Source of the DNA: Microtetraspora glauca
GTDB lineage: Bacteria > Actinomycetota > Actinomycetes > Streptomycetales > Streptomycetaceae
NCBI GenBank assembly: GCA_000721275.1
Contig: JOFO01000009.1
Location: forward strand, 123,318-187,317
Direction of reading: 5' to 3'
DNA length: 64,000 bases
This document shows positions 1-64,000 of this stretch, piece after piece. A program made the translations under genes and the position numbers. Each line of letters begins with the position of its first letter. The stretch's first letter is position 1. The notes under the pieces were generated by a model that was not told where the DNA came from, made no database searches, and saw nothing but the letters and a program-made list of their open reading frames with translations.

Positions 1-115
1 CTCGATGAACTTCTTCGGCGCCCTGCGCCGCGCGATGGCCACCACGGGCTACAGCGAGCTCAAGGAGTTCCAGCGCGTCGAGGTCACCGTCGCGGACGCG
101 CAGCACAAGCGCTGA
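1..115 (+). CDS. guaB3: GuaB3-family IMP dehydrogenase-related protein, C-terminal end (partial)
   Basis: Only the last 37 codons lie in the window; the reading frame starts at base 2 and ends with TGA at 113-115. The tail reads MNFFGALRRAMATTGYSELK and then a short Val/Glu-rich end. This matches, from memory, the conserved C-terminus of the actinobacterial GuaB3 proteins, which are paralogues of inosine-5'-monophosphate dehydrogenase usually encoded beside guaB2. The nucleotide-binding barrel and catalytic Cys loop lie outside the window, so activity cannot be judged. A strong hairpin follows directly, so this is the 3' end of its transcript. Confidence 0.75.
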   Translation, partial: SMNFFGALRRAMATTGYSELKEFQRVEVTVADAQHKR

Positions 116-127
116 CCCACGGGCAGG

Positions 128-173
128 TACGCGCGAGGGCCCCGCACCGACCGGTGCGGGGCCCTCGCGCGTA
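128..173. terminator. Intrinsic terminator between convergent guaB3 and membrane-protein genes
   Basis: A perfect 21-bp stem (128-148 with 153-173) closes on the tetraloop GACC. It sits between two convergent genes, so it can serve both strands. As usual in this GC-rich genome there is no long U-tract. Confidence 0.85.
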
Positions 174-185
174 TCCGCCCGGTCG

Positions 186-815
186 TCAGGAGGCGGCCTT
201 CCTGGCGCCGGAGAAGGCGGCGACGGGGCCGAGCGCGAGGAAGAGGAAGGTCATGGCGTCCTTGCCGTCGTTCCACGCGTCGGTGAGCATGCCGAACTGC
301 TCGAAGAAGAGCTCGGTGAAGGAGAAGCCGAACTCCTTGGAGGCGAAGACCGCGATGCCGACGAGCTGGCCGAGGTAGACGGCGCCGAGGGCGAGGATCG
401 CGGAGACGACCGGCAGCACGGGGTTGGCGCCGCCGACCTTGCCGGCGGCGAAGCCGACCGCGAAGCCGACGCCGACCGCCGCCCAGCCGATCTGGGCCTC
501 GATGCCGCCGAGGATCGCGCCGTAGACGCCGGCGGTGACCAGCGCGGCGGCGAGGGCGGCGAGGATGCCGAGGCCGACGTTGTTCCGGCGGGGCGCGGGC
601 GCGGGGGCGGCCGGGTAGGCGCCGAAGGGGTTCTGCCCGGCGGGGGCCTGACCGTACGGGTTCTGCCCGGCCGGCGGCTGGCCGTACGGGTTCTGGCCCG
701 CGGGACCCTGGCCGTACGGGTTCGGGCCCGCCGGGTTCTGCGCGTACGGGTTCTGGTCGGCGGGCTGCCCGCCGGGGCCGTACGGGTTGCCGGGCGGCGG
801 AACGGGCTGGCTCAT
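186..815 (-). CDS. Pro/Gln/Tyr-rich N-terminus integral membrane protein
   Basis: A 209-residue protein of unknown function. Residues 1 to about 75 are a low-complexity cytoplasmic tail built from near-identical ten-residue units of the type NPYGQxPAGQ. The rest is a hydrophobic domain with about four membrane segments (for example VGLGILAALAAALVTAGVYG and NPVLPVVSAILALGAVYLG). The ATG is preceded by a good ribosome binding site (GGGGGA, 7 bases upstream). It is monocistronic and convergent with guaB3. The layout resembles the protein at 51485-52060, but the membrane domains do not look closely related. Tails of this kind are common in Streptomyces membrane proteins; no enzymatic motif is visible. 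Confidence 0.85.
   Translation of the reverse strand: MSQPVPPPGNPYGPGGQPADQNPYAQNPAGPNPYGQGPAGQNPYGQPPAGQNPYGQAPAGQNPFGAYPAAPAPAPRRNNVGLGILAALAAALVTAGVYGAILGGIEAQIGWAAVGVGFAVGFAAGKVGGANPVLPVVSAILALGAVYLGQLVGIAVFASKEFGFSFTELFFEQFGMLTDAWNDGKDAMTFLFLALGPVAAFSGARKAAS
621..790. repeat. 30-bp tandem repeats encoding the NPYGQ-type tail
   Basis: The core GTACGGGTTC recurs at a 30-base period (cores near 654, 684, 714 and 744, plus diverged copies at both ends). It lies inside the membrane protein gene at 186-815 and encodes one ten-residue unit per period. Copy number probably varies between strains. Confidence 0.8.
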
Positions 816-918
816 GGTGGTCCCCCTGGACGGTGGCGCACGGGTGTGCGACCGAGAGGGCCGGAGACTAGCAGCCGTCCCGGACAGCGGCCCATCCGTC
901 GCGCGGAGGGCGGAGGCG

Positions 919-2160
919 CTAGAGGCGGTGCGCGGTGCCCGCCGGGGTCGCGCCCCGGGTGTCGAGGAGGAGCTGGGCCTTCACGGCGAGGCCCTGGAGG
1001 TCGTACACGCGGTGGTGCTGGAGCAGGACCGTCAGGTCGGCGTGGGCGGCGGCCTCGTAGAGCGAGTCCGCGCGGGGGACGGGGACGTCGCGGACCCGCC
1101 AGTCGGGGACGTGCGGGTCGTGGAAGCTGACCGCCGCGCCGAGGTCCATGAGGCGGCCCGCGATCTCGTCGGCGGGGGAGCCCTCGCGGTCGGCGAGGTC
1201 GGGCTTGTACGTGACGCCGAGCAGCAGGATCCGGGCGCCGCGCGCGGACTTGCCGTGCTCGTTGAGGAGGGCGGCGGCGCGCTGGACGACGTACGCCGGC
1301 ATGCGCTGGTTGACCTGGCCGGCGAGTTCGACGAGGCGGAGCGGGCGGTGGCCGCCGAGGCGTTCGACGGGGACGCCGTGGCCGCCGACGCCGGGGCCGG
1401 GGCGGAACGCCTGGAAGCCGAAGGGCTTGGTCTCGGCGCAGCGGATGACGTCCCAGAGGTCCACGCCGAGTTCGTGGCAGAGCACGGCCATCTCGTTGAC
1501 GAGGGCGATGTTGACGTGCCGGAAGTTGGTCTCCAGCAGTTTGACCGTCTCGGCCTCGCGGGGGCCGCGCGCGCGGACCACCTTGTCGGTGAAGCGGCCG
1601 TAGAAGGCGGCGGCGGACTCGGTGCACGCGGGCGTGAGGCCGCCGATGACCTTGGGGGTGCCGGCGAGGCCGGGCAGGCGGGAGCCGGGGTCGACGCGGC
1701 CGGGGGAGTACGCGAGGTGGAAGTCGCGGCCGGCCCGCAGGCCCGAGCCCTCCTCCAGGAGCTCCCGGAGCGGGCCCTCGGTGGTGCCGGGCGGGACGGG
1801 GGACTCCAGGACGACGGTGGTGTGCGGGCGGAGCCGGGCGGCGAGGGCGCGGGCGGCGGCGGTGACGGCGGTGAGGTCGAGGTCGCCGTCGGGGCCCGCC
1901 GGGGTCGGGGCGCAGATGACCGCCGTGCGGACCCGGCCGAGTTCGGCGGGGCCGGTGGTGGCGCGGAAGCCGCCGGAGAGCATCCGGCGGATCTCGGAGG
2001 CGGTGAGGGAGCCGTCGACCGGGGGGCGGCCCGCGGCGAGCTCGGCGACCGGGCGGGGGTCGGTGTCGAAGCCGACGGTGGCGATGCCGGCGGCGGTCGC
2101 GGCCTGGGCGAGGGGGAGTCCGTGGTGGCCGAGGCCGATGACGGCGAGGTCTGCGGGCAT
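919..2160 (-). CDS. UDP-glucose/GDP-mannose dehydrogenase family protein, apparently lacking the catalytic Cys
   Basis: A 413-residue NAD-dependent nucleotide-sugar dehydrogenase homologue. The family oxidises UDP- or GDP-sugars (such as UDP-ManNAc) to uronic acids for surface polysaccharides. It begins with a Rossmann fingerprint (MPADLAVIGLGHHG, Gly9, Gly11, Gly14). The central helix KLLETNFRHVNIALVNEMA and the C-terminal domain (ILLLGVTYKPD, DPHVPDW) are typical of the WecC/UDPGDH fold. In active enzymes the motif GPGVGGHC carries the nucleophilic Cys; here it reads GPGVGGHGVPV, putting Gly at residue 262. The enzyme may therefore be inactive or do different chemistry. I chose the ATG at 2158-2160 because GGAAGGA lies about ten bases upstream and the Rossmann strand starts immediately; longer in-frame extensions have no homology. 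It is divergent from glpD. Confidence 0.85.
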   Translation of the reverse strand: MPADLAVIGLGHHGLPLAQAATAAGIATVGFDTDPRPVAELAAGRPPVDGSLTASEIRRMLSGGFRATTGPAELGRVRTAVICAPTPAGPDGDLDLTAVTAAARALAARLRPHTTVVLESPVPPGTTEGPLRELLEEGSGLRAGRDFHLAYSPGRVDPGSRLPGLAGTPKVIGGLTPACTESAAAFYGRFTDKVVRARGPREAETVKLLETNFRHVNIALVNEMAVLCHELGVDLWDVIRCAETKPFGFQAFRPGPGVGGHGVPVERLGGHRPLRLVELAGQVNQRMPAYVVQRAAALLNEHGKSARGARILLLGVTYKPDLADREGSPADEIAGRLMDLGAAVSFHDPHVPDWRVRDVPVPRADSLYEAAAHADLTVLLQHHRVYDLQGLAVKAQLLLDTRGATPAGTAHRL

Positions 2161-2431
2161 GGTGGGCCGTCCTTCCCGGGAGCCGTGACTGACGTGCGTA
2201 CCGTACGTATGCAATGTCAGACTAGGAGTAAATATGACCGATATGCGGCATTGCGGGAGCGAAGATCGCCGAGTGTTATCCACAGGTCCGTGCGGGGGCG
2301 GTGGCCGAAGCCACCGGGCCGGTCCAGAATCGGACTGTGAGCCGGGCCACAGGCGGTCCGGTTCGCCCCTGCCCGGACGCGCGACGACGGGCGGCGGCCG
2401 GGGCACGTACGGACGACGGGAGGCGGCAGCC
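2161..2431. promoter_or_regulatory. Divergent promoter region between the dehydrogenase-like gene and glpD, with a DnaA-box-like nonamer
   Basis: This 271-base region holds no credible gene. It contains TTATCCACA at 2276-2284, a perfect match to the classical TTATNCACA DnaA box, and a self-complementary CGTACCGTACG near 2197. The stretch at 2218-2260 is AT-rich for this genome and is the likeliest place for a leftward promoter. I saw no convincing -35/-10 pair for glpD. Confidence 0.5.
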
Positions 2432-4168
2432 GTGAGGACAGCGACACTGGGACCCGCCGAGCGCGCCGCCGCCCTGGTGGAGATGGCCGACCGCGAGCTG
2501 GACGTGCTCGTCGTCGGCGGCGGCGTGGTCGGCGCCGGCACCGCCCTCGACGCGGTCACGCGCGGGCTCTCCACCGGCATCGTCGAGGCCCGCGACTGGG
2601 CCTCCGGCACCTCCAGCCGCTCCAGCAAGCTCATCCACGGCGGCCTCCGCTACCTGGAGATGCTCGACTTCGCCCTGGTCCGCGAGGCCCTCAAGGAGCG
2701 CGGCCTGCTCCTGGAACGGCTCGCCCCCCACCTGGTGAAACCCGTCCCGTTCCTCTACCCCCTCCAGCACCGGGGCTGGGAGCGGCTGTACGCCGGCTCC
2801 GGCGTCGCCCTGTACGACGCCATGTCCGTCTCCTCCGGGCACGGCCGCGGCCTCCCCGTCCACCGCCACCTCAGCCGCAAGGGCGCCCTCCGCGTGGCCC
2901 CCTGCCTCCGCAAGGACGCCCTCACCGGCGCCCTCCAGTACTACGACGCCCAGATGGACGACGCCCGCTTCGTCCTCACCCTGGTCCGCACCGCCGCCGC
3001 CTACGGCGCCCTGGCCGCCTCCCGGGCCCGGGTCACCGGCTTCCTCCGGGAGGGCGAGCGGGTCGTCGGCGCCCGCGTCCAGGACGTCGAGACCGGCGGC
3101 GAGCACATCGTCCGCGCCAAGCAGATCGTCAACGCCACCGGCGTCTGGACCGACGACACCCAGGCCCTCATCGGCGAGCGCGGCCAGTTCCACGTCCGCG
3201 CCTCCAAGGGCATCCACCTCGTCGTCCCCAAGGACCGGATCCACTCCACCACCGGCCTCATCCTGCGCACCGAGAAGTCCGTCCTCTTCGTCATCCCCTG
3301 GGGACGGCACTGGATCATCGGCACCACCGACACCGACTGGGACCTCGACAAAGCCCACCCGGCCGCCTCCAGCGCCGACATCGACTACCTGCTGGAACAC
3401 GTCAACACCGTGCTCGCCACCCCCCTCACCCGCGACGACGTCGAAGGCGTCTACGCCGGCCTGCGCCCGCTGCTCGCCGGCGAGTCCGACGCCACCAGCA
3501 AGCTCTCCCGGGAGCACACCGTCGCCCACCCGGTGCCCGGCCTGGTCGTCGTCGCCGGCGGCAAGTACACGACCTACCGGGCGATGGCCAAGGACGCCGT
3601 CGACGAGGCCGTGCACGGCCTCGGACTCGGAGCCTCCCCCGCGCGGAGCGGCTGGGGAGGCGTCGCCCCCTGCGTCACCGAGGACACCCCGCTGCTCGGT
3701 GCCGAGGGCTACCGCGCGCTGTGGAACGCGCGCGCCCGGACCGCCGCCCGCACCGGCCTCCACGTCGCCCGCGTGGAGCACCTGCTCAACCGGTACGGCT
3801 CCCTGACGGAGGAACTGCTCGCCCTCGTCGCCGAGGACCCCGCGCTCGGCGCGCCGCTCACCGGCGCCGAGGACCACCTCCGCGTCGAAGTCGTCTACGC
3901 CGCCTCCCACGAGGGCGCCCGCCACCTCGACGACGTCCTCACCCGGCGCACCCGCGTCTCCATCGAGACCTTCGACCGCGGCACCCGCTGCGCCCGCGAG
4001 GCGGCGGAGCTGATGGCGCCGGTCCTCGGCTGGGACGAGAGCCGGATCGCGAGAGAGGTCGAGCACTACGAGAAGCGGGTCGAGGCGGAGCGCGAGTCGC
4101 AGCGGCAGCCCGACGACCAGACGGCGGACGCCGCCCGGCTCGGTGCGCCCGACATCGTCCCGATCTGA
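2432..4168 (+). CDS. glpD: Aerobic glycerol-3-phosphate dehydrogenase (FAD)
   Basis: A 578-residue flavoprotein that oxidises sn-glycerol-3-phosphate to dihydroxyacetone phosphate and passes electrons to the membrane quinone pool. The FAD fingerprint LDVLVVGGGVVGAGTALDA is near residues 22-40, followed by the family signature GTSSRSSKLIHGGLRYLE. ATGVWTDDTQ, RASKGIHLVVPKDRI and GLRPLLAG complete the catalytic DAO fold, and the C-terminal DAO_C domain (DDVLTRRTRVSIETFDRGTR) is intact. Length matches the family. The GTG at 2432 follows GGGAGG by seven bases; the longer upstream frame (from 2234) has no family similarity. It stands alone and is followed by a weak 6-bp hairpin at 4174-4190. Confidence 0.95.
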   Translation: MRTATLGPAERAAALVEMADRELDVLVVGGGVVGAGTALDAVTRGLSTGIVEARDWASGTSSRSSKLIHGGLRYLEMLDFALVREALKERGLLLERLAPHLVKPVPFLYPLQHRGWERLYAGSGVALYDAMSVSSGHGRGLPVHRHLSRKGALRVAPCLRKDALTGALQYYDAQMDDARFVLTLVRTAAAYGALAASRARVTGFLREGERVVGARVQDVETGGEHIVRAKQIVNATGVWTDDTQALIGERGQFHVRASKGIHLVVPKDRIHSTTGLILRTEKSVLFVIPWGRHWIIGTTDTDWDLDKAHPAASSADIDYLLEHVNTVLATPLTRDDVEGVYAGLRPLLAGESDATSKLSREHTVAHPVPGLVVVAGGKYTTYRAMAKDAVDEAVHGLGLGASPARSGWGGVAPCVTEDTPLLGAEGYRALWNARARTAARTGLHVARVEHLLNRYGSLTEELLALVAEDPALGAPLTGAEDHLRVEVVYAASHEGARHLDDVLTRRTRVSIETFDRGTRCAREAAELMAPVLGWDESRIAREVEHYEKRVEAERESQRQPDDQTADAARLGAPDIVPI

Positions 4169-4365
4169 CGGGGGCTCCGCCTGACGGAGCGTCCGGGACG
4201 GGAGGGAACCCCGGGGCACCGGTGGCGCGTCGTCATACCGGAGTCTGGACCCGGGGGCGCCCGCCGCCGCGAGGTGAGGGACAATGGGCTCTCTTCCAGG
4301 GCGGGTTGCCGCAGCGTGCGGAGTGCGGCGGGCGCGGCGGAGATCAGGGATCGCAGAGGGGACGC

Positions 4366-6747
4366 ATGTCGGAGTCGGAGCAGTCGCGGGACACGGCGAA
4401 GGACCCCCGGCGGGACGCCGCCGCGGGGGCCGCGACCGACGGCGGACGGGGGACGGTTCCGGCCGCGGGCGAGACGGAGCGGGACGCGGCGGAGCGGGGC
4501 GCGGCAGCGCCCGGCGCGACCGCGGCGGACCCGGCGGCCGGCACGGGCCGGGGCGGTACGGAGGGCGACGCCCCGGTGGCGGGACGCGCGGCCGGGACCG
4601 CGGCCTCCGCGGCACCGGAGGAGGAGCCGACGGCGCCTCAGGACGCCGTGCCCCCGCGGGCCGTACCGCAGGACGCGCGGCCGGACACCGGCGCCGGAGC
4701 GCCGCGGGACCGGGTGCCGGGGACCGAGCCGTCCACCGGGCGGGCCGGGTTCGGCGCCGGGGACGGCGACGGGCAGCGGCCCCCGGCCGATCGGCTCCGC
4801 AAGGGCGCCGCGTCCACCACCGCCGAGACCGAGGGCCGGCTGCTCGCCGGCCGCTACCGGCTCGGCGCCCTCGTCGGCCGCGGCGGCATGGGCACCGTCT
4901 GGCGCGCCGTCGACGAGACCCTCGGCCGCACCGTCGCCGTCAAGGAACTCCGCTTCCCCAGCAGCATCGACGAGGACGAGAAGCGCCGCCTCATCACCCG
5001 GACCCTGCGCGAGGCCAAGGCCATCGCCAAGATCCGCAACAACGGCGCCGTGACCGTCTACGACGTGGTCGACGAGGACGACCGCCCGTGGATCGTCATG
5101 GAGCTCATCGAGGGCAAGTCGCTCGCCGACGCCGTGCGCGAGGACGGCGTCCTCACCCCGCGCCGCGCCGCCGAGGTCGGCCTCGCCATCCTCGACGTGC
5201 TGCGCTCCGCGCACCGCGAGGGCATCCTGCACCGGGACGTGAAGCCGTCCAACGTCCTCATCGCCGACGACGGCCGCGTCGTCCTCACCGACTTCGGCAT
5301 CGCCCAGGTGGAGGGCGACCCGTCCATCACCTCCACCGGCATGCTCGTCGGCGCCCCCTCGTACATCTCCCCCGAGCGCGCCCGCGGCCACAAGCCCGGC
5401 CCCGCCGCCGACCTGTGGTCGCTGGGCGGCCTGCTGTACGCGGCGGTCGAGGGCTGCCCGCCGTACGACAAGGGTTCCGCGATCGCGACGCTCACCGCCG
5501 TCATGACCGAACCCGTCGACCCGCCGAAGAACGCGGGACCCGAGCTGGAGCAGGTCATCTACGGGCTGCTCGCCAAGGACCCGGCGCAGCGGCTCGACGA
5601 CGCCCGCGCCCGGGTGCTGCTGCGTGCCGTCCTCGACGCCCCCGAGGCCGCGCCGGAGCCGTCGCCCGAGGTGACCAGGATCGTTCCGCTGCCGACCCGC
5701 CCCGAGCGGGAGCAGACGGCGCCGGTCACCGGCCGCGAGAAGGCCCCCGAGCCCGCCGCCGACCGGGTGCGGGGCGCGCTCGCCTCCGTACGGAACGCGG
5801 CCGCGGCGGCCAAGGCCGAGGCGAAGGCGAAGGACCGGACGAAGGACCGGGCCAGGGAGAAGGGCCGGGAGCCCGCCCGGCCGGTGCCCGCGCAGGGCGG
5901 TTCCCGCCCGGCGCCGGTCCGCGCCCCGCTCACCGACGTCGTGCCCCGGCGCACCCTGGTGATCATCGCCGCGGTCGCGGTCCTCGCCGTGCTCGGCACC
6001 ATCCTCGCCGTCTCCCTCAACGGCGACGACAAGGGCTCCGAGGGCAAGGGCGGCGACACCACCGTCTCGGCCGGCACCACCGCCGGCGGCGACGGCGGCT
6101 CCGGCGCCGGCGCGAACACCGGCGGCGCGTCCGGCGACCCCACCGAACAGGGCGGCGCCCAGCCCGGCGACAACGGCGCCACGGGAGACGGCGGCGCCAC
6201 CGGTGCGAACGGCGCCACCGGTGCCGCGGACGGCTCCACCGGCCGGACGGACACCACGCCCACCGCCAAGCCCAGCACCGGCCCCACCCTCCCCGCCGGC
6301 TACGCCATGGTCACCAACGACCGCTTCCGCTTCTCCATGGCCATGCCCGCCGGCTTCACCATGCGTCCCATACCCGGCTACGACGGCGGCGCCATATGGA
6401 GCGAGAGCGGCGGCTTCCCGCGCGTCCAGGTGGACTTCAACGCCAGCCCCAAGGACGACGCCAAGGCCGCCTGGCTCGCCGCCATGGGCAGCGTCCGCCT
6501 GACCAGCACCGCCTACCAGCACATCCGCGTCGACGCCGTCTCGTACAAGGGCTACCCGACCGTCGCGGACTGGGAGTTCGAGCGGACCCAGAAGGGCACG
6601 CGGGTCCACGTCCTCAACCGGGGCTTCAAGGTGGACGCCAAGCACGGCTACTCGATCATGGTCAGCTGCAGGGCCGAGGAGTGGAACGGCGCGGAGTGCC
6701 GGACGCTGCGCGAGACGGCGTTCGCCACGTTCAGCCCCAAGGACTGA
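4366..6747 (+). CDS. Transmembrane Ser/Thr protein kinase (active-type)
   Basis: A 793-residue Hanks-type receptor kinase. Residues 1-160 are an Ala/Gly/Glu-rich disordered extension. The kinase domain (about 160-430) has the glycine loop GRGGMG, the ATP-binding Lys193 in VAVKEL, HRDVKPSN with catalytic Asp291, DFG Asp309 and an activation segment ending SYISPE, so it should be catalytically competent. A basic Lys/Ala/Arg linker, one membrane span (about 530-551, LVIIAAVAVLAVLGTILAV), a Gly/Thr/Asp-rich stalk and an extracytoplasmic domain follow. That domain starts GYAMVTNDRFRFSMAMPAGF and is related in layout to those of the next two proteins. GAGGGG precedes the ATG by five bases. It is the first of three same-strand kinase genes, probably tandem duplicates. 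Targets and signal are unknown. Confidence 0.92.
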   Translation: MSESEQSRDTAKDPRRDAAAGAATDGGRGTVPAAGETERDAAERGAAAPGATAADPAAGTGRGGTEGDAPVAGRAAGTAASAAPEEEPTAPQDAVPPRAVPQDARPDTGAGAPRDRVPGTEPSTGRAGFGAGDGDGQRPPADRLRKGAASTTAETEGRLLAGRYRLGALVGRGGMGTVWRAVDETLGRTVAVKELRFPSSIDEDEKRRLITRTLREAKAIAKIRNNGAVTVYDVVDEDDRPWIVMELIEGKSLADAVREDGVLTPRRAAEVGLAILDVLRSAHREGILHRDVKPSNVLIADDGRVVLTDFGIAQVEGDPSITSTGMLVGAPSYISPERARGHKPGPAADLWSLGGLLYAAVEGCPPYDKGSAIATLTAVMTEPVDPPKNAGPELEQVIYGLLAKDPAQRLDDARARVLLRAVLDAPEAAPEPSPEVTRIVPLPTRPEREQTAPVTGREKAPEPAADRVRGALASVRNAAAAAKAEAKAKDRTKDRAREKGREPARPVPAQGGSRPAPVRAPLTDVVPRRTLVIIAAVAVLAVLGTILAVSLNGDDKGSEGKGGDTTVSAGTTAGGDGGSGAGANTGGASGDPTEQGGAQPGDNGATGDGGATGANGATGAADGSTGRTDTTPTAKPSTGPTLPAGYAMVTNDRFRFSMAMPAGFTMRPIPGYDGGAIWSESGGFPRVQVDFNASPKDDAKAAWLAAMGSVRLTSTAYQHIRVDAVSYKGYPTVADWEFERTQKGTRVHVLNRGFKVDAKHGYSIMVSCRAEEWNGAECRTLRETAFATFSPKD

Positions 6748-6801
6748 CCGACGCCCGTATCGTGAGGGACCCGGGACGACCGAAGCGCAGGGGGAGGCGC
6801 C

Positions 6802-9735
6802 GTGGACGAGTACGCGGGAAGAGTCCTCGCGGAGCGCTACCGCCTGCCGCCGTCCGCCGGTGACGGCGCGCTCGCCGACCCGGCCGAGACCGACATCCGG
6901 GCCTTCGACACGTACAGCGGGCAGGAGGTGCGGATCCGTCAGGTCCCGCTGCCCGAGTTCGTCGACGCCGAGGTCCTCGGCGAGGGACCGGAGCCCGCGG
7001 GCCCGTACGGGGGCGGCGCCACCCGCCGGCCGGCCGAGCCGGTCGTCCGCCGGGCGATCGAGGCGGCCCAGGCCGCCGCCCAGGTCCCCGACCACCCGTT
7101 ACTCGACCAGGTCTTCGACGTCTTCGCGGAGGCCGGCTCGCTGTGGATAGTGAGCGAGTACGTCGCCGCCCGCCCGCTCTCGGCCCTCCTCGCCGAGGGC
7201 CCGCTCAACCCGTTCCGCGCCGCCGAGATCGCCGCGGACGTCCTCACCGCCCTGCGCGCCCTCCACGCCCACGGCTGGGTCCACCGCAACATCACCGCCC
7301 GCACGGTCCTCGTCTGCGACGACGGGCGCGTCGTCCTCACCGGCCTGGCCGCCGGCGCCGCCGAGGAGGCCCTCTGCGGCTACGCCCCCGTCCCCGACCC
7401 CGAGGACCCGGCCTTCCGCACGCCCGCGGCGGAGTTCGGGGAGGCGGAGGGGTACGGGGAGGGGTACGGGTTCGGGGAGGGGCCCGGAGAGGAAGAGGAC
7501 CCGGAGGAGCACGAGGGATACGTGGAGCACGAGGAGCACGAGGAGTACGAGGAGTACGCCGGGGAGACCGGCGAGGTGTACGAGCCCGAGGCGTACGACC
7601 CCGGGGACGACTCCGAGGTCTACGACACGGGCGAGTACGCGGCTCCCGAGGCGCCGCCGGAGTCCGAGCCCGATCCCGAGCCCGATCCCGTTCCCTACGG
7701 TGTCGATCCCTACGGCCGGGCGGCACCGGCGCCCCGGCCCGCGAGCCCGCCGGAGGTCCCGGCCGTGCCGCCCAGCGCCGATCCGCGGGCCGCCCGGGCG
7801 GGCGCCATCGCCGCCTACCGCGCGGCCACCCGCGCCGCCGCCGCCCGCCTCGGCGACACTCACGCGCTCCCGGCCCCGCGCCCCGCCGAGCCCGCCCCCG
7901 AAGCGGAAGCCGGACCCGAAGCCGTCACCGGACCGGAGGCCACCCGTCCCGGCCCGGCGCCCCAGTGGTGGGCCCGCACGCCGGACGACGAGGACGACGA
8001 GGACGACGACGGCGAGGACGGCGACGACGGGTACGACGGGTACGACGGCGGGTACGACCGGGGCGGTGGCGGCCCGCACCCGCCCCGTCTGATGCTCAAG
8101 GGCACCTGGAGCGACGGTCCGCACGCCTCCCGCGACGGCGCGCCGCACGTGCCGGCCGGCGGCGGGTCCGTCCTGCCCGGCTCCGGGCGGCCCGCGCTGC
8201 CCGCCGGCTTCGCGCCCGCCCCCGAGCCCGCGCGCACGGTGCCGGCCCCCCCGGTGCCGGCGGGGGAGCGGTACCGCGGCCCGGAGACCCGGCTCGCCGC
8301 CGAGCGGGCCCGGCAGACCCGGATCGCGGTCGTCGGCGCCGTCACCGAGCGCTGGGCGCCCGAACAGGCCGGGCCCGTGCACGAGAACTGGCGGCTCGCC
8401 CCACCCATCGGCCCCGCCACCGACCTGTGGGCGCTGGGCGCCCTGCTCTACCGGGCCGTGCAGGGCCACGCCCCGTACCCCGAGGACAGCGCGGCCGAAC
8501 TGGTCCAGCTGGTCTGCGCCGAGCCGCCCGCCTTCGCCGAGGAGTGCGGCCCGCTGCGGCCGGTGGTGGAGTCGCTGCTGCGCCAGGACCCCACCGAGCG
8601 ACCCGACTTCGAGGAGCTGCGCGGCTGGCTGCGGTCGCTGGTCCGGTCCGCGCCCGAACCGGAGCCGGAACCCGCCGCCGCGCCGCCGAGGTTCGACGCC
8701 AGGCGGCTGCCGATCCTGCGCCGCAGGGGCGAGCTGGTGCGCCGCCGTCGCGGGGCCGCCGGGTCGGGCCGCCACCGGCACCGGCGCGGCAAGGAGTCCC
8801 GCCGCGAGCAGGCCGCCCCGCCCGCCCCCGTACCGGAGGAGCAGCCGGCGGCGCCGCTGTTCGAGGAACAGCCGCCCGAGGCGTACGAGCCCCGCCGGGC
8901 CGCCGCGTACGACGACGGGCACGGCGCCTACGGCGACGGGTACGGCGACGGGTACGAGGACGGCTACGAGCACGCGGTGCCCGAGCCGCCGCGCCGGTCC
9001 GGGCGCGCCGGGGCCGCCCCGCGCGCGCTGGGGCGGCGGGTGCTGCTCCTCGTCCTGCTGCTGACCGGCGGCGCCCTCGCGTACATCGCGGTCGCGCTGC
9101 CGCGGGGGGACGAGGAGCCGCCCGGCGCCCGCCCGTCCGCGTCCGCGCCCCAGGCCACCACCGCGCCCGCCGCGCCGGGTTCACCGGCGGCCACCCCGTC
9201 GGCGCCGTCGACGCCGTCGACCCGGCCCCCGTCCTCCGCCCCGCCGCCGTCCGCCCCGCCGTCCGCCCCCGGTCCGGCCCTGGCCGCCGGGTACGCGCTC
9301 CGCGAGGACCCCGAGGGCTTCCGGATCGGCGTGCCGCGCGACTGGCGGCGCAGCCCCATCAACGACGCCGGTCAGGTCCGGTACACCGGCGGCGACTTCA
9401 CGCTGATCGTGGTGCCGGGCCGGGACAGCGTCCAGGAGCACGGTTCCGACCCGCTGGAGTACCAGAACGCGCGCGAGCGGGAGCTGGAGCCGTACCGGCA
9501 GTCCAGCTGGTCGCAGCAGGTGAAGGCCCGGCGGGTCGACATCGGCCGCACGCCCACCGCCGAAGGGCAGTACACCTGGCTGGACAGCACCGGCCGCGAG
9601 GTCTTCGTCCACAACCTGGCGCTGATCGACGGCGGTCGCTACCACGTCGTCCAGGTCATCGGGCCGGAGAGCGACCGCGACAAGGTCTCGGAGATCTACG
9701 GCGAGGCCGTGAAGGGCTTCCGCCCGGGCCGCTGA
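6802..9735 (+). CDS. Large transmembrane pseudokinase with acidic insertion and a TTA codon
   Basis: A 977-residue kinase-fold protein whose catalytic residues are replaced. There is no glycine loop, the ATP-binding Lys strand reads VRIRQV, HRD is HRN (Asn163 for Asp), the metal-binding Asn of that loop is Thr, and DFG reads TGL. Between the DFG position and the C-lobe (ATDLWALGALLYRAVQGHAPY) is an insertion of over 300 residues, very rich in Glu/Asp/Tyr/Gly. A basic stretch, one membrane span (near 750-770, VLLLVLLLTGGALAYIAVAL), a Pro/Ser stalk and an extracytoplasmic domain (GYALREDPEGFRIGVPRDW) follow. Leu100 is encoded by TTA (7099-7101), so translation should need the bldA tRNA. GTG start with GGGGGAGG upstream, 54 bases after the previous kinase. 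It probably acts as a scaffold or allosteric partner of the flanking kinases. Confidence 0.88.
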   Translation: MDEYAGRVLAERYRLPPSAGDGALADPAETDIRAFDTYSGQEVRIRQVPLPEFVDAEVLGEGPEPAGPYGGGATRRPAEPVVRRAIEAAQAAAQVPDHPLLDQVFDVFAEAGSLWIVSEYVAARPLSALLAEGPLNPFRAAEIAADVLTALRALHAHGWVHRNITARTVLVCDDGRVVLTGLAAGAAEEALCGYAPVPDPEDPAFRTPAAEFGEAEGYGEGYGFGEGPGEEEDPEEHEGYVEHEEHEEYEEYAGETGEVYEPEAYDPGDDSEVYDTGEYAAPEAPPESEPDPEPDPVPYGVDPYGRAAPAPRPASPPEVPAVPPSADPRAARAGAIAAYRAATRAAAARLGDTHALPAPRPAEPAPEAEAGPEAVTGPEATRPGPAPQWWARTPDDEDDEDDDGEDGDDGYDGYDGGYDRGGGGPHPPRLMLKGTWSDGPHASRDGAPHVPAGGGSVLPGSGRPALPAGFAPAPEPARTVPAPPVPAGERYRGPETRLAAERARQTRIAVVGAVTERWAPEQAGPVHENWRLAPPIGPATDLWALGALLYRAVQGHAPYPEDSAAELVQLVCAEPPAFAEECGPLRPVVESLLRQDPTERPDFEELRGWLRSLVRSAPEPEPEPAAAPPRFDARRLPILRRRGELVRRRRGAAGSGRHRHRRGKESRREQAAPPAPVPEEQPAAPLFEEQPPEAYEPRRAAAYDDGHGAYGDGYGDGYEDGYEHAVPEPPRRSGRAGAAPRALGRRVLLLVLLLTGGALAYIAVALPRGDEEPPGARPSASAPQATTAPAAPGSPAATPSAPSTPSTRPPSSAPPPSAPPSAPGPALAAGYALREDPEGFRIGVPRDWRRSPINDAGQVRYTGGDFTLIVVPGRDSVQEHGSDPLEYQNARERELEPYRQSSWSQQVKARRVDIGRTPTAEGQYTWLDSTGREVFVHNLALIDGGRYHVVQVIGPESDRDKVSEIYGEAVKGFRPGR

Positions 9736-9894
9736 ACGGGCCGCTGAACGGGTCGCCGGGCGGGCCGTCCCCTCCGGCCCCCGGCTCCCCGGCGGCCGGC
9801 CCGCGTCACGGTGCGGTTCCTTTGCGGGCCCCGAGGTTCCGTCCGCCGTGCCCTCCTCCGTAACCTGGCATCCGAAGCAACGGGGCGGGGGCAC

Positions 9895-11583
9895 GTGGAA
9901 CACACTCAGGGCACAGGGGCGGGGCTGCTGCTCGCCGGGCGGTACCGGCTGAGCGAGTCCATCGGGCGCGGCGGCATGGGCAAGGTCTGGCGCGCACACG
10001 ACGAGGTGCTGCACCGGGTCGTGGCGGTGAAGGAGCTGACGGCGGGTCGGTTCGTCGCCGAGGCCGACCGGCTGGTGCTGCACGCCCGCACCCAGAAGGA
10101 GGCGCGGGCCGCCGCCCGGATCACCCACCCCGGCGTGGTGACCGTCCACGACGTCCTCGAACACGACGACCGGCCCTGGATCGTCATGCAGTTCGTCGAC
10201 GGCCCGTCGCTCGCCGACGCCGTCAAGGAGGCCGGCACGATCGAGCCCCGCGAGGCGGCCCGGGTCGGCCTGCACGTCGTCGGCGCGCTGCGGGCCGCGC
10301 ACGCGGCCGGGGTGCTCCACCGGGACGTGAAGCCCGGGAACGTGCTGCTCGCCCGGGACGGGCGGGTCCTCATCACCGACTTCGGCATCGCGGCGATCGA
10401 GGGCGACTCCACCATCACCCGCACCGGCGAACTCGTCGGCTCCATCGACTACCTGGCGCCCGAGCGGGTCCGCGGCGGCGACCCCGGCCCGGCGTCCGAC
10501 CTGTGGTCGCTCGGCGCGACCCTGTACACGGCGGTCGAGGGCACCTCGCCGTTCCGCCGCACCTCCCCGATCAGCACCATGCAGGCCGTCGTCGGCGAGG
10601 AACCGCCGTACCCGGCGAACGCGGGGCCGCTCGCCCCCGTCATCGTGGCGCTGCTGCGGAAGGACCCGGAGAAGCGGCCCAAGGCGGACGAGGCCGGGCG
10701 GATGCTGCTCGACGCGATGGAGGGCCGCAGCCCGGAGACCGCGCAGGCGTACGTGCCGACGCAGCGGATGCGGCTGGACGAGGGGCGGCCGGGCGCGCCG
10801 GGCGGCCCGGAGGAGGGGCCGGCGGGGGCGCCGCGCACCGCCGAGTGGCCCGTCGCCGGGCAGACCTCCACCACCCGGCACTCCGCACCGGTCCCGGACC
10901 CCGCCGGCCCGGCGCCGACGCCCGCCTCCGTCCCCGCCGGAGGGAAGGGCCGCTGGCGGTCCGCCGTGCTTACGGCGGTGCTCGGCGCGGTCGTCGCGGG
11001 CGGCGCCGTCTTCGCCGTGATGCAGTACGGCGGCGACGACCGCGGCCCCGGCCCCGGCCCCGCCCCGACCACCGGCGTCACCGCGTCCGGGCCCACGGCG
11101 GCCGGCCGCGAGGGCGTGGCGGCGGACGGCGTCCCGGAGGGCTGGCACCGGGTCGAGGACCCGGCGGGTTTCAGCCTCGTCGTGCCGGACGGCTGGAAGC
11201 GCCAGACGGACGGCGACAACATCGACTACACCCCGGACGGCGGGCGCCACCGGCTGCGGATCAGCATCGACACCAGCCCCGACTTCGAGAACCCGTACCT
11301 CCACCTCCTCGACCTGGAGAAGACGCTCAAGAAGCGGATGGACTACCGGCGGGTGTGGCTCAACCAGAACACCTACCGCGACCAGGTCCGGTCCGCGCTC
11401 TGGGAGTTCACCTGGACCGAGAAGCAGAACTTCCCGGGGCCGCGGCACGCGATCGACCAGATGTACTTCGCCGACGACGGCACCGAGTACGCGCTCTACA
11501 TGACGTCGCCGGAGTCGAGCTGGGAGACGACCCGGCAGCAGTTCGACACCGTCCTCCAGCACTGGCGGGCACCCGGCGCCTGA
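9895..11583 (+). CDS. Transmembrane Ser/Thr protein kinase (active-type)
   Basis: A 562-residue receptor kinase. The kinase domain starts almost at the N-terminus: glycine loop GRGGMG, Lys46 in VAVKEL, HRDVKPGN with Asp144, DFG Asp162, and DYLAPERVRGG. It is followed by a short linker, one membrane span (about 355-378, AVLTAVLGAVVAGGAVFAVM) and an extracytoplasmic domain opening GWHRVEDPAGFSLVVPDGW. That opening repeats the GF..vP.gW pattern of the two upstream proteins, so the three share an ectodomain family. Catalytic residues are intact. The GTG at 9895 lies a few bases after GGGGCGGGGG. The 159-base gap upstream suggests its own promoter (TAACCT near 9861 is a possible -10), though readthrough from the pseudokinase gene is possible. 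Confidence 0.92.
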   Translation: MEHTQGTGAGLLLAGRYRLSESIGRGGMGKVWRAHDEVLHRVVAVKELTAGRFVAEADRLVLHARTQKEARAAARITHPGVVTVHDVLEHDDRPWIVMQFVDGPSLADAVKEAGTIEPREAARVGLHVVGALRAAHAAGVLHRDVKPGNVLLARDGRVLITDFGIAAIEGDSTITRTGELVGSIDYLAPERVRGGDPGPASDLWSLGATLYTAVEGTSPFRRTSPISTMQAVVGEEPPYPANAGPLAPVIVALLRKDPEKRPKADEAGRMLLDAMEGRSPETAQAYVPTQRMRLDEGRPGAPGGPEEGPAGAPRTAEWPVAGQTSTTRHSAPVPDPAGPAPTPASVPAGGKGRWRSAVLTAVLGAVVAGGAVFAVMQYGGDDRGPGPGPAPTTGVTASGPTAAGREGVAADGVPEGWHRVEDPAGFSLVVPDGWKRQTDGDNIDYTPDGGRHRLRISIDTSPDFENPYLHLLDLEKTLKKRMDYRRVWLNQNTYRDQVRSALWEFTWTEKQNFPGPRHAIDQMYFADDGTEYALYMTSPESSWETTRQQFDTVLQHWRAPGA

Positions 11584-11621
11584 CGGCCGGAAAAATCTTC
11601 CCCAGGACCCCTCGTCGGCCG

Positions 11622-11661
11622 TAAGCCCCTGATCAGGGCTTATGTGCCAGTGATCACTGGC
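11622..11661. promoter_or_regulatory. Two palindromes 21 bp apart upstream of the semialdehyde dehydrogenase
   Basis: The first dyad (11622-11642) is TAAGCCC and GGGCTTA flanking TGATCA with one extra C. The second (11646-11661) is the perfect 16-mer GCCAGTGATCACTGGC. Both are centred on TGATCA and the centres are 21 bp apart, two helical turns, as expected for cooperative dimers on one DNA face. They lie 75-114 bases before the downstream ATG. The regulator is unknown. Confidence 0.6.
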
Positions 11662-11722
11662 GGTATGTGTGCGGGGGGTGAAAACGCGTTACCGGCGGGT
11701 ACCCAAAGGCCGGAACGCCGCC

Positions 11723-11728
11723 TACCCT
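11723..11728 (+). promoter_or_regulatory. Candidate -10 hexamer TACCCT giving a leaderless transcript
   Basis: TACCCT ends seven bases before the ATG at 11736, and no Shine-Dalgarno sequence precedes that ATG. The arrangement fits a leaderless mRNA starting at or next to the A of ATG. The -35 is not clear. Confidence 0.45.
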
Positions 11729-11735
11729 CGGCGTC

Positions 11736-13403
11736 ATGACGGACACGCAGGCTGCCACCGCCGCTTCCCCGGTTCCCGCCGACGCCGCGCAGGCGGCCCG
11801 CCCCGCCGCCCCGGCCGGCGCGACCAACCCGGTCGCCCCCGCGCCCGCCGGCGCCCGGACCGCCGCCGACGTCGTCACGCCCGACCTCGTCGCCCGGCTC
11901 ACCCGGGGCGTGATCGGATCCGGCCGCACCGCCAACCACACCCCCTTCACCGGGAAGAAGCTGGCGGACCTGCCCGAGGCCACCCCCGAGGACGTCGCCG
12001 AGGCGTTCGACCGCGCCCGCGCCGCGCAGACCGCCTGGGCCGCCACCCCCGTCCGGGCCCGCGCCGCCGTCCTGCTCCGCTTCCACGACCTGGTCCTCGC
12101 CCGCCAGTCCGAGGTCCTCGACCTCATCCAGCTGGAGACCGGCAAGGCCCGGCTGCACGCCCACGAAGAAGTCCTCGCGGTCGCCGTCGCCGCCCGCCAC
12201 TACGGCCGCAGGGCCGCCGCGTACCTGCGTCCCAAGCGGCACACCGGCGTCGTCCCGGCCCTCACCAAGGTCACCGAGCTGCGCCAGCCGCGCGGGGTCG
12301 TCGGCCAGATCGCCCCCTGGAACTACCCGCTCGAACTCTCCGTCGGCGACGCCCTGCCCGCCTTCGTGGCCGGCAACGCCCTCGTGATGAAGCCCGACAC
12401 CGAGACCGCGCTCACCGCGCTCTGGGCCCGCGACCTGCTCATCGAGGCCGGACTCCCGGCCGAGGTCTTCCAGGTCGTGCTGGGCGAGGGCCCGGTCGTC
12501 GGCCCCGAGGTCGTCCGGCACGCCGACTACGTCTCCTTCACCGGCTCCACCCGCACCGGCCGCGAGGTCGCCCAGGGCGCCGCCGCCCGCCTCGTCGGCG
12601 TCTCCCTGGAGCTCGGCGGCAAGAACGCCATGCTGGTCCTGGAGGACGCCGACGTCGAGAAGGCCGCCGCCGGCGCCGTCCGCGCCTGCTTCTCCTCCGC
12701 CGGCCAGCTCTGCATCTCCATCGAGCGCCTGTACGTGCACGAGTCGGTGGCCGACGCCTTCCTGGAGCGCTTCGCCGCCCGCACCCGCGCCATGCGGCTC
12801 GGCAATTCCCTCGCGTACGGCGCCGACATGGGCTCCCTCGTCGGCGAGCGGCAGCTGGAGACCGTCGTCCGGCACGTCGACGAGGCCGTCGCCAAGGGCG
12901 CCCGACTGGTCGCCGGCGGCGTCGCCCGCCCCGACATCGGCCCCCTCTTCTACGAGCCGACCATCCTCGACGGCGTCGAGGCCCCGATGTCCGTCTGCGC
13001 CGAGGAGACCTTCGGCCCGGTCGTCTCGGTCTACCGCTTCCGCGACGAGGACGAGGTGATCGAGCGCGCCAACGCCACCCCGTACGGCCTCAACTCCTCC
13101 GTCTGGACCACGGACGCGCGCCGCGGTCACGCCGTCGCCGCCCGGCTGCGCACCGGCACCGTCAACATCAACGAGGGGTACGCGCCCGCGTACGGCAGCG
13201 TCCGCGCCCCGATGGGCGGCATGAAGGACTCCGGCCTCGGCCGCCGCCACGGCTCCGAGGGCATCCTCAAGTACACCGAGGCCCAGACCGTCGCCCAGCA
13301 GCGCGTGATGCCGCTCGCGCCGTCCTTCGGGATGGACGACGAGACGTACGCGAAGGTGATGAGCCTCTCCCTGAAGGCGCTCAAGGCCCTGCGCCTGAGC
13401 TGA
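11736..13403 (+). CDS. Succinate-semialdehyde dehydrogenase (GabD2-type aldehyde dehydrogenase)
   Basis: A 555-residue NAD(P)-dependent aldehyde dehydrogenase, predicted to oxidise succinic semialdehyde to succinate (GABA and related degradation). The NAD site GQIAPWNYPLELSVGDALPA, the base Glu292 in LELGGKNAML, the nucleophile Cys326 in SAGQLCIS and the C-terminal GGMKDSGLGRRHGSEG are intact. The first 45 or so residues are an Ala/Pro-rich extension typical of the streptomycete versions. Substrate assignment comes from family resemblance; a related aldehyde cannot be excluded. The ATG at 11736 has no ribosome binding site, and a -10-like box just upstream suggests a leaderless message. A GMC oxidoreductase follows on the same strand after 84 bases, so the two may be co-transcribed. 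Confidence 0.88.
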   Translation: MTDTQAATAASPVPADAAQAARPAAPAGATNPVAPAPAGARTAADVVTPDLVARLTRGVIGSGRTANHTPFTGKKLADLPEATPEDVAEAFDRARAAQTAWAATPVRARAAVLLRFHDLVLARQSEVLDLIQLETGKARLHAHEEVLAVAVAARHYGRRAAAYLRPKRHTGVVPALTKVTELRQPRGVVGQIAPWNYPLELSVGDALPAFVAGNALVMKPDTETALTALWARDLLIEAGLPAEVFQVVLGEGPVVGPEVVRHADYVSFTGSTRTGREVAQGAAARLVGVSLELGGKNAMLVLEDADVEKAAAGAVRACFSSAGQLCISIERLYVHESVADAFLERFAARTRAMRLGNSLAYGADMGSLVGERQLETVVRHVDEAVAKGARLVAGGVARPDIGPLFYEPTILDGVEAPMSVCAEETFGPVVSVYRFRDEDEVIERANATPYGLNSSVWTTDARRGHAVAARLRTGTVNINEGYAPAYGSVRAPMGGMKDSGLGRRHGSEGILKYTEAQTVAQQRVMPLAPSFGMDDETYAKVMSLSLKALKALRLS

Positions 13404-13411
13404 CCCGCCGC

Positions 13412-13470
13412 GCCCGTTCCCGCCCCTTTCCCGTCCTTTTCCCGCCCTTTCCCGCCCTTTTCCCGGCGAC
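13412..13470. repeat. Homopyrimidine tract of CCCGCCCTTT-like repeats
   Basis: From about 13418 to 13465 the + strand is almost purely C and T with one interrupting G per unit (four to five imperfect copies of CCCGCCCTTTT). It fills the gap between the aldehyde dehydrogenase and the GMC oxidoreductase. T-runs are rare in this genome, so it may slow polymerase or form a triplex, but no hairpin is present. Confidence 0.6.
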
Positions 13471-13487
13471 GTCCTGCGAGGAGAGCC

Positions 13488-15296
13488 ATGACCGCGGTAC
13501 CCCCTGCCCGAAATCAGGACGAGGACGACGCGTACGACTACGACGTCGTCGTGGTCGGCTCCGGCTTCGGCGGCTCGGTCACCGCCCTCCGGCTCACCGA
13601 GAAGGGCTACCGGGTCGGCGTCCTGGAGGCCGGCCGCCGCTTCACCCGGGAGACCCTGCCGAAGAACTCCTGGGACCTGAAGAACTTCCTGTGGGCCCCG
13701 GCGCTCGGCCTGTACGGCATCCAGCGCATCCACCTGCTCGGCAACGTGATGGTACTGGCCGGCGCGGGCGTCGGCGGCGGCTCGCTCAACTACGCGAACA
13801 CGCTGTACGAGCCGCTGGCGCCGTTCTTCAACGACCCGCAGTGGAAGGACATCACCGACTGGCGGGCCGAGCTCGCCCCGTACTACGACCAGGCCAAGCG
13901 GATGCTGGGCGTGCGGCTCAACCCGACGATGACCCCCTCGGACGTGCACCTGAAGGCCACCGCCGAGGCCATGGGGATCGGCGACACCTTCCACATGGCG
14001 CCGGTCGGCGTCTTCTTCGGCGACGGGCAGGACGCCGACGGCACGGCACGGGCCAAGCCCGGCGGCGAGGTCCCCGACCCCTTCTTCGGCGGCGCGGGCC
14101 CGTCCCGCAGGGCGTGCACCGAGTGCGGCGAGTGCATGACGGGCTGCCGCCACGGCGCCAAGAACACCCTCAACGAGAACTACCTCTACCTCGCCGAACA
14201 GGCGGGCGCGGTCGTCCACCCGATGACCTCGGTCGTCGCCGTCACCGAGGACTCGCGCGGTGGCTTCGCCGTGAAGACCCTCCCCACCGACGACCGCAGG
14301 AAGGGCCGAGGCCGCACCTTCACCGCCCGCCGGGTGGTGCTCGCCGCCGGCACGTACGGCACCCAGACCCTGCTGCACCGGATGAAGGACAGCGGGCTGC
14401 TGCCCCGGATCTCCGCCCGGCTCGGCGAGCTGACCCGCACCAACTCCGAGGGGCTGGTCGGCGCCCAGACCACCGACCGCCGCTACCGGCGCAAGCACGG
14501 CCACCCGAAGGCCGACTTCACCCGCGGCGTCGCCATCACCTCGTCCGTGCACCCCGACGCGCACACCCACATCGAACCGGTCCGCTACGGCAAGGGCTCC
14601 AACTCGATGGGCGGCCTCACCGTCCTCCAGGTCCCCTACAGCGCCCACCGGGTGCGCGACTGGGCCCTCCACATGGCCCGGCACCCCGTCCTCGCGCTCC
14701 GCTCGCTCTCCAACCGGCGCTGGTCCGAGAAGACGATCATCGGCCTGGTCATGCAGTCCCTCGACAACTCGCTGACCACCTACCGCAAGCCCGGCGGCAT
14801 CGGAAAGGGCCTGCTCACCGCCCGGCAGGGGCACGGCGCGCCCAACCCGACGCAGATCGAGGCCGCGACCCGGGCCGCCACCCTGCTCTCCGAGGAGATC
14901 AACGGCTTCGCCGGCTCCAACATCGGCGAACTGATGGGCACCCCGCTGACCGCGCACTTCCTCGGCGGCTGCCCGATCGGCGCCGACGCGGAGTCCGGCG
15001 TCATCGACCCGTACCACCGGCTCTACGGCCACCCCGGCATCTCGGTCGTCGACGGCTCGGCGGTCTCCGCCAACCTCGGGGTGAACCCGTCCCTGACGAT
15101 CACCGCCCAGGCGGAGCGGGCCATGTCCTTCTGGCCCAACAAGGGCGAGGAGGACCCGCGGCCCCGGCAGGGCGAGGCGTACGCGCGCCTGGCGGCGGTC
15201 GAGCCGAAGACGCCGGCGGTCCCGGCCGAGGCGTTCGGCGCCCTGCGGCTGCCCTTCCTCGGCATCCCGGCGGTCCCGCCGAAGAAGACGCCCTGA
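13488..15296 (+). CDS. GMC-family FAD oxidoreductase (cholesterol-oxidase ChoD-like)
   Basis: A 602-residue flavin-dependent oxidoreductase of the GMC superfamily, whose members oxidise alcohols including sterols. The FAD fingerprint VVVGSGFGGSVTALRLTEKG lies near residues 22-41, with AGAGVGGGSLNYANTLYEP after it, and the C-terminal GMC region contains HFLGGCPIG and VVDGSAVSANLGVNPSLTITA. A CxxCxxCxxxC cluster (Cys210, 213, 216, 220, within ACTECGECMTGCRHGAKNTL) resembles a ferredoxin motif and is shared, from memory, with mycobacterial ChoD-type proteins. I see no signal peptide or membrane anchor, so it is probably cytoplasmic. The ATG follows GAGGAGAGCC. Physiological substrate is unknown; linkage to the semialdehyde dehydrogenase suggests a shared aldehyde/alcohol oxidation route. 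Confidence 0.85.
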   Translation: MTAVPPARNQDEDDAYDYDVVVVGSGFGGSVTALRLTEKGYRVGVLEAGRRFTRETLPKNSWDLKNFLWAPALGLYGIQRIHLLGNVMVLAGAGVGGGSLNYANTLYEPLAPFFNDPQWKDITDWRAELAPYYDQAKRMLGVRLNPTMTPSDVHLKATAEAMGIGDTFHMAPVGVFFGDGQDADGTARAKPGGEVPDPFFGGAGPSRRACTECGECMTGCRHGAKNTLNENYLYLAEQAGAVVHPMTSVVAVTEDSRGGFAVKTLPTDDRRKGRGRTFTARRVVLAAGTYGTQTLLHRMKDSGLLPRISARLGELTRTNSEGLVGAQTTDRRYRRKHGHPKADFTRGVAITSSVHPDAHTHIEPVRYGKGSNSMGGLTVLQVPYSAHRVRDWALHMARHPVLALRSLSNRRWSEKTIIGLVMQSLDNSLTTYRKPGGIGKGLLTARQGHGAPNPTQIEAATRAATLLSEEINGFAGSNIGELMGTPLTAHFLGGCPIGADAESGVIDPYHRLYGHPGISVVDGSAVSANLGVNPSLTITAQAERAMSFWPNKGEEDPRPRQGEAYARLAAVEPKTPAVPAEAFGALRLPFLGIPAVPPKKTP

Positions 15297-15320
15297 GGCG
15301 TAAGAAAGTGGAAAGAGCGC

Positions 15321-15361
15321 GGAAAGGGCGCTGCACCCCCCTCCGAGTGCAGCGCCCTTCC
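15321..15361 (+). terminator. Intrinsic terminator after the GMC oxidoreductase
   Basis: A 13-bp stem (AAGGGCGCTGCAC at 15324-15336 with its complement at 15347-15359) is followed by CCGGCTTTTCGG, giving a short T-run. It lies 25 bases after the stop codon. Confidence 0.85.
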
Positions 15362-15433
15362 GGCTTTTCGGTGTTGCTGCATAGATGACCAGCGGGCCCC
15401 GTCATTGGTTGTAGGCGTTGCGCGGGATCTTCG

Positions 15434-15465
15434 TGTGATGCGCGTCACATGCGGAGGGGTAGGGT
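15434..15465 (+). promoter_or_regulatory. CRP-type palindrome TGTGA-N6-TCACA followed by a TAGGGT -10-like box
   Basis: TGTGATGCGCGTCACA at 15434-15449 matches the classical cAMP-receptor-protein consensus in both half-sites. TAGGGT at 15460-15465 fits the streptomycete -10 consensus. A transcript starting near 15472 would run into the hairpin at 15482-15519 with no ORF between, so it might yield only a short RNA. No credible protein gene lies downstream on this strand before chorismate mutase. Confidence 0.5.
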
Positions 15466-15481
15466 CCTGCTGGGCGTGAAG

Positions 15482-15519
15482 AGGGCCCGTGCCGCGATTC
15501 CGGTCGCGGCACGGGCCCT
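15482..15519. terminator. Strong stand-alone hairpin
   Basis: A perfect 16-bp stem (AGGGCCCGTGCCGCGA at 15482-15497 with 15504-15519) encloses a 6-base loop. It has the form of the other intergenic terminators here, but neither neighbouring gene ends at it. It may terminate a short transcript from the 15460 box. Confidence 0.65.
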
Positions 15520-15897
15520 GGGTCGGCACCGGTGTCAGGGCAGCGGCGGTGCCGAGCGGAGCGGCGCCGGGGGGTCGCGCCGCGTCGGGGGAGGGAAGTC
15601 GGAGGGGACGGGTCGGAACGGTGGGGGAGGAGGATGAGCCGGTTGCGGTCGGCCCCGGGCGTCCCCGGGACCGACCGCCCTTTCTGGGTGACCGGGCTGC
15701 TGTCCCCTGCCGTCCGGTCACGCGCGCTGGAGCGAGGTCCCACGACGTACGAGAAGCACGTCACACGCTCCAGCGAAGCCACGCGTGGTTTCTTACGGGC
15801 CCGCCCCTGGCTGGCACGGACACCCCGCTCAACGAAGCCCGGCGGGGGCCGGTCACGCGCCGTACGGGTGAGTCCGGCACCGAACGCGGGTGCGGAA
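15520..15897. other. Non-coding interval with no supported gene
   Basis: Open frames cross this stretch on both strands, but none has a ribosome binding site, recognisable protein family or plausible composition. It contains a 10-bp inverted repeat (CGCTGGAGCG at 15725-15734 with 15766-15775) and the palindrome CCACGCGTGG at 15779-15788. No RNA gene was recognised. Confidence 0.55.
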
Positions 15898-15916
15898 CCC
15901 CACCCGCGGGGTGGGG
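15898..15916 (-). terminator. Hairpin downstream of chorismate mutase
   Basis: CCCCACCC and GGGTGGGG pair around the 3-base loop GCG. It lies about 70 bases past the stop codon of the leftward chorismate mutase gene and is its likely terminator. Confidence 0.5.
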
Positions 15917-15983
15917 CTCTCCGGGCGGCGGGGCTGGGCTCTCGGCTCGCGGGGTGCGGCTCTCCCGTCGGATCGGGGCGGGC

Positions 15984-16274
15984 TCAGACGCGGCCCCGGC
16001 ACAGCTCCAGCATCGTCATCGCCAGCGCCGTGCCCGGCTTGCCCAGCGCGTCCCGGTAGTGGGCGAGCACCTCCATCTCACGCGCCAGGTTCACCCGCCG
16101 GCCGCCCGAGGAGATCCGGGCCTCCTGGATCACCGCCGAGACCGCCATCCGCTCCTGGATGAGGCCGATGATCCGGTCGTCCAGCGCGTCGATCCGCTCG
16201 CGCGCGTCACCGATCAGCGAGGCCGCCTCGTCGGTGCGGGCGCCGGTCAGCTCGGTGGGGGTCTTCGTGGTCAT
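15984..16274 (-). CDS. Chorismate mutase (AroQ type II fold)
   Basis: A 96-residue all-helical chorismate mutase that rearranges chorismate to prephenate, the committed step to phenylalanine and tyrosine. The first helix (ARERIDALDDRIIGLIQERM, with Arg and Asp positions typical of AroQ) and the segment RRVNLAREMEVLAHYRDALG fit the monofunctional actinobacterial enzymes. There is no fused dehydratase, DAHP synthase or signal peptide, so it acts in the cytoplasm. The ATG (16272-16274) is preceded by CAGGAGCCCCGC, a clear ribosome binding site. The roughly 190-base leader encodes a Phe/Tyr-containing peptide and then a terminator hairpin, predicting attenuation by charged tRNA-Phe or tRNA-Tyr. 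The gene is divergent from guaA. Confidence 0.92.
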   Translation of the reverse strand: MTTKTPTELTGARTDEAASLIGDARERIDALDDRIIGLIQERMAVSAVIQEARISSGGRRVNLAREMEVLAHYRDALGKPGTALAMTMLELCRGRV

Positions 16275-16334
16275 GCGGGGCTCCTGGTGTTCCTCGTGGG
16301 GTGGAGGCCCCGGCCCGGCACGGCCCGGGAAACG

Positions 16335-16371
16335 CCAGACGCCCCGGGCCTTGTCGGCCCGGGGCGCCTGG
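16335..16371 (-). terminator. Attenuator terminator in the chorismate mutase leader
   Basis: On the leftward transcript CCAGGCGCCCCGGGCC pairs with GGCCCGGGGCGUCUGG (one G-U pair) around the loop GACAA, and CGUUU follows. This 16-bp hairpin lies between the leader peptide stop (16394) and the chorismate mutase start (16274), so it would stop transcription before the structural gene unless its first arm (16356-16371) is sequestered. Confidence 0.75.
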
Positions 16372-16393
16372 GGAAGTCGCTGTTGTCAGTTGC

Positions 16394-16465
16394 TCAAGCA
16401 GCACGACCATGGCAGCCGGTGGGCCGGTTGCCATAGGTAAACAGGAAGGTCGAGTGCGTGCGCAT
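16394..16465 (-). CDS. Leader peptide with Phe-Leu-Phe-Thr-Tyr run (attenuation control)
   Basis: A 23-codon reading frame begins ATG (16463-16465), ends TGA and starts MRTHSTFLFTYGNR. Codons 7, 9 and 11 are TTC, TTT and TAT: two Phe and one Tyr, the end products of the chorismate mutase branch. TTT and TAT are rare codons in this genome. A -10-like CATACT seven bases upstream suggests a leaderless message starting at the ATG. The next hairpin (16411-16432) overlaps codons just after the Tyr codon, so a ribosome stalled there would unfold it. This is the classic geometry of amino-acid attenuation. It is an inference from sequence; the peptide has no other recognisable function. Confidence 0.72.
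   Translation of the reverse strand: MRTHSTFLFTYGNRPTGCHGRAA
16407..16432 (-). promoter_or_regulatory. Alternative RNA hairpin / antiterminator segment
   Basis: GGCAACCGG and CCGGCUGCC (16411-16432) can form a hairpin over leader codons 12-18. The overlapping segment GGCCCACCGGCUGCCAUGG (16407-16425) is instead largely complementary, with small bulges, to the first arm of the terminator (16356-16371). The two structures are mutually exclusive, as needed for ribosome-controlled antitermination. Confidence 0.55.
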
Positions 16466-16472
16466 GGCGCCC

Positions 16473-16503
16473 AGTATGGACCCCGCCCGGCACCCCGGGG
16501 CAA
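16473..16503 (-). promoter_or_regulatory. Candidate promoter for the leader peptide and chorismate mutase
   Basis: Leftward TTGCCC (16498-16503) and CATACT (16473-16478) are separated by 19 bases. The predicted start falls at the leader peptide ATG. The spacing is one or two bases longer than ideal. Confidence 0.4.
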
Positions 16504-16511
16504 GCCGGGCC

Positions 16512-16556
16512 CGGATGGTGAGACGAAGGCCACCCGCGTTCGGATGGTGAGACGAA
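16512..16556. repeat. Two 16-bp direct repeats between the divergent chorismate mutase and guaA promoters
   Basis: CGGATGGTGAGACGAA occurs exactly at 16512-16527 and 16541-16556 (29-bp period). One copy adjoins the -35 side of the leftward leader promoter, and the other overlaps the -35 area of the guaA -10 box. They look like protein binding sites serving both promoters. Confidence 0.65.
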
Positions 16557-16576
16557 AAGCGACACGCGCACGCCGG

Positions 16577-16582
16577 TAGAAT
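16577..16582 (+). promoter_or_regulatory. guaA -10 box TAGAAT
   Basis: TAGAAT lies 53 bases before the guaA GTG. The -35 region is not consensus and is overlapped by the second direct repeat, suggesting activator or repressor control. Confidence 0.5.
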
Positions 16583-16634
16583 CGACAAATAGCCCCCTCC
16601 TTCGGGAACCCCCTACCGCCGGAAGGCCGCCGTA

Positions 16635-18227
16635 GTGTCATCAGCGTCCCCCGCTGCCGCGCCCGACGTCACCAACCCGGACGTAGTCCTCGTTGTCGAC
16701 TTCGGCGCCCAGTACGCCCAGCTCATCGCCCGCCGCGTCCGCGAGGCCCGGGTCTACAGCGAGATCGTCCCGTCCACCATGCCGGTGGCCGAGATGCTGG
16801 CCAAGAACCCGAAGGCGATCATCCTCTCCGGCGGTCCGTCGTCCGTGTACGCCGAGGGCGCCCCGCGCCTCGACCGCGCGCTCTTCGAGGCCGGCGTCCC
16901 CGTCTTCGGCATGTGCTACGGCTTCCAGCTCATGGCGACGACCCTCGGCGGCACCGTCGACAACACCGGCGCCCGCGAGTACGGCCGCACCCCGCTGCAC
17001 GTCACCAAGGCCGGCTCCACCCTCTTCGAGGGCACCCCGGTCGAGCAGTCCGTGTGGATGTCGCACGGCGACGCCTGCTCCGCCGCCCCCGAGGGCTTCA
17101 CCGTCACCGCGTCCACCGACGTGGTCCCGGTCGCCGCCTTCGAGAACGACGAGAAGAAGCTGTACGGCGTCCAGTACCACCCCGAGGTGCTGCACTCCAC
17201 GCACGGCCAGCAGATCCTGGAGCACTTCCTCTACCGCGGCGCCGGCATCCAGCCCACCTGGACCACCGGCAACGTCATCGAGGAGCAGGTCGCGGCCATC
17301 CGCGCCCAGGTCGGCGACAAGCGCGCCATCTGCGGCCTCTCCGGCGGCGTCGACTCCGCCGTGGCCGCCGCCCTCGTGCAGAAGGCCATCGGCGACCAGC
17401 TCACCTGCGTCTACGTCGACCACGGCCTGATGCGCAAGGGCGAGACCGAGCAGGTCGAGAAGGACTTCGTGGCCGCCACCGGCGCCCGCCTGGTCGTCGT
17501 CGACGCGCAGGAGCGCTTCCTCACCGCCCTCGCCGGCGTCTCCGACCCGGAGACCAAGCGCAAGATCATCGGCCGTGAGTTCATCCGCGTCTTCGAGCAG
17601 GCGCAGCTGGAGATCCTCCAGGAGGAGGGCCCCGAGGTCGCCTTCCTCGTGCAGGGCACCCTCTACCCGGACATCGTCGAGTCCGGCGGCGGCACCGGCA
17701 CCGCCAACATCAAGTCGCACCACAACGTGGGCGGCCTCCCCGACGACATCGAGTTCGAGCTGGTCGAGCCGCTGCGGCAGCTCTTCAAGGACGAGGTCCG
17801 GATGGTCGGCCAGGAGCTCGGCCTGCCCGAGGAGATCGTCCAGCGCCAGCCCTTCCCGGGCCCCGGCCTCGGCATCCGCATCGTCGGCGAGGTCACCAAG
17901 GAGCGCCTGGACCTGCTCCGCGAGGCCGACGCCATCGCCCGCGAGGAGCTGACCGCCGCCGGTCTCGACCGCGAGATCTGGCAGTGCCCGGTCGTGCTGC
18001 TCGCCGACGTCCGCTCCGTCGGCGTCCAGGGCGACGGCCGCACCTACGGCCACCCGATCGTCCTGCGCCCGGTCTCCTCCGAGGACGCCATGACGGCCGA
18101 CTGGTCCCGCCTGCCGTACGAGGTCCTCGCCAAGATCTCGACCCGCATCACCAACGAGGTCGCCGACGTCAACCGCGTCGTCCTCGACGTCACCAGCAAG
18201 CCCCCGGGCACCATCGAGTGGGAGTGA
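16635..18227 (+). CDS. guaA: GMP synthase (glutamine-hydrolysing)
   Basis: A 530-residue enzyme that aminates XMP to GMP with glutamine and ATP. The N-terminal class I amidotransferase has Cys94 in [11 protein letters not shown] and His182/Glu184 in QYHPEVLHS. The ATP pyrophosphatase domain carries the PP-loop [14 protein letters not shown], and the C-terminal dimerisation domain ends PPGTIEWE, the standard GuaA end. Length matches the family. The GTG start has GGAAGG about eight bases upstream. The gene is single, terminated by a strong hairpin, and divergent from chorismate mutase. With guaB3 at the left edge it marks this as a purine-synthesis neighbourhood. Confidence 0.97.
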
Positions 18228-18245
18228 CCCCTCCCGCACGCGCCT

Positions 18246-18279
18246 GAGGCCGCCGCCCCGCACCGCGGGCGGCGGCCTC
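18246..18279 (+). terminator. guaA terminator
   Basis: A 13-bp perfect stem (GAGGCCGCCGCCC at 18246-18258 with 18267-18279) lies 19 bases after the guaA stop codon. Confidence 0.85.
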
Positions 18280-18381
18280 GCCGCTTCCCGCCCCGTGTGT
18301 TTGAGTGCTGCGACCCGTCCGACCAGACCGGTCCCGTCCGGCCTCTGGTGACTTGACCGGCCGGGCGTTACCTTCCGGCGC

Positions 18382-19170
18382 ATGACCGAGACACCGGCCC
18401 CCGTCCCCGTCGACCGGCTCCACTTCGCCATGCCGCCCGTCCACGCGACGGCCGAGGAGGAACGCGCCCACCGCAAGCAGCGGCTCGCCGGCGCCCTCCG
18501 GCTCTTCGGGCGGCTCGGTTACGAGGAGGGCGTCTCCGGCCACATCACCGTCCGCGACCCCGAGTACGACGACTGCTACTGGGTGAACCCCTTCGGCGAA
18601 CCCTTCGGCGACCTCACCGCGAGCGACCTCGTCCTCGCCAACGGAGAGGGCCAGGTCGTCCACGGCGACCACCACGTCAACCAGGCCGCCTTCACCGTCC
18701 ACGCCGCCGTCCACCGGGCCCGCCCCGACGCCGTCGCCGTCGCCCACACCCACTCCACCCACGGCCGCGCCCTCGCCGCCCTCGGCGAACTCCTCGACCC
18801 CCTCACCCAGGAAGCCTGCGCCTTCTACCAGGACCACGCCCTCTACGACGCCTACACCGGCGTCACCGTCGACGCCGAGGAGGCCCGCCGCGTCGCCGTC
18901 GCCCTCGGCCCCTTCAAGGGCATCGTCCTGCGCAACCACGGCCTCCTCACCGTCGGCACCTCCGTCGACGCCGCCGCCTGGTGGTTCCTCTCCATGGACC
19001 GCTGCGCCCGCATCCAGCTCGCCGCCCGCGCCGCCGGCAAACCCGTCCTCATCGCCCACCAGGACGCCGTCGCCACCCGCGAACAACTCGGCGGCGACCT
19101 CGTCGCCTGGATCAACTACCAGCCGCTCTGGCGCAGGATCAGCCGCGCGGAGCCCGAACTCCTGTCGTAG
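18382..19170 (+). CDS. Class II aldolase/adducin-fold protein
   Basis: A 262-residue member of the class II aldolase/adducin N-terminal family. Related enzymes cleave sugar phosphates such as L-fuculose-1-phosphate or L-ribulose-5-phosphate using zinc. Metal-ligand histidines are visible in AVAHTHSTHGRALA and the later RNHGLLTVG, and the phosphate-loop region GVSGHITVRDPEYDDCYWVNPFG is present. The subgroup that keeps the extra N-terminal helix and an aromatic-rich C-terminus has no settled function, so the substrate is unknown. A -10-like TTACCT (18368-18373) lies eight bases before the ATG and no ribosome binding site is present, so translation may be leaderless. It appears monocistronic. 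Confidence 0.85.
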   Translation: MTETPAPVPVDRLHFAMPPVHATAEEERAHRKQRLAGALRLFGRLGYEEGVSGHITVRDPEYDDCYWVNPFGEPFGDLTASDLVLANGEGQVVHGDHHVNQAAFTVHAAVHRARPDAVAVAHTHSTHGRALAALGELLDPLTQEACAFYQDHALYDAYTGVTVDAEEARRVAVALGPFKGIVLRNHGLLTVGTSVDAAAWWFLSMDRCARIQLAARAAGKPVLIAHQDAVATREQLGGDLVAWINYQPLWRRISRAEPELLS

Positions 19171-19321
19171 CACCATCGCTTCACCCTTCTGTACGTCAAG
19201 GCGATGGCCCGGCAATCACTCTCCGGCGGGGCGCACGCGGCCCTTCCGAGCCCCCTCGGTGCGGCACAATTCCGAGGAACTAGCGGCACGTTGGGCTCGG
19301 GACTCGGGAAGTGACGGCACC

Positions 19322-20599
19322 GTGGCGGTTCAAGAGGCGAGACAGTACGGCGGGCGCCACGGCGCCGGCGACCATCCGACGGCCTGCGCCGGCTGCGCCC
19401 ACTGCGGCGAGACCGGCCACCGCCGCGCCGTCGCCGCCTTCCTCGCCCGCCGCGAGGAACTCGCCGCCGGCCACGGCGTCCCCGCCGCCGTCGCCCACTC
19501 CCCGGTCGCCGCCCGCCAGTGGGTCTCCGACGAACTCGCCCAGTCCGCCCGCGCCGTGACCGCCCACGGCCGGGAGGCCGGACTCGCCTGGCTCGCCCGC
19601 GTCCGCACCGGCAGCCTCGCCGCGATCTGGGCCGCCGTCCTCGCCCTCCTCCTCGGCCAGGCCCTCACCGCCCTCGGCACCGGCTGGACCGCCGCCCGCA
19701 CCGCCGGCCTCTGCACCGCCGTCCTCCTCGCCGTCCCCCTCACCGCCGCCGCCCACGCCCACCGCGCCCGCGGCGGCCTGCTCGCCGCCGTCACCGGAGA
19801 GGACAACCGGCTCTCCACCACCCGGGCCGTCGCCGCCGCCTGGCTCCTCCTGCTCTGCTACGCCCTTCTCTTCCTCACCCTCCGCTCCCTCACCACGCCC
19901 ACTCCCACTCCCACCCCCACCCCGGGGCCCTTCGACCTGGCCGGCGCCGCCGCCCTCGTCACCGTCCTCGCCCTCGTCTCGGCCGTCGCCGTCACCGCCC
20001 GGCTCGTCGTCTCCACCCGGATCGCCGCCCGGCGGCTCCAGAAGGTCCGCGCCGAACGGCCCCGCGCCGCCGACCTCCTCTGCGACGACAACGGCCGCGC
20101 CGACCTCGCCGACGTCCAGTACGTCCTCGTCTCCGGCGCCGTCCTCGTCTTCACCGCCGTCCGGCTCGCCACCGCCCCCGACCGCCTCCCCGCACCGCCC
20201 TGGTCCCTCGCCCTCCTCGTCGCCGTCTCCGCCGCCTGGCACCTCGCCGCCAAGTGCACCGAAGGCGGCCCGCCCGTCGTCCACGCCGTCGTCCGCGCCC
20301 GCGAGGCCGGCGACCTCGACGCCCCCATCCGGGTCGGCGACGACATCGAGATCCGCGGCCACGGCTTCGTCCCGCCCGGCGCCGCCGCCCCCGACCCACT
20401 GACCCGGCTCGTCGTCCGGATCGGCGCCGTCCACGCCCACGTCCCCCTGGTGCCCGTCCCCGGCGGCTTCGCCAACCCCACCGACACCCTCCTCACCGTG
20501 CCGCTCCCCGCCGACGTCGAACCCGGCCGGGTCGAGGTCTCCGTCGTCACCGCCGCCGGATTCGAGACCGACCGGGTCACGATCGACGTCGCCGACTGA
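19322..20599 (+). CDS. Polytopic membrane protein with C-terminal Ig-like domain
   Basis: A protein of about 425 residues that I do not recognise. Residues 1-60 hold a Cys-rich patch (ACAGCAHCGETG, with CxxCxxC) that may bind zinc. Six hydrophobic segments follow (for example AAIWAAVLALLLGQALTALG and AGAAALVTVLALVSAVAVTA), interrupted by a (TP)n linker at about 195-204. The last 100 residues (VGDDIEIRGHGFVPPGA and on) resemble an IPT/TIG-type beta sandwich, probably extracytoplasmic. The start is uncertain: GTG 19322 has GGGAAG about ten bases upstream and is preferred, but GTG 19259 would add 21 residues. The linker DNA is a short (CCCACT)n microsatellite near 19899. Confidence 0.7.
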   Translation: MAVQEARQYGGRHGAGDHPTACAGCAHCGETGHRRAVAAFLARREELAAGHGVPAAVAHSPVAARQWVSDELAQSARAVTAHGREAGLAWLARVRTGSLAAIWAAVLALLLGQALTALGTGWTAARTAGLCTAVLLAVPLTAAAHAHRARGGLLAAVTGEDNRLSTTRAVAAAWLLLLCYALLFLTLRSLTTPTPTPTPTPGPFDLAGAAALVTVLALVSAVAVTARLVVSTRIAARRLQKVRAERPRAADLLCDDNGRADLADVQYVLVSGAVLVFTAVRLATAPDRLPAPPWSLALLVAVSAAWHLAAKCTEGGPPVVHAVVRAREAGDLDAPIRVGDDIEIRGHGFVPPGAAAPDPLTRLVVRIGAVHAHVPLVPVPGGFANPTDTLLTVPLPADVEPGRVEVSVVTAAGFETDRVTIDVAD

Positions 20600-20690
20600 A
20601 CATCCGGCCCCTTCCTGTGTCCCTCCACAGGCCGAGCGGAGAGAATCAGTCCGCGAACAGTCGTACGGCTGCGTGGAGAGGTGACCGGAC

Positions 20691-21206
20691 ATGAGCGAGC
20701 ACACGGACCGCCCCGGCGGACCCACCCTGAGGGACCGCACCGACGCCTGGAAGGCCACCGCCTCCCGTTACGCGCTCCTCCCGCTCCGGATCTTCCTCGG
20801 CGTCACCTTCGTCTACGCCGGCCTCGACAAGCTCACCGACCCGGCCTTCCTCGCCGACACCGGCACCGGCTCCATCGGCGAGACCATGCGCGGCGTCCGC
20901 GACTCCTCCGCCGTCCCGTGGCTCGTCGACCTGGCCCTCCACAGCCCCAGCGGCTTCGGCTACGCCCTCGCCCTCGGCGAACTCGCCGTCGGCCTCGGCA
21001 CCCTCCTCGGCCTCCTCGCCCGGCCGGCCGCTCTCGGCGGCGCCCTCATCTCGCTGAGCCTCTGGCTCACCGTGAGCTGGCAGGTGCACCCGTACTACCT
21101 CGGCAACGACCTCGCCTATCTCATGGCCTGGCTGCCGCTGCTGCTCGCCGGCGCCCCGGTGCTGTCCGTCGACCGTCTCCTCGCCGAACGCCGCCGCAGG
21201 CCGTAG
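20691..21206 (+). CDS. DoxX-family membrane protein
   Basis: A 171-residue integral membrane protein of the DoxX family (related to the small subunit of archaeal thiosulfate:quinone oxidoreductase; bacterial members are implicated in redox homeostasis). The first helix LRIFLGVTFVYAGLDKLTDPAF carries the family hallmark (R..lG..f...G..K..dp), and three more helices follow. GGAGAGG precedes the ATG. Its 3' end overlaps the convergent small membrane protein gene at 21116-21376 by 91 bases. The exact role is unknown. Confidence 0.85.
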   Translation: MSEHTDRPGGPTLRDRTDAWKATASRYALLPLRIFLGVTFVYAGLDKLTDPAFLADTGTGSIGETMRGVRDSSAVPWLVDLALHSPSGFGYALALGELAVGLGTLLGLLARPAALGGALISLSLWLTVSWQVHPYYLGNDLAYLMAWLPLLLAGAPVLSVDRLLAERRRRP

Positions 21207-21376
21207 GCCACCCAGGTCAGCAGCCCCGCCAGACCCAGCCCGCCGCACATCACCGGCACCGCCAGCCACCACGGGGCGGTCCACCAGCCGGCCAGATCCC
21301 CGCCGTACGCGGCGGCCAGGCCGAGCGCGGCCAGACCCACGACCAGCCGGCCGGGCCGGAACTCATGAAGCAGCAC
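21116..21376 (-). CDS. Small membrane protein downstream of the PspC gene
   Basis: An 86-residue protein with two membrane helices (LVVGLAALGLAAAYGGDLA and LAVPVMCGGLGLAGLLTWVA) and a basic, Ser/Thr-rich tail. Its GTG start overlaps the end of the upstream PspC gene by 14 bases (21363-21376), indicating translational coupling. Similar small proteins accompany streptomycete PspC genes, as I recall. Its 3' third runs antisense to the end of doxX. Function unknown, presumably part of the same envelope-stress module. Confidence 0.75.
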   Translation of the reverse strand: MLLHEFRPGRLVVGLAALGLAAAYGGDLAGWWTAPWWLAVPVMCGGLGLAGLLTWVAYGLRRRSARRRSTDSTGAPASSSGSQAMR

Positions 21377-22727
21377 GGGTGACCTCCACCTGTCCGAGAC
21401 CGACCTCCAGCGAGAGGTCGAGCGTCCCCGCCGGCTCCGTGCCGGCGGGCGGGTTCAGCGTCCGCGTCTCGTCGCGGTCCGGGGCGATGTCGATGTCGTC
21501 GGCCGGCTGCCCCGGCAGCTGGAGGTCGCCGAGCCCCACCTGGGCGCGCAGCCGCACCACCGCGTCCCGCGGCACCAGCACCTCCAGCTTGCCCGCGCCC
21601 ACATCGACCGCCGTCCGCACCGTCGTCCCCTCGGGCACCGACAGCCGGGACAGGTCCAGCGTCCCCACCCCGGCACCCAGGTCGTACCGCGGCTCCACCG
21701 CGGCCACCGCGGCCGGCGTCCACGTCCGGCGCGTCCACTCCGTGGTGATCTTCTCCGGCAGCGCGACCGCACCGGCCAGCAGCGCCGCCGTCACCACCAC
21801 CTGGAAGATCGTGCCGAACCCGGTCCGGCCCAGAAAACTGCTGACCACGAGCCCCGTGCCGAACACGGCCAGCGCCGCCGTGAGCCCCGTCGCCAGGCTG
21901 ACGCCCAGCGGCTGCGACTCCCACGTCAGGGCCGTGCCCGTGATCGCCGCCGCCAGCGCGAGGAGATGGACGAGCCCCGCGATCGACGCCGGGCCGCGCC
22001 GCACCGACGGCTCCGGCCGCGTGCCGACGGGCGCGCCCCATCGGCTGCCCGGTCGGGGCACCTCGCCGCCGACCCGGCCCTCCGCGTCGACGATCCCGGC
22101 CGGCCCCCACATGTAACCGAAGGCCACCTTGCCCGTCGAACCGTCCTTCACGATCGGGTCGCGCCACCACGACATCATCTGGCTCTCGATGTACGTCAGC
22201 GGCGGCGCCTTCGCCTCCGGCGGCACCGGGACCCGCACGTGCGGCACCTTCGGCCGCGCCTCCGGGTCCCGCTCCGCCTCCTCCTCGGCCGTGTGCCGGC
22301 GCTGCGACCAGTACGCGGCACCCGCCGTCACCAGCGACAGCAGCACCGCGAAGCCCACCATCGAGTTGGTGCGCAGCATCGACAGGAAGATCCCGCAGCC
22401 CACCAGCGCCATCAGGATCGCCGCCAGCGTCGCCCCGGACACCCGGCCGGTCAGCAGCCGTCTGCCCTCGCTCTCGTCCTCGCCCGCGAGCGGGATCAGC
22501 AGCCAGGCGAAGCCGTAGAAGATCAGCCCGATGCCGCCCGTCACCGCCAGCACCGCGAGCACGATCCGGAAGATCACCGGATCCATGTCGAAGTGCCGGC
22601 CGAGACCGCCGCAGACCCCGCCGACCACTCGGCTCGTCCGCGAGCGGCGCGGCGGGAACGCGGGAGCGTCACCGGCCGCGGGTGGGGCCTCGTGCTGCGT
22701 GGGCCGCGAAGGCGTCGAACTCGTCAT
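21363..22727 (-). CDS. PspC-domain membrane protein with LiaF-like C-terminal domain
   Basis: A 454-residue protein. An N-terminal PspC domain (RVVGGVCGGLGRHFDMDPVIFRI, then a hydrophobic hairpin) is followed by four or more further membrane segments. The C-terminal beta-repeat domain (YDLGAGVGTLDLSRLSV, VDVGAGKLEVLVP, QVGLGDLQLPG, LEVGLGQVEV) resembles the LiaF/DUF4097-type toastrack fold. PspC and LiaF modules sense envelope damage and talk to LiaRS-type two-component systems, which matches the divergent kinase/regulator pair next door. The ATG at 22725-22727 was chosen because the PspC homology starts soon after. The next gene overlaps its stop codon. Confidence 0.88.
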   Translation of the reverse strand: MTSSTPSRPTQHEAPPAAGDAPAFPPRRSRTSRVVGGVCGGLGRHFDMDPVIFRIVLAVLAVTGGIGLIFYGFAWLLIPLAGEDESEGRRLLTGRVSGATLAAILMALVGCGIFLSMLRTNSMVGFAVLLSLVTAGAAYWSQRRHTAEEEAERDPEARPKVPHVRVPVPPEAKAPPLTYIESQMMSWWRDPIVKDGSTGKVAFGYMWGPAGIVDAEGRVGGEVPRPGSRWGAPVGTRPEPSVRRGPASIAGLVHLLALAAAITGTALTWESQPLGVSLATGLTAALAVFGTGLVVSSFLGRTGFGTIFQVVVTAALLAGAVALPEKITTEWTRRTWTPAAVAAVEPRYDLGAGVGTLDLSRLSVPEGTTVRTAVDVGAGKLEVLVPRDAVVRLRAQVGLGDLQLPGQPADDIDIAPDRDETRTLNPPAGTEPAGTLDLSLEVGLGQVEVTRAAS

Positions 22728-22770
22728 GGCTCCATGGTGAACGCCCGGGGCCCCGGGTCGGCACCGGGAA

Positions 22771-22860
22771 CGACCCTGGCACGACCCTGATATTCGGGGG
22801 CCCGGCACGCCGGTGCCGACCCCGAGGAGAACCAGGGGGCGATCTCAGGGCCGACCCTGA
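22771..22860. promoter_or_regulatory. Repeated CGACCCTGAT operator-like motifs between the divergent PspC operons
   Basis: CGACCCTGAT occurs near 22782-22791 and 22852-22861, with another half-site CGACCCTGG near 22771. At 22845-22860 the sequence TCAGGG-CCGA-CCCTGA is a perfect dyad. These lie 36-125 bases before the histidine kinase start, and on the other side precede the PspC gene, so they are good candidates for binding by the linked response regulator. Confidence 0.55.
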
Positions 22861-22895
22861 TGCCCGGCGGCGGCCGGACGTGTGACGATCGGTGC

Positions 22896-24164
22896 ATGTC
22901 CGCAACCGCTCGCGTCACCGACCTCGACGAACCGCCCGTGCGCAGGCTCTACCGCAGCGCCGACGGGCGGTGGCTCGGCGGTGTCGCCCGCGGTCTCGCC
23001 GGACACCTCGGCCTGCCGGTCGCCTGGGTGCGCGCCGTGTTCGCGGTGCTCGTGTTCACCGAGGGCCTCGGGCTGCTGCTCTACGCCGTCTTCTGGATTG
23101 TCGTCCCGCTCGGTCTCGCCGGCCGGGCCGAACCCCTCTCCCTCTTCGAGCGCACGGAGGACGGCAGACGCCGGCTCCGCAAACCCGACCGCGGCCAGAT
23201 CGTCGCCCTCGTCGCCCTCGCGGCCGGCGCGTCCGTGTTCATCGCGAACCTGCGGATCGACGGCGAGACCGGACGGTACGTGTGGCCGGCGATGCTCATC
23301 GGTCTCGGCGTCGTCCTGGTGTGGCGTCAGGCCGACAACGCCCGCCGCGACACGTGGACCGGCCGGACCGTCGGTCAGGGGCGCGGCTTCCACCTCGTCC
23401 GGGGGCTCGTCGGCGTCGCCCTGGTCGGCACCGGCCTCGCCGTCTTCGTGGTCGTGCGCGGCTCCGTCGCCCAGATCGGCACCGCGCTGACCGCCGCCGT
23501 CGCCGTGCTCACCGGCATAGCGCTGCTCGCCGGTCCCTGGCTGATAAGGATGTCGCAGGACCTCTCCGCCGAGCGGACCCTGCGCATCCGCGCCCAGGAG
23601 CGGGCGGAGGTCGCCGCCCACGTCCACGACTCCGTCCTCCACACCCTCACGCTGATCCAGCGGAACGCCGACGACGCCGGCGAGGTCCGCAGACTCGCCC
23701 GCGCCCAGGAGCGCGAGCTGCGGAACTGGCTGTACCGGCCGGAGGGCTCCGGCGGGGACGACGAGGAGCCGGAGACCCTGGCGGAGGCGGTGAAGCGGGC
23801 CGCCGCCGAGGTCGAGGACAAGCACGGGGTGCCGCTGGAGGTCGTGGTCGTCGGCGACTGCCCGCTCGACGAGAAGCTGACCGCGCAGATGAAGGCCGCG
23901 CGCGAGGCGATGGTCAACGCCGCGAAGTACGGTGGCGAGGGCGGGGCGGTCCAGGTGTACGCGGAGGTGGAGGGGCGCACGGTGTTCGTGTCGGTGCGCG
24001 ACCGCGGCCCCGGGTTCGACCTGGACGAGGTCCCCGAGGACAGAATGGGCGTACGAGAATCGATCATCGGCCGGATGCAGCGCAACGGCGGCACGGCCCG
24101 GCTGCGGGCCGTGCCGGGCGGGGGCACCGAGGTCGAGCTGGAGATGGAGAGGGCGGACGGATGA
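22896..24164 (+). CDS. PspC-domain sensor histidine kinase (LiaS/NarX-like)
   Basis: A 422-residue membrane kinase. Residues 1-80 are a PspC module (RWLGGVARGLAGHLGLPVAWVRAVF plus a hydrophobic stretch); four more helices follow. The HisKA_3 dimerisation helix has the phospho-acceptor His244 in AAHVHDSVLHTL. The HATPase domain shows the N-box MVNAAKYGG, DRGPGFDLDEVPEDRMG and a final GGGTEVELEME. Fusion of PspC to the kinase suggests the PspC part is the sensor or the docking surface for the divergent PspC/LiaF-like protein. The ATG at 22896 is preferred since PspC homology starts 20 residues later; the longer frame (22860) adds nothing. The stop overlaps the start of the response regulator gene (ATGA). 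Confidence 0.92.
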   Translation: MSATARVTDLDEPPVRRLYRSADGRWLGGVARGLAGHLGLPVAWVRAVFAVLVFTEGLGLLLYAVFWIVVPLGLAGRAEPLSLFERTEDGRRRLRKPDRGQIVALVALAAGASVFIANLRIDGETGRYVWPAMLIGLGVVLVWRQADNARRDTWTGRTVGQGRGFHLVRGLVGVALVGTGLAVFVVVRGSVAQIGTALTAAVAVLTGIALLAGPWLIRMSQDLSAERTLRIRAQERAEVAAHVHDSVLHTLTLIQRNADDAGEVRRLARAQERELRNWLYRPEGSGGDDEEPETLAEAVKRAAAEVEDKHGVPLEVVVVGDCPLDEKLTAQMKAAREAMVNAAKYGGEGGAVQVYAEVEGRTVFVSVRDRGPGFDLDEVPEDRMGVRESIIGRMQRNGGTARLRAVPGGGTEVELEMERADG

Positions 24165-24892
24165 GCGACGACAGCGGGGCGGCGGCCGGGGCCGGCGGGA
24201 CGACGGAGCCGGGTGCGGCGGGCGGCCCCGGCCGCCGGGTGCGGGTCGTCCTCGTCGACGACCACCGCATGTTCCGTACCGGGGTGCAGGCCGAGATCGG
24301 CCGGACCGACGTCACCGGGGTCGAGGTCGTCGGCGAGGCCGCCGACGTCGACCAGGCCGTCACCGTGATCACCGCGACCCGGCCGGAGGTCGTCCTCCTC
24401 GACGTGCACCTGCCCGGTGGCGGCGGGGTCGAGGTGCTGCGCCGCTGCGCCGGGCTGATGGCCGCCGCAGAGGACCCGGTCCGCTTCCTCGCGCTCTCCG
24501 TGTCGGACGCGGCGGAGGACGTGATCGGCGTCATCCGGGGCGGCGCCCGCGGCTACGTCACCAAGACGATCACCGGCGACGCCCTGGTGGACTCGATCTT
24601 CCGGGTGCAGGAGGGCGACGCCGTGTTCTCCCCGCGGCTGGCCGGCTTCGTCCTGGACGCCTTCGCCTCCACCGACGCGCCCCCGGTGGACGAGGACCTG
24701 GACCGGCTCACCCAGCGGGAGCGCGAGGTGCTGCGGCTGATCGCCCGCGGCTACGCGTACAAGGAGGTCGCCAAGCAGCTCTACATCTCGGTGAAGACCG
24801 TCGAGTCGCACGTCTCCGCGGTGCTCCGCAAGCTCCAGCTGTCCAACCGGCACGAGCTGACCCGCTGGGCCGCCGCGCGCCGGCTGGTCTGA
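24161..24892 (+). CDS. NarL/LuxR-family response regulator
   Basis: A 243-residue response regulator. The receiver domain (about 24-150) has VVLVDDHRMF, phospho-acceptor Asp81 in VVLLDVHLPGGGG and the switch Lys in GYVTKTI. The LuxR-type helix-turn-helix is intact (LTQREREVLRLIARGYAYKEVAKQLY and VKTVESHVSAVLRKL). Its ATG overlaps the kinase stop codon by four bases, so the two are co-translated partners. Predicted to control the divergent PspC operon and itself through the motifs at 22771-22860. Converges on the NlpC/P60 gene with only 28 bases between. Confidence 0.95.
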   Translation: MSDDSGAAAGAGGTTEPGAAGGPGRRVRVVLVDDHRMFRTGVQAEIGRTDVTGVEVVGEAADVDQAVTVITATRPEVVLLDVHLPGGGGVEVLRRCAGLMAAAEDPVRFLALSVSDAAEDVIGVIRGGARGYVTKTITGDALVDSIFRVQEGDAVFSPRLAGFVLDAFASTDAPPVDEDLDRLTQREREVLRLIARGYAYKEVAKQLYISVKTVESHVSAVLRKLQLSNRHELTRWAAARRLV

Positions 24893-24920
24893 CGGAGCAG
24901 GCGCTCGCCGGGTGTACCGG

Positions 24921-26069
24921 TCAGGCGACGCGGGTGGCGCCGGCGAAGGGCATCTCGTCGATGGGTGCGATCCGGACGGGGGCGCCCGGCCGGGGCGCGT
25001 GGATCATCTGGCCGCCGCCGATGTACAGGCCCACGTGGCTGATGCCGGAGTAGAAGAAGACCAGGTCGCCCGGGGCCAGCTCGGAGCGGGAGACCCGGCG
25101 CCCGGCGTTGATCTGGGTGTATGTGGTGCGCGGCAGCGAGACGCCGGCCGCGCGCCAGGCGGCCTGGGTGAGTCCCGAGCAGTCGTACGCCGAGGGGCCG
25201 GTGGCGCCCCAGACGTACGGCTTGCCGAGCTGGGCGCGGGCGAAGGAGAGGGCGGCGGAGGCACGGCCGGCGGGAGCGGCCACCGGCGCCCGGCCGCCGG
25301 AGGTCCGGTCCGCGGACGCCCGGTCCGCGCGTGCCGGGGAGCCGCTGGCGATGCCGGCCGCTCCGTTCGCGCTGTTCGCTCCGGTCGAGCCGCTCGCCGG
25401 GGCCGGGGCGGTGGTGCGGGCGGCGGAGGCCGCCTCGTACCGGGCCCGTTCCTCGGCGGTGAGGCGGGCGAGGAGGCGTCGTGCGGCGGTCAGCTTCGTG
25501 AGGACGGCGGCCTTCTGGCGGCGCAGCTCCGCCTCGTGGGCGCGCAGCGCGGCGAGCCGGCCGGCGGATTCGGCGCGGAGCTGGGCGAGGGCGGCGAGCT
25601 CCCGGCGTACGGCGGTGACGGCGGCGGCCTGCCGGGCGCCCGCCTTCTCGGCGAGCGCGGCCCGCTCCAGGTACGCGTCGGGGTCGGAGGTGAGGACCAG
25701 CTGGACGGCCGGGCCGAGGCCGCCGGAGCGGTACTGGGCGGCGGCGACGGCACCGAGGCCGCTGCGGACGGCGTTGAGGCGTTCGGTGCGGCGGGCGGCC
25801 TCGTCGCGGAGCGCGTCGAAGGAGGCGCGGGCGGCGTCGGCCCGTTCCCGGGCGCCGTTGTACCGCTGGGTGGCGGCCCCGGCCTCCTCGTAGAGCCGGT
25901 CGACCTCGGCCCTGACCTGGGCGGGGGTGCGGTCGGGGCGGACCGGGTCGGCGTGTCCCGCGCCCTCGAAGAGGGTGGCGGTGGCGGCCGAGGCCAGGAC
26001 GAGCGTGGCGGCCGTGCGGGCCGCGGGGCGGCCCGGCGACGGGGGCCGGGGTTTTCGGTGCGCTGCCAC
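24921..26069 (-). CDS. Secreted NlpC/P60 peptidoglycan hydrolase
   Basis: A 382-residue exported cell-wall endopeptidase. An N-terminal signal peptide (TAATLVLASAATATLFEGAGHA) is followed by a long Ala/Glu/Arg coiled coil (about 45-230), an Ala/Ser/Gly linker, and the NlpC/P60 domain. The domain has Cys297 in AYDCSGLTQAAW and His residues in ISHVGLYIGGG and MIHAPRPG. Such enzymes cut D-Glu-m-DAP links in stem peptides during growth and sporulation; the coiled coil resembles RipA/CwlO-type autoinhibitory regions. GTG 26069 was chosen as start; GGAGAGGA lies about 15 bases upstream, farther than usual. A candidate -10 (TAGCGT near 26228) would give a leader of about 150 nucleotides. Confidence 0.92.
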   Translation of the reverse strand: MAAHRKPRPPSPGRPAARTAATLVLASAATATLFEGAGHADPVRPDRTPAQVRAEVDRLYEEAGAATQRYNGARERADAARASFDALRDEAARRTERLNAVRSGLGAVAAAQYRSGGLGPAVQLVLTSDPDAYLERAALAEKAGARQAAAVTAVRRELAALAQLRAESAGRLAALRAHEAELRRQKAAVLTKLTAARRLLARLTAEERARYEAASAARTTAPAPASGSTGANSANGAAGIASGSPARADRASADRTSGGRAPVAAPAGRASAALSFARAQLGKPYVWGATGPSAYDCSGLTQAAWRAAGVSLPRTTYTQINAGRRVSRSELAPGDLVFFYSGISHVGLYIGGGQMIHAPRPGAPVRIAPIDEMPFAGATRVA

Positions 26070-26401
26070 GAGGGCGGGTCACATCCTCTCCCTGTGGGGG
26101 ACGGTGCCGGCCGGGGCCGGCGGCGGACCGCACAGGGGAGACGGACCGCCGCCGGGGTTCTCCGGCGGGGGCGGCCGGCACCGCCGGGCGGACCGGCGGG
26201 GTGGGGAGCCAGCCACCTGGGGCAGGACGCTAGACCCGGGCGTCACGCCCCGGCGGCGGGTTGACCGCTATTGGCGCCGGATGACCCCCGGGGACCGTTC
26301 CCTTTCGCGCGCGGGGGCGGTCGGCGACGGTTTCCCGGGGGCGGGCGACCGAAGCGGGGGAGCGGGTGGACCCGGCCGCCGAGCGCTGCTAAGGGCCCGG
26401 T
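26070..26401. other. Intergenic region with GC-rich structured leader for the NlpC/P60 gene
   Basis: No gene is supported. On the leftward strand several GC hairpins (for example CCGCCGG with CCCCGGCGG) occupy 26090-26215. I looked for the cyclic-di-AMP (ydaO) riboswitch that often precedes wall hydrolase genes in actinobacteria, but its conserved GGGTGAATCC-like core is absent. Confidence 0.4.
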
Positions 26402-26407
26402 TAGGCT
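26402..26407 (+). promoter_or_regulatory. Candidate -10 TAGGCT for a leaderless membrane-protein mRNA
   Basis: TAGGCT ends seven bases before the ATG at 26415, and no ribosome binding site lies between. This spacing predicts transcription starting at the initiation codon. Confidence 0.45.
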
Positions 26408-26414
26408 CCGCCCC

Positions 26415-26768
26415 ATGGACGTCCTCATCAATGTCTTCGTCGCGCTCCACATCATCGGCATCGCCTCGCTGCTGGGCGGATTCCTCACCCAGATGAAGGC
26501 GATCGGCGCCGGCACGGCCCGCTTCACCCCGGCGATGCTGCACGGCGCGCTGACCATGCTGGTCACCGGCGTCGCGCTCGTCGGCCTCAACCAGGCCGAC
26601 AACCAGACGGTCAACAACATCAAGGTCGGCATCAAGCTGCTGATCCTCGTGGTGATCCTCGGCATCGTCTACGTCAAGCGCGACGACGAGACCGCCGACA
26701 AGGGCCTCTTCGCCGCCGTCGGCGGTCTGACCACGGCGAACATCTTCATCGCCACCCTCTGGACCTGA
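26415..26768 (+). CDS. Small integral membrane protein
   Basis: A 117-residue protein with four hydrophobic segments (DVLINVFVALHIIGIASLLGG, MLHGALTMLVTGVALVGL, KLLILVVILGIVYV, LFAAVGGLTTANIFIATLW) and little else; the chain ends within a helix. I do not recognise a named family, though single-gene homologues upstream of pcrA are common in streptomycetes as I recall. The ATG at 26415 was preferred over upstream in-frame starts because hydrophobic homology begins there and a -10-like box sits at leaderless spacing. It is followed by a terminator, so it is not part of the pcrA transcript. Confidence 0.8.
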   Translation: MDVLINVFVALHIIGIASLLGGFLTQMKAIGAGTARFTPAMLHGALTMLVTGVALVGLNQADNQTVNNIKVGIKLLILVVILGIVYVKRDDETADKGLFAAVGGLTTANIFIATLWT

Positions 26769-26798
26769 GCCCCCCGGCCGGTCCGGACCGCTCCGGCG

Positions 26799-26828
26799 CC
26801 TCCCGGTGTGCGCCCTCACACCGGGAGG
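26799..26828 (+). terminator. Terminator between the small membrane protein and pcrA
   Basis: A perfect 12-bp stem (CCTCCCGGTGTG at 26799-26810 with 26817-26828) closes on a 6-base loop, 31 bases after the stop codon. Confidence 0.8.
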
Positions 26829-26879
26829 ACGCCGAAGGCGGGCCCGGTTGTCGGCGCGGCGTCCTAGACTCGGGAGGCG

Positions 26880-29363
26880 ATGAGCAGCCTCTTTGACGAC
26901 AGCTTCCTGGCCGGCCTCCAGTCCCACTCCCCGGAGGACGTCCCGCCCCCGCCCGAGGACGACGAGCACGGCGCCCCGGCCGCGGAGGAGGTCCCGCACG
27001 ACCTGTTCGGGGAGCACTTCGACGCGCCCCCGCCCCGCGACCCGTACTACCGCGACGGCGCCCACCGTCCCGTCGTGGACCCGGCCGCCCTGCTGGACGG
27101 GCTGAACGAGCAGCAGCGCGCCGCCGTCGTCCACACCGGTTCCCCGCTGCTCATCGTGGCCGGCGCCGGCTCCGGCAAGACCCGGGTGCTCACCCACCGC
27201 ATCGCCCACCTGCTGGGCACGCGGCACGTGCACCCCGGCCAGATACTGGCGATCACCTTCACCAACAAGGCCGCCGGCGAGATGAAGGAGCGCGTCGAGC
27301 AGCTGGTCGGCCCGCGGGCCGCCGCGATGTGGGTGATGACCTTCCACAGCGCCTGCGTCCGCATCCTGCGCCGCGAGTCGAAGAAGCTCGGCTTCACCTC
27401 GTCCTTCTCGATCTACGACGCCGCCGACTCCAAGCGCCTGATGGCGCTGGTCTGCCGCGACCTGGACCTCGACCCGAAGAAGTTCCCGCCGAAGTCCTTC
27501 AGCGCCAAGATCTCCAATCTGAAGAACGAGCTGATCGACGAGGAGACCTTCGCCGACCAGGCCGCCGACGGCTTCGAGAAGACGCTCGCCGAGGCGTACC
27601 GGATGTACCAGGCGCGCCTGCGCGAGGCGAACGCGCTGGACTTCGACGACATCATCATGACGACGGTCCACCTGCTCCAGGCGTTCCCGGACGTCGCCGA
27701 GCACTACCGCCGCCGCTTCCGCCACGTCCTCGTCGACGAGTACCAGGACACCAACCACGCCCAGTACACCCTGGTCCGCGAGCTGGTCGGCACCGGCTAC
27801 GACGACCTCGGCCCGGCCGAGCTGTGCGTGGTCGGCGACGCCGACCAGTCGATCTACGCGTTCCGCGGCGCGACGATCCGCAACATCCTCCAGTTCGAGG
27901 AGGACTACCCGGACGCGACGACGATCCTGCTGGAGCAGAACTACCGCTCCACCCAGACGATCCTCTCCGCGGCCAACGCGGTCATCGAGCGCAACGAGTC
28001 GCGCCGCCCCAAGAACCTGTGGACCGACGCCGGCGCCGGCGCGATGATCACCGGCTACGTCGCGGACACCGAGCACGACGAGGCGCAGTTCGTCGCCGAC
28101 GAGATCGACCGGCTCACCGACGCGGGCGAGGCGAAGGCCGGCGACGTGGCGATCTTCTACCGGACGAACGCGCAGTCCCGCGTCTTCGAGGAGATCCTGA
28201 TCCGCGTCGGCCTGCCCTACAAGGTCGTCGGCGGCGTGCGCTTCTACGAGCGCAAGGAGGTCCGGGACGTCCTCGCCTACCTGCGCGTCCTCGCCAACCC
28301 CGAGGACAACGTGCCGCTGCGCCGGATCCTCAACGTGCCGAAGCGCGGCATCGGCGAGCGCGCCGAGGCGATGATCGACGCCCTCGCGCTGCGCGAGAAG
28401 ATCACCTTCCCGCAGGCCCTGAAGCGGGTCGACGAGGCGTACGGCATGGCGGCCCGCTCGGCCAACGCGGTGAAGCGGTTCAACACGCTCATGGACGAGC
28501 TGCGCACCATCGCCGAGTCCGGCGCGGGCCCTGCGGTCGTCCTGGAGGCCGTCCTGGAGCGGACCGGCTATCTGGCCGAGCTGCAGGCGTCCACCGACCC
28601 GCAGGACGAGACCCGGATCGAGAACCTGCAGGAACTCGCCGCCGTGGCCCTGGAGTTCGAGCAGGAGCGCGCGGAGGCCGAGGGCGCGGAGACGGCGGGC
28701 GCGGGGACGCTCGCCGAGTTCCTGGAGAAGGTCGCGCTGGTCGCCGACTCCGATCAGATCCCCGACGAGGACGAGGAGGGCTCCGGCGTCGTCACGCTGA
28801 TGACCCTGCACACCGCGAAGGGCCTGGAGTTCCCGGTGGTCTTCCTCACCGGCATGGAGGACGGCGTCTTCCCGCACATGCGGGCGCTCGGCCAGACCAA
28901 GGAGCTGGAGGAGGAGCGGCGCCTGGCGTACGTGGGCATCACCCGCGCCCGCGAGCGGCTGTACCTGACCCGTTCGTCGATGCGCAGCGCCTGGGGCCAG
29001 CCCTCGTACAACCCGGCCTCCCGCTTCCTGGAGGAGATCCCGCCCGCGTACCTGGAGTGGAAGCGGACCGGGGCGATGGCGAAGCCGGCGGGTCCGACCT
29101 CGGGGATCGCGTCCTCGCTGTCGTCGTCGCTGTCCTCGTCGCGCGCCCGCTCCGGCCCGTCCGGTTTCGCGACGCGCCGCGCGGCCTCGGACAAGCCGGT
29201 GGTCGCGCTGGCGGTCGGCGACCGGGTCACGCACGACCAGTTCGGCCTGGGCACGGTGATGGCGGTGACGGGCTCCGGCTCGGACGCGCAGGCGACGATC
29301 GACTTCGGCGACGAGAAGCCGAAGCGGCTGCTGCTGCGGTACGCGCCGGTCGAGAAGCTGTAG
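26880..29363 (+). CDS. pcrA: ATP-dependent DNA helicase PcrA/UvrD
   Basis: An 827-residue superfamily 1A 3'-5' helicase that acts in nucleotide excision repair, rolling-circle replication and removal of recombinase from DNA. Walker A is LIVAGAGSGKTRVLTHR (Lys100), motif II is VDEYQDTNHAQY, motif III is GDADQSIYAFRGA, motif IV begins LEQNYRS, and the C-terminal motifs VTLMTLHTAKGLEFPVVF and RLAYVGITRARERLY are all intact. The N-terminal 75 residues are an acidic Pro-rich extension typical of actinobacterial PcrA. The final 60 residues (VGDRVTHDQFGLGTVMAVTG and on) form a Tudor-like domain reported in this family to contact RNA polymerase. The ATG follows GGGAGG closely. Monocistronic, with a strong bidirectional terminator. 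Confidence 0.96.
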   Translation: MSSLFDDSFLAGLQSHSPEDVPPPPEDDEHGAPAAEEVPHDLFGEHFDAPPPRDPYYRDGAHRPVVDPAALLDGLNEQQRAAVVHTGSPLLIVAGAGSGKTRVLTHRIAHLLGTRHVHPGQILAITFTNKAAGEMKERVEQLVGPRAAAMWVMTFHSACVRILRRESKKLGFTSSFSIYDAADSKRLMALVCRDLDLDPKKFPPKSFSAKISNLKNELIDEETFADQAADGFEKTLAEAYRMYQARLREANALDFDDIIMTTVHLLQAFPDVAEHYRRRFRHVLVDEYQDTNHAQYTLVRELVGTGYDDLGPAELCVVGDADQSIYAFRGATIRNILQFEEDYPDATTILLEQNYRSTQTILSAANAVIERNESRRPKNLWTDAGAGAMITGYVADTEHDEAQFVADEIDRLTDAGEAKAGDVAIFYRTNAQSRVFEEILIRVGLPYKVVGGVRFYERKEVRDVLAYLRVLANPEDNVPLRRILNVPKRGIGERAEAMIDALALREKITFPQALKRVDEAYGMAARSANAVKRFNTLMDELRTIAESGAGPAVVLEAVLERTGYLAELQASTDPQDETRIENLQELAAVALEFEQERAEAEGAETAGAGTLAEFLEKVALVADSDQIPDEDEEGSGVVTLMTLHTAKGLEFPVVFLTGMEDGVFPHMRALGQTKELEEERRLAYVGITRARERLYLTRSSMRSAWGQPSYNPASRFLEEIPPAYLEWKRTGAMAKPAGPTSGIASSLSSSLSSSRARSGPSGFATRRAASDKPVVALAVGDRVTHDQFGLGTVMAVTGSGSDAQATIDFGDEKPKRLLLRYAPVEKL

Positions 29364-29372
29364 GCCACGACG

Positions 29373-29410
29373 CGTGAGGGCCCGGTCCGTTCCCGGACCG
29401 GGCCCTCACG
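29373..29410. terminator. Bidirectional terminator between pcrA and the M23 peptidase
   Basis: A perfect 17-bp stem (29373-29389 with 29394-29410) with loop TTCC lies between convergent genes. Confidence 0.9.
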
Positions 29411-29440
29411 GCGTACAGGATGCGTACGGGTGCGTGGGGT

Positions 29441-30988
29441 TCAGCTCGTGGGGTCGAGGCCCTTGCTGCGCAGCCACGTCAGCGGGTCGATCGCGGAGCC
29501 GCCGCCGGGCCGCACCTCGAAGTGCAGGTGGGGGCCGGTGGAGTTGCCCGAGTTGCCGGAGTAGGCGATGACGTCGCCGGCCTTGACCTGACCCCAGCGG
29601 ATCTTGGTGCTGCTGAGGTGGCAGTACCAGGTCTCCGTGCCGTCGGCGGCGGTCACGATCGCCATGTTGCCGTAGGCGGAGTTCCACTGGGTGCGGACGG
29701 TGCCGTCGGTCGCGGCCATGACGGGGGTGCCGTACTGCACGGGGAAGTCGATGCCGGTGTGCACGGACATCCAGTTGACGCCGGACTGGCCGAAGCGGGC
29801 GCTGAGCTGGTGCAGCTCCACCGGCAGCATGAACTTGGGCCGCATGGCCTCCCGGCGGGCGGCCTCCTCCGCGCGCTTCTTCTTCTCGGCGGCCTGGCGC
29901 GCCTTGAGGTCGATGCGCTCCTGGGTGCGGCTGGCGCGGTCGCCGAAGTCGCGGACGTCGGCGTCGAGGGCGCTGAGCTGGGTGTCGAGCGCGGTGTTGG
30001 CGGGGACCTGCTTCACGGCGGCCGGGTCGGCGGCGGCGAGCGCGGTGGTGGTCTTCTTCTGGGGGGCCTCGGGCTCGGTGCCGGTGAGGCCGCTGACGGA
30101 GGCGGCGGCGATGCCGGCGACGCCCATGACGCAGGCCGAGGGGACGGCGACGGTCAGCAGCGCGGAGCGCTTGGCGGGGGTACGGCGGCGGGCGCGGGCT
30201 CCGCCGGCGGCGCGGCGGCCGGGGCGGGCGGCGGCGTCGGCACGGACCTCGGCGGCGGGCTCGCCGGCCTCGTCCCCGGGCCCGTCGTGCGCGACGACCT
30301 CGTAGGTCTCCGTCCCGGGCTCGCCGGCGGCCTCGGGCTCGTACCCCCCGTCGGGCCGCGCGTATCCGGCCTCGGGCTCGTACGACGGCTCGGGGTGCTC
30401 GTACCCCGGCTCGGGCTCGTACCTGGTCTCGGAGGCGGCTTCGTAGCCAGGGAACGTGAACTCGGCGGTGTGGTCGACGCGTTCGGTCTCGGGGACGTAC
30501 TGCTGGGGGACGACCGGCTCGGCGAGGTCCGCGGCCTGGTTCCAGGCGGTGGCGTCGAAGGCGCCGGTGTCGGTCGCGAAGGCGGGGGCGGCCCACTGGC
30601 CGGTCGTGTCGTACGCCTCGTGGCCGTACGCGCCCTGCGCCGCGTAGGCGCCGGAGTGCAGGGTCTCGTACGCGCCGGTGGCGGGGGCCGCGGTCCAGGC
30701 GGAGGCGTCCCACTGGCCGGTGGTGTCGTACGCGTCGGGCTGTCCGTACGCCGTCGCCGCGTAGGGGTCGGCGACGGTGGCGGTCGCGGTGGTCCACTGG
30801 CCGGTGGTGTCCCACTGGCCCGTCGTGTCGTACGCGCCGGAGGCGGCGTACTGCCCCAGGTCCCACTGGCCGCTGTGGCCGGTCGAGTCCGTGTCGGACC
30901 AGGCCCCGAAGAGCGGGTCGGCCGCGAAACTGCCGGTGGTGTGGGCGCCGTCTCCGGCGTACCCGGCGTGGGGGTGCTGGTCGTTCAC
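29441..30988 (-). CDS. M23 metallopeptidase with long repetitive N-terminus
   Basis: A protein of about 515 residues predicted to cleave peptidoglycan cross-bridges outside the cell. Residues 1-135 contain at least five copies of DTTGQW-type repeats. An acidic Tyr/Glu/Pro region and then a basic Arg/Ala stretch lead into one membrane segment (about 270-290, [19 protein letters not shown]), and a Lys/Arg/Glu coiled coil follows. The C-terminal M23 domain has the zinc ligands in VHTGIDFPV and PHLHFEV. The protein is therefore probably anchored with a large cytoplasmic tail. GTG 30988 was chosen because GAGAGAGAC precedes it; TTG 30991 is also in frame. A good promoter lies at 31069-31098. Confidence 0.9.
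30590..30870. repeat. Diverged repeats encoding DTTGQW units
   Basis: Copies of a core like CCACTGGCCGGTGGTGTC recur irregularly (for example near 30594, 30711, 30793 and 30814) within the M23 peptidase gene and encode the YDTTGQW motif in its cytoplasmic tail. Confidence 0.65.
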
Positions 30989-31068
30989 CAACGTCTCTCT
31001 CGCCTCGGCAGCAGGACCAGTCCGGGGCGGGCCCGTCAGGGGGTGTCCCGGGGGGAAGCAGTGGCGCG

Positions 31069-31098
31069 ACTGTACCCGGCGGTATGCGGGACCGACAA
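31069..31098 (-). promoter_or_regulatory. Promoter of the M23 peptidase gene
   Basis: Leftward TTGTCG (31093-31098) and TACAGT (31069-31074) are separated by 18 bases, a good match to housekeeping-sigma promoters in Streptomyces. The predicted start is near 31062, leaving a leader of about 75 bases. Confidence 0.6.
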
Positions 31099-31230
31099 TC
31101 TTCGGAAGGGTTTGCGGGCGCAGGAAACGGGCAATCGGCCGTGTTTCGCCAGCTCACACACAGAGCTTTGGCCTTGTGTTCGAGGAACGTTCGAAGAACG
31201 GCCCCGGGGGTGTCGCCCGCCGGCGGCGCG

Positions 31231-32085
31231 TCAGGCCACCGAGGCCGCCCCCTCGCCTGCCGCCTCCTCCGCCCCGCCCGCCCCCTCCGCGTCCAGAGCC
31301 TCCAGGACCCCCGCCGCCACCGTCGGATGCACCGGCAGCGCGAGATGCCCGATGCCGCTCACCCGCACGCTGTGCGTCAGCAGGTCGGGGTGGTCGAGAC
31401 GGGCCGTCTCCACCGGCACCATGATCCGGTCCAGATCGCTCCAGAAGCTCACGAACCGGGTCCGGCAGCCCGGCGCCGGCTCCGCCAGCTCCCGCAGCAC
31501 CTCCGACCCCGGCCGCATCTGCCGCACCAGCGGGTGCGCGTCCGCGAGCGGCGACCCGGCCGTCGTGCCCGCGTGCGGAGTGCCCAGCGTGACCAGCGTC
31601 CGCACCCGCGCGTCACCACCCAGACGCTGTACGTAATAGCGGGCGATCAGACCGCCGAGGCTGTGCCCGACCACGTCCACCTCGGCCCGGCCGGTGCGCT
31701 CCAGGATCCGGTCGACGTGCCGGCCCAGCGCCACCGCGGCGGTCCGCAGGTCGCCGGTGAACGGGGAGTAGTCGAGGCAGGCGACGCGGGTGCGGCCGTG
31801 CCGGGCGAGCGCGCGGCGCAGCACGAGGAAGACGGACCGGTTGTCGACGAGACCGTGCAGCAGCACGACCGGCCGCCCGGCGCCGTTGTCCCGGCCGTCC
31901 CCGTCGCCCCCGCTGCCCCGGCCCTCCCGGTCGTTCCGCTCGTTCCGGTCGTCCTTCCGGTCGTCGTACCGGTGGTCCCGGCCGCCGGGGACGAGTCCCG
32001 ACGGGTAGAGGACGAGGCGGCCGGTGAGGACCGCGGCTTCGAGGGTGGTGGCCTTCAGCAGGGTGGTGACCTTGGAGAACTCCAT
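31231..32085 (-). CDS. Alpha/beta-hydrolase, triacylglycerol lipase-like
   Basis: A 284-residue alpha/beta hydrolase. The oxyanion segment [16 protein letters not shown], the nucleophile elbow [15 protein letters not shown] (GxSxG), and a C-terminal [12 protein letters not shown] with the likely catalytic His are visible; TLGTPHAGT is typical of lipase-like members. A charged Asp/Arg/Gly-rich insertion of about 30 residues (near 40-70) precedes the hydrolase core and is probably disordered. No clear signal peptide is present. The ATG at 32083-32085 has GGGAGG upstream and starts [20 protein letters not shown], a hydrophobic helix. Substrate unknown. Same strand as the M23 gene but with a separate promoter between them. 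Confidence 0.83.
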
Positions 32086-32385
32086 CGCCGACCTCCCGTG
32101 CGGCACAGGGCAGGGCGGTGCGCCGGACCGCCGGGGTCCCGTGCCGTACGGACGGCGGCACGGAACCCCGGCGACCGGCGTCGCGGCTCCTTTCGCGCAC
32201 GGCCCCGCGGGCGGCTGGTGTGGCCCAGGAGGAGGGCCGGAACGGGGCAGAGCGCGGAACGAACGTGTCCCACGTGTGATTTCCCCCTCGCGGGGCTCCG
32301 CGAAACGGCCCGTTGCGGGATGCTGTCGATAACGTTCGTTCACCTCCCCGGCAGAGTTGCGCGGGGGTCGCATGTGGAGGCAGTG
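32086..32385. other. Divergent intergenic region, lipase / icmB
   Basis: No gene is supported in these 300 bases. The stretch 32320-32345 (GCTGTCGATAACGTTCGTTC) is relatively AT-rich and probably carries the icmB promoter. No palindromic operator stands out. Confidence 0.4.
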
Positions 32386-32796
32386 ATGGGTGTGACCGGT
32401 CCGATCCGCGTGGTCGTCGCCAAGCCGGGTCTCGACGGCCACGATCGCGGGGCCAAGGTCATCGCGCGCGCCCTGCGCGACGCCGGGATGGAGGTGATCT
32501 ACACCGGGCTGCACCAGACGCCGGAGCAGATCGTCGACACCGCGATCCAGGAGGACGCCGACGCGATCGGCCTGTCGATCCTCTCGGGGGCGCACAACAC
32601 GCTCTTCGTCAAGGTCATCGAGCTCCTCAAGGAGCGCGACGCGGAGGACATCAAGGTCTTCGGCGGCGGCATCATCCCCGACGCCGACATCCCGCCGCTG
32701 AAGGAGAAGGGCGTCGCGGAGATCTTCACGCCGGGCGCGACGACCGCGTCGATCGTCGACTGGGTCAACGCGAACGTCCGCGTGACGGCCGCCTGA
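32386..32796 (+). CDS. icmB: Cobalamin-binding small subunit of acyl-CoA mutase (isobutyryl-CoA mutase type)
   Basis: A 136-residue adenosylcobalamin-binding subunit. It is a free-standing B12-binding Rossmann domain with the signature D17-x-H19-x-x-G22 (in [12 protein letters not shown]), SxL (LSILSGAH) and GG (VFGGGI) that holds base-off/His-on cobalamin. It should pair with a larger catalytic subunit (IcmA or an MCM-like chain) to isomerise isobutyryl-CoA to n-butyryl-CoA, linking valine catabolism to polyketide precursors. No large subunit lies in the window, as in S. coelicolor where icmA is elsewhere. The ATG at 32386 has GGAGG upstream. It might instead serve another mutase, since solitary subunits cannot be told apart by motif alone. 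Confidence 0.85.
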
Positions 32797-32815
32797 CCCC
32801 GCGCCCCGCCGCACC

Positions 32816-32850
32816 CGGCCGGGAGCCCCCTCCGACGAGGCTCCCGGCCG
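32816..32850. terminator. Bidirectional terminator between icmB and the DUF5691 gene
   Basis: A 12-bp perfect stem (CGGCCGGGAGCC at 32816-32827 with 32839-32850) stands between convergent genes. Confidence 0.85.
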
Positions 32851-32871
32851 CGGGCGCGCGCCGCCTTCACC

Positions 32872-34485
32872 TCAGGCGCCCGCCCCGTCCAGCTCCGCGC
32901 ACATCCGGGCCCGGAGGTCCAGGGTGGCCACCAGGCGCTGGAACGCCTCCGCCCAGTACGCGCCCGCGCCGGGCGCCGTGTCCTCCGCTTCCGGGGCCGC
33001 GGCGGCCAGGGCCTCCAGATGCCGGGCGGCCGTGGGGGAGAGGCAGCGCTCCGCCAGGCCCATCACCCCGCTGAAGCTCCACGGGTAGCTGCCCGCGTCG
33101 CGCGCGATGTCCAGGGCGTCGATCACCGCCTCGCCCAGCGGCTCCGCCCACGGCACCGCGCAGACCCCGAGCAGCTGGAACGCCTCCGACAGGCCGTGCG
33201 CCGCCACGAACGCCGCCACCCACGCGGCCCGTTCCGCCGGGTCCAGCGTCGCCAGCAGCTGCGCCCGCTCGGCCAGCGACGAGGTGCCGGGGCCCGTCGC
33301 CGGCGGCACCGACGGGGCGCCCAGCAGGGCGCGCGACCAGGCCGCGTCGCGCTGCCGCACCGCCGCCCGGCACCAGGCGGCGTGCAGCTCCGCCCGCCAG
33401 TCGTCGGCGACCGGCAGCGCCACGATCTCCTCCGGCGTCCGCCCGCCGAACCGGGCCGGCCAGCAGGACAGCGGCGCCGCCTCCACCAGCTGCCCCAGCC
33501 ACCAGGACCGCTCGCCGCGCCCCGACGGCGGCACCGCCGCCACGCCGTCCCGCCGCATCTCCTCGTCGCACTCGTGCGGCGCCTCCACGACGACCGTCGG
33601 CACGGACGCCGTCCGGTCCAGGCCCACACAGGTGACCGCCCGGTCCGCCATCCGGCCCGCGAGCGCCGACTCCGGCAGCGCGGAGAGCAGTTCGGCGGCG
33701 GTCGCCCGGACGTTGCGGCTGCGGTCGGCGAGGGCCGCCTCCAGGAACTCCTCGTCCGCCGCGGACAGTCCCGCGCGCAGCGAGTCCAGGAACATCAGCC
33801 GGTCCTCGGCCCGCTCCCCGGACCAGGTCGCCGCGAGCAGCGCCCGCCCCGCCGCCGGATCCTGCGCCCGTACGGCTCCGAGCAGCGCGACCCGCTCCGC
33901 GAACAGGCCCTCCTCCCACAGCTCCCGCACCGCCTCGGCGTCCTGAGGGTCCGGCAGCGTGCCGCCCGCGCCGGCACCCCGCAGCGCGAACCGCCACTCC
34001 GGGTTGAGCCCCGCCAGCCACAGCCCGCGCGGGCCCGCGAACGCCAGCGCGTGCGGCCGCAGATCGGTGCGCGCCCTGGCCGCGTCCAGCAGCGCCGGCA
34101 GCGCGGCGGCCGGCGCCCGGAAACCGCGCTCCACGGCCAGCGCCAGCCACTGCGGCAGCAGTTCGGCGAGGTCCGGCGCGGTGCCCCGGCGGCCCCCCGA
34201 CGGGGCCGGGGCGGCGCGCCCGGCGAGCAGCAGGTCGAGTCGGCGCCGGGCCGCTTCCGGCAGCGGCGGGCGCGGGTCGTCCGCGGCCGGCGGGGGCGGT
34301 ACGGCGGCGGGCCCGGGCCGCAGCCCCGCGCGGCGCCGCAGGGTCTGCCGGGCGGCGGCGCCGAGCAGCGCGGCGGCGGCGCCGGCGCCGCGGGTGCCGG
34401 ACGGCGGGCGGCGGTCGGTCCCGAGCAGCGCGGACGTCATCAGGTCTTCCCAGCTCGCCTCGGGCGGGGTGTCGGTCGTCGTCAC
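32872..34485 (-). CDS. DUF5691 family protein
   Basis: A 537-residue cytoplasmic protein of the uncharacterised DUF5691 family. It starts MTTTDTPPEASWEDLMTSALLGTDRR, the typical opening of the family, and is Ala/Leu/Arg-rich throughout. Pairs of helices (for example FLEAALADRSRNVRATAAELLSALP) resemble HEAT-like repeats, suggesting a protein-protein scaffold. The GTG start follows GAGGAGGAGAC. It lies 52 bases downstream of the SWIM zinc-finger gene, with which it forms an operon, and is divergent from the MoxR-DUF5682-VWA operon; these five families co-occur in many actinobacteria as I recall. No enzymatic motif is visible. Confidence 0.85.
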   Translation of the reverse strand: MTTTDTPPEASWEDLMTSALLGTDRRPPSGTRGAGAAAALLGAAARQTLRRRAGLRPGPAAVPPPPAADDPRPPLPEAARRRLDLLLAGRAAPAPSGGRRGTAPDLAELLPQWLALAVERGFRAPAAALPALLDAARARTDLRPHALAFAGPRGLWLAGLNPEWRFALRGAGAGGTLPDPQDAEAVRELWEEGLFAERVALLGAVRAQDPAAGRALLAATWSGERAEDRLMFLDSLRAGLSAADEEFLEAALADRSRNVRATAAELLSALPESALAGRMADRAVTCVGLDRTASVPTVVVEAPHECDEEMRRDGVAAVPPSGRGERSWWLGQLVEAAPLSCWPARFGGRTPEEIVALPVADDWRAELHAAWCRAAVRQRDAAWSRALLGAPSVPPATGPGTSSLAERAQLLATLDPAERAAWVAAFVAAHGLSEAFQLLGVCAVPWAEPLGEAVIDALDIARDAGSYPWSFSGVMGLAERCLSPTAARHLEALAAAAPEAEDTAPGAGAYWAEAFQRLVATLDLRARMCAELDGAGA

Positions 34486-34537
34486 GTCTCCTCCTCGGTC
34501 AGGGGCTCGGCGGCGGGTGCGGAACGGCGGCGGAGGG

Positions 34538-35878
34538 TCACAGCAGCGGCACCGTCTCCGCCGGGGCCTCCGGCGACCAGGCGGCGAGCGGCGTGAAACC
34601 CCGGTGGCCGCACTCCCCGAAGACGGTCAGCGGCCCGCCGCCCGACAGGGCCAGCAGGCGCCACAGACCGGGGCGGGAGCGGTCGCCGCCGGTCAGCGGC
34701 AGCGCCTCGCGGCCGTCGGCGTCCGCGAGCTGCCAGCCGTACGCGGCCCGCGCGGGCACCACCCCGGTCAGCGTCACCGGCCACGACTCCAGCCACGGGT
34801 CCTCCCGCAGCGCCCGCCCGTACGCGTCCGCCGCCGCCCCCACCGGGCCGCCCGGCGGCGGCACCACGGGACCGGCCACCGGCACCAGCGGCTCGCCCGG
34901 CTCCGCCCGGAGCTGACCCGCGCCCGCGTGCGGGGTCAGCTCGCCCTCCACCAGCGCGCCGACCGGCAGCGTCAGCGCGGGCGCGCGGCCCGCCGCCCCG
35001 AACGACAGCAGCAGCGCCGTCCGGCCGCTGTCCGTGCCGTACAGCCAGAGGCGACGGGTCGTCAGCCGGCCGTCCCCGGAGTCGTACTGGGCGAGGACCA
35101 GCCACCGGTCGCGCACCGCCGTGCCGCCCGGCGCGGCCGGCAGCCCGACCCGGGTCCGCACCGTCGCCGCCAGCGGCCCGGGCAGCCGGTCGGCGGCCAG
35201 CCACGCCCGGTCCAGCAGATGGACGAGCGCGCACTCCTCCAGGAGCCGCGCCGGCCAGTTCGGACCCGAGCCCGGTATCGCCCCCAGCTCCCGGACCCGG
35301 CCCGCGAGCCCCGGCGCCTGCGCGTCGACCATGCGGGCCGCGGTCTCCTCCCACAGGCCGTACCCCCGCTGCCCGGCCGCCGCGAGCCCGCCGCGCACCA
35401 GGTCCGCGAGGCGGCGCTCCAGCTCCTCCGCGCCCGCCGTCACCCGGGCGGCCCGCCGCTCCGCCCGCCGGCGGGCCGCCTCCGGATCGGCCGGCTGACC
35501 CCCCTCCGCCCGGCGGACCGCCGCCGCGGTCCCCCCGCGCCGCCCCGCGAGCCACGCGGCCGCCCACTCCGGCGGCCCGGCCCCGTCCGGCACGGCCGCC
35601 CCGTCCGCCGCCCACAGCAGCAGCAGTCCCAGCACGTGCTTGCACGGGGACTTGCGGCTCGGGCAGGTGCACGCGTACGCCGGCCCGGCGAGGTCCGCGA
35701 CCGCCCGGTACGGCGTGCGGCCGCTGCCCTTGCAGCTCCCCCAGACGGCCCCCTCGGAGCAGCCCGCGCCGCTCCACGGCCCGGCCGCGCCGAGCCCGCT
35801 CCCCGCTCTGCGCGACGCGTCGTCAGGAGCCAGTGCCAGCACCTGGTCGGACGTCCAGCGCATCCCCGTCGCATTCAT
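34538..35878 (-). CDS. SWIM zinc-finger family protein
   Basis: A protein of about 446 residues. The SWIM motif CxCx(n)CxH is clear near residues 70-90 (YACTCPSRKSPCKHVLGLLL) and should bind one zinc; SWIM domains contact DNA or proteins. The remainder is Ala/Arg/Leu-rich with no known catalytic site. The start is uncertain: ATG 35878 (MNATGMRWTSDQVLALAPD) is used, but a GTG at 35902, a TTG at 35908 or the internal ATG at 35863 are possible. It heads a leftward two-gene operon with DUF5691. Its neighbours (MoxR ATPase, DUF5682, VWA) suggest a role in a chaperone-like or defence module rather than a stand-alone transcription factor. Confidence 0.85.
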   Translation of the reverse strand: MNATGMRWTSDQVLALAPDDASRRAGSGLGAAGPWSGAGCSEGAVWGSCKGSGRTPYRAVADLAGPAYACTCPSRKSPCKHVLGLLLLWAADGAAVPDGAGPPEWAAAWLAGRRGGTAAAVRRAEGGQPADPEAARRRAERRAARVTAGAEELERRLADLVRGGLAAAGQRGYGLWEETAARMVDAQAPGLAGRVRELGAIPGSGPNWPARLLEECALVHLLDRAWLAADRLPGPLAATVRTRVGLPAAPGGTAVRDRWLVLAQYDSGDGRLTTRRLWLYGTDSGRTALLLSFGAAGRAPALTLPVGALVEGELTPHAGAGQLRAEPGEPLVPVAGPVVPPPGGPVGAAADAYGRALREDPWLESWPVTLTGVVPARAAYGWQLADADGREALPLTGGDRSRPGLWRLLALSGGGPLTVFGECGHRGFTPLAAWSPEAPAETVPLL

Positions 35879-36048
35879 GTACCTGACGGTATTCTTCGCC
35901 ACTGACAACGCAGTTGACCTGCGGTTCGTCGCTCCAGGGCCGCCCCGGGGACGGAACAGCTTTGCCGGTCCTTTACGGTGCTGTGCGAGCTCGCGTGAAC
36001 CAGCGCGCGACCTTACGTCCGCACTGATCGTGCAGGGGGAGTACCACC

Positions 36049-36462
36049 ATGAACCGCACCGTCCGCACCGCCGTCTCGGCCCTCGCCGCAGTCGGCCTCG
36101 CGTTCGGGCTCGGCGCCTGTTCCGAGGTGGCCGACAAGGCCGCCGACGAGGTCGACAAGGCCGTCACCGAGAGCTACGAGGTGACCTACGAGGTCACCGG
36201 CACGGACATCACGTCCATCGAGTACCACGCCGGCGACGGCACCGCGATGCAGCCGAAGGTCGAGACCGAGAAGAAGCCCGCCACGCCGTGGAGCAAGACG
36301 GTGAAGCTGCACGGCATCATGCCGCCCGCCGTCATGCCGGTGACCGCCAAGCCGGCCGACCTCGTCTGCAAGGTCGTCTACGAGGGCAAGGTCATCAAGG
36401 AGGCCAAGGGCGAGCAGGCCATGGCCGGCGGCTGCGTCGCCGTCTCCCCGGTCTTCAACTGA
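36049..36462 (+). CDS. MmpS-like lipoprotein
   Basis: A 137-residue lipoprotein. The signal peptide ends in the lipobox LGAC (Cys24) after VGLAFGLGACSEVADK. The mature part is one beta-sandwich-like domain with SYEVTYEVTGTDITSIEYH and PATPWSKTVKLHG, resembling the C-terminal domain of mycobacterial MmpS accessory proteins. Those partner MmpL exporters, but no MmpL is nearby, so the partner is unknown. Two Cys residues in LVCKVVYEG and AGGCVAVSP could form a disulfide outside the cell. AGGGGGA precedes the ATG. It lies between the divergent SWIM-DUF5691 and MoxR-DUF5682-VWA operons and is on the same strand as the latter, 119 bases upstream, so co-transcription is possible. Confidence 0.82.
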   Translation: MNRTVRTAVSALAAVGLAFGLGACSEVADKAADEVDKAVTESYEVTYEVTGTDITSIEYHAGDGTAMQPKVETEKKPATPWSKTVKLHGIMPPAVMPVTAKPADLVCKVVYEGKVIKEAKGEQAMAGGCVAVSPVFN

Positions 36463-36581
36463 CCCTCCCCGGGCTGGCATTCGGGCCCCGAAACCACCCC
36501 TGACCTGCGGCGGCAGCCGATTGTCAGTGGCGTGGTGCACCGTGGATCGCACAGCAGGTCGAACGATCTGGAGGGGGATCC

Positions 36582-37739
36582 ATGACCGTGCCCGAAACCA
36601 TCCCGCAGCCCGGCGCCGGTGCCGTCACGGACACCGGCCCGGGCGGCGCCCGGCCTGCCGCGGAGGCCCTGCGGCCCCACGCCGAGGACGCCTTCGCCCA
36701 CGAACTCGCGGCGCTCGCCGCCACCGACGACCGCCCCAGGCCCGCCCGCTGGCGCCTCTCGCCCCGGGCCGTCGCCACCTACCTCCTCGGCGGCACGCTC
36801 CCCGACGGCACCGTGATCACGCCCAAGTACGTCGGACCCCGCCGCATCGTCGAGGTCGCCGTCACCACGCTCGCCACCGACCGCGCCCTGCTGCTCCTCG
36901 GCGTCCCCGGCACCGCCAAGACCTGGGTCTCCGAGCACCTCGCGGCAGCCGTCAGCGGCGACTCCACCCTCCTCGTCCAGGGCACCGCCGGCACCCCCGA
37001 GGAAGCCATCCGGTACGGGTGGAACTACGCCCGGCTGCTCGCCGAGGGCCCCAGCCGCGCCGCCCTCGTCCCCAGCCCCGTCATGCGGGCCATGGCCCAG
37101 GGCGCGACCGCCCGCGTCGAGGAGCTGACCCGCATCCCCGCCGACGTGCAGGACACGCTCATCACCATCCTGTCCGAGAAGACCCTGCCGGTCCCCGAAC
37201 TCGGCGAGGAGGTCCAGGCCGTCCCCGGCTTCAACCTGATCGCCACCGCCAACGACCGCGACCGGGGCGTCAACGACCTGTCGAGCGCGCTCCGCCGCCG
37301 GTTCAACACCGTGGTGCTGCCGCTGCCCGCCAGCCCCGAGGACGAGGTCGAGATCGTCGCCCGCCGCGTGGAACAGCTCGGCCGCTCCCTCGAACTGCCC
37401 GCCCTGCCCGAGGGCGTCGAGGAGATCCGGCGGGTCGTCACCGTCTTCCGCGAACTCCGCGACGGCGTCACCGCCGACGGCCGCACCCGGCTCAAGTCCC
37501 CGTCCGGGACGCTCTCCACCGCCGAGGCCATCTCCGTCGTCACCGGCGGCCTCGCGCTCGCCGCCCACTTCGGGGACGGCGTGCTCCGCCCCTCGGACGT
37601 CGCCGCCGGACTCCTCGGCGCCGTCGTCCGCGACCCGGCCGCCGACCGCGTCGTCTGGCAGGAGTACCTGGAGACCGTGGTCCGGGAGCGCGACGGCTGG
37701 AAGGACTTCTACCGCGCCTGCCGCGAGGTGAGCGCATGA
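36582..37739 (+). CDS. MoxR-type AAA+ ATPase
   Basis: A 385-residue AAA+ ATPase of the MoxR group, ring chaperones that remodel client proteins together with VWA-domain partners. Walker A is LLGVPGTAKTWVSEHL. The segment ARVEELTRIPADVQDTLITILSEKTLPVPE covers Walker B and the MoxR helix insertion, with a less acidic Walker B than usual. Sensor 1 is FNLIATANDRDRGVNDLSSAL, followed by the arginine-finger region ALRRRFNTVVLPLP. GGAGGGGGATCC gives a strong ribosome binding site. Its stop codon overlaps the start of the DUF5682 gene (ATGA), and the VWA gene follows in the same way, so all three are translated together and probably form one complex. Confidence 0.92.
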   Translation: MTVPETIPQPGAGAVTDTGPGGARPAAEALRPHAEDAFAHELAALAATDDRPRPARWRLSPRAVATYLLGGTLPDGTVITPKYVGPRRIVEVAVTTLATDRALLLLGVPGTAKTWVSEHLAAAVSGDSTLLVQGTAGTPEEAIRYGWNYARLLAEGPSRAALVPSPVMRAMAQGATARVEELTRIPADVQDTLITILSEKTLPVPELGEEVQAVPGFNLIATANDRDRGVNDLSSALRRRFNTVVLPLPASPEDEVEIVARRVEQLGRSLELPALPEGVEEIRRVVTVFRELRDGVTADGRTRLKSPSGTLSTAEAISVVTGGLALAAHFGDGVLRPSDVAAGLLGAVVRDPAADRVVWQEYLETVVRERDGWKDFYRACREVSA

Positions 37740-40051
37740 CGGCCCTCGCCGCGGCGGACGCCCCGGCGGACGCGCGCGGGCGGGCCGACTGGCCCCTGCT
37801 GCTCGGGGTCCGCCACCACGGTCCCGGCTCCGCCCGCGGGGTGCGCGCCGCCCTGGACGCGGCCCGGCCCGACGCGGTGCTGATCGAGGGACCCGCCGAG
37901 GCCGACGCGCTCGTCGCCCTCGCCGCCGACCCGGAGATGCGCCCGCCCGTCGCCCTCCTCGCGCACGCCGCCGACGACCCCGGCCGGGCCGCCTTCTGGC
38001 CCTTCGCCGCCTTCTCGCCCGAGTGGACCGCCGTCCGCTGGGCCATCGGCCGGGGCGTCCCCGTCCGCTTCGTCGACCTGCCCGCCGCCCACACCCTCGC
38101 CACCGCCGACCCCACCTGGGGCGACGGCGAGGACGAGGCCGACGGCGGCGCCCGGATCGACCCGCTCGCCGAACTCGCCCGCGCCGCCGGGTGCGACGAC
38201 CCCGAGCAGTGGTGGGAGGACGTCGTCGAACTCCGCGACGGCGCCGACCCGCTCGCCCCCTTCGCCGCCGTCGCCGACGCCATGGCCGCCCTCCGCGAGC
38301 GGTACGGCCACGGCGGGCACCCGCGCGACCTCGTCCGCGAGGCCCACATGCGACTCCGGCTGCGCGCCGCCCGCAAGGAGTTCGGCGACGCCGTCGCCGT
38401 CGTCTGCGGCGCCTGGCACGTGCCCGCCCTCGCCCGGCGGACCACCGTCACCGCCGACCGCGCCCTCCTCAAGGGCCTGCCCAAGGTGAAGACCGAACTG
38501 ACCTGGGTGCCCTGGACCCACCGCCGGCTCGCCCGCCGCTCCGGATACGGCGCCGGGATCGAGTCCCCCGGCTGGTACGGCCACCTGTTCGCCGCCCCCG
38601 ACCGGCCCGTCGAACGCTGGATGACCAAGGTCGCCGGACTGCTCCGGGAGGCCGACCACCCCGTCTCCTCCGCCCACGTCATCGAGGCCGTCCGGCTCGC
38701 CGAGACCCTGGCCGCCCTGCGCGGCCGGCCCCGCCCCGGCCTCGACGAGACCACCGACGCCGTCCGGGCCGTCCTCTGCGACGGCTCCGACGTGCCGCTC
38801 GCCCTCGTCCGGGACCGGCTCGTCGTCGGCGACGTCCTCGGCGAGGTCCCGGCCGCCGCCCCCGCCGTCCCCCTCCAGCGCGACCTCAGCCGGCTCCAGC
38901 GCTCGCTGCGCCTCAAGCCCGAGGCCGACGAGCGGGAGCTCGGCCTCGACCTGCGCGGCGAGACCGACGCCGCCCGCAGCCGCCTGCTGCACCGGCTGCG
39001 GCTCCTCGGCGTCGACTGGGGCGAGCCCGCCGCCGGCCGCGCCGGCACCGGCACCTTCCGCGAGACCTGGCGGCTGCGCTGGCAGCCCGAACTGCACGTC
39101 CGGGTCGCCGAGGCAGGCGTCTGGGGCACCACCGTCGAGGCCGCCGCCACCGCGCGGGCCGAGGCCCGGGCCCTCGCCGCCGACACCCTCGGCGAGATCA
39201 CCGCGCTCGCCGAGCGGTGCCTGCTCGCCGGGCTCACCGACGCGCTCCCCGCCGTCCTCGGCGCCCTCGCCGACCGGGCCGCGCTCGACGCCGACGTGGC
39301 GCACCTGGCCGACGCGCTGCCCGCCCTCGCCCGCGCGCTGCGGTACGGGGACGTGCGCGGCACCGACACGGCCGCGCTCGCCGGCGTCGCCGCGGGCCTC
39401 GCCGAGCGGATCTGCGTGGGCCTCCCGCCCGCCTGCGTCCACCTCGACGCCGACGCCGCCGCGCAGATGCGGGACCGCCTGGACGCCGTGCACTCCGCCA
39501 TCGGCCTCCTGCCCGGACCGGACGAGGGCCCGGACGCGCTCGTGCTCCGCTGGGCCGGGGTGCTGCGGCGGCTCGCCGGCGGCGAGCGGGTGCCCGGGGT
39601 GATCCGGGGGCGGGCGGCCCGGACCCTGCTGGACGAGGGACGGCTCGCGGACGACGAGACCGCGCGGCTCATGGGACTGGCCCTCTCGCCCGGCACCCCG
39701 CCCGCCGACGCCGCCGCCTGGATCGACGGGTTCGTCGGCGGACCCGGCGGCGGACTGCTCCTGGTCCACGACGACCGGCTCCTCGCCCTCCTCGACGGCT
39801 GGCTCGCCGGCGTGCCCGCCGACGCGTTCACCGACGTCCTCCCGCTGCTGCGGCGCACCTTCGGGGCGTACGAGCCCGGTGTCCGCCGCACCCTCGGCGA
39901 GCTGGCCGCGCGCGGGCCCGGGTCCACCGCCCCCGGCCCCGCCGCCCCCGTCCCCGGGTTCGCCGCCGCGCTCGACGCGGAGCGCGCCGACGGCGTCCTG
40001 CCCCTGCTCCGGCTCGTCCTCGACGGCCCCGACACGGAGGAACCCGCATGA
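37736..40051 (+). CDS. DUF5682 family protein
   Basis: A 771-residue cytoplasmic protein of the uncharacterised DUF5682 family. The N-terminus carries LLGVRHHGPGSARGVRAALD and DAVLIEGPAEADALVALA, then VAVVCGAWHVPALARRT. Together these resemble the Glu/His pattern of TraB/EreA-like hydrolase folds, so a metal-dependent hydrolase is conceivable but unproven. The C-terminal half is helical and Ala/Arg-rich. Start and stop both overlap neighbouring genes by four bases (ATGA), placing it as the middle gene of the MoxR-DUF5682-VWA operon. It is most simply viewed as the client or effector of the MoxR/VWA pair. Confidence 0.85.
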   Translation: MTALAAADAPADARGRADWPLLLGVRHHGPGSARGVRAALDAARPDAVLIEGPAEADALVALAADPEMRPPVALLAHAADDPGRAAFWPFAAFSPEWTAVRWAIGRGVPVRFVDLPAAHTLATADPTWGDGEDEADGGARIDPLAELARAAGCDDPEQWWEDVVELRDGADPLAPFAAVADAMAALRERYGHGGHPRDLVREAHMRLRLRAARKEFGDAVAVVCGAWHVPALARRTTVTADRALLKGLPKVKTELTWVPWTHRRLARRSGYGAGIESPGWYGHLFAAPDRPVERWMTKVAGLLREADHPVSSAHVIEAVRLAETLAALRGRPRPGLDETTDAVRAVLCDGSDVPLALVRDRLVVGDVLGEVPAAAPAVPLQRDLSRLQRSLRLKPEADERELGLDLRGETDAARSRLLHRLRLLGVDWGEPAAGRAGTGTFRETWRLRWQPELHVRVAEAGVWGTTVEAAATARAEARALAADTLGEITALAERCLLAGLTDALPAVLGALADRAALDADVAHLADALPALARALRYGDVRGTDTAALAGVAAGLAERICVGLPPACVHLDADAAAQMRDRLDAVHSAIGLLPGPDEGPDALVLRWAGVLRRLAGGERVPGVIRGRAARTLLDEGRLADDETARLMGLALSPGTPPADAAAWIDGFVGGPGGGLLLVHDDRLLALLDGWLAGVPADAFTDVLPLLRRTFGAYEPGVRRTLGELAARGPGSTAPGPAAPVPGFAAALDAERADGVLPLLRLVLDGPDTEEPA

Positions 40052-41205
40052 GCAGCACCGACGAGCGGCTGCGCCGCTGGCGGCTGGTCCTCGGCGGCGC
40101 CGCGGACGAGACCGCCGGCCGCGCCCTCTCCGGCACCGACGCCGCCATGGACGCCGCCCTCGCCGCCCTCTACGACAGCCGGGACGGGCGGGACGGCCGC
40201 GACGGCGGCGGGGAGCGCGCCGGCGGGCTGGGCGGCTCCGCGCCCTCCGTCGCCCGCTGGCTCGGCGACATCCGCGGCTACTTCCCCAGCTCCGTCGTGC
40301 AGATCATGCAGCGCGACGCCATCGACCGGCTCGGGCTCTCCGCGCTGCTCCTGGAGCCGGAGATGCTGGAGGCCGTCGAGCCCGACGTCCACCTGGTCGG
40401 CACCCTGCTGTCGCTGAACAAGGCGCTGCCCGAGACCACCCGGGAGACCGCCCGGGCCGTCGTCCGCAAGGTCGTCGCCGGCCTGGAGGCCCGGCTCGCG
40501 GCCCGTACCCGGGCGACCGTCACCGGCGCCCTCGACCGGACCGCCCGGATCAGCCGCCCCCGCCACCGGGACATCGACTGGGACCGCACCCTGCGGGCCA
40601 ACCTGAAGCACTACCTCCCCGAGCACCGCACGGTCGTCCCCGAGCGGCTGATCGGCCACGGCCGCGCCTCCCGTGGGGTCCGCAAGGAGGTCGTGCTGTG
40701 CATCGACCAGTCCGGCTCGATGGCCGCGTCCGTGGTGTACGCCTCCGTGTTCGGCGCCGTCCTCGCCTCGCTGAGGTCCGTCGCCACCCGGCTCGTCGTC
40801 TTCGACACCTCCGTCGTCGACCTCACCGACGCCCTCGACGACCCCGTCGACGTCCTCTTCGGCACCCGGCTCGGCGGCGGCACCGACATCAACCGGGCGC
40901 TCGCCTACTGCCAGTCCCGGATCACCCGCCCCGCCGACACCGTCGTCGTCCTCGTCAGCGACCTGTACGAGGGCGGCATCCGCGACGAGATGCTGAAGCG
41001 GGTCGCCGCGATGAAGGCGTCCGGCGTGCAGTTCGTCGCCCTGCTCGCCCTCTCCGACGAGGGCGCCCCCGCCTACGACCGCGAGCACGCCGCCGCGCTC
41101 GCCGCCCTCGGCGCCCCCGCCTTCGCCTGCACCCCCGACCTCTTCCCCGAGGTGATGGCCGCCGCCCTGGAGAAGCGGCCGCTGCCGATACCCGACACCG
41201 CCTGA
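40048..41205 (+). CDS. VWA (CoxE-like) domain protein, MoxR partner
   Basis: A 385-residue protein. The C-terminal von Willebrand factor A domain has an intact MIDAS motif (VVLCIDQSGSMAAS, DxSxS), the downstream Thr/Asp positions in FGTRLGGGTDINRAL, and VVVLVSDLYEGG. The N-terminal 180 residues are helical and typical of CoxE-like MoxR partners. No signal peptide is present, so it acts in the cytoplasm as the metal-dependent co-chaperone of the MoxR ATPase encoded two genes upstream. It is the last gene of the operon and is followed by a hairpin at 41242-41261. Confidence 0.9.
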   Translation: MSSTDERLRRWRLVLGGAADETAGRALSGTDAAMDAALAALYDSRDGRDGRDGGGERAGGLGGSAPSVARWLGDIRGYFPSSVVQIMQRDAIDRLGLSALLLEPEMLEAVEPDVHLVGTLLSLNKALPETTRETARAVVRKVVAGLEARLAARTRATVTGALDRTARISRPRHRDIDWDRTLRANLKHYLPEHRTVVPERLIGHGRASRGVRKEVVLCIDQSGSMAASVVYASVFGAVLASLRSVATRLVVFDTSVVDLTDALDDPVDVLFGTRLGGGTDINRALAYCQSRITRPADTVVVLVSDLYEGGIRDEMLKRVAAMKASGVQFVALLALSDEGAPAYDREHAAALAALGAPAFACTPDLFPEVMAAALEKRPLPIPDTA

Positions 41206-41241
41206 CCGTCGGCCGGCCCCGTACGGAATCCGTCGTCGCCG

Positions 41242-41261
41242 GGCCACCCGGACGGGTGGCC
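41242..41261 (+). terminator. Hairpin after the VWA gene
   Basis: GGCCACCC and GGGTGGCC form an 8-bp stem with loop GGAC, 36 bases after the stop codon. Confidence 0.6.
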
Positions 41262-41419
41262 GCGGGCCGACTGAGGCCCATATCACACTCCCGGCCGAGT
41301 GCCCCTCACCCCGTCCGCCGGTGTGGCGTGAGGGGCGCAACCCCCGCCCCCCGCCTGCCCCGTCGGGGCCGGAGGTGTCCGTGCGGGGGGCCACGGACAG
41401 CCCGTTCGCCCCTACGTTC

Positions 41420-41547
41420 TGTGACCCGTATCACCGCGCGGTTGTGATCTGCGATTTAGGGACCCACGTCCCACGGGGATAACCTGCGAGACGGACATGC
41501 CGCGTCCACGGACACCGTGTACGCCTCCCTAGTGACAGCGCAGTCAC
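41420..41547 (+). promoter_or_regulatory. sucCD control region with candidate promoter and three dyads
   Basis: The gap 41206-41609 has no gene. Candidate -35 TTAGGG (41456-41461) and -10 TAACCT (41480-41485) are 18 bases apart. The dyad GGGAC-CCAC-GTCCC (41459-41472) lies inside the spacer, a repressor-like position. Upstream TGTGACCCGTATCACC (41420-41435) matches the CRP half-sites except for the last base. Downstream, GTGAC-AGCGCA-GTCAC (41532-41547) is a perfect 5-bp dyad. None has been tested. Confidence 0.45.
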
Positions 41548-41609
41548 GTTGCCCTCCGCGGCACGCCCACGCAGACAACGAACCGCGATCATCTAGAAAA
41601 GGGACGCGC

Positions 41610-42788
41610 GTGGACCTGTTCGAGTACCAGGCGAGGGACCTCTTCGCCAAGCACGGTGTACCGGTGCTGGCCGGTGAAGTCATCGACACGCCTGAGGCGG
41701 CGCGCGAGGCCACCGAGCGTCTTGGCGGCAAGTCGGTCGTCAAGGCCCAGGTGAAGGTCGGCGGCCGCGGCAAGGCCGGCGGCGTCAAGCTCGCCGCCAC
41801 CCCGGACGAGGCCGTCGCCCGCGCGACGGACATCCTGGGCATGGACATCAAGGGCCACACGGTCCACAAGGTGATGATCGCGGAGACCGCTCCGGAGATC
41901 GTCGAGGAGTACTACGTCTCGTACCTCCTCGACCGCACCAACCGCACCTTCCTCGCCATCGCCTCCGTCGCCGGCGGCATGGACATCGAGCAGGTCGCCG
42001 AGGAGACCCCCGAGAAGGTCGCCAAGGTCCCGGTGGACGCCAACAAGGGCGTCGACATCGAGAAGGCCCGCGAGATCGTCGCCGCCGCCCAGTTCCCGGC
42101 CGAGGTCGCGGACAAGGTCGCCGACGTCCTCGTGACCCTGTGGAAGACCTTCGTCGCCGAGGACGCCCTCCTCGTCGAGGTCAACCCGCTCGCGAAGGTC
42201 GCCTCCGGCGAGGTCATCGCCCTCGACGGCAAGGTCTCCCTGGACGCCAACGCCGACTTCCGCCAGCCGGAGCACGAGGCGCTGGAGGACAAGGACGCGG
42301 CCGACCCGCTGGAGGCCGCGGCCAAGGCCAAGGGCCTCAACTACGTGAAGCTCGACGGCTCCGTCGGCATCATCGGCAACGGCGCCGGCCTGGTCATGTC
42401 GACCCTGGACGTCGTCGCGTACGCCGGTGAGAACCACGGCGGCGTGAAGCCGGCCAACTTCCTCGACATCGGCGGCGGCGCCTCCGCCGAGGTCATGGCG
42501 AACGGCCTGGAGATCATCCTCGGCGACAAGGACGTCAAGTCCGTGTTCGTCAACGTCTTCGGCGGCATCACCGCCTGCGACGAGGTCGCCAACGGCATCG
42601 TGCAGGCCCTGGAGCTCCTCGCCTCGAAGGGCGAGGAGGTCACCAAGCCGCTGGTCGTGCGCCTCGACGGCAACAACGCGGAGCTGGGTCGCAAGATCCT
42701 GTCGGACGCCAACCACCCGCTGGTGCAGCGCGTGGACACCATGGACGGCGCGGCCGACAAGGCCGCCGAGCTCGCGGCTGCGAAGTAA
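41610..42788 (+). CDS. sucC: Succinyl-CoA ligase [ADP-forming], beta subunit
   Basis: A 392-residue ATP-grasp subunit of succinyl-CoA synthetase, the TCA-cycle enzyme converting succinyl-CoA to succinate with substrate-level phosphorylation. It opens [19 protein letters not shown] and has [20 protein letters not shown] in the ATP-grasp part, [19 protein letters not shown] for metal binding, and [19 protein letters not shown] at the subunit interface. The GTG at 41610 follows AAAAGGG; the frame extending to 41517 has no homology. sucD follows after 21 bases, so the two are one operon. Confidence 0.97.
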
Positions 42789-42809
42789 GGGAAGAGGGAC
42801 AGAACAGCC

Positions 42810-43694
42810 ATGGCTATCTTCCTCAACAAGGACAGCAAGGTCATCGTCCAGGGCATGACCGGTGCCACGGGCATGAAGCACACCAAGCTCATGCTGGGTG
42901 ACGGCACCAACATCGTCGGCGGCGTGAACCCGCGCAAGGCCGGCACCGTCGTCGACTTCGACGGCACCGAGGTCCCCGTCTTCGGCACCGTCGCCGAGGC
43001 CATGGAGAAGACCGGCGCCAACGTCTCGGTCCTCTTCGTGCCGCCGGCCTTCGCCAAGGCCGCCGTGGTCGAGGCCATCGACGCCGAGATCCCGCTCGCC
43101 GTCGTCATCACCGAGGGCATCGCCGTCCACGACTCCGCCGCGTTCTACGCGTACGCCGTGGAGAAGGGCAACAAGACCCGCCTCATCGGCCCGAACTGCC
43201 CCGGCCTCATCACCCCGGGCCAGTCGAACGCCGGCATCATCCCGGGCGACATCACCAAGCCGGGCCGCATCGGCCTGGTCTCGAAGTCCGGCACGCTGAC
43301 GTACCAGATGATGTACGAGCTCCGTGACCTCGGCTTCTCCTCCGCCGTCGGCATCGGTGGCGACCCGGTCATCGGCACCACGCACATCGACGCCCTCGCG
43401 GCGTTCGAGGCGGACCCCGACACCGACCTGATCGTCATGATCGGCGAGATCGGCGGCGACGCCGAGGAGCGCGCGGCCGACTTCATCAAGGCCAACGTCA
43501 CCAAGCCGGTCGTCGGCTACGTCGCGGGCTTCACCGCGCCCGAGGGCAAGACCATGGGCCACGCCGGCGCCATCGTCTCCGGCTCCTCCGGCACCGCCCA
43601 GGCGAAGAAGGAGGCCCTGGAGGCCGCCGGTGTGAAGGTCGGCAAGACCCCCACCGAGACCGCCAAGCTGGCGCGCGCCATCCTCGCGGGCTGA
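42810..43694 (+). CDS. sucD: Succinyl-CoA ligase [ADP-forming], alpha subunit
   Basis: A 294-residue alpha subunit of succinyl-CoA synthetase. The N-terminal CoA-binding Rossmann domain starts [21 protein letters not shown], and [15 protein letters not shown] is the usual signature. The active-site His that carries the phosphoryl group is His251 in [10 protein letters not shown]. It forms a complex with the sucC product. GGGAAGAGGG provides a ribosome binding site about 11 bases before the ATG. A very strong hairpin ends the operon. Confidence 0.97.
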
Positions 43695-43715
43695 CGCACC
43701 ACGGCGAGACCGTAA

Positions 43716-43768
43716 GCGAGTGGGCCCCGCCCCTCCCGGGAGACCGGGCGGGGGCGGGGCCCACTCGC
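43716..43768. terminator. Bidirectional terminator after sucCD
   Basis: An 18-bp perfect stem (43716-43733 with 43751-43768) encloses a partly self-pairing loop. It separates sucD from the convergent regulator gene. Confidence 0.9.
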
Positions 43769-43775
43769 GTGCCGG

Positions 43776-45074
43776 CTACCCCGTGAAGGGCACCAGCCGC
43801 TCCGGGCCCGGGTTCGGCTCGGACCGCAGCCTGTCGCGCAGCTCCACGTCCTCCTCGCCGAGCTTCTGCGGGCCGCCGCGCACCGGGACGCCGTTCACGA
43901 CCTGCCCGGGCGCGATGTCCGGGATGTAGCGGGTGGGCGCGGTCACCGCCGTCAGGGCCGTCACACCGATGAGGGCCGCCGTCACGCCGGCCACCGTCCG
44001 CGTCATCCGCCGGGCCCGCCGCTCGCTGCCGCCGCGGACCGCCCGCGCCTCCGGCAGCGTCGCCGTCGGCGCCTCCGCGACCAGCGTGGCGAGGCGCCGC
44101 TGCAGCGCGTCCGGGTCGGCCAGCTCCGGCACCGCCCGGCCGAGGGTCGCGTGCGCGTACAGCAGGCGGTTCGCGGCGGCCGGGGTGCTCGCCTCCGTCT
44201 CCGCCGCCGTCTCGGGCAGGTCGAGCCCGAGCCCGTCGTAGAGCAGCACGGTCCGGCGGTACGGCGCCGGCAGGTCCAGCAGCGCGCCCAGCAGCGCCCG
44301 CCGCCCGGCCTCGGTGGGCGGGGCGTCGGGGTGCTTGTGGGTGCGGCGCAGCCGGTGCCAGGGCGAGAGGGCGTACTCGTACGCCGCCGCCCGCACCCAC
44401 CCGACCGGGTCGGCGTCCACGGCCACCTCGGGCCAGTGCTCCCAGGCGTGCCGGAAGGCGTGCTCGACGGCCTCCCGGGCGAGCAGGCGGCGCCCGGTCA
44501 GCAGGAACGTCTGGTGGGCGAGCCCCGGGGCCGCGTACCCGTACAGCGCGTCGAACGCCTGCTCGGGCGTGAGCGCCGCCGGCTCCGGCGCCCGCTCCCG
44601 TGCGCGCTCCGGCTCCTGCACCGGCGCGGGCTCCTGCTCCGGTGCGAGCTCCCGGCCTCGCGCCGACCGCTCCGGCGCGCGTTCCGCCGGCGGTTCCGGT
44701 TTCAGGCGCTCCTCCGGGGCGCGCCGCGTGGGCGCCGAAGCGGCGGCGGGTGCGGGGGAGGGGGCGCGGGGCGGCTTGGCGGCGCGTTTCGCGGCGGCCC
44801 TCGGCCGGACGTTGCCGGCCGGCGGCGGGGTCGGGCCGCGGTCCGCCGGCGCCCCGGTGAGCAGCTTCAGGTACGCCTCGCGCTTGCGGCCCCGGGGGGA
44901 CGAGCGGCCGGTCTCCCACGCCTTGACCGTGGCCTTCGTGACGCCCATGGCCTCGGCGACCTGTGCCTCGCTCAGGGCGAGCGCCTCGCGCAGCCGGCGC
45001 CGCTCCTTCGGTGCCGGCAGCGCGGCGGCGGTGGAGGGGGGCGCGGTGTCGCCGCCCCGGCTCGTCTGGCTCAT
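43776..45074 (-). CDS. XRE-type helix-turn-helix fused to a sigma-factor-like domain and a membrane anchor
   Basis: A 432-residue mosaic protein. Residues about 20-70 form an XRE helix-turn-helix ([21 protein letters not shown]). A Pro/Ala/Glu-rich linker follows, then a region (about 165-330) laid out like ECF sigma region 2 ([33 protein letters not shown]) and region 4 ([19 protein letters not shown]). A single membrane helix ([18 protein letters not shown]) and a short extracytoplasmic tail end the protein. Key promoter-contact residues cannot be confirmed, so whether it is a sigma factor, anti-sigma or other regulator is open. ATG 45074 follows GGGAGG. An AT-rich stretch (45110-45135, including GTATATTGA) supplies its promoter, divergent from the DUF6350 gene. 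Confidence 0.75.
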
Positions 45075-45193
45075 CGACGTCGACCTCCCGCGGAGCACCT
45101 CTGGGCGGAAAAGTACATAAACGTATATTGAGCGACACAACGGAGGTTTGCCTGTTACGCCGCGAAAGCGCGTGTCGTTGGCAGCATGGCCCC

Positions 45194-46753
45194 GTGACCC
45201 AGCTGACCGAGCACTCCCTGGTCCAGGGCGGGCGTTCCGCCGCCTTCGCCACCGCCTGCGTGCGCGGCGGGGTCGCCGCCGGGCTGGGCCTGGGCGCGCT
45301 CGCGGTCCTGGTGATCGTCGCCTGGATCGGCTCGCCGTTCGCCGACAGCGGCGCGGGCGGCGCCCTGCACCTCGCCGCCGGACTGTGGCTGCTCGCCCAC
45401 GGCGTGGACCTGGTGCGCACCGACACCCTCAGCGGGGTGCCCGCGCCGCTCGGGATCGTGCCGCTGCTGACCGCCGTGCTGCCGGTCTGGCTGGTCTTCC
45501 GGACCGCCCGGTCCACGCTCGATCCGGCCGACGCGACCCGCCCGCGGCCCTCGCCGGCGGGCGCGCTCGGCGCGGTCTCCGGCGGATACCTGCTGGTCGC
45601 GGCCGTGATCGTGGTCTTCAGCGCGAGCGGCCCGCTGCCCGCCGACCTGGTCACCGCCGGGCTGTGGCTGCCGGGCGTGGTGCTGGGCGCGGCGGGCGCC
45701 GGGGTCTGGACCGCGCTGGGCCGGCCGCTGCCGGGCCGGGAGGAGACGGCGGCGGCGCTGCGCGGCGCGGCCACGGGACTGGTGACGCTGCTGGCCGGCG
45801 GGGCGGTGCTCGCGGGGACCGCGCTGGTCTGGCGCGCGGGCGCGGCCCGGGCGTCGTACGAGGGCCTTGCGGGGGAGTGGTCCGGGCGGGTGATGCTGGC
45901 GCTGCTCGTCGTCACCCTGCTGCCGAACGCGGCGGTCTGGGCGGCGGCGTACGGCCTGGGCCCGGGGCTCGTTCTCGGCACGGGCGCGCTGGCGACGCCG
46001 CTGGGGCTGGCCGGCGACCCGGCCGTGCCGCCGTTCCCGCTGCTCGCGGCGCTGCCGCCGGAGGGGCGCGGCGGCTGGCCGCAGTGGGCCGCGGCGGCCG
46101 TGCCGCTGGTCGCGGCGGTGGCGCTGGGCCGTTCGGTGGGCCGGGCGGCCGGCACCGGCCGGGCCCGGGAGACGGCGCTGGCGGCGCTGGGCGCGGCCTG
46201 GGTCTCCGGGGCGGCGGTCGCGGTGCTGGCGGGCGCGGCCGGCGGCCCGCTCGGCTCGGGCCGGCTGCTGGCCTTCGGGCCGGTGGCGTGGCAGGCGGGC
46301 GCGGCGGCGGTGCTGTGGGGGGTGGCCGTGGGCCTGCCGACGGCGCTGGCGGTACGGGCCTGGCGCCGCCGGGAGCCCCGGGTGCGGACGCCGAAGGCCC
46401 CGAGGCCCCCGAAGCCGCCGAAGCGGCCGGGGAAGCCGGAGCCGGTGCTCGCGGCGGCCGGAGCCGCCTCGGGCTCCCGGGAGCGGCAGGGCCGCCATAC
46501 GGGCCCCGACCTGTCCCTGGACGACGAGGGCTACGAGCCGTACGACTACCTCCCGGCCGCCTGGGAGACCCCGGCCCCGCCCGCCCCGGACGCGCGACCG
46601 CCCCGGCCGTCGGCGACGACCGGGGCGGAAGGCCCGGCGGGGGAGGCCCCGACGGGCGAAGACGCACCGCACGAGGGCGCACCGGACGCAGGCGCCCCGC
46701 ACGAGGGCCCGGCGGCCGGCAGCCCCGCGGCCGACGGCCCCGCGTCCGTCTAG
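45194..46753 (+). CDS. DUF6350 family polytopic membrane protein
   Basis: A 519-residue membrane protein with about nine or ten hydrophobic helices in the first 390 residues and an acidic Pro-rich cytoplasmic tail (ending [11 protein letters not shown]). The segments [20 protein letters not shown] and [13 protein letters not shown] match what I recall of the actinobacterial DUF6350 family, found immediately upstream of purN and sometimes labelled cell division protein PerM. Function is unknown. The GTG at 45194 lacks a clear ribosome binding site. Its TAG stop shares bases with the TAG of the convergent gene (CTAG at 46750-46753), so no terminator fits between them. Confidence 0.8.
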
Positions 46754-47484
46754 TCGCGGACCCCGAAGCCGTCCCGCAGCGGCTTGGGCAGCAGGTCGTT
46801 GCAGGCCATCGCCCCCGCGTGGGTGAGGGCGTCGTCCCGGCACTCGTAGAAGTCCTTGTAGACCAGCTGCATCGTGAAGCCGACGGCCACGATCGCCAGG
46901 GCCACCGCCGAGGCCACCAGGCCGCTGATCGCCGCCGTCCGCATCGAGCGGGCCGGGCTCGGGGCGGCCGGCGCCGTGGACGGGCGTCCCGAGGGCTGGG
47001 ACGCGGGCTGTGATTCCGGCGACACCTCGGCCGCCCGCTTCGGCTTGGCCCGCAGCGCGCTGATCCCCCAGTACAGCGAGAGGGCGCCGAGCAGCAGTGC
47101 CAGCTCGGGGATGTCGAAGATCGCGAAGAAGAAGGCCCACATGCCGCCGAGGACCGCGTACCGGGCGCGCCGCTGGGCCGGGTCCGTCGGGTCCCAGCGC
47201 AGCCCGGGCCGCTCCGGCCCCGACCCGCCGGTCCCGCCGCCCTGGCCTCCCTGGCGCTCCGGGCCGCGCCCGAAGCCGTCCGACGAACGGCCCGGCTGGC
47301 GCGGGCTCCAGCGCCCGTCGGGCGAGCCCGTCACGGGCGACGACGACGGTTCGGCCCGGTCGCCGTCCTGGCCCTCCCGGCCGTCCGACCCCTCCGGCAG
47401 ACGCGGCTGCCACGGCTGGTCGGGCTTGCCCTCGGGCGGCGGGGCGAACGGGTTGTTGTCGTTCGTGGACTGGCGATCCGGCAT
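46750..47484 (-). CDS. Membrane protein of unknown function
   Basis: A 244-residue protein I do not recognise. Residues 1-110 are a disordered Pro/Gly/Gln/Asp-rich cytoplasmic tail beginning [19 protein letters not shown]. Two hydrophobic stretches follow ([29 protein letters not shown], probably a hairpin, and [20 protein letters not shown]), and the C-terminus has two Cys ([16 protein letters not shown]) that could pair outside the cell. The ATG at 47482-47484 was preferred; GAGGGAAG lies about 12 bases upstream. It is divergent from purN and its stop codon overlaps that of the DUF6350 gene. Confidence 0.78.
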
Positions 47485-47610
47485 CTGCTGGACGTCTTCC
47501 CTCTGTCGTCGTGACCGTCGTCGCACCGGGTGGCACACCGGCGTCGGACCCTGACGCTACCGCCCTGCCCCGCCCCCGTCCCGTGGGGGCCGCCAGGAGT
47601 GCCGGTATCG

Positions 47611-47638
47611 TTGCTGACGGTCGAGCCATTCGTAGGGT
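47611..47638 (+). promoter_or_regulatory. Candidate purNH promoter
   Basis: TTGCTG (47611-47616) and TAGGGT (47633-47638) are 16 bases apart. CGTAGG recurs about 40 bases downstream, near 47669. The predicted start is about 58 bases before purN. No known purine riboswitch fold is evident. Confidence 0.5.
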
Positions 47639-47702
47639 TCCCCGTATCGACGGGCACGATTCGTTCGTAGGACCGCACAATAACCACGGAAAGAGTGACC
47701 CA

Positions 47703-48312
47703 GTGGCTGCCGCCCGCCTTGTCGTTCTGGTCTCCGGGTCGGGTACCAACCTCCAGGCCCTGCTCGACGGCATCGCCGCCGACCCCGAGGGCTTCGGCGC
47801 GGAGATCGTCGCCGTCGGCGCCGACCGCGGCGCCATCGTGGGCCTGGAGCGGGCCGAACGCGCCGGGATCCCCACCTTCGTGTGCCGGGTGAAGGGCCAC
47901 GCCAGCCGTGAGGAATGGGACCGCGCCCTGACCGAGGCCACCGCCGCGTACGCGCCGGACCTCGTCGTCTCGGCCGGCTTCATGAAGATCCTCGGCAAGG
48001 AGTTCCTCGCCCGGTTCGGCGGCCGGGTCGTCAACACCCACCCGGCGCTCCTCCCCAGTTTTCCCGGTGCCCACGGTGTGCGTGACGCGCTCGCCCACGG
48101 CGTGAAGGTCACCGGGTGCACCGTCCACTTCGTCGACGACGGCGTCGACACCGGCCCGATCATCGCCCAGGGCGTGGTCGAGGTGCGGGAGTCGGACGAT
48201 GAAGCCGCTCTGCACGAGCGCATCAAGGAAGTCGAGCGCTCGCTGCTCGTCGACGTCGTGGGGCGCCTCGCCCGGCACGGCTACCGCATTGAGGGACGAA
48301 AGGTTCAGATCG

Positions 48313-48332
<20 letters not shown>
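47703..48332 (+). CDS. purN: Phosphoribosylglycinamide formyltransferase
   Basis: A 209-residue GAR transformylase that adds a formyl group from 10-formyl-THF to GAR in de novo purine synthesis. [20 protein letters not shown] starts the substrate-binding fold. The catalytic region has [18 protein letters not shown] (Asn/His) and the Asp in [14 protein letters not shown]. The GTG at 47703 follows GGAAAGAGTG. The purH start lies inside the last 20 bases of this gene, so the two are translationally coupled. The C1 donor is produced through folD, encoded a few kilobases downstream. Confidence 0.96.
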
Positions 48333-49872
<1,540 letters not shown>

Positions 49873-49880
49873 CCGGCACG

Positions 49881-49920
49881 CGCCCGTGGGGCCCTCCTCG
49901 TCAGGAGGGCCCCACGGGCG
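49881..49920 (+). terminator. purNH operon terminator
   Basis: A perfect 18-bp stem (49881-49898 with 49903-49920) with loop CGTC begins nine bases after the purH stop codon. Confidence 0.9.
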
Positions 49921-49968
49921 TCTCTGGTCTAATGGACGGGCCCTGGCCCGGCCGGCAGTAGTGGAGAC

Positions 49969-51411
49969 GTGGTGTTGGACGTACTGAGACGACCGTCGGC
50001 GGACCCCGCCGGTGAACGGCCCGCCGAGGACCCCGCCGCCGCGCCCGTCCCGTACCTCCCGTACGTCCTGATCGCGGTCGTCCTCACCGGTCTGTACTTC
50101 CTCTACTCCTGGGTGCAGTACGACCACTTCCGCACCCCCTCCTGGGACCTCGGCATCTTCGGGCAGGCCGTCCGCTCCTACGCCGAGTTCCGGCTCCCGG
50201 TCTCCGACATCAAGGGCCCCGGCTTCCCCATACTCGGCGACCACTTCAGCCCGGTGACGGCGCTCCTCGCCCCGCTCTACTGGATCTGGCCCTCGCCGGT
50301 CTGCCTGCTCTTCGCGCAGGCCGCGCTCTTCGCCGGCTCCGCCGTGATCGTCGGCCGCACCGCCCAGCAGATCCTCGGCAGCCGGGCCGCGGGCCTCGCG
50401 CTCACGGTCGCGTACGGGCTCTCCTGGGGCCTCCAGGAGGCCGTGAAGTCCGACTTCCACGAGATCGCCTTCGCCGTCCCGCTGCTCGCCCTCACCTGCC
50501 GGGCCCTCCTCCTCGGCCGCTGGACCGCCGCCGTCGCCTGGTCGGCGCCGCTCGTCCTCGTCAAGGAGGACATGGGGCTCACCGTCGCCATGGTCGGCGT
50601 CGTCCTCGCCCTCAAGGGCCAGAAGAAGCTCGGCGCCGCCCTCGCGGGCTTCGGCGTCGCCTTCTTCGCCCTCACCGTCCTCGTCCTCATCCCCGCCGCC
50701 AGCAAGCTCGGCCAGTACGACTACTGGGCCAAGATCGAGAAGACCGGCGCCGGCGCCGAGACCTCCCTCGGCCAGATCGCCGTCTCCGCGGTCACCTCCG
50801 GCGAGCGCTGGGAGATGGTCCTGTACCTGCTCGCCATCACCGGCTTCCTGGCGCTGCGCTCCCCGCTGGTCCTGCTCGTCCTGCCCACCCTCGGCTGGCG
50901 CTTCGTCTCCCAGGACGCCAACCACTGGGGCATGCACTGGCACTACAGCGCCGTCCTGATGCCGGTCGTCTTCCTGGCCCTGGCCGACGCCGTCCGCGCG
51001 GTCCGCACCTCGCCGCGCGCCTGGCTCGCCGCGTACGGGAAGGTCGCCGTCGCCGCCGCCACGGCCGTCGCGCTCACCCTGGCCGCGAACCTGCCGCTGC
51101 GCGACCTGCTGAAGCCGGAGACGTACGCCGCCGACGCCCGCGCCGAGCAGGCGCGCGCCGCCGTCGCCGCGGTCCCCGAGGGCGCCAGCGTGGAGGCCGA
51201 CGTGCCGCTCCTCGCCCACCTCACCGCGGACCACACGGTCTACTGGGTCGGCACCTCGAAGGGCGCCACCCCCGACTACCTCGCGCTCGACCTGCGCGGC
51301 TGGTCGGGCCAGACGCAGGACCCGGCCGTGACGGCTTCGCAGTTGCATCCGGAGGCGGCGTACGAGGTCGTCCACCGCTCCGAGGGCTTCGCGGTGCTGA
51401 AGCGGAGGTAG
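49969..51411 (+). CDS. DUF2079 family polytopic membrane protein
   Basis: A 480-residue membrane protein of the DUF2079 family, distantly related to GT-C-type membrane glycosyltransferases. After a short cytoplasmic N-terminus and the first helix (YLPYVLIAVVLTGLYFLYSW) comes WDLGIFGQAVRSYAEF, the family hallmark with an acidic residue in the first large extracellular loop, then GDHFSPVTALLAPLYWIWPSP. About nine further helices follow, and a soluble C-terminal part (from about 380) ends the protein. Substrate and lipid donor are unknown. GTG 49969 or the adjacent GTG 49972 could start; GGAG lies just upstream. Monocistronic, with a strong terminator. Confidence 0.87.
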   Translation: MVLDVLRRPSADPAGERPAEDPAAAPVPYLPYVLIAVVLTGLYFLYSWVQYDHFRTPSWDLGIFGQAVRSYAEFRLPVSDIKGPGFPILGDHFSPVTALLAPLYWIWPSPVCLLFAQAALFAGSAVIVGRTAQQILGSRAAGLALTVAYGLSWGLQEAVKSDFHEIAFAVPLLALTCRALLLGRWTAAVAWSAPLVLVKEDMGLTVAMVGVVLALKGQKKLGAALAGFGVAFFALTVLVLIPAASKLGQYDYWAKIEKTGAGAETSLGQIAVSAVTSGERWEMVLYLLAITGFLALRSPLVLLVLPTLGWRFVSQDANHWGMHWHYSAVLMPVVFLALADAVRAVRTSPRAWLAAYGKVAVAAATAVALTLAANLPLRDLLKPETYAADARAEQARAAVAAVPEGASVEADVPLLAHLTADHTVYWVGTSKGATPDYLALDLRGWSGQTQDPAVTASQLHPEAAYEVVHRSEGFAVLKRR

Positions 51412-51430
51412 CCGCAGCGGAAGCGGCGGA

Positions 51431-51476
51431 CACGCCGAAGGGCCCGGTTCCAGGCGGAACCGGGCCCTTCGGCGTG
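51431..51476. terminator. Bidirectional terminator
   Basis: A perfect 21-bp stem (51431-51451 with 51456-51476) closes on the loop AGGC between convergent genes. Confidence 0.92.
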
Positions 51477-51484
51477 CGGACGGC

Positions 51485-52060
51485 TCAGAAGCGCGGGCGC
51501 TTGAACCAGGCGGCGGCGTCGGCCTTCGCGAAGAAGACGATGATCAGCACGCCGAGCGCCAGGGCGGCCACGGAGGCGTTCTGGCCCTGGGCCACGTTCG
51601 CCACACCGCCCAAGGTGACCAGCGAGCCGTAGACGATGGCGGAGATCCGGATGCCGTTGCCGCCGTTGGCGACCTTGGCGGCGATGACGACGCCCCAGAT
51701 GCCGAGCGCGATCGCGAACACGGCGAGGCCGAGGACCACACCGGTCACGGCGTCGGACGAGGAGGAGCTGCTGTTCGCGTAGGTGCCCGCCAGGGCGGCG
51801 ACCGCGATGCCGCCGAGGATCTGGAGGATCGCGATGATCCAGACCAGCACCCGGGCCGTCTTGACGGTGCCGGGCATGACGGCCATGCCGGGCGCGCCGT
51901 ACGGGGCGCCCGGGTAGGGGCCGTACGGGGAGGCGGGCGGGGCGGCCGGGTAGCCGTAGGCGCCCTGCTGCGGGACGCCCTGCGGGGCCTGCGGGTAGCC
52001 GTAGCCCGGCTGACCCTGCGGGGGCTGGCCGTAGGGGTTGTTCGGTTCGCCGAAGCTCAT
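51485..52060 (-). CDS. Pro/Gln/Tyr-rich N-terminus membrane protein
   Basis: A 191-residue protein of unknown function. Residues 1-60 are a Gly/Pro/Gln/Tyr-rich tail (NNPYGQPPQGQPGYGYPQAP), followed by about four membrane helices (VLVWIIAILQILGGIAVAAL, VTGVVLGLAVFAIALGIWGV, AIVYGSLVTLGGVANV, VAALALGVLIIVFFA) and a short basic end. A Ser run (NSSSSSSD) lies in the first loop. The ATG at 52058-52060 is preceded by GGAGGAACCCCG. It is divergent from folD. The design recalls the protein at 186-815, but I see no clear homology between the membrane parts. Confidence 0.85.
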   Translation of the reverse strand: MSFGEPNNPYGQPPQGQPGYGYPQAPQGVPQQGAYGYPAAPPASPYGPYPGAPYGAPGMAVMPGTVKTARVLVWIIAILQILGGIAVAALAGTYANSSSSSSDAVTGVVLGLAVFAIALGIWGVVIAAKVANGGNGIRISAIVYGSLVTLGGVANVAQGQNASVAALALGVLIIVFFAKADAAAWFKRPRF

Positions 52061-52353
52061 CGGGGTTCCTCCGTGAAGGTCTCGTGCGGGGACGGACGCG
52101 GCCCGCGAGGAGGGACTTTCCCGGTGTGTGAGCGGATTCCCCCCGGCACTTTCCGCGGCACTGGCTGGTTATCGTCGTCGCAGCCGCGAGGTGTTGTCCA
52201 GTCGGTACGGGCCGGAGTTGTGCACGTGCAATCCTCCGCGCCCGCCCCGCTCCGCCGCGCGGGGCGCCGCCGGACCCCCGGGCCGCGCCCCGGGCGGGAG
52301 CCGGGACGGCGGCGAATTGGAATCAGGCGGGGGTCATCCGGGAGGATGTCCCC

Positions 52354-53214
52354 ATGAGCGCCCAGATTCTCGATGGCAAGGCCACCGCGGCCGCGATCAA
52401 GTCCGACCTGACCGTCCGTGTGGCGGCCCTCAAGGAGCAGGGCGTCACGCCCGGACTCGGCACCGTCCTGGTCGGCGACGACCCGGCCAGCCAGAAGTAC
52501 GTGGCGGGCAAGCACCGCGACTGCGCGCAGGTCGGCATCGCGTCCATCCAGCGCGAACTCCCCGCGACCGCCACGCAGGAGGAGATCGAGGCGGTCGTCC
52601 GGGAGCTCAACGAGGACCCGGCGTGCACCGGTTACATCGTCCAGCTGCCGCTGCCGAAGGGCATCGACGAGAACCGGATCCTGGAGCTCATGGACCCGGC
52701 GAAGGACGCCGACGGCCTGCACCCGACCAACCTCGGCCGGCTCGTCCTCAACGAGCCCGCCCCGCTGCCCTGCACGCCGAACGGCATCGTCACCCTGCTC
52801 CGCGCCCACGGCGTGGAGATCAACGGCGCCGAGGTCGTCGTCGTCGGCCGCGGCGTCACCATCGGGCGCCCGATGCCGCTCATCCTGACCCGCCGCTCCG
52901 AGAACGCCACCGTGACGCAGTGCCACACCGGCACCCGCGACCTCTCGGCGCACCTGCGGAACGCCGACATCATCGTGGCCGCCGCCGGCGTGCCGCACCT
53001 GATCAAGCCGCAGGACGTGAAGCCCGGCGCGGCCGTCCTCGACGTCGGCGTCTCCCGCAACGCCGAGGGCAAGATCATGGGCGACGTGCACCCCGACGTC
53101 GCCGAGGTGGCCGGCTGGATCTCCCCGAACCCCGGCGGCGTGGGCCCGATGACCCGCGCGCAGCTGCTCGTCAACGTCGTCGAGGCCGCGGAGCGCGCGG
53201 CCGCGGCCCACTGA
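52354..53214 (+). CDS. folD: Bifunctional methylenetetrahydrofolate dehydrogenase / methenyltetrahydrofolate cyclohydrolase
   Basis: A 286-residue enzyme interconverting 5,10-methylene-THF and 10-formyl-THF, supplying formyl groups to PurN and PurH. The catalytic Lys53 lies in [38 protein letters not shown] and [17 protein letters not shown] mark the substrate- and NADP-binding parts, and [13 protein letters not shown] is the C-terminal signature. The family Ser of GRSxxVGxP is Gly here (GRGVTIGRP), a common actinobacterial variant as I recall. GGGAGGATG precedes the ATG. DUF3017 follows one base after the stop. Confidence 0.96.
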
Positions 53215-53215
53215 C

Positions 53216-53701
53216 ATGACCTCGGGGAGCCCGGCGTCGCCCGGGGCCCCGGACGGCCCGCGGGAGCTGCCGCGCGGCCGGGTGGCGAAGTCGCGGCGGG
53301 TGCGGGGATCGCGCCGGCCGCCGACCGTCACCACCGACACGGCCACGCCCGAGGGCGGCGGCCGGGCGGCCGGCGGCGACGCCCCCGCGCCGGCCCGGCA
53401 GTGGCCGCTGCTCCTCGTGCTGGGGACGGCGGCGCTCGGACTGCTCGTGGTGGGGACGGACCCCTTCTGGCAGTCCTTCCGGGTCGGGACGATGATGGTC
53501 GGCGCCGCGCTGCTGCTCGGCGCGGTGCTGCGGCGGGTGCTGCCCTCGGTCGGCATGCTCGCGGTCCGCTCGCGCTTCACCGACATGATCACGTACGGCG
53601 TGATGGGCTCGCTGATCGTGCTGCTCGCGCTCATGGTGCAGCCGAAGCCCTGGCTGAAGATCCCGTTCCTGGAGGACATCCTCCATCTGACGGTGACCTG
53701 A
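53216..53701 (+). CDS. DUF3017 membrane protein
   Basis: A 161-residue protein. A basic/Gly/Pro-rich N-terminus of about 60 residues is followed by three membrane helices (QWPLLLVLGTAALGLLVVG, VGTMMVGAALLLGAVLR, ITYGVMGSLIVLLALMV). The family DUF3017 is almost always encoded directly after folD in actinobacteria, as here (one base separates the genes), implying co-transcription and possibly a link to C1 metabolism, though no function is known. A bidirectional hairpin follows. Confidence 0.87.
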   Translation: MTSGSPASPGAPDGPRELPRGRVAKSRRVRGSRRPPTVTTDTATPEGGGRAAGGDAPAPARQWPLLLVLGTAALGLLVVGTDPFWQSFRVGTMMVGAALLLGAVLRRVLPSVGMLAVRSRFTDMITYGVMGSLIVLLALMVQPKPWLKIPFLEDILHLTVT

Positions 53702-53718
53702 GCCCGCGTCCGGGCACG

Positions 53719-53764
53719 ACGACGGCGCCCGCCCTCTCCCCCGTGGGAGGGCGGGCGCCGTCGT
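53719..53764 (+). terminator. Terminator after folD-DUF3017
   Basis: An 18-bp perfect stem (53719-53736 with 53747-53764) with a 10-base loop starts 17 bases after the stop codon. Confidence 0.88.
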
Positions 53765-53931
53765 GATCAAGGGTCATGTACGCGCCAACGAAAGGGCAAG
53801 TTCGGGCCGCGCGCTGTGGCACGGAGGTGACCATTCCGGTACATCCGGACCCTTGGGACGGGGTCCCGCTCGCCGCCGCGAGCTGCCATCCTTCGGGGGG
53901 AGGCGGGACGGCAGGGACGAGGGGGGCACAC

Positions 53932-54999
53932 ATGTCGGCGTGGAAGTCGCTGTCCGGCGAACTGGATCCGGACGTACGGGCGTTCACCGCGCGCCTGCGG
54001 CTGGTCATCGACCGCAGCGGCCTCGGCGTCGTCGCCGTCGCCGAACGCACCGGACACGACCGGGCCGACTGGGACGCCTACCTCCACGCCCGCCGGCCCG
54101 TGCCCCGGAGCGCCGTCGTCGCGCTCTCCGACGTCACCGGCGCCGACCTCGGCCCCCTCACCGCCGCGTGGGAGCACGCCGACCGCGCCTGGAAGCGCCT
54201 CCTGCGCGAGCGGGCCGTACCGGCCGAGGCAGCCGAGCCGGAGGACGGCGCACGGTACGGGGGCCGCGCGCCGGAGGGCCGGGGGCGCGCGCCGGAGGGC
54301 GTACGGGAGCGGAGCCCGGAGCCGCGGGACGAGCCGCCCGCCGAACAGACCCTGCGCTTCCGCAAGGCCGTACCGCCGGACGCCACGCCCGCGGCGGGAC
54401 CCGCGCCCGCCTCCGTACCCGCGCCCGCGCCGGGACCCGCGAGTGCGCCCGTACCCCCTCCCGTACCCGCCCCCGCCCCGCGCGCGGCGCGGCGGGGTGG
54501 GCCGCTGCTCTACGCCGCCGGGATCGCCGGGGCCGCGCTCGTCGTCACCGCCGCCGTCCTCCTCGCCGACCTCGGGGGGTCCGGCGGTGGCGCCGCGCCG
54601 GCCGCCGCCCCGACGCCGTCCGCGACCACCGCCGCGCCCGCGCCGACCCCGAGCCTGCCCGAGGGGGTCCGCTGCACCGGCGCCGACTGCGGCGGCCTCG
54701 ACCCGGAGGACATGGGCTGCGGCGGGCCGCACGCGGTCACCGTCGCGAGCACCCGGATCGGCACCGCGTTCGTCGAGGTCCGCTACAGCGAGGTCTGCGC
54801 CGCCGCCTGGGCCCGGATCACCGCCGGGTCGGCCGGCGACGAGGTCAGCGTCCAGTCCGGGACCGCCGTCCGGGTGGCGAACGTCCTGGCGGGCGGCGAC
54901 ACCGACGCGTACACCGCGATGATCCCGGTCGGCTCCGGAGGCGACGCGCGCGCCTGCGCGGCCCTCACCGGCGGCGAGGACGGCTGCACGGGAGAGTGA
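53932..54999 (+). CDS. XRE-family transcriptional regulator / DUF2690 membrane protein
   Basis: A 355-residue membrane-bound protein. Residues about 15-85 are a degenerate helix-turn-helix (LRLVIDRSGLGVVAVAERTG, WDAYLHARRPVPRSAVVAL). A basic and then Pro/Ala-rich linker leads to one membrane span (LLYAAGIAGAALVVTAAVLLA), a Pro/Thr stalk and an extracytoplasmic DUF2690 domain with conserved Cys pairs (VRCTGADCGGLDPEDMGC, RYSEVCAAAW, DARACAAL, DGC). A DNA-binding head with an outside domain suggests sensing of the envelope. The ATG at 53932 follows GGGGGG. Monocistronic; regulon unknown. Confidence 0.83.
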   Translation: MSAWKSLSGELDPDVRAFTARLRLVIDRSGLGVVAVAERTGHDRADWDAYLHARRPVPRSAVVALSDVTGADLGPLTAAWEHADRAWKRLLRERAVPAEAAEPEDGARYGGRAPEGRGRAPEGVRERSPEPRDEPPAEQTLRFRKAVPPDATPAAGPAPASVPAPAPGPASAPVPPPVPAPAPRAARRGGPLLYAAGIAGAALVVTAAVLLADLGGSGGGAAPAAAPTPSATTAAPAPTPSLPEGVRCTGADCGGLDPEDMGCGGPHAVTVASTRIGTAFVEVRYSEVCAAAWARITAGSAGDEVSVQSGTAVRVANVLAGGDTDAYTAMIPVGSGGDARACAALTGGEDGCTGE

Positions 55000-55015
55000 A
55001 ACGCCGGCGGGGTGA

Positions 55016-56158
<1,143 letters not shown>

Positions 56159-56180
56159 GCCGTCCCGCAGCAGTTCCTCC

Positions 56181-56214
56181 CACGCCCCCGGCCGGGTCCC
56201 CGGCCGGGGGCGTG
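56181..56214 (+). terminator. mdh terminator
   Basis: A perfect 14-bp stem (CACGCCCCCGGCCG at 56181-56194 with 56201-56214) encloses a 6-base loop, 22 bases after the stop. Confidence 0.85.
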
Positions 56215-56282
56215 GTGCGTTCGGGAGGTGTTTCTGCCATCCCGTGTTGTGTGTGTCCCTCGGAATGTAGTACTTCTTATAC

Positions 56283-56528
56283 ATGAGCGAGCAGGTGCAC
56301 AACAGGCTCTCGGTCGTCAGGGCCGAGCGGAAGGTTTCCCGGCAGGCGCTGGCCGAGGCAGTGGGCGTCCACTACCAGACCATCGGCTACATCGAGCGCG
56401 GCCAGTACAACCCCAGCCTCGACCTGGCCCTCAAGCTGGCCCGGTTCTTCGAGCTGCCGGTGGAGGCGTTGTTCTCCCTGGAGCCGTTCCAGCCGCTCAC
56501 CGCAGAGGTCTACGGGAGGAAGCAGTGA
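56283..56528 (+). CDS. Small XRE-family transcriptional regulator (YozG-type)
   Basis: An 81-residue protein that is almost entirely a helix-turn-helix: NRLSVVRAERKVSRQALAEAV, then GVHYQTIGYIERGQYNPSLDLALKLARFF. The C-terminal PVEALFSLEPFQPL is usual for the compact YozG/HTH_3 group that sits next to a membrane gene, as here. The AT-rich run ahead of it (56265-56282) holds the promoter; no strong ribosome binding site is visible, so it may be leaderless or weakly translated. Its TGA overlaps the ATG of the next gene by one base, so the two are coupled; such regulators usually repress their own operon. Confidence 0.9.
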   Translation: MSEQVHNRLSVVRAERKVSRQALAEAVGVHYQTIGYIERGQYNPSLDLALKLARFFELPVEALFSLEPFQPLTAEVYGRKQ

Positions 56529-57034
56529 TGACCGCGACGCGCTTCGACCAGCGCATGTACACCGTCATGAACCGGCGGGAGGCGGCGGCCCTCTACGCCA
56601 CCGCGGCCCGCCGCCGCGCCGTCGTCGGCGTGCACGTCGCCCTCACGGCCGTGGGCGTCGTGGCCTGGAACGCCACCGTCTTCGCGGACGACACCATCGG
56701 CCTGATCGCCGTCCTGGCCGTCCTGCTGCCGTGGATCATCGCCACCGGCGCGATCAACGCCGCCACCCGGGGCCTGCTCGAACTGCGCGGCCGGATGCTC
56801 GACGAGCGGCAGCTCGTCGAGCGGGACCGGGTCCGGGCGACCGCCCACCGCGTCACCGGCTGGCTGCTGCTCGCCGCCACCGCCGCCCTGGCGGTGCTGG
56901 CCCGGACCACGGACGTCGAACTGGGCGGGCTCGCCCTGCCGTTGATGGTCGGCGTGTTCGTCGTGCACCGCATGATGCCGCTGTGGATCGCGATGCTCCG
57001 CACCGAGGACGAGCCCGCCGACGCGGACGCCTGA
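56528..57034 (+). CDS. Membrane protein coupled to the XRE regulator
   Basis: A 168-residue protein with four predicted membrane helices (VGVHVALTAVGVVAWNATVF, IGLIAVLAVLLPWIIATGAI, WLLLAATAALAVLARTT, ALPLMVGVFVVHRMMPLW) and short charged loops (MLDERQLVERDRVRATAHR). It starts at the ATG that shares its A with the stop codon of the upstream regulator, and GGGAGGAAG lies just upstream. Pairing of a short XRE regulator with a small membrane protein is widespread in Firmicutes and actinobacteria, but the role of the membrane partner is not established. Confidence 0.85.
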   Translation: MTATRFDQRMYTVMNRREAAALYATAARRRAVVGVHVALTAVGVVAWNATVFADDTIGLIAVLAVLLPWIIATGAINAATRGLLELRGRMLDERQLVERDRVRATAHRVTGWLLLAATAALAVLARTTDVELGGLALPLMVGVFVVHRMMPLWIAMLRTEDEPADADA

Positions 57035-57067
57035 CGGCACGGCCTCCGTACCGTCAGGCGTCCCGGC

Positions 57068-57577
57068 TCAGCCCTTGCGCGGGGTGTACTGGCCCGGCAC
57101 CATCCGGGTCGTGACGGCGATCCGGTTCCACGCGTTGATGACGACGATCGCGCCGATCACCCGCGCCAGTTCGTCCTCGTCGAAGTGCTCGGCCGCCGCC
57201 GCGTACACCTCGTCGGGGACGAAGCCGTCGGTGAGCACGGTGACCGCCTCGGTGAGGGCGATCGCGGCCAGCTCCCGCTCCGTGTAGAAGTGCCGGGACT
57301 CCTGCCAGGCGGACAGCTGGACGATCCGCTCCACCGTCTCGCCCTCGGCGACGGCGTCCTTGGTGTGCATGTCGAGGCAGAAGGCGCAGTGGTTGAGCTG
57401 CGAGGCCCGGATCTTGATCAGGTGGTACAGCACCGGGTCCACGCCCTTGGCGGCCTCCTGCTCCAGCCGGCTCATGGCCCGGTAGAACTCGGGAGCCCGC
57501 TCGAACATGTTCATGCGCGGGGTGTGCGCGTGGGCGAGGGACGGGGTGGCGGAGGAGTGCGTCGTGGTGGTGGTCAT
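57068..57577 (-). CDS. Carboxymuconolactone decarboxylase-family (AhpD-like) protein
   Basis: A 169-residue CMD-family protein. The redox motif is QLNHCAFCLDMHTKDA (CxxC with a downstream His), as in AhpD-like alkylhydroperoxidases, and the surrounding helices (YHLIKIRAS, ERELAAIALTEAVT, DELARVIGAIVVINAWNRIAV) are typical. It may reduce peroxides or act on small organic substrates. It is divergent from the MocR regulator, 46 bases away, and the ECF41 sigma gene lies just beyond; CMD genes are the classic neighbours and targets of ECF41 sigma factors. The ATG at 57575-57577 lacks a clear ribosome binding site. Confidence 0.88.
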   Translation of the reverse strand: MTTTTTHSSATPSLAHAHTPRMNMFERAPEFYRAMSRLEQEAAKGVDPVLYHLIKIRASQLNHCAFCLDMHTKDAVAEGETVERIVQLSAWQESRHFYTERELAAIALTEAVTVLTDGFVPDEVYAAAAEHFDEDELARVIGAIVVINAWNRIAVTTRMVPGQYTPRKG

Positions 57578-57599
57578 GGCGCCACCGTACGAAGCCGAT

Positions 57600-57619
57600 G
57601 GCATGCCGCTATGGTCCAT
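57600..57619. promoter_or_regulatory. MocR-type operator-like motifs in the divergent promoter
   Basis: GGCATGCC (57600-57607) is a perfect 8-bp palindrome and ATGGTCCAT (57611-57619) is a dyad around one base. Both lie within the 46-base gap between the CMD and MocR starts. MocR regulators often bind repeated ATGGTCCA-like sites next to their own gene. Confidence 0.5.
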
Positions 57620-57623
57620 TCCC

Positions 57624-59213
57624 ATGCGGAACGACTGGGCCACTTTTGGCGCCGACCTCCACCTGGACCTGCGCGGCACCCGGCTGCGCGCCGGCCTCAT
57701 GGACGCCCTCCGCGAGGCCGTGCGCGGCGGGCGCCTCGCCCCCGGCAGCCGGCTGCCGTCCTCGCGCCAGCTCGCCGCCGACCTCGGCGTCGCCCGCAAC
57801 ACCGTCGCCGACGCCTACGCCGAACTCGTCGCCGAGGGCTGGCTCACCGCCCGCCAGGGCTCCGGCACCCGCGTCGCCCACCGCACCGAGCCCCGGCCGC
57901 CCGCCCCCGCACCGGCCGGGCCCCCGGCACCGGACGCGCTCGCCCCCGGCGGCACCCCCTGGCAGCCGCCCTCCGGCCAGGCCGCCCGCGCCTCCCGGCG
58001 GCGCGCCCCCGCCCCCGCGTACGACCTCCGGTCCGGCACCCCGGACCTCGCCGCCTTCCCGCGCGCCGCATGGCTCAAGGCGTACCGCCGCGCGCTCACC
58101 GCCGCGCCCAACGCCGCCTTCGGGTACGGCGATCCGCGCGGGCGCCCCGAACTCCGCGCCGCCCTCGCCGAATACCTCGCCCGCGCCCGGGGCGTGCACG
58201 CCCGGCCCGAACGGATCGTCGTCTGCGCCGGCTTCGCCCACGGCCTGATGCTGCTGGGCCAGGTCCTGCGGGCGCGCGGCGCGCGGGCGGTGGCGGTGGA
58301 GTCGTACGGCATCGGCATGTACCCGGGGCTGCTGCGCGGCGCCGGACTCGCCACCCCCGCGCTGCCGTTCGACGCCCACGGCACCCGCGTCGACGCGCTG
58401 GGCCCGGACGCCGGCGCGGTGCTGCTGACCGCCGCCCACCAGTTCCCGCTCGGCGGCGCCCTGCCGCCCGACCGGCGGGCGGCGGTCGTCGACTGGGCGC
58501 GGGCGACCGGCGGTTTCGTCCTGGAGGACGACTACGACGGCGAGTTCCGCTACGACCGGCAGCCCGTCGGCGCGCTCCAGGGCCTCGACCCCGAGCGGGT
58601 CGTGTATCTCGGCACCGCCAGCAAGTCCCTCGCCCCCGGCCTCCGGCTCGCCTGGCTGGTCCTCCCCGAGGAGCTGGTCGACGAGGTCGCCGCCGCCAAG
58701 GGCGGGGTGGTGGACTGGATGTGCGGCACCCCCGACCAGCTCGCCTTCGCCGAATTCCTCGGCTCCGGCGCGCACGACCGGCACGTCCGCGCCATGCGCC
58801 TGCGCTACCGCAACCGCCGCGACCAGCTCGTCGCCGCGCTCGCCGCCCACGCGCCCGGGATCCGGGCCGGCGGGATCGCGGCCGGCCTGCACGCGGTGCT
58901 CCGGCTGCCGCCCGGCACCGAACAGGCCGCGCTGCGCTCCGCCGCCTGGCAGGGCCTCGCCGTCCAGGGCCTCGACCAGTTCCGCCACCCCGACGCGCCC
59001 CGCACCCTGGAGGGCCTCGTCGTCGGCTACGGCACCCCGCCGGACAGCGCCTGGCAGGGCGCGCTCCGGGCCCTCTGCCGCGTCCTGGAGGGCGTGGGGG
59101 AGGGATACGAGGACGGGGACGGGTCCAGGGACGGCGGCGGGTCCCGGGAAGGCGGCGGGGACGGCGGTGCGCCCGGGGGCGGGCCCGCCGCCTCTGGCAG
59201 GGTGGTCCCGTGA
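57624..59213 (+). CDS. MocR/PdxR-family transcriptional regulator (GntR HTH + aminotransferase domain)
   Basis: A 529-residue regulator. The GntR-type winged helix occupies residues about 20-85 (ALREAVRGGRLAPGSRLPSS, ADLGVARNTVADAYAELVAEGW). A Pro-rich linker leads to a class I aminotransferase fold with the PLP-pocket segments LEDDYDGEFRYDR and YLGTASKSLAPGLRLAW (Schiff-base Lys in TASKS). Members sense PLP or a PLP-ligand adduct and control PLP synthesis, transport or amino-acid genes. The last 40 residues are a Gly/Asp/Ser-rich low-complexity tail. ATG 57624 (MRNDWATFGADLHLDL) was preferred over the in-frame ATG 57603. The stop overlaps the sigma gene start (GTGA), so the two are translated together. 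Confidence 0.9.
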   Translation: MRNDWATFGADLHLDLRGTRLRAGLMDALREAVRGGRLAPGSRLPSSRQLAADLGVARNTVADAYAELVAEGWLTARQGSGTRVAHRTEPRPPAPAPAGPPAPDALAPGGTPWQPPSGQAARASRRRAPAPAYDLRSGTPDLAAFPRAAWLKAYRRALTAAPNAAFGYGDPRGRPELRAALAEYLARARGVHARPERIVVCAGFAHGLMLLGQVLRARGARAVAVESYGIGMYPGLLRGAGLATPALPFDAHGTRVDALGPDAGAVLLTAAHQFPLGGALPPDRRAAVVDWARATGGFVLEDDYDGEFRYDRQPVGALQGLDPERVVYLGTASKSLAPGLRLAWLVLPEELVDEVAAAKGGVVDWMCGTPDQLAFAEFLGSGAHDRHVRAMRLRYRNRRDQLVAALAAHAPGIRAGGIAAGLHAVLRLPPGTEQAALRSAAWQGLAVQGLDQFRHPDAPRTLEGLVVGYGTPPDSAWQGALRALCRVLEGVGEGYEDGDGSRDGGGSREGGGDGGAPGGGPAASGRVVP

Positions 59214-60157
59214 CCCCGCACCCCACCCCCGGCCGGCCGGACGACGCGGACGCCGCCGCACGGGAGTTCACCGCCCACCGCGGCCGGCTCTTCGGCCTCG
59301 CCTACCGGATGCTCGGCTCCGCCGAGGAGGCCGAGGACACCGTCCAGGACGCCTACCTGCGCTGGAGCGGCGCCGACCGGGCCGCCGTCGCCCACCCCGG
59401 CGCCTGGCTCGCCAAGGTCGTCACCCACCTGTGCCTCAACCGGCTCACCTCCGCCCGCGCCACCCGCGAGCGGTACACCGGCACCTGGCTGCCGGAACCG
59501 GTCCTCGCCGAGGCCGGGCCCCCGGAGGTCGCCGAACGGCACGACGACGTCTCCACGGCCCTGCTGCTCCTGCTGGAACGGCTCACCCCCGCCGAGCGGG
59601 CCGTGTACGTGCTCCGCGAGGCGTTCGGCTACCCGCACCGCGAGATCGCCGGCGTCCTGGACCTCGGCGAGGCCCACTGCCGCCAGCTGTACGGCCGCGC
59701 CGCCCGGCGGATCGCCGCGCCCGGCGACGACGGGGCGCCCGCCCGGGTCGCGCCGCCCGCGCCCGGACGGCGGCGCGCGTTCGTCGACTCCTTCGCCGCC
59801 GCCGCCCGCGACGGCGACCTCGCGGGTCTGGAGCGGGTCCTCGCGCAGGACGTCGTGTGGTGGAGCGACGGCGGCGGCAAGGTCCGGTCGGCGCTCCGCC
59901 CCGTCCGGGGCCGCGACCACGTCGTCCGCTTCCTCGCCGGCGTCGCCCGCCGCACCGAGGAGGGCACCCGGCTCACCGTCGCGGAGGTCAACGGCGCCCC
60001 CGGGATCCTCGTGCACGTCGGCGGCCGGGTCACCGGCGTCGCCACCGTGGGGCTCCGCGCGGACGGCCGCGTCGGCGACGTCTGGTACGTCTCCAACCCC
60101 GACAAGCTCGTCCACGCGACCCGCAGGTTCGCCGCGTACCCCGAAGCCGCCGGCTGA
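59210..60157 (+). CDS. ECF41-family RNA polymerase sigma factor with SnoaL-like C-terminal domain
   Basis: A 315-residue extracytoplasmic-function sigma factor. Region 2 (FGLAYRMLGSAEEAEDTVQDAYLRW) and region 4 (LTPAERAVYVLREAFGYPH, HREIAGVLDLGEAHCRQLYGRAARR) are intact. The linker motif WLPEP, the DGGGK motif (WWSDGGGKVRSAL) and the C-terminal NPDKL motif define group ECF41, in which a SnoaL-like domain replaces a separate anti-sigma factor. The GTG at 59210 overlaps the MocR stop codon. The usual target gene of this group, a CMD-family protein, is encoded at 57068-57577. I did not find the published TGTCACA/CGTC target promoter between CMD and MocR. Confidence 0.92.
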   Translation: MTPHPTPGRPDDADAAAREFTAHRGRLFGLAYRMLGSAEEAEDTVQDAYLRWSGADRAAVAHPGAWLAKVVTHLCLNRLTSARATRERYTGTWLPEPVLAEAGPPEVAERHDDVSTALLLLLERLTPAERAVYVLREAFGYPHREIAGVLDLGEAHCRQLYGRAARRIAAPGDDGAPARVAPPAPGRRRAFVDSFAAAARDGDLAGLERVLAQDVVWWSDGGGKVRSALRPVRGRDHVVRFLAGVARRTEEGTRLTVAEVNGAPGILVHVGGRVTGVATVGLRADGRVGDVWYVSNPDKLVHATRRFAAYPEAAG

Positions 60158-60324
60158 TCCGGGCACGGACCCCGCCGAACGGCGCAAAACGACGCGCGGT
60201 GCCGAGGCCGGAAAGCGGCGGCCTACACTGTGCGGTCGCGAGCCCCGCGGTCATACGAACGGCCGCGCGGACACGCCACGCGCACACCACGGTGCGCGGC
60301 CACGCGAAGGGGAGGGCGAGGGAC

Positions 60325-60630
60325 ATGCGGAGGCTCAGGTCGAGCACGGTGGTGCTCGGCGGGATGGGCGTGCTCGCCGCGGCGATCACGGCCTGCGGCG
60401 CCGAACCCGACCGCCGGTGCGCGGACCCGGTGACGCTGGAGGAACTGCCGAGCTACCGGTGCGACACCGGAGGCGGTGACGACGACGATGACGACGGCTC
60501 GACCACCCGCGGCGCCTACTACTACGGCGGCTCCGTCCGCGACGCGCGCGTGAGCGGCGGCAGCTTCGACCGGAAGGCCGTCGAGACCGGCGGCTTCGGC
60601 TGCTCGTCCTCCGGGTCGAGCGGCGGCTGA
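60325..60630 (+). CDS. Small lipoprotein (YgiB-like position and features)
   Basis: A 101-residue predicted lipoprotein. The signal sequence (TVVLGGMGVLAAAITAC) ends in a lipobox-like ITAC. The mature part has CADPVTLEELPSYRC, a run of six Asp residues and a Gly/Ser-rich end with GGFG. It lies 16 bases before a glutathionylspermidine-synthase-like gene, the arrangement of E. coli ygiB-ygiC, in which YgiB also ends in a Gly-rich segment. Sequence similarity to YgiB is only suggestive. GGGGAGGGCGAGG precedes the ATG. Function unknown. Confidence 0.75.
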   Translation: MRRLRSSTVVLGGMGVLAAAITACGAEPDRRCADPVTLEELPSYRCDTGGGDDDDDDGSTTRGAYYYGGSVRDARVSGGSFDRKAVETGGFGCSSSGSSGG

Positions 60631-60646
60631 CGGGCGGACCGGCACC

Positions 60647-61828
60647 ATGGAACGGCACACCATCGAGCCCCGCCCGGGCTGGCAGGAGACCGTCGAGGAG
60701 CAGGGGCTCGTCTACCCCCTGACCCGCTACCCGGACGGTTCGCTGCGCCCGTACTGGGACGAGAGCGCGTACTACTCCTTCACGCTGCCCGAGGTCGAGG
60801 CGCTGGAGGAGGTCGTCGAGGAACTGCACGCCATGTGCCTCGCCGCCGCCGCGCACATCGTCGAGCGGAACCGTTTCGCCGACCTCGGCATCACCGACCC
60901 GCGGATCGCGGAGCGGGTCGCCGAGTCCTGGCGCCGCCGCACCGAACTCCCCTCGCTGTACGCCCGCTTCGACCTCGTGTACGACGGCACCGGCCCGGCG
61001 AAGATGCTGGAGTACAACGCCGACACCCCGACCTCCCTGGTGGAGGCGGCGAGCCCGCAGTGGTTCTGGATGGAGGAGCGCTTCCCCGGCGCCGACCAGT
61101 GGAACTCGCTCCACGAGCGCCTGGTCGACGCCTGGAAGCGGCAGGCGGCGCTGCTGCCGCCCGGCCCCGTGCACTTCGCCCACTCGGAGACCGACGAGCT
61201 CGGCGAGGACCTGATGACGGTCGCGTACCTGCGCGAGACCGCCGAGCAGGCCGGGCTCGCCACCGAGGCGCTCTCCGTGGAGCGGATCGGCTGGGACCGG
61301 CTCTCCCGGCGGTTCGTCGACGAGAAGCTGCGGTTCATCCGCAGCTGCTTCAAGCTCTACCCGTGGGAGTGGCTGGTCACCGACCCGTTCGGCAAGCACG
61401 TCCTGTCCACCCTGGACAACGGCGGCGGCTCCGGCACCACCTGCTGGATCGAACCCGCCTGGAAGATGCTGCTCTCCAACAAGGCGCTGCTCGCGATCCT
61501 CTGGGAGCTGTACCCGGACCACCCGAACCTGCTGCCCGCCTACCTCGACGGGCCGCGCGAGCTGGCCGCCACCACCGGCTGGGCCGCCAAGCCGCTGCTC
61601 GGCCGGGAGGGCGCCGGGGTCACCCTGCACGCGCCCGGCAGCGAGCCCGTCGTCCGCGACGAGCCCTGCTGCTACCAGGGCCTCGCCCCGCTCCCCGACT
61701 TCGACGGCAACCGCACGCTGCTCGGCGCCTGGGTCGTCGAGGACGAGGCCGCGGGGCTCGGCATCCGGGAGTCCGCGGGACCCGTCACCGACGAGTACGC
61801 CCGCTTCCTCCCGCACGTGATCCTCTGA
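60647..61828 (+). CDS. Glutathionylspermidine synthase family protein (YgiC/YjfC-like ATP-grasp ligase)
   Basis: A 393-residue protein matching the synthetase half of glutathionylspermidine synthase, without the amidase. The ATP-grasp core shows YDGTGPAKMLEYNADTPTSL, a substrate- and metal-binding region, and NKALLAILWELYPDHPNLLPAY. The C-terminus carries AKPLLGREGAGVTL and GAWVVEDEAAGLGIRES. Streptomycetes lack glutathione, so the real peptide or amine substrate is unknown; the stand-alone YgiC-type enzymes are not known to make glutathionylspermidine either. ATG 60647, close to the lipoprotein stop, gives a two-gene operon. Converges on the deacetylase gene with three bases between stop codons. 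Confidence 0.9.
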   Translation: MERHTIEPRPGWQETVEEQGLVYPLTRYPDGSLRPYWDESAYYSFTLPEVEALEEVVEELHAMCLAAAAHIVERNRFADLGITDPRIAERVAESWRRRTELPSLYARFDLVYDGTGPAKMLEYNADTPTSLVEAASPQWFWMEERFPGADQWNSLHERLVDAWKRQAALLPPGPVHFAHSETDELGEDLMTVAYLRETAEQAGLATEALSVERIGWDRLSRRFVDEKLRFIRSCFKLYPWEWLVTDPFGKHVLSTLDNGGGSGTTCWIEPAWKMLLSNKALLAILWELYPDHPNLLPAYLDGPRELAATTGWAAKPLLGREGAGVTLHAPGSEPVVRDEPCCYQGLAPLPDFDGNRTLLGAWVVEDEAAGLGIRESAGPVTDEYARFLPHVIL

Positions 61829-61831
61829 CGC

Positions 61832-62509
61832 TCACTCCGGTACGTACTCCCGCAGCGGGGCCGGCGTCAGACCGGCCGCGTCGGCGAGCGCCAGGGCCCG
61901 CTCCAGGTCCTGCTCCAGCGTCTCGTTGAAGTGCAGCAGGATGATGTCGCCGGCCTTCAGCTCCGGCGCCGGCGGCGTCCACCCGCCCCACGTGGTCAGG
62001 TCGTGCGTCCACGTCACCACGGCCTTCGCCCCGCAGGCGCGGGCGGCCGTCCGCGTCGTCGCGTCGTACGCCCCGTACGGCGGGCGCAGCAGCCGCGGCC
62101 CGTCGCCGAACTCCGCGAGGTGCGCGTCCCGCGCCCCGCAGACCTCCGCCCGCTGCCCGGCCGCGTCGAGCGCGGTGAGGTCCGGGTGCCCGACCGTGTG
62201 GTTCTCCACCCGCACCCGGCCGTGGTCGAGCAGCCGGTGGAAGTACCCCGAGTCGTACGCGTACGCCCCCGGGAGCAGGAACAGCGAGGCCGGCACCCGC
62301 CGCTCCAGCAGCAGCTCGGCGGCGGCCGGGTCGTGGAACCAGCCGTCGTCGACGGTGAGGAAGACGACCGGGTCGGTCGTCTCGACGCGGGACACGACGG
62401 GCGCGGACGGAGGCGCGGGGGACGGGGCCGGGGCGGCCCCGAGGAGCGCGAACGGGACGAGTGCGGCGAGCGCGCCGCGCACGGCGCGGCGCAGACGGAG
62501 GCGCGACAT
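61832..62509 (-). CDS. Secreted polysaccharide deacetylase (NodB-like)
   Basis: A 225-residue extracellular carbohydrate esterase 4 enzyme. A signal peptide (RAVRGALAALVPFALLGAAPA) precedes the NodB domain. Motif 1 is VVFLTVDDGW (catalytic and metal Asp), motif 2 is ENHTVGHPDL (HxxxH-type metal ligands), motif 3 is LLRPPYGAYD, and IILLHFNETLEQ holds the last His. It probably removes acetyl groups from peptidoglycan or another surface glycan. ATG 62509 has no ribosome binding site but lies six bases after a -10 box that pairs with a perfect TTGACA, so translation is probably leaderless. Confidence 0.9.
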   Translation of the reverse strand: MSRLRLRRAVRGALAALVPFALLGAAPAPSPAPPSAPVVSRVETTDPVVFLTVDDGWFHDPAAAELLLERRVPASLFLLPGAYAYDSGYFHRLLDHGRVRVENHTVGHPDLTALDAAGQRAEVCGARDAHLAEFGDGPRLLRPPYGAYDATTRTAARACGAKAVVTWTHDLTTWGGWTPPAPELKAGDIILLHFNETLEQDLERALALADAAGLTPAPLREYVPE

Positions 62510-62515
62510 GGCCGC

Positions 62516-62545
62516 ATCATTGGACTGGACCAACTCCGGTGTCAA
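62516..62545 (-). promoter_or_regulatory. Promoter of the polysaccharide deacetylase gene
   Basis: Leftward TTGACA (62540-62545, perfect -35) and AATGAT (62516-62521) are 18 bases apart. The -10 ends six bases before the ATG, predicting a leaderless message. Confidence 0.7.
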
Positions 62546-62559
62546 TGGCGCCCGTTGTC

Positions 62560-62588
62560 CCGGGGCGGCGGCTCCTCCACCGCCCCGG
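62560..62588 (-). terminator. rocD terminator
   Basis: A 9-bp stem (CCGGGGCGG at 62560-62568 with 62580-62588) lies 12 bases past the rocD stop on the leftward strand, just upstream of the deacetylase promoter. Confidence 0.65.
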
Positions 62589-62600
62589 AAACGGACCCGG

Positions 62601-63806
62601 TCAGTCCGAGAGGACCGCCCGCAGCTGCTCCAGACCCCAGTCGAGGTCCTCCTTCGAGATCACCAGCGGCGGCGCGATCCGGATCGTCGACCCGTGGGTG
62701 TCCTTCACCAGGACGCCCCGGGCCATCAGCCGCTCCGAGATCTCCCGGCCCGTGCCCCGCGCCGGCGCGATGTCGACGCCGGCCCACAGCCCGCGGCCCC
62801 GCACCGCCTCGACCGCGCCCCCGCCGACCAGCAGGCCCAGCTCGGCGTGCAGGTGCTCGCCCAGCTCCGCCGCCCGCTGCTGGTACTCCCCGGTCCGCAG
62901 CATCGCGATCACCTCCAGCGCCACCGCGCACGCCAGCGGATTGCCGCCGAAGGTCGAGCCGTGCTCGCCGGGCCGGAAGACCCCCAGCACGGCGTCGTCC
63001 GCGACCACCGCCGACACCGGCACGACGCCGCCGCCGAGCGCCTTGCCGAGGATGTACACGTCGGGGACGACGTCCTCGTGCTCGCAGGCGAAGGTGCGGC
63101 CGGTCCGGCCGAGGCCGGACTGGATCTCGTCGGCCATGAACAGCACGTTCCGCCGGGCCGTCAGCTCCCGCACCCCGCGCAGATAGCCGGCCGGCGGGAC
63201 GAGGACGCCGGCCTCGCCCTGGATCGGCTCCAGCAGCACCGCCACCGTGTTCTCGGTGACGGCCGCCTCCAGCGCCGTCAGATCGCCGTACGGCACGATC
63301 TCGAAGCCCGGCGTGTACGGGCCGAAGTGGTCCCGCGCCTCGTGGTCGGTCGAGAACGACACGATCGTCGTCGTCCGCCCGTGGAAGTTGTTCCCCGCCA
63401 CCACGATCTTCGCGTGCCCGTCCGGCACGCCCTTCACCTCGTACCCCCACTTCCGGGCCGTCTTGACGGCCGTCTCGACCGCCTCCGCCCCGGTGTTCAT
63501 CGGCAGCACCCGCTCCTTGCCGCACAGCTCCGCGAGCCGCGTGCAGAACTCGGCGAAGCGGTCGTGGTGGAAGGCCCGCGAGGTGAGCGTGACCCGCTCC
63601 AGCTGGGCCTTCGCCGCCTCGATCAGCCGGCGGTTTCCGTGCCCGAAGTTCAGCGCCGAGTAGCCGGCGAGCATGTCCAGGAAGCGACGCCCCTCGACGT
63701 CCGTCATCCACGCCCCCTCCGCGGAGGCGACGACGACGGGCAGGGGGTGGTAGTTGTGGGCGCTGTGCGCGTCCGAGGCAGCGATCTCGTCTTGCGTTCT
63801 CGACAC
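62601..63806 (-). CDS. rocD: Ornithine--oxo-acid transaminase
   Basis: A 401-residue class III PLP aminotransferase. The ornithine aminotransferase opening HNYHPLPVVVASAEGAWMTDVEG and LDMLAGYSALNFGHGNRRLI are diagnostic. The PLP pocket is PMNTGAEAVETAVKTARKWGY, NNFHGRTTTIVSFS and LFMADEIQSGLGRTG, with the Schiff-base Lys in YILGKALGGGVVPVSA. It converts ornithine to glutamate semialdehyde in arginine and ornithine catabolism. The GTG start (63804-63806) follows GGAG. In many streptomycetes an Lrp-type regulator lies divergently upstream; here an IS630-like element begins 98 bases upstream of the start codon, so the native promoter region may be altered. Confidence 0.95.
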   Translation of the reverse strand: MSRTQDEIAASDAHSAHNYHPLPVVVASAEGAWMTDVEGRRFLDMLAGYSALNFGHGNRRLIEAAKAQLERVTLTSRAFHHDRFAEFCTRLAELCGKERVLPMNTGAEAVETAVKTARKWGYEVKGVPDGHAKIVVAGNNFHGRTTTIVSFSTDHEARDHFGPYTPGFEIVPYGDLTALEAAVTENTVAVLLEPIQGEAGVLVPPAGYLRGVRELTARRNVLFMADEIQSGLGRTGRTFACEHEDVVPDVYILGKALGGGVVPVSAVVADDAVLGVFRPGEHGSTFGGNPLACAVALEVIAMLRTGEYQQRAAELGEHLHAELGLLVGGGAVEAVRGRGLWAGVDIAPARGTGREISERLMARGVLVKDTHGSTIRIAPPLVISKEDLDWGLEQLRAVLSD

Positions 63807-63903
63807 GGGATCTCCGATCGTCCTGCGGCCGGGGTGGGTTGTGGCCCCTTCTTATCGTCGCTCGCATTCCGGACGAAGAAACCTCGCACGACGGCGCGCC
63901 CGC
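63807..63903. promoter_or_regulatory. rocD upstream region
   Basis: On the leftward strand TGCGAG occurs twice 22 bases apart, around TTTCTTCGTC, and GATAAG lies about 10 bases farther downstream as a possible -10. The spacing would suit an Lrp-type octamer-forming regulator. The region is cut off by the insertion element at 63904. Confidence 0.35.
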
Positions 63904-64000
63904 TAGTGACCTGAGTCGGAGATTCGTCGTTAGTTGGGCATGAGTCGCCCTGGTCCGAAGATTCCGCCGTTGTCTGTCACTGATGCCCAGAGGGCGGTGC
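63904..64000 (+). mobile_element. IS630-family insertion sequence, left end (truncated by window)
   Basis: A TA dinucleotide (63904-63905), the usual IS630 target, is followed by GTGACCTGAGTCGGAGATTC, the likely left terminal sequence, and then the transposase start at 63940. Base composition drops sharply compared with the neighbouring genes. The right end lies outside the window, so the size, the terminal repeat and any target duplication cannot be verified. Confidence 0.7.
63940..64000 (+). CDS. IS630-family transposase, N-terminal fragment (partial)
   Basis: The first 20 codons read MSRPGPKIPPLSVTDAQRAV, which matches, from memory, the N-terminus of IS630-type DDE transposases common in actinobacteria, just ahead of their helix-turn-helix. 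Codon choice (TTG, TCT, ACT, GAT, ATT) differs from the host genes, consistent with recent acquisition. The catalytic DDE domain is outside the window, so it cannot be judged whether the element is intact. Confidence 0.75.
   Translation, partial: MSRPGPKIPPLSVTDAQRAV

Follow-up and report, generated by a model that had tools for sequence, protein, structure and literature searches.

The C. glutamicum gene aroF is preceded by the leader aroR, an actinobacterial leader with Phe-Tyr-Phe residues at which stalling raises transcription of the aromatic gene (PMC11802643, citing Neshat et al. 2014). The E. coli pheL-pheA attenuator is a Phe leader placed on an enzyme with a chorismate mutase domain (PMC11802643). 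From RNA-seq of S. lividans, eight leader peptides come (trpL1, trpL2, ilvL, leuL1, leuL2, alaL, thrL, and metL), which are short, several of them leaderless, and located before amino acid genes (PMC8079986). A discussion of codon bias in attenuator leaders can be found in PMC1183508. In a comparative study of RNA elements in Actinobacteria, Seliverstov et al. 2005 reported seeing no conserved regulatory RNA structure upstream of phenylalanine or tyrosine operons (PMC1262725).

Within the 64,000 nucleotides of DNA analysed here (the window), an element on the minus strand upstream of a chorismate mutase gene is very probably a ribosome-mediated Phe/Tyr transcription attenuator, as judged from its sequence. 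This was the original prediction, and it is now supported by conserved Phe/Tyr codons and by the covariation of two hairpins, H1 and the terminator.

Organization of the leader and the chorismate mutase gene

The chorismate mutase gene (15984..16274, minus strand) encodes a 96-aa protein of the AroQ type, a relative of Rv0948c. It was recognized through profile matches to PF01817 (35.3 bits, cut-off 27) and NF005894 (119.6 bits, cut-off 73), and through the PDB, where the best solved relatives, 2qbv (Rv0948c, e-value 7.8e-12) and 5hub, are both intracellular enzymes. These matches indicate that the gene serves the synthesis of the amino acids that the leader would sense. A Shine-Dalgarno-like site of the gene, AGGAG, is located at 16281..16285 (minus strand). 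The leader region sits between the chorismate mutase gene and guaA (16635-18227, plus strand), which is divergent from the leader/chorismate mutase unit. The order on the minus strand is CATACT, ATG, a 23-codon ORF with H1 starting from the Tyr codon, the stop codon, 22 nt, a 16-bp GC-rich hairpin, and chorismate mutase. A GC-rich inverted repeat was also recognized by eye at 16330-16300 (minus strand), between the terminator and the Shine-Dalgarno-like site.

The leader peptide ORF, MRTHSTFLFTYGNRPTGCHGRAA (16394..16465, minus strand), begins with ATG at 16465 and ends with the stop codon at 16396-16394. The 23-codon frame with TTC, TTT, and TAT at codons 7, 9, and 11, as originally claimed, was found in the sequence, and the three control codons are located at 16447-16445, 16441-16439, and 16435-16433, respectively. 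In six neighbouring ORFs (2497 codons), TTT and TAT are used 0 times, TTC 62 times, and TAC 54 times, while the leader uses both TTT and TAT.

The -10-like hexamer CATACT (16473..16478, minus strand) ends 7 nt before the leader ATG, and a -35-like TTGCCC is found 19 nt before the hexamer; a sigma-70 consensus scan listed no promoter at the leader. Of 180 distinct Streptomyces leaders, 168 have a [TC]ANNNT hexamer (CATACT in 107) whose end lies 4-7 nt upstream of the start codon. In S. lividans, the -10 is on average 6.3 nt away from the start, and leaderless transcripts make up 17% (PMC8079986). From these values and the spacing of the hexamer, a leaderless transcript start at or near 16465 is expected.

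Two other features lie upstream of the leader promoter. The sequence TTCGTCTCACCATCCG appears twice (16556-16541 and 16527-16512, minus strand, within 16512-16556), and CATCCG[AG] or a close form was found upstream in 84 of 179 distinct Streptomyces regions; the repeat may be an operator or promoter element. A small terminator-like hairpin at 16575-16560 (minus strand) is followed by CTTTTCGTCT.

The genome includes a second AroQ chorismate mutase (L001, G000 contig 3, 1492-1806, minus strand), which matches NF006691 with 160.7 bits. No short ORF with close Phe/Tyr residues was found upstream of this second gene, pheA (L291), or pheS (L293) of the same genome.

Distribution of the leader in Streptomyces and other families

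A chorismate mutase match was found in 148 of 150 Streptomyces genomes. Loci were taken from 90 of those 148 (the 30 best and 60 lower-scoring), together with the best 80 of 464 confirmed named loci. The degenerate core TTY-A[CG]N-TAY-GG was searched for up to 550 nt upstream in 197 usable loci, 194 from Streptomyces and 3 not; they include 177 distinct sequences, and some loci represent one genome from two collections. The degenerate core was found in 192 of the 194 Streptomyces loci (192/197 of all), and the exact core TTT-ACC-TAT-GG (TTTACCTATGG) in 188 (188/197 of all). One core-bearing locus, L085, is absent from the second tblastn. The five loci without the core are the three from outside Streptomyces, L141, which reads Phe-Ile-Tyr-Gly (TTTATCTATGG), and L089, which keeps only ACCTATGG. 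These core variants indicate that the Phe and Tyr codons are retained, with Thr, Ser, or Ile as the possible residue in between. Among 168 Streptomyces leaders with an assigned start, 137 have 23 codons, and the Phe/Tyr codons counted up to the core are TTC 168, TTT 167, TAT 167, and TAC 12.

The covariance model R1, built from 38 leaders, matched 148 of the 150 Streptomyces genomes, and matched only once in the genome of the window, at 16332-16441. Two genomes have no R1 match: G102, which has no gene match either, and G008, with a partial gene match. In G113 the element is present with no chorismate mutase gene match. By eye, the R1 matches are mostly a few hundred bases from the place of the gene, and that of G002 is on another contig.

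In the wider class, 209 of 394 genomes were matched by a profile built from five chorismate mutases. From this list of matches and another one, 60 places were taken for family spread, which is not a random sample, and three loci (L118-L120) were added. Short ORFs were analyzed in 52 regions of 450 nt upstream of an AroQ-like gene, 51 of them from outside Streptomyces and some being second copies in one genome; L207 was left out because of its short length. A short ORF with adjacent Phe/Tyr codons ([FY][FY]) was found in 38 of the 52 regions, against a mean of 2.82 and a maximum of 6 in 100 shuffles, and in 0 on the reverse strand. The 14 regions without such an ORF include L270, a Streptomyces FSYG leader. 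Among the divergent chorismate mutase-like matches L281-L290, one of ten (L287) has a [FY][FY] ORF, with a shuffle mean of 0.31. Two short ORFs with close Phe/Tyr residues were found in the region of the class II DAHP synthase (L292) in the genome of the window. One of them holds Phe-Phe and passes the [FY][FY] criterion without a Phe-Tyr pair; it was not taken for a leader, and it indicates that this ORF test alone can give a positive by chance.

The resulting set of 38 leaders consists of 37 from outside Streptomyces and L270; L269, which is among the 38 ORF-positive regions, and L287 were left out as doubtful. The -10-like hexamer lies 4-7 nt before the start codon in 36 of these 38, and TTT is included in the Phe/Tyr run of each of the 37. 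The peptide RFFYGYR is present in all 11 loci of one genus (g4 of family f4), and further examples outside Streptomyces are FYGGRARSPLCR, FFYALTGVRSGLGC, and RFFYYGTGSPAAVGRA. One chorismate mutase of g4 is close to Rv0948c, and by this likeness the genus looks like mycobacteria. Five other genera of f4 (g31, g73, g78, g120, and g135) have the leader in 0 of 10 loci (L209, L215, L217, L218, and L253-L258). Thus, the device is not universal, and its pattern suggests that the leader was lost within f4.

The Phe/Tyr codons are therefore kept in the Streptomyces relatives and recur in the chorismate mutase leaders of other families. A lack of conservation in codons and stems, named at the outset as grounds against the prediction, was not observed. 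The original prediction was silent on any reach beyond Streptomyces, and both the leader and H1 are found in these other families too. The short ORF with end-product codons of an attenuator is represented, as far as sequence can indicate, by this conserved Phe/Tyr-codon ORF.

Base pairing of H1, the terminator and the proposed antiterminator

The hairpin H1 (pairing 1:2; 16407..16436, minus strand) has the 5' arm CTATGGCAACCGG, which overlaps the Tyr codon, and the 3' arm CCGGCTGCCATGG. The first base of the 5' arm is the last base of the Thr codon, and the Tyr codon is included in the arm. A hairpin had been predicted at 16411-16432; it exists, but folds revealed it to be only part of the longer one at 16436-16407. 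For the leader of the window, the fold of H1 has a z of -2.4 against 100 shuffles.

The position of H1 was analyzed in 57 leaders, using a 63-nt segment around the Tyr codon and helices of at least 7 bp with a loop of up to 8. In 49 of these leaders, which include at least one from each of 11 families, the start of the longest hairpin helix falls between -2 and +5 nt relative to the last Tyr codon. Shuffles gave a mean of 4.7 and a maximum of 9, and shuffles only 3' of the Tyr codon gave a mean of 10.1 and a maximum of 17. H1 was missed by this test in 8 of the 57, and L120 shows no H1 (z +0.3). An earlier measure (L270 not included), which placed the start of H1 at -1 to +5 nt in 57 of 57, was withdrawn, as the folded segment itself began at -1; a similar measure (start up to +5, at least 7 pairs) gives a mean of 35 of 57 in shuffled sequences. 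When a wider segment was folded and the outermost enclosing pair was taken, it was in range for 1 of 57 and upstream in nearly all, because weak flanking pairs were counted. The family means of the H1 shuffle z range from -0.9 to -3.4, with some single leaders near 0 or above.

The stem sequences of H1 differ among families. In alignment A7, which contains 29 of the 32 distinct H1 sequences (L084, L087, and L090 were left out; the outer pairs of L090 are broken), both sides are changed in 8 of 12 pairs, with 50 cells, and 91.7% of cells pair, against 34-49% in slid versions; 0 of 500 shuffles were as high for either value. The hairpin 1:2 is thus placed, by its position in 49 of 57 leaders and its covariation, where a stalled ribosome would block it. 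A hairpin at the Tyr codon with a changing stem sequence is the geometry of attenuation and is otherwise hard to explain.

Within H1, the third base of the Tyr codon forms a T-A pair in 21 cases, C-G in 17, and T-G in 3 (L120 left out). This pairing of the wobble base would explain why TAT is kept in Streptomyces and TAC in others. TTT is likewise kept among the control codons, at 16441-16439 and in leaders of other genera, though it is outside H1 and unused in the six neighbouring ORFs. Unlike the case of TAT/TAC and H1 pairing, no reason was found for the retention of TTT.

The terminator hairpin (pairing 3:4; 16335..16371, minus strand) has 16 bp and the loop GACAA, and is followed by CGTTTCCC. 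Its arms are CCAGGCGCCCCGGGCC (16371-16356) and GGCCCGGGGCGTCTGG (16350-16335). The predicted 16-bp terminator before the chorismate mutase start is accordingly present in the sequence. The consensus scan for sigma-70 promoters and terminators did not list it, since its tail has three T's and the scan asks for five. Counting the T's in the 8 nt that follow the stem in 177 Streptomyces leaders gave three or four for 122 leaders and five or six for 26. Double changes occur in 6 of 16 pairs among 38 Streptomyces leaders, and 0-2 of 500 shuffles were as high; L148 was left out of alignments A5 and A6 because the hairpin finder had picked a wrong hairpin. The intrinsic terminator before the gene is thus a covarying 16-bp hairpin with a weak T tail.

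In a search of 15500-17500 against Rfam, with the T-box included, no family reached its gathering score. The best was the sbcD RNA (RF01757), with 28.5 bits over 16330-16437 (minus strand) and the aligned identities mostly in the terminator; membership was rejected, as the gathering score is 40.

Strand 2, the 3' arm of H1 (16407..16419, minus strand), can pair in constrained folds with the 5' arm of the terminator, forming the proposed antiterminator 2:3. When the 5' arm of H1 is blocked and arm 4 is absent, 16419-16407 pairs with 16371-16359 in the minimum-energy fold. When arm 4 is present in the full-length leader of the window and the 5' arm of H1 is again blocked, the minimum-energy fold is the terminator, and so 2:3 would have to win by forming first. 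The alternative pairing claimed in the original prediction is thus reproduced by the fold without arm 4. Another possible pairing between H1 and the terminator (16406-16372), GUCG/CGAC with CUG/CAG added in some species, was recognized by eye and in folds.

Among the 38 Streptomyces leaders, 94.3% of the cells of 2:3 pair, with 2 of 500 shuffles as high and 20-53% in slid versions. Double changes are found in 2 of 11 pairs, a value equalled or exceeded by 48 of 500 shuffles, and in 0 of 9 pairs in a second version of 2:3. The shuffle z for 2:3 has family means from -1.2 to +1.3, with -0.67 for Streptomyces. When arms were swapped between families, the native combination was preferred in 30 of 57 leaders, and in 35 of 57 with the 3' arm of H1 alone, which is no clear preference. 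In this swap test, the arms of H1 and the terminator were chosen as pairing in their own sequence, which favours native pairing; the shuffle z, covariation, and helix-position tests are thus cleaner. With the 5' arm of H1 blocked, arm 3 showed increased pairing in only 22 of the 57. The antiterminator tests are low in power because the arms are so GC-rich. Of the compensatory changes that were looked for in the stems, those in H1 and the terminator are present, but the antiterminator has almost none and gives no cross-family signal. The antiterminator is the unproven step of the mechanism: it is pairable in Streptomyces, with little covariation and no signal across families.

These results also bear on an alternative in which a ribosome stalled at the Phe/Tyr codons acts without 2:3, with access of Rho, the stability of the RNA, or a different alternative pairing as possible routes. 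It would account for the covariation of H1 and the terminator in the face of 2:3 not covarying across families, and for the weak T tail of the terminator in Streptomyces leaders. The excess of 2:3 pairing in Streptomyces over the slid controls speaks against it, and it is considered improbable.

Proposed mechanism and comparison with known systems

The attenuator with the antiterminator 2:3 would work as follows. Transcription would begin at the leader ATG, as the -10 hexamer suggests, and a translating ribosome would follow RNA polymerase closely through the Phe/Tyr codons. Under a shortage of charged Phe- or Tyr-tRNA, this ribosome would stall at TTT or TAT and cover the 5' arm of H1, since this arm begins at the Tyr codon. 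With H1 blocked, its 3' arm would pair with the first arm of the terminator before the second is made, and chorismate mutase would be transcribed. If both tRNAs are charged, the ribosome would continue to the stop codon, which lies 22 nt upstream of the terminator; the latter would then form and transcription would end. The product of chorismate mutase is prephenate, from which both Phe and Tyr are made. The regulatory loop would thus close on its own products, and the control codons fit the gene because the enzyme serves both amino acids. What the sequences show is the parts and their conservation, the covariation of H1 and the terminator, and an H1 that repeatedly starts at the Tyr codon.

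A different signal for the stall would be a nascent FTYG...CHGRAA chain that arrests the ribosome on a small molecule (e.g., chorismate or prephenate) instead of uncharged tRNA. In favour of this, Streptomyces leaders have a nearly invariant Phe-x-Tyr-Gly, and many of them have the tail GCHGRAA in common. Against this, the tail is in another frame in some species while the DNA is still similar, so it looks like a constraint on RNA, and Thr is swapped for Ser or Ile in some leaders. The peptides also vary by family (RFFYGYR, FYQGPG, FFYALTG, and FYPDR), having in common the Phe-Tyr codons and the hairpin, and this difference makes arrest by the peptide less likely; it is regarded as very improbable. 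The least probable alternative is an unregulated leader, in which the terminator would do no more than reduce expression of chorismate mutase, and the small ORF would be translated without any role in sensing: it fits an antiterminator without covariation support, but leaves unexplained both the conserved Phe/Tyr codons and a Tyr-codon hairpin with compensatory changes in different families.

For the Phe/Tyr attenuator itself, a broader picture is put forward with moderate confidence. The device on the AroQ-type chorismate mutase gene would be ancestral to the class Actinomycetes, being found in Streptomyces, the mycobacterial-looking genus, and nine further families, and some lineages would have lost it. 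It would set the split of chorismate between Phe/Tyr and Trp, and the wobble base of its Tyr codon, located in the switch hairpin, would coevolve with its partner (TAT-A, TAC-G). The leader would be an example of a control codon whose wobble base is tied to the switch structure, and would give the Phe/Tyr branch product-sensing control in antibiotic-producing organisms.

The E. coli pheL-pheA leader is not leaderless. It also differs from the leader described here in that pheA encodes a bifunctional chorismate mutase-prephenate dehydratase, sensed by Phe-tRNA (PMC11802643). The leader aroR controls DAHP synthase, not chorismate mutase, and responds to Phe, not Tyr (PMC11802643). None of the eight Streptomyces leaders listed in PMC8079986 is a Phe/Tyr leader or precedes chorismate mutase. 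Among the matches listed, no report of a Phe/Tyr leader at chorismate mutase in Actinobacteria was found; the set of 150 premature transcription units of S. clavuligerus (PMC8269248) could include it. The mechanism is thus a known one, on a gene for which no report was found in Actinobacteria, and its reach is wider than originally predicted. A conserved element at the branch point, on the gene of the enzyme that directs chorismate towards Phe and Tyr, contrasts with the negative result reported by Seliverstov et al. (PMC1262725).
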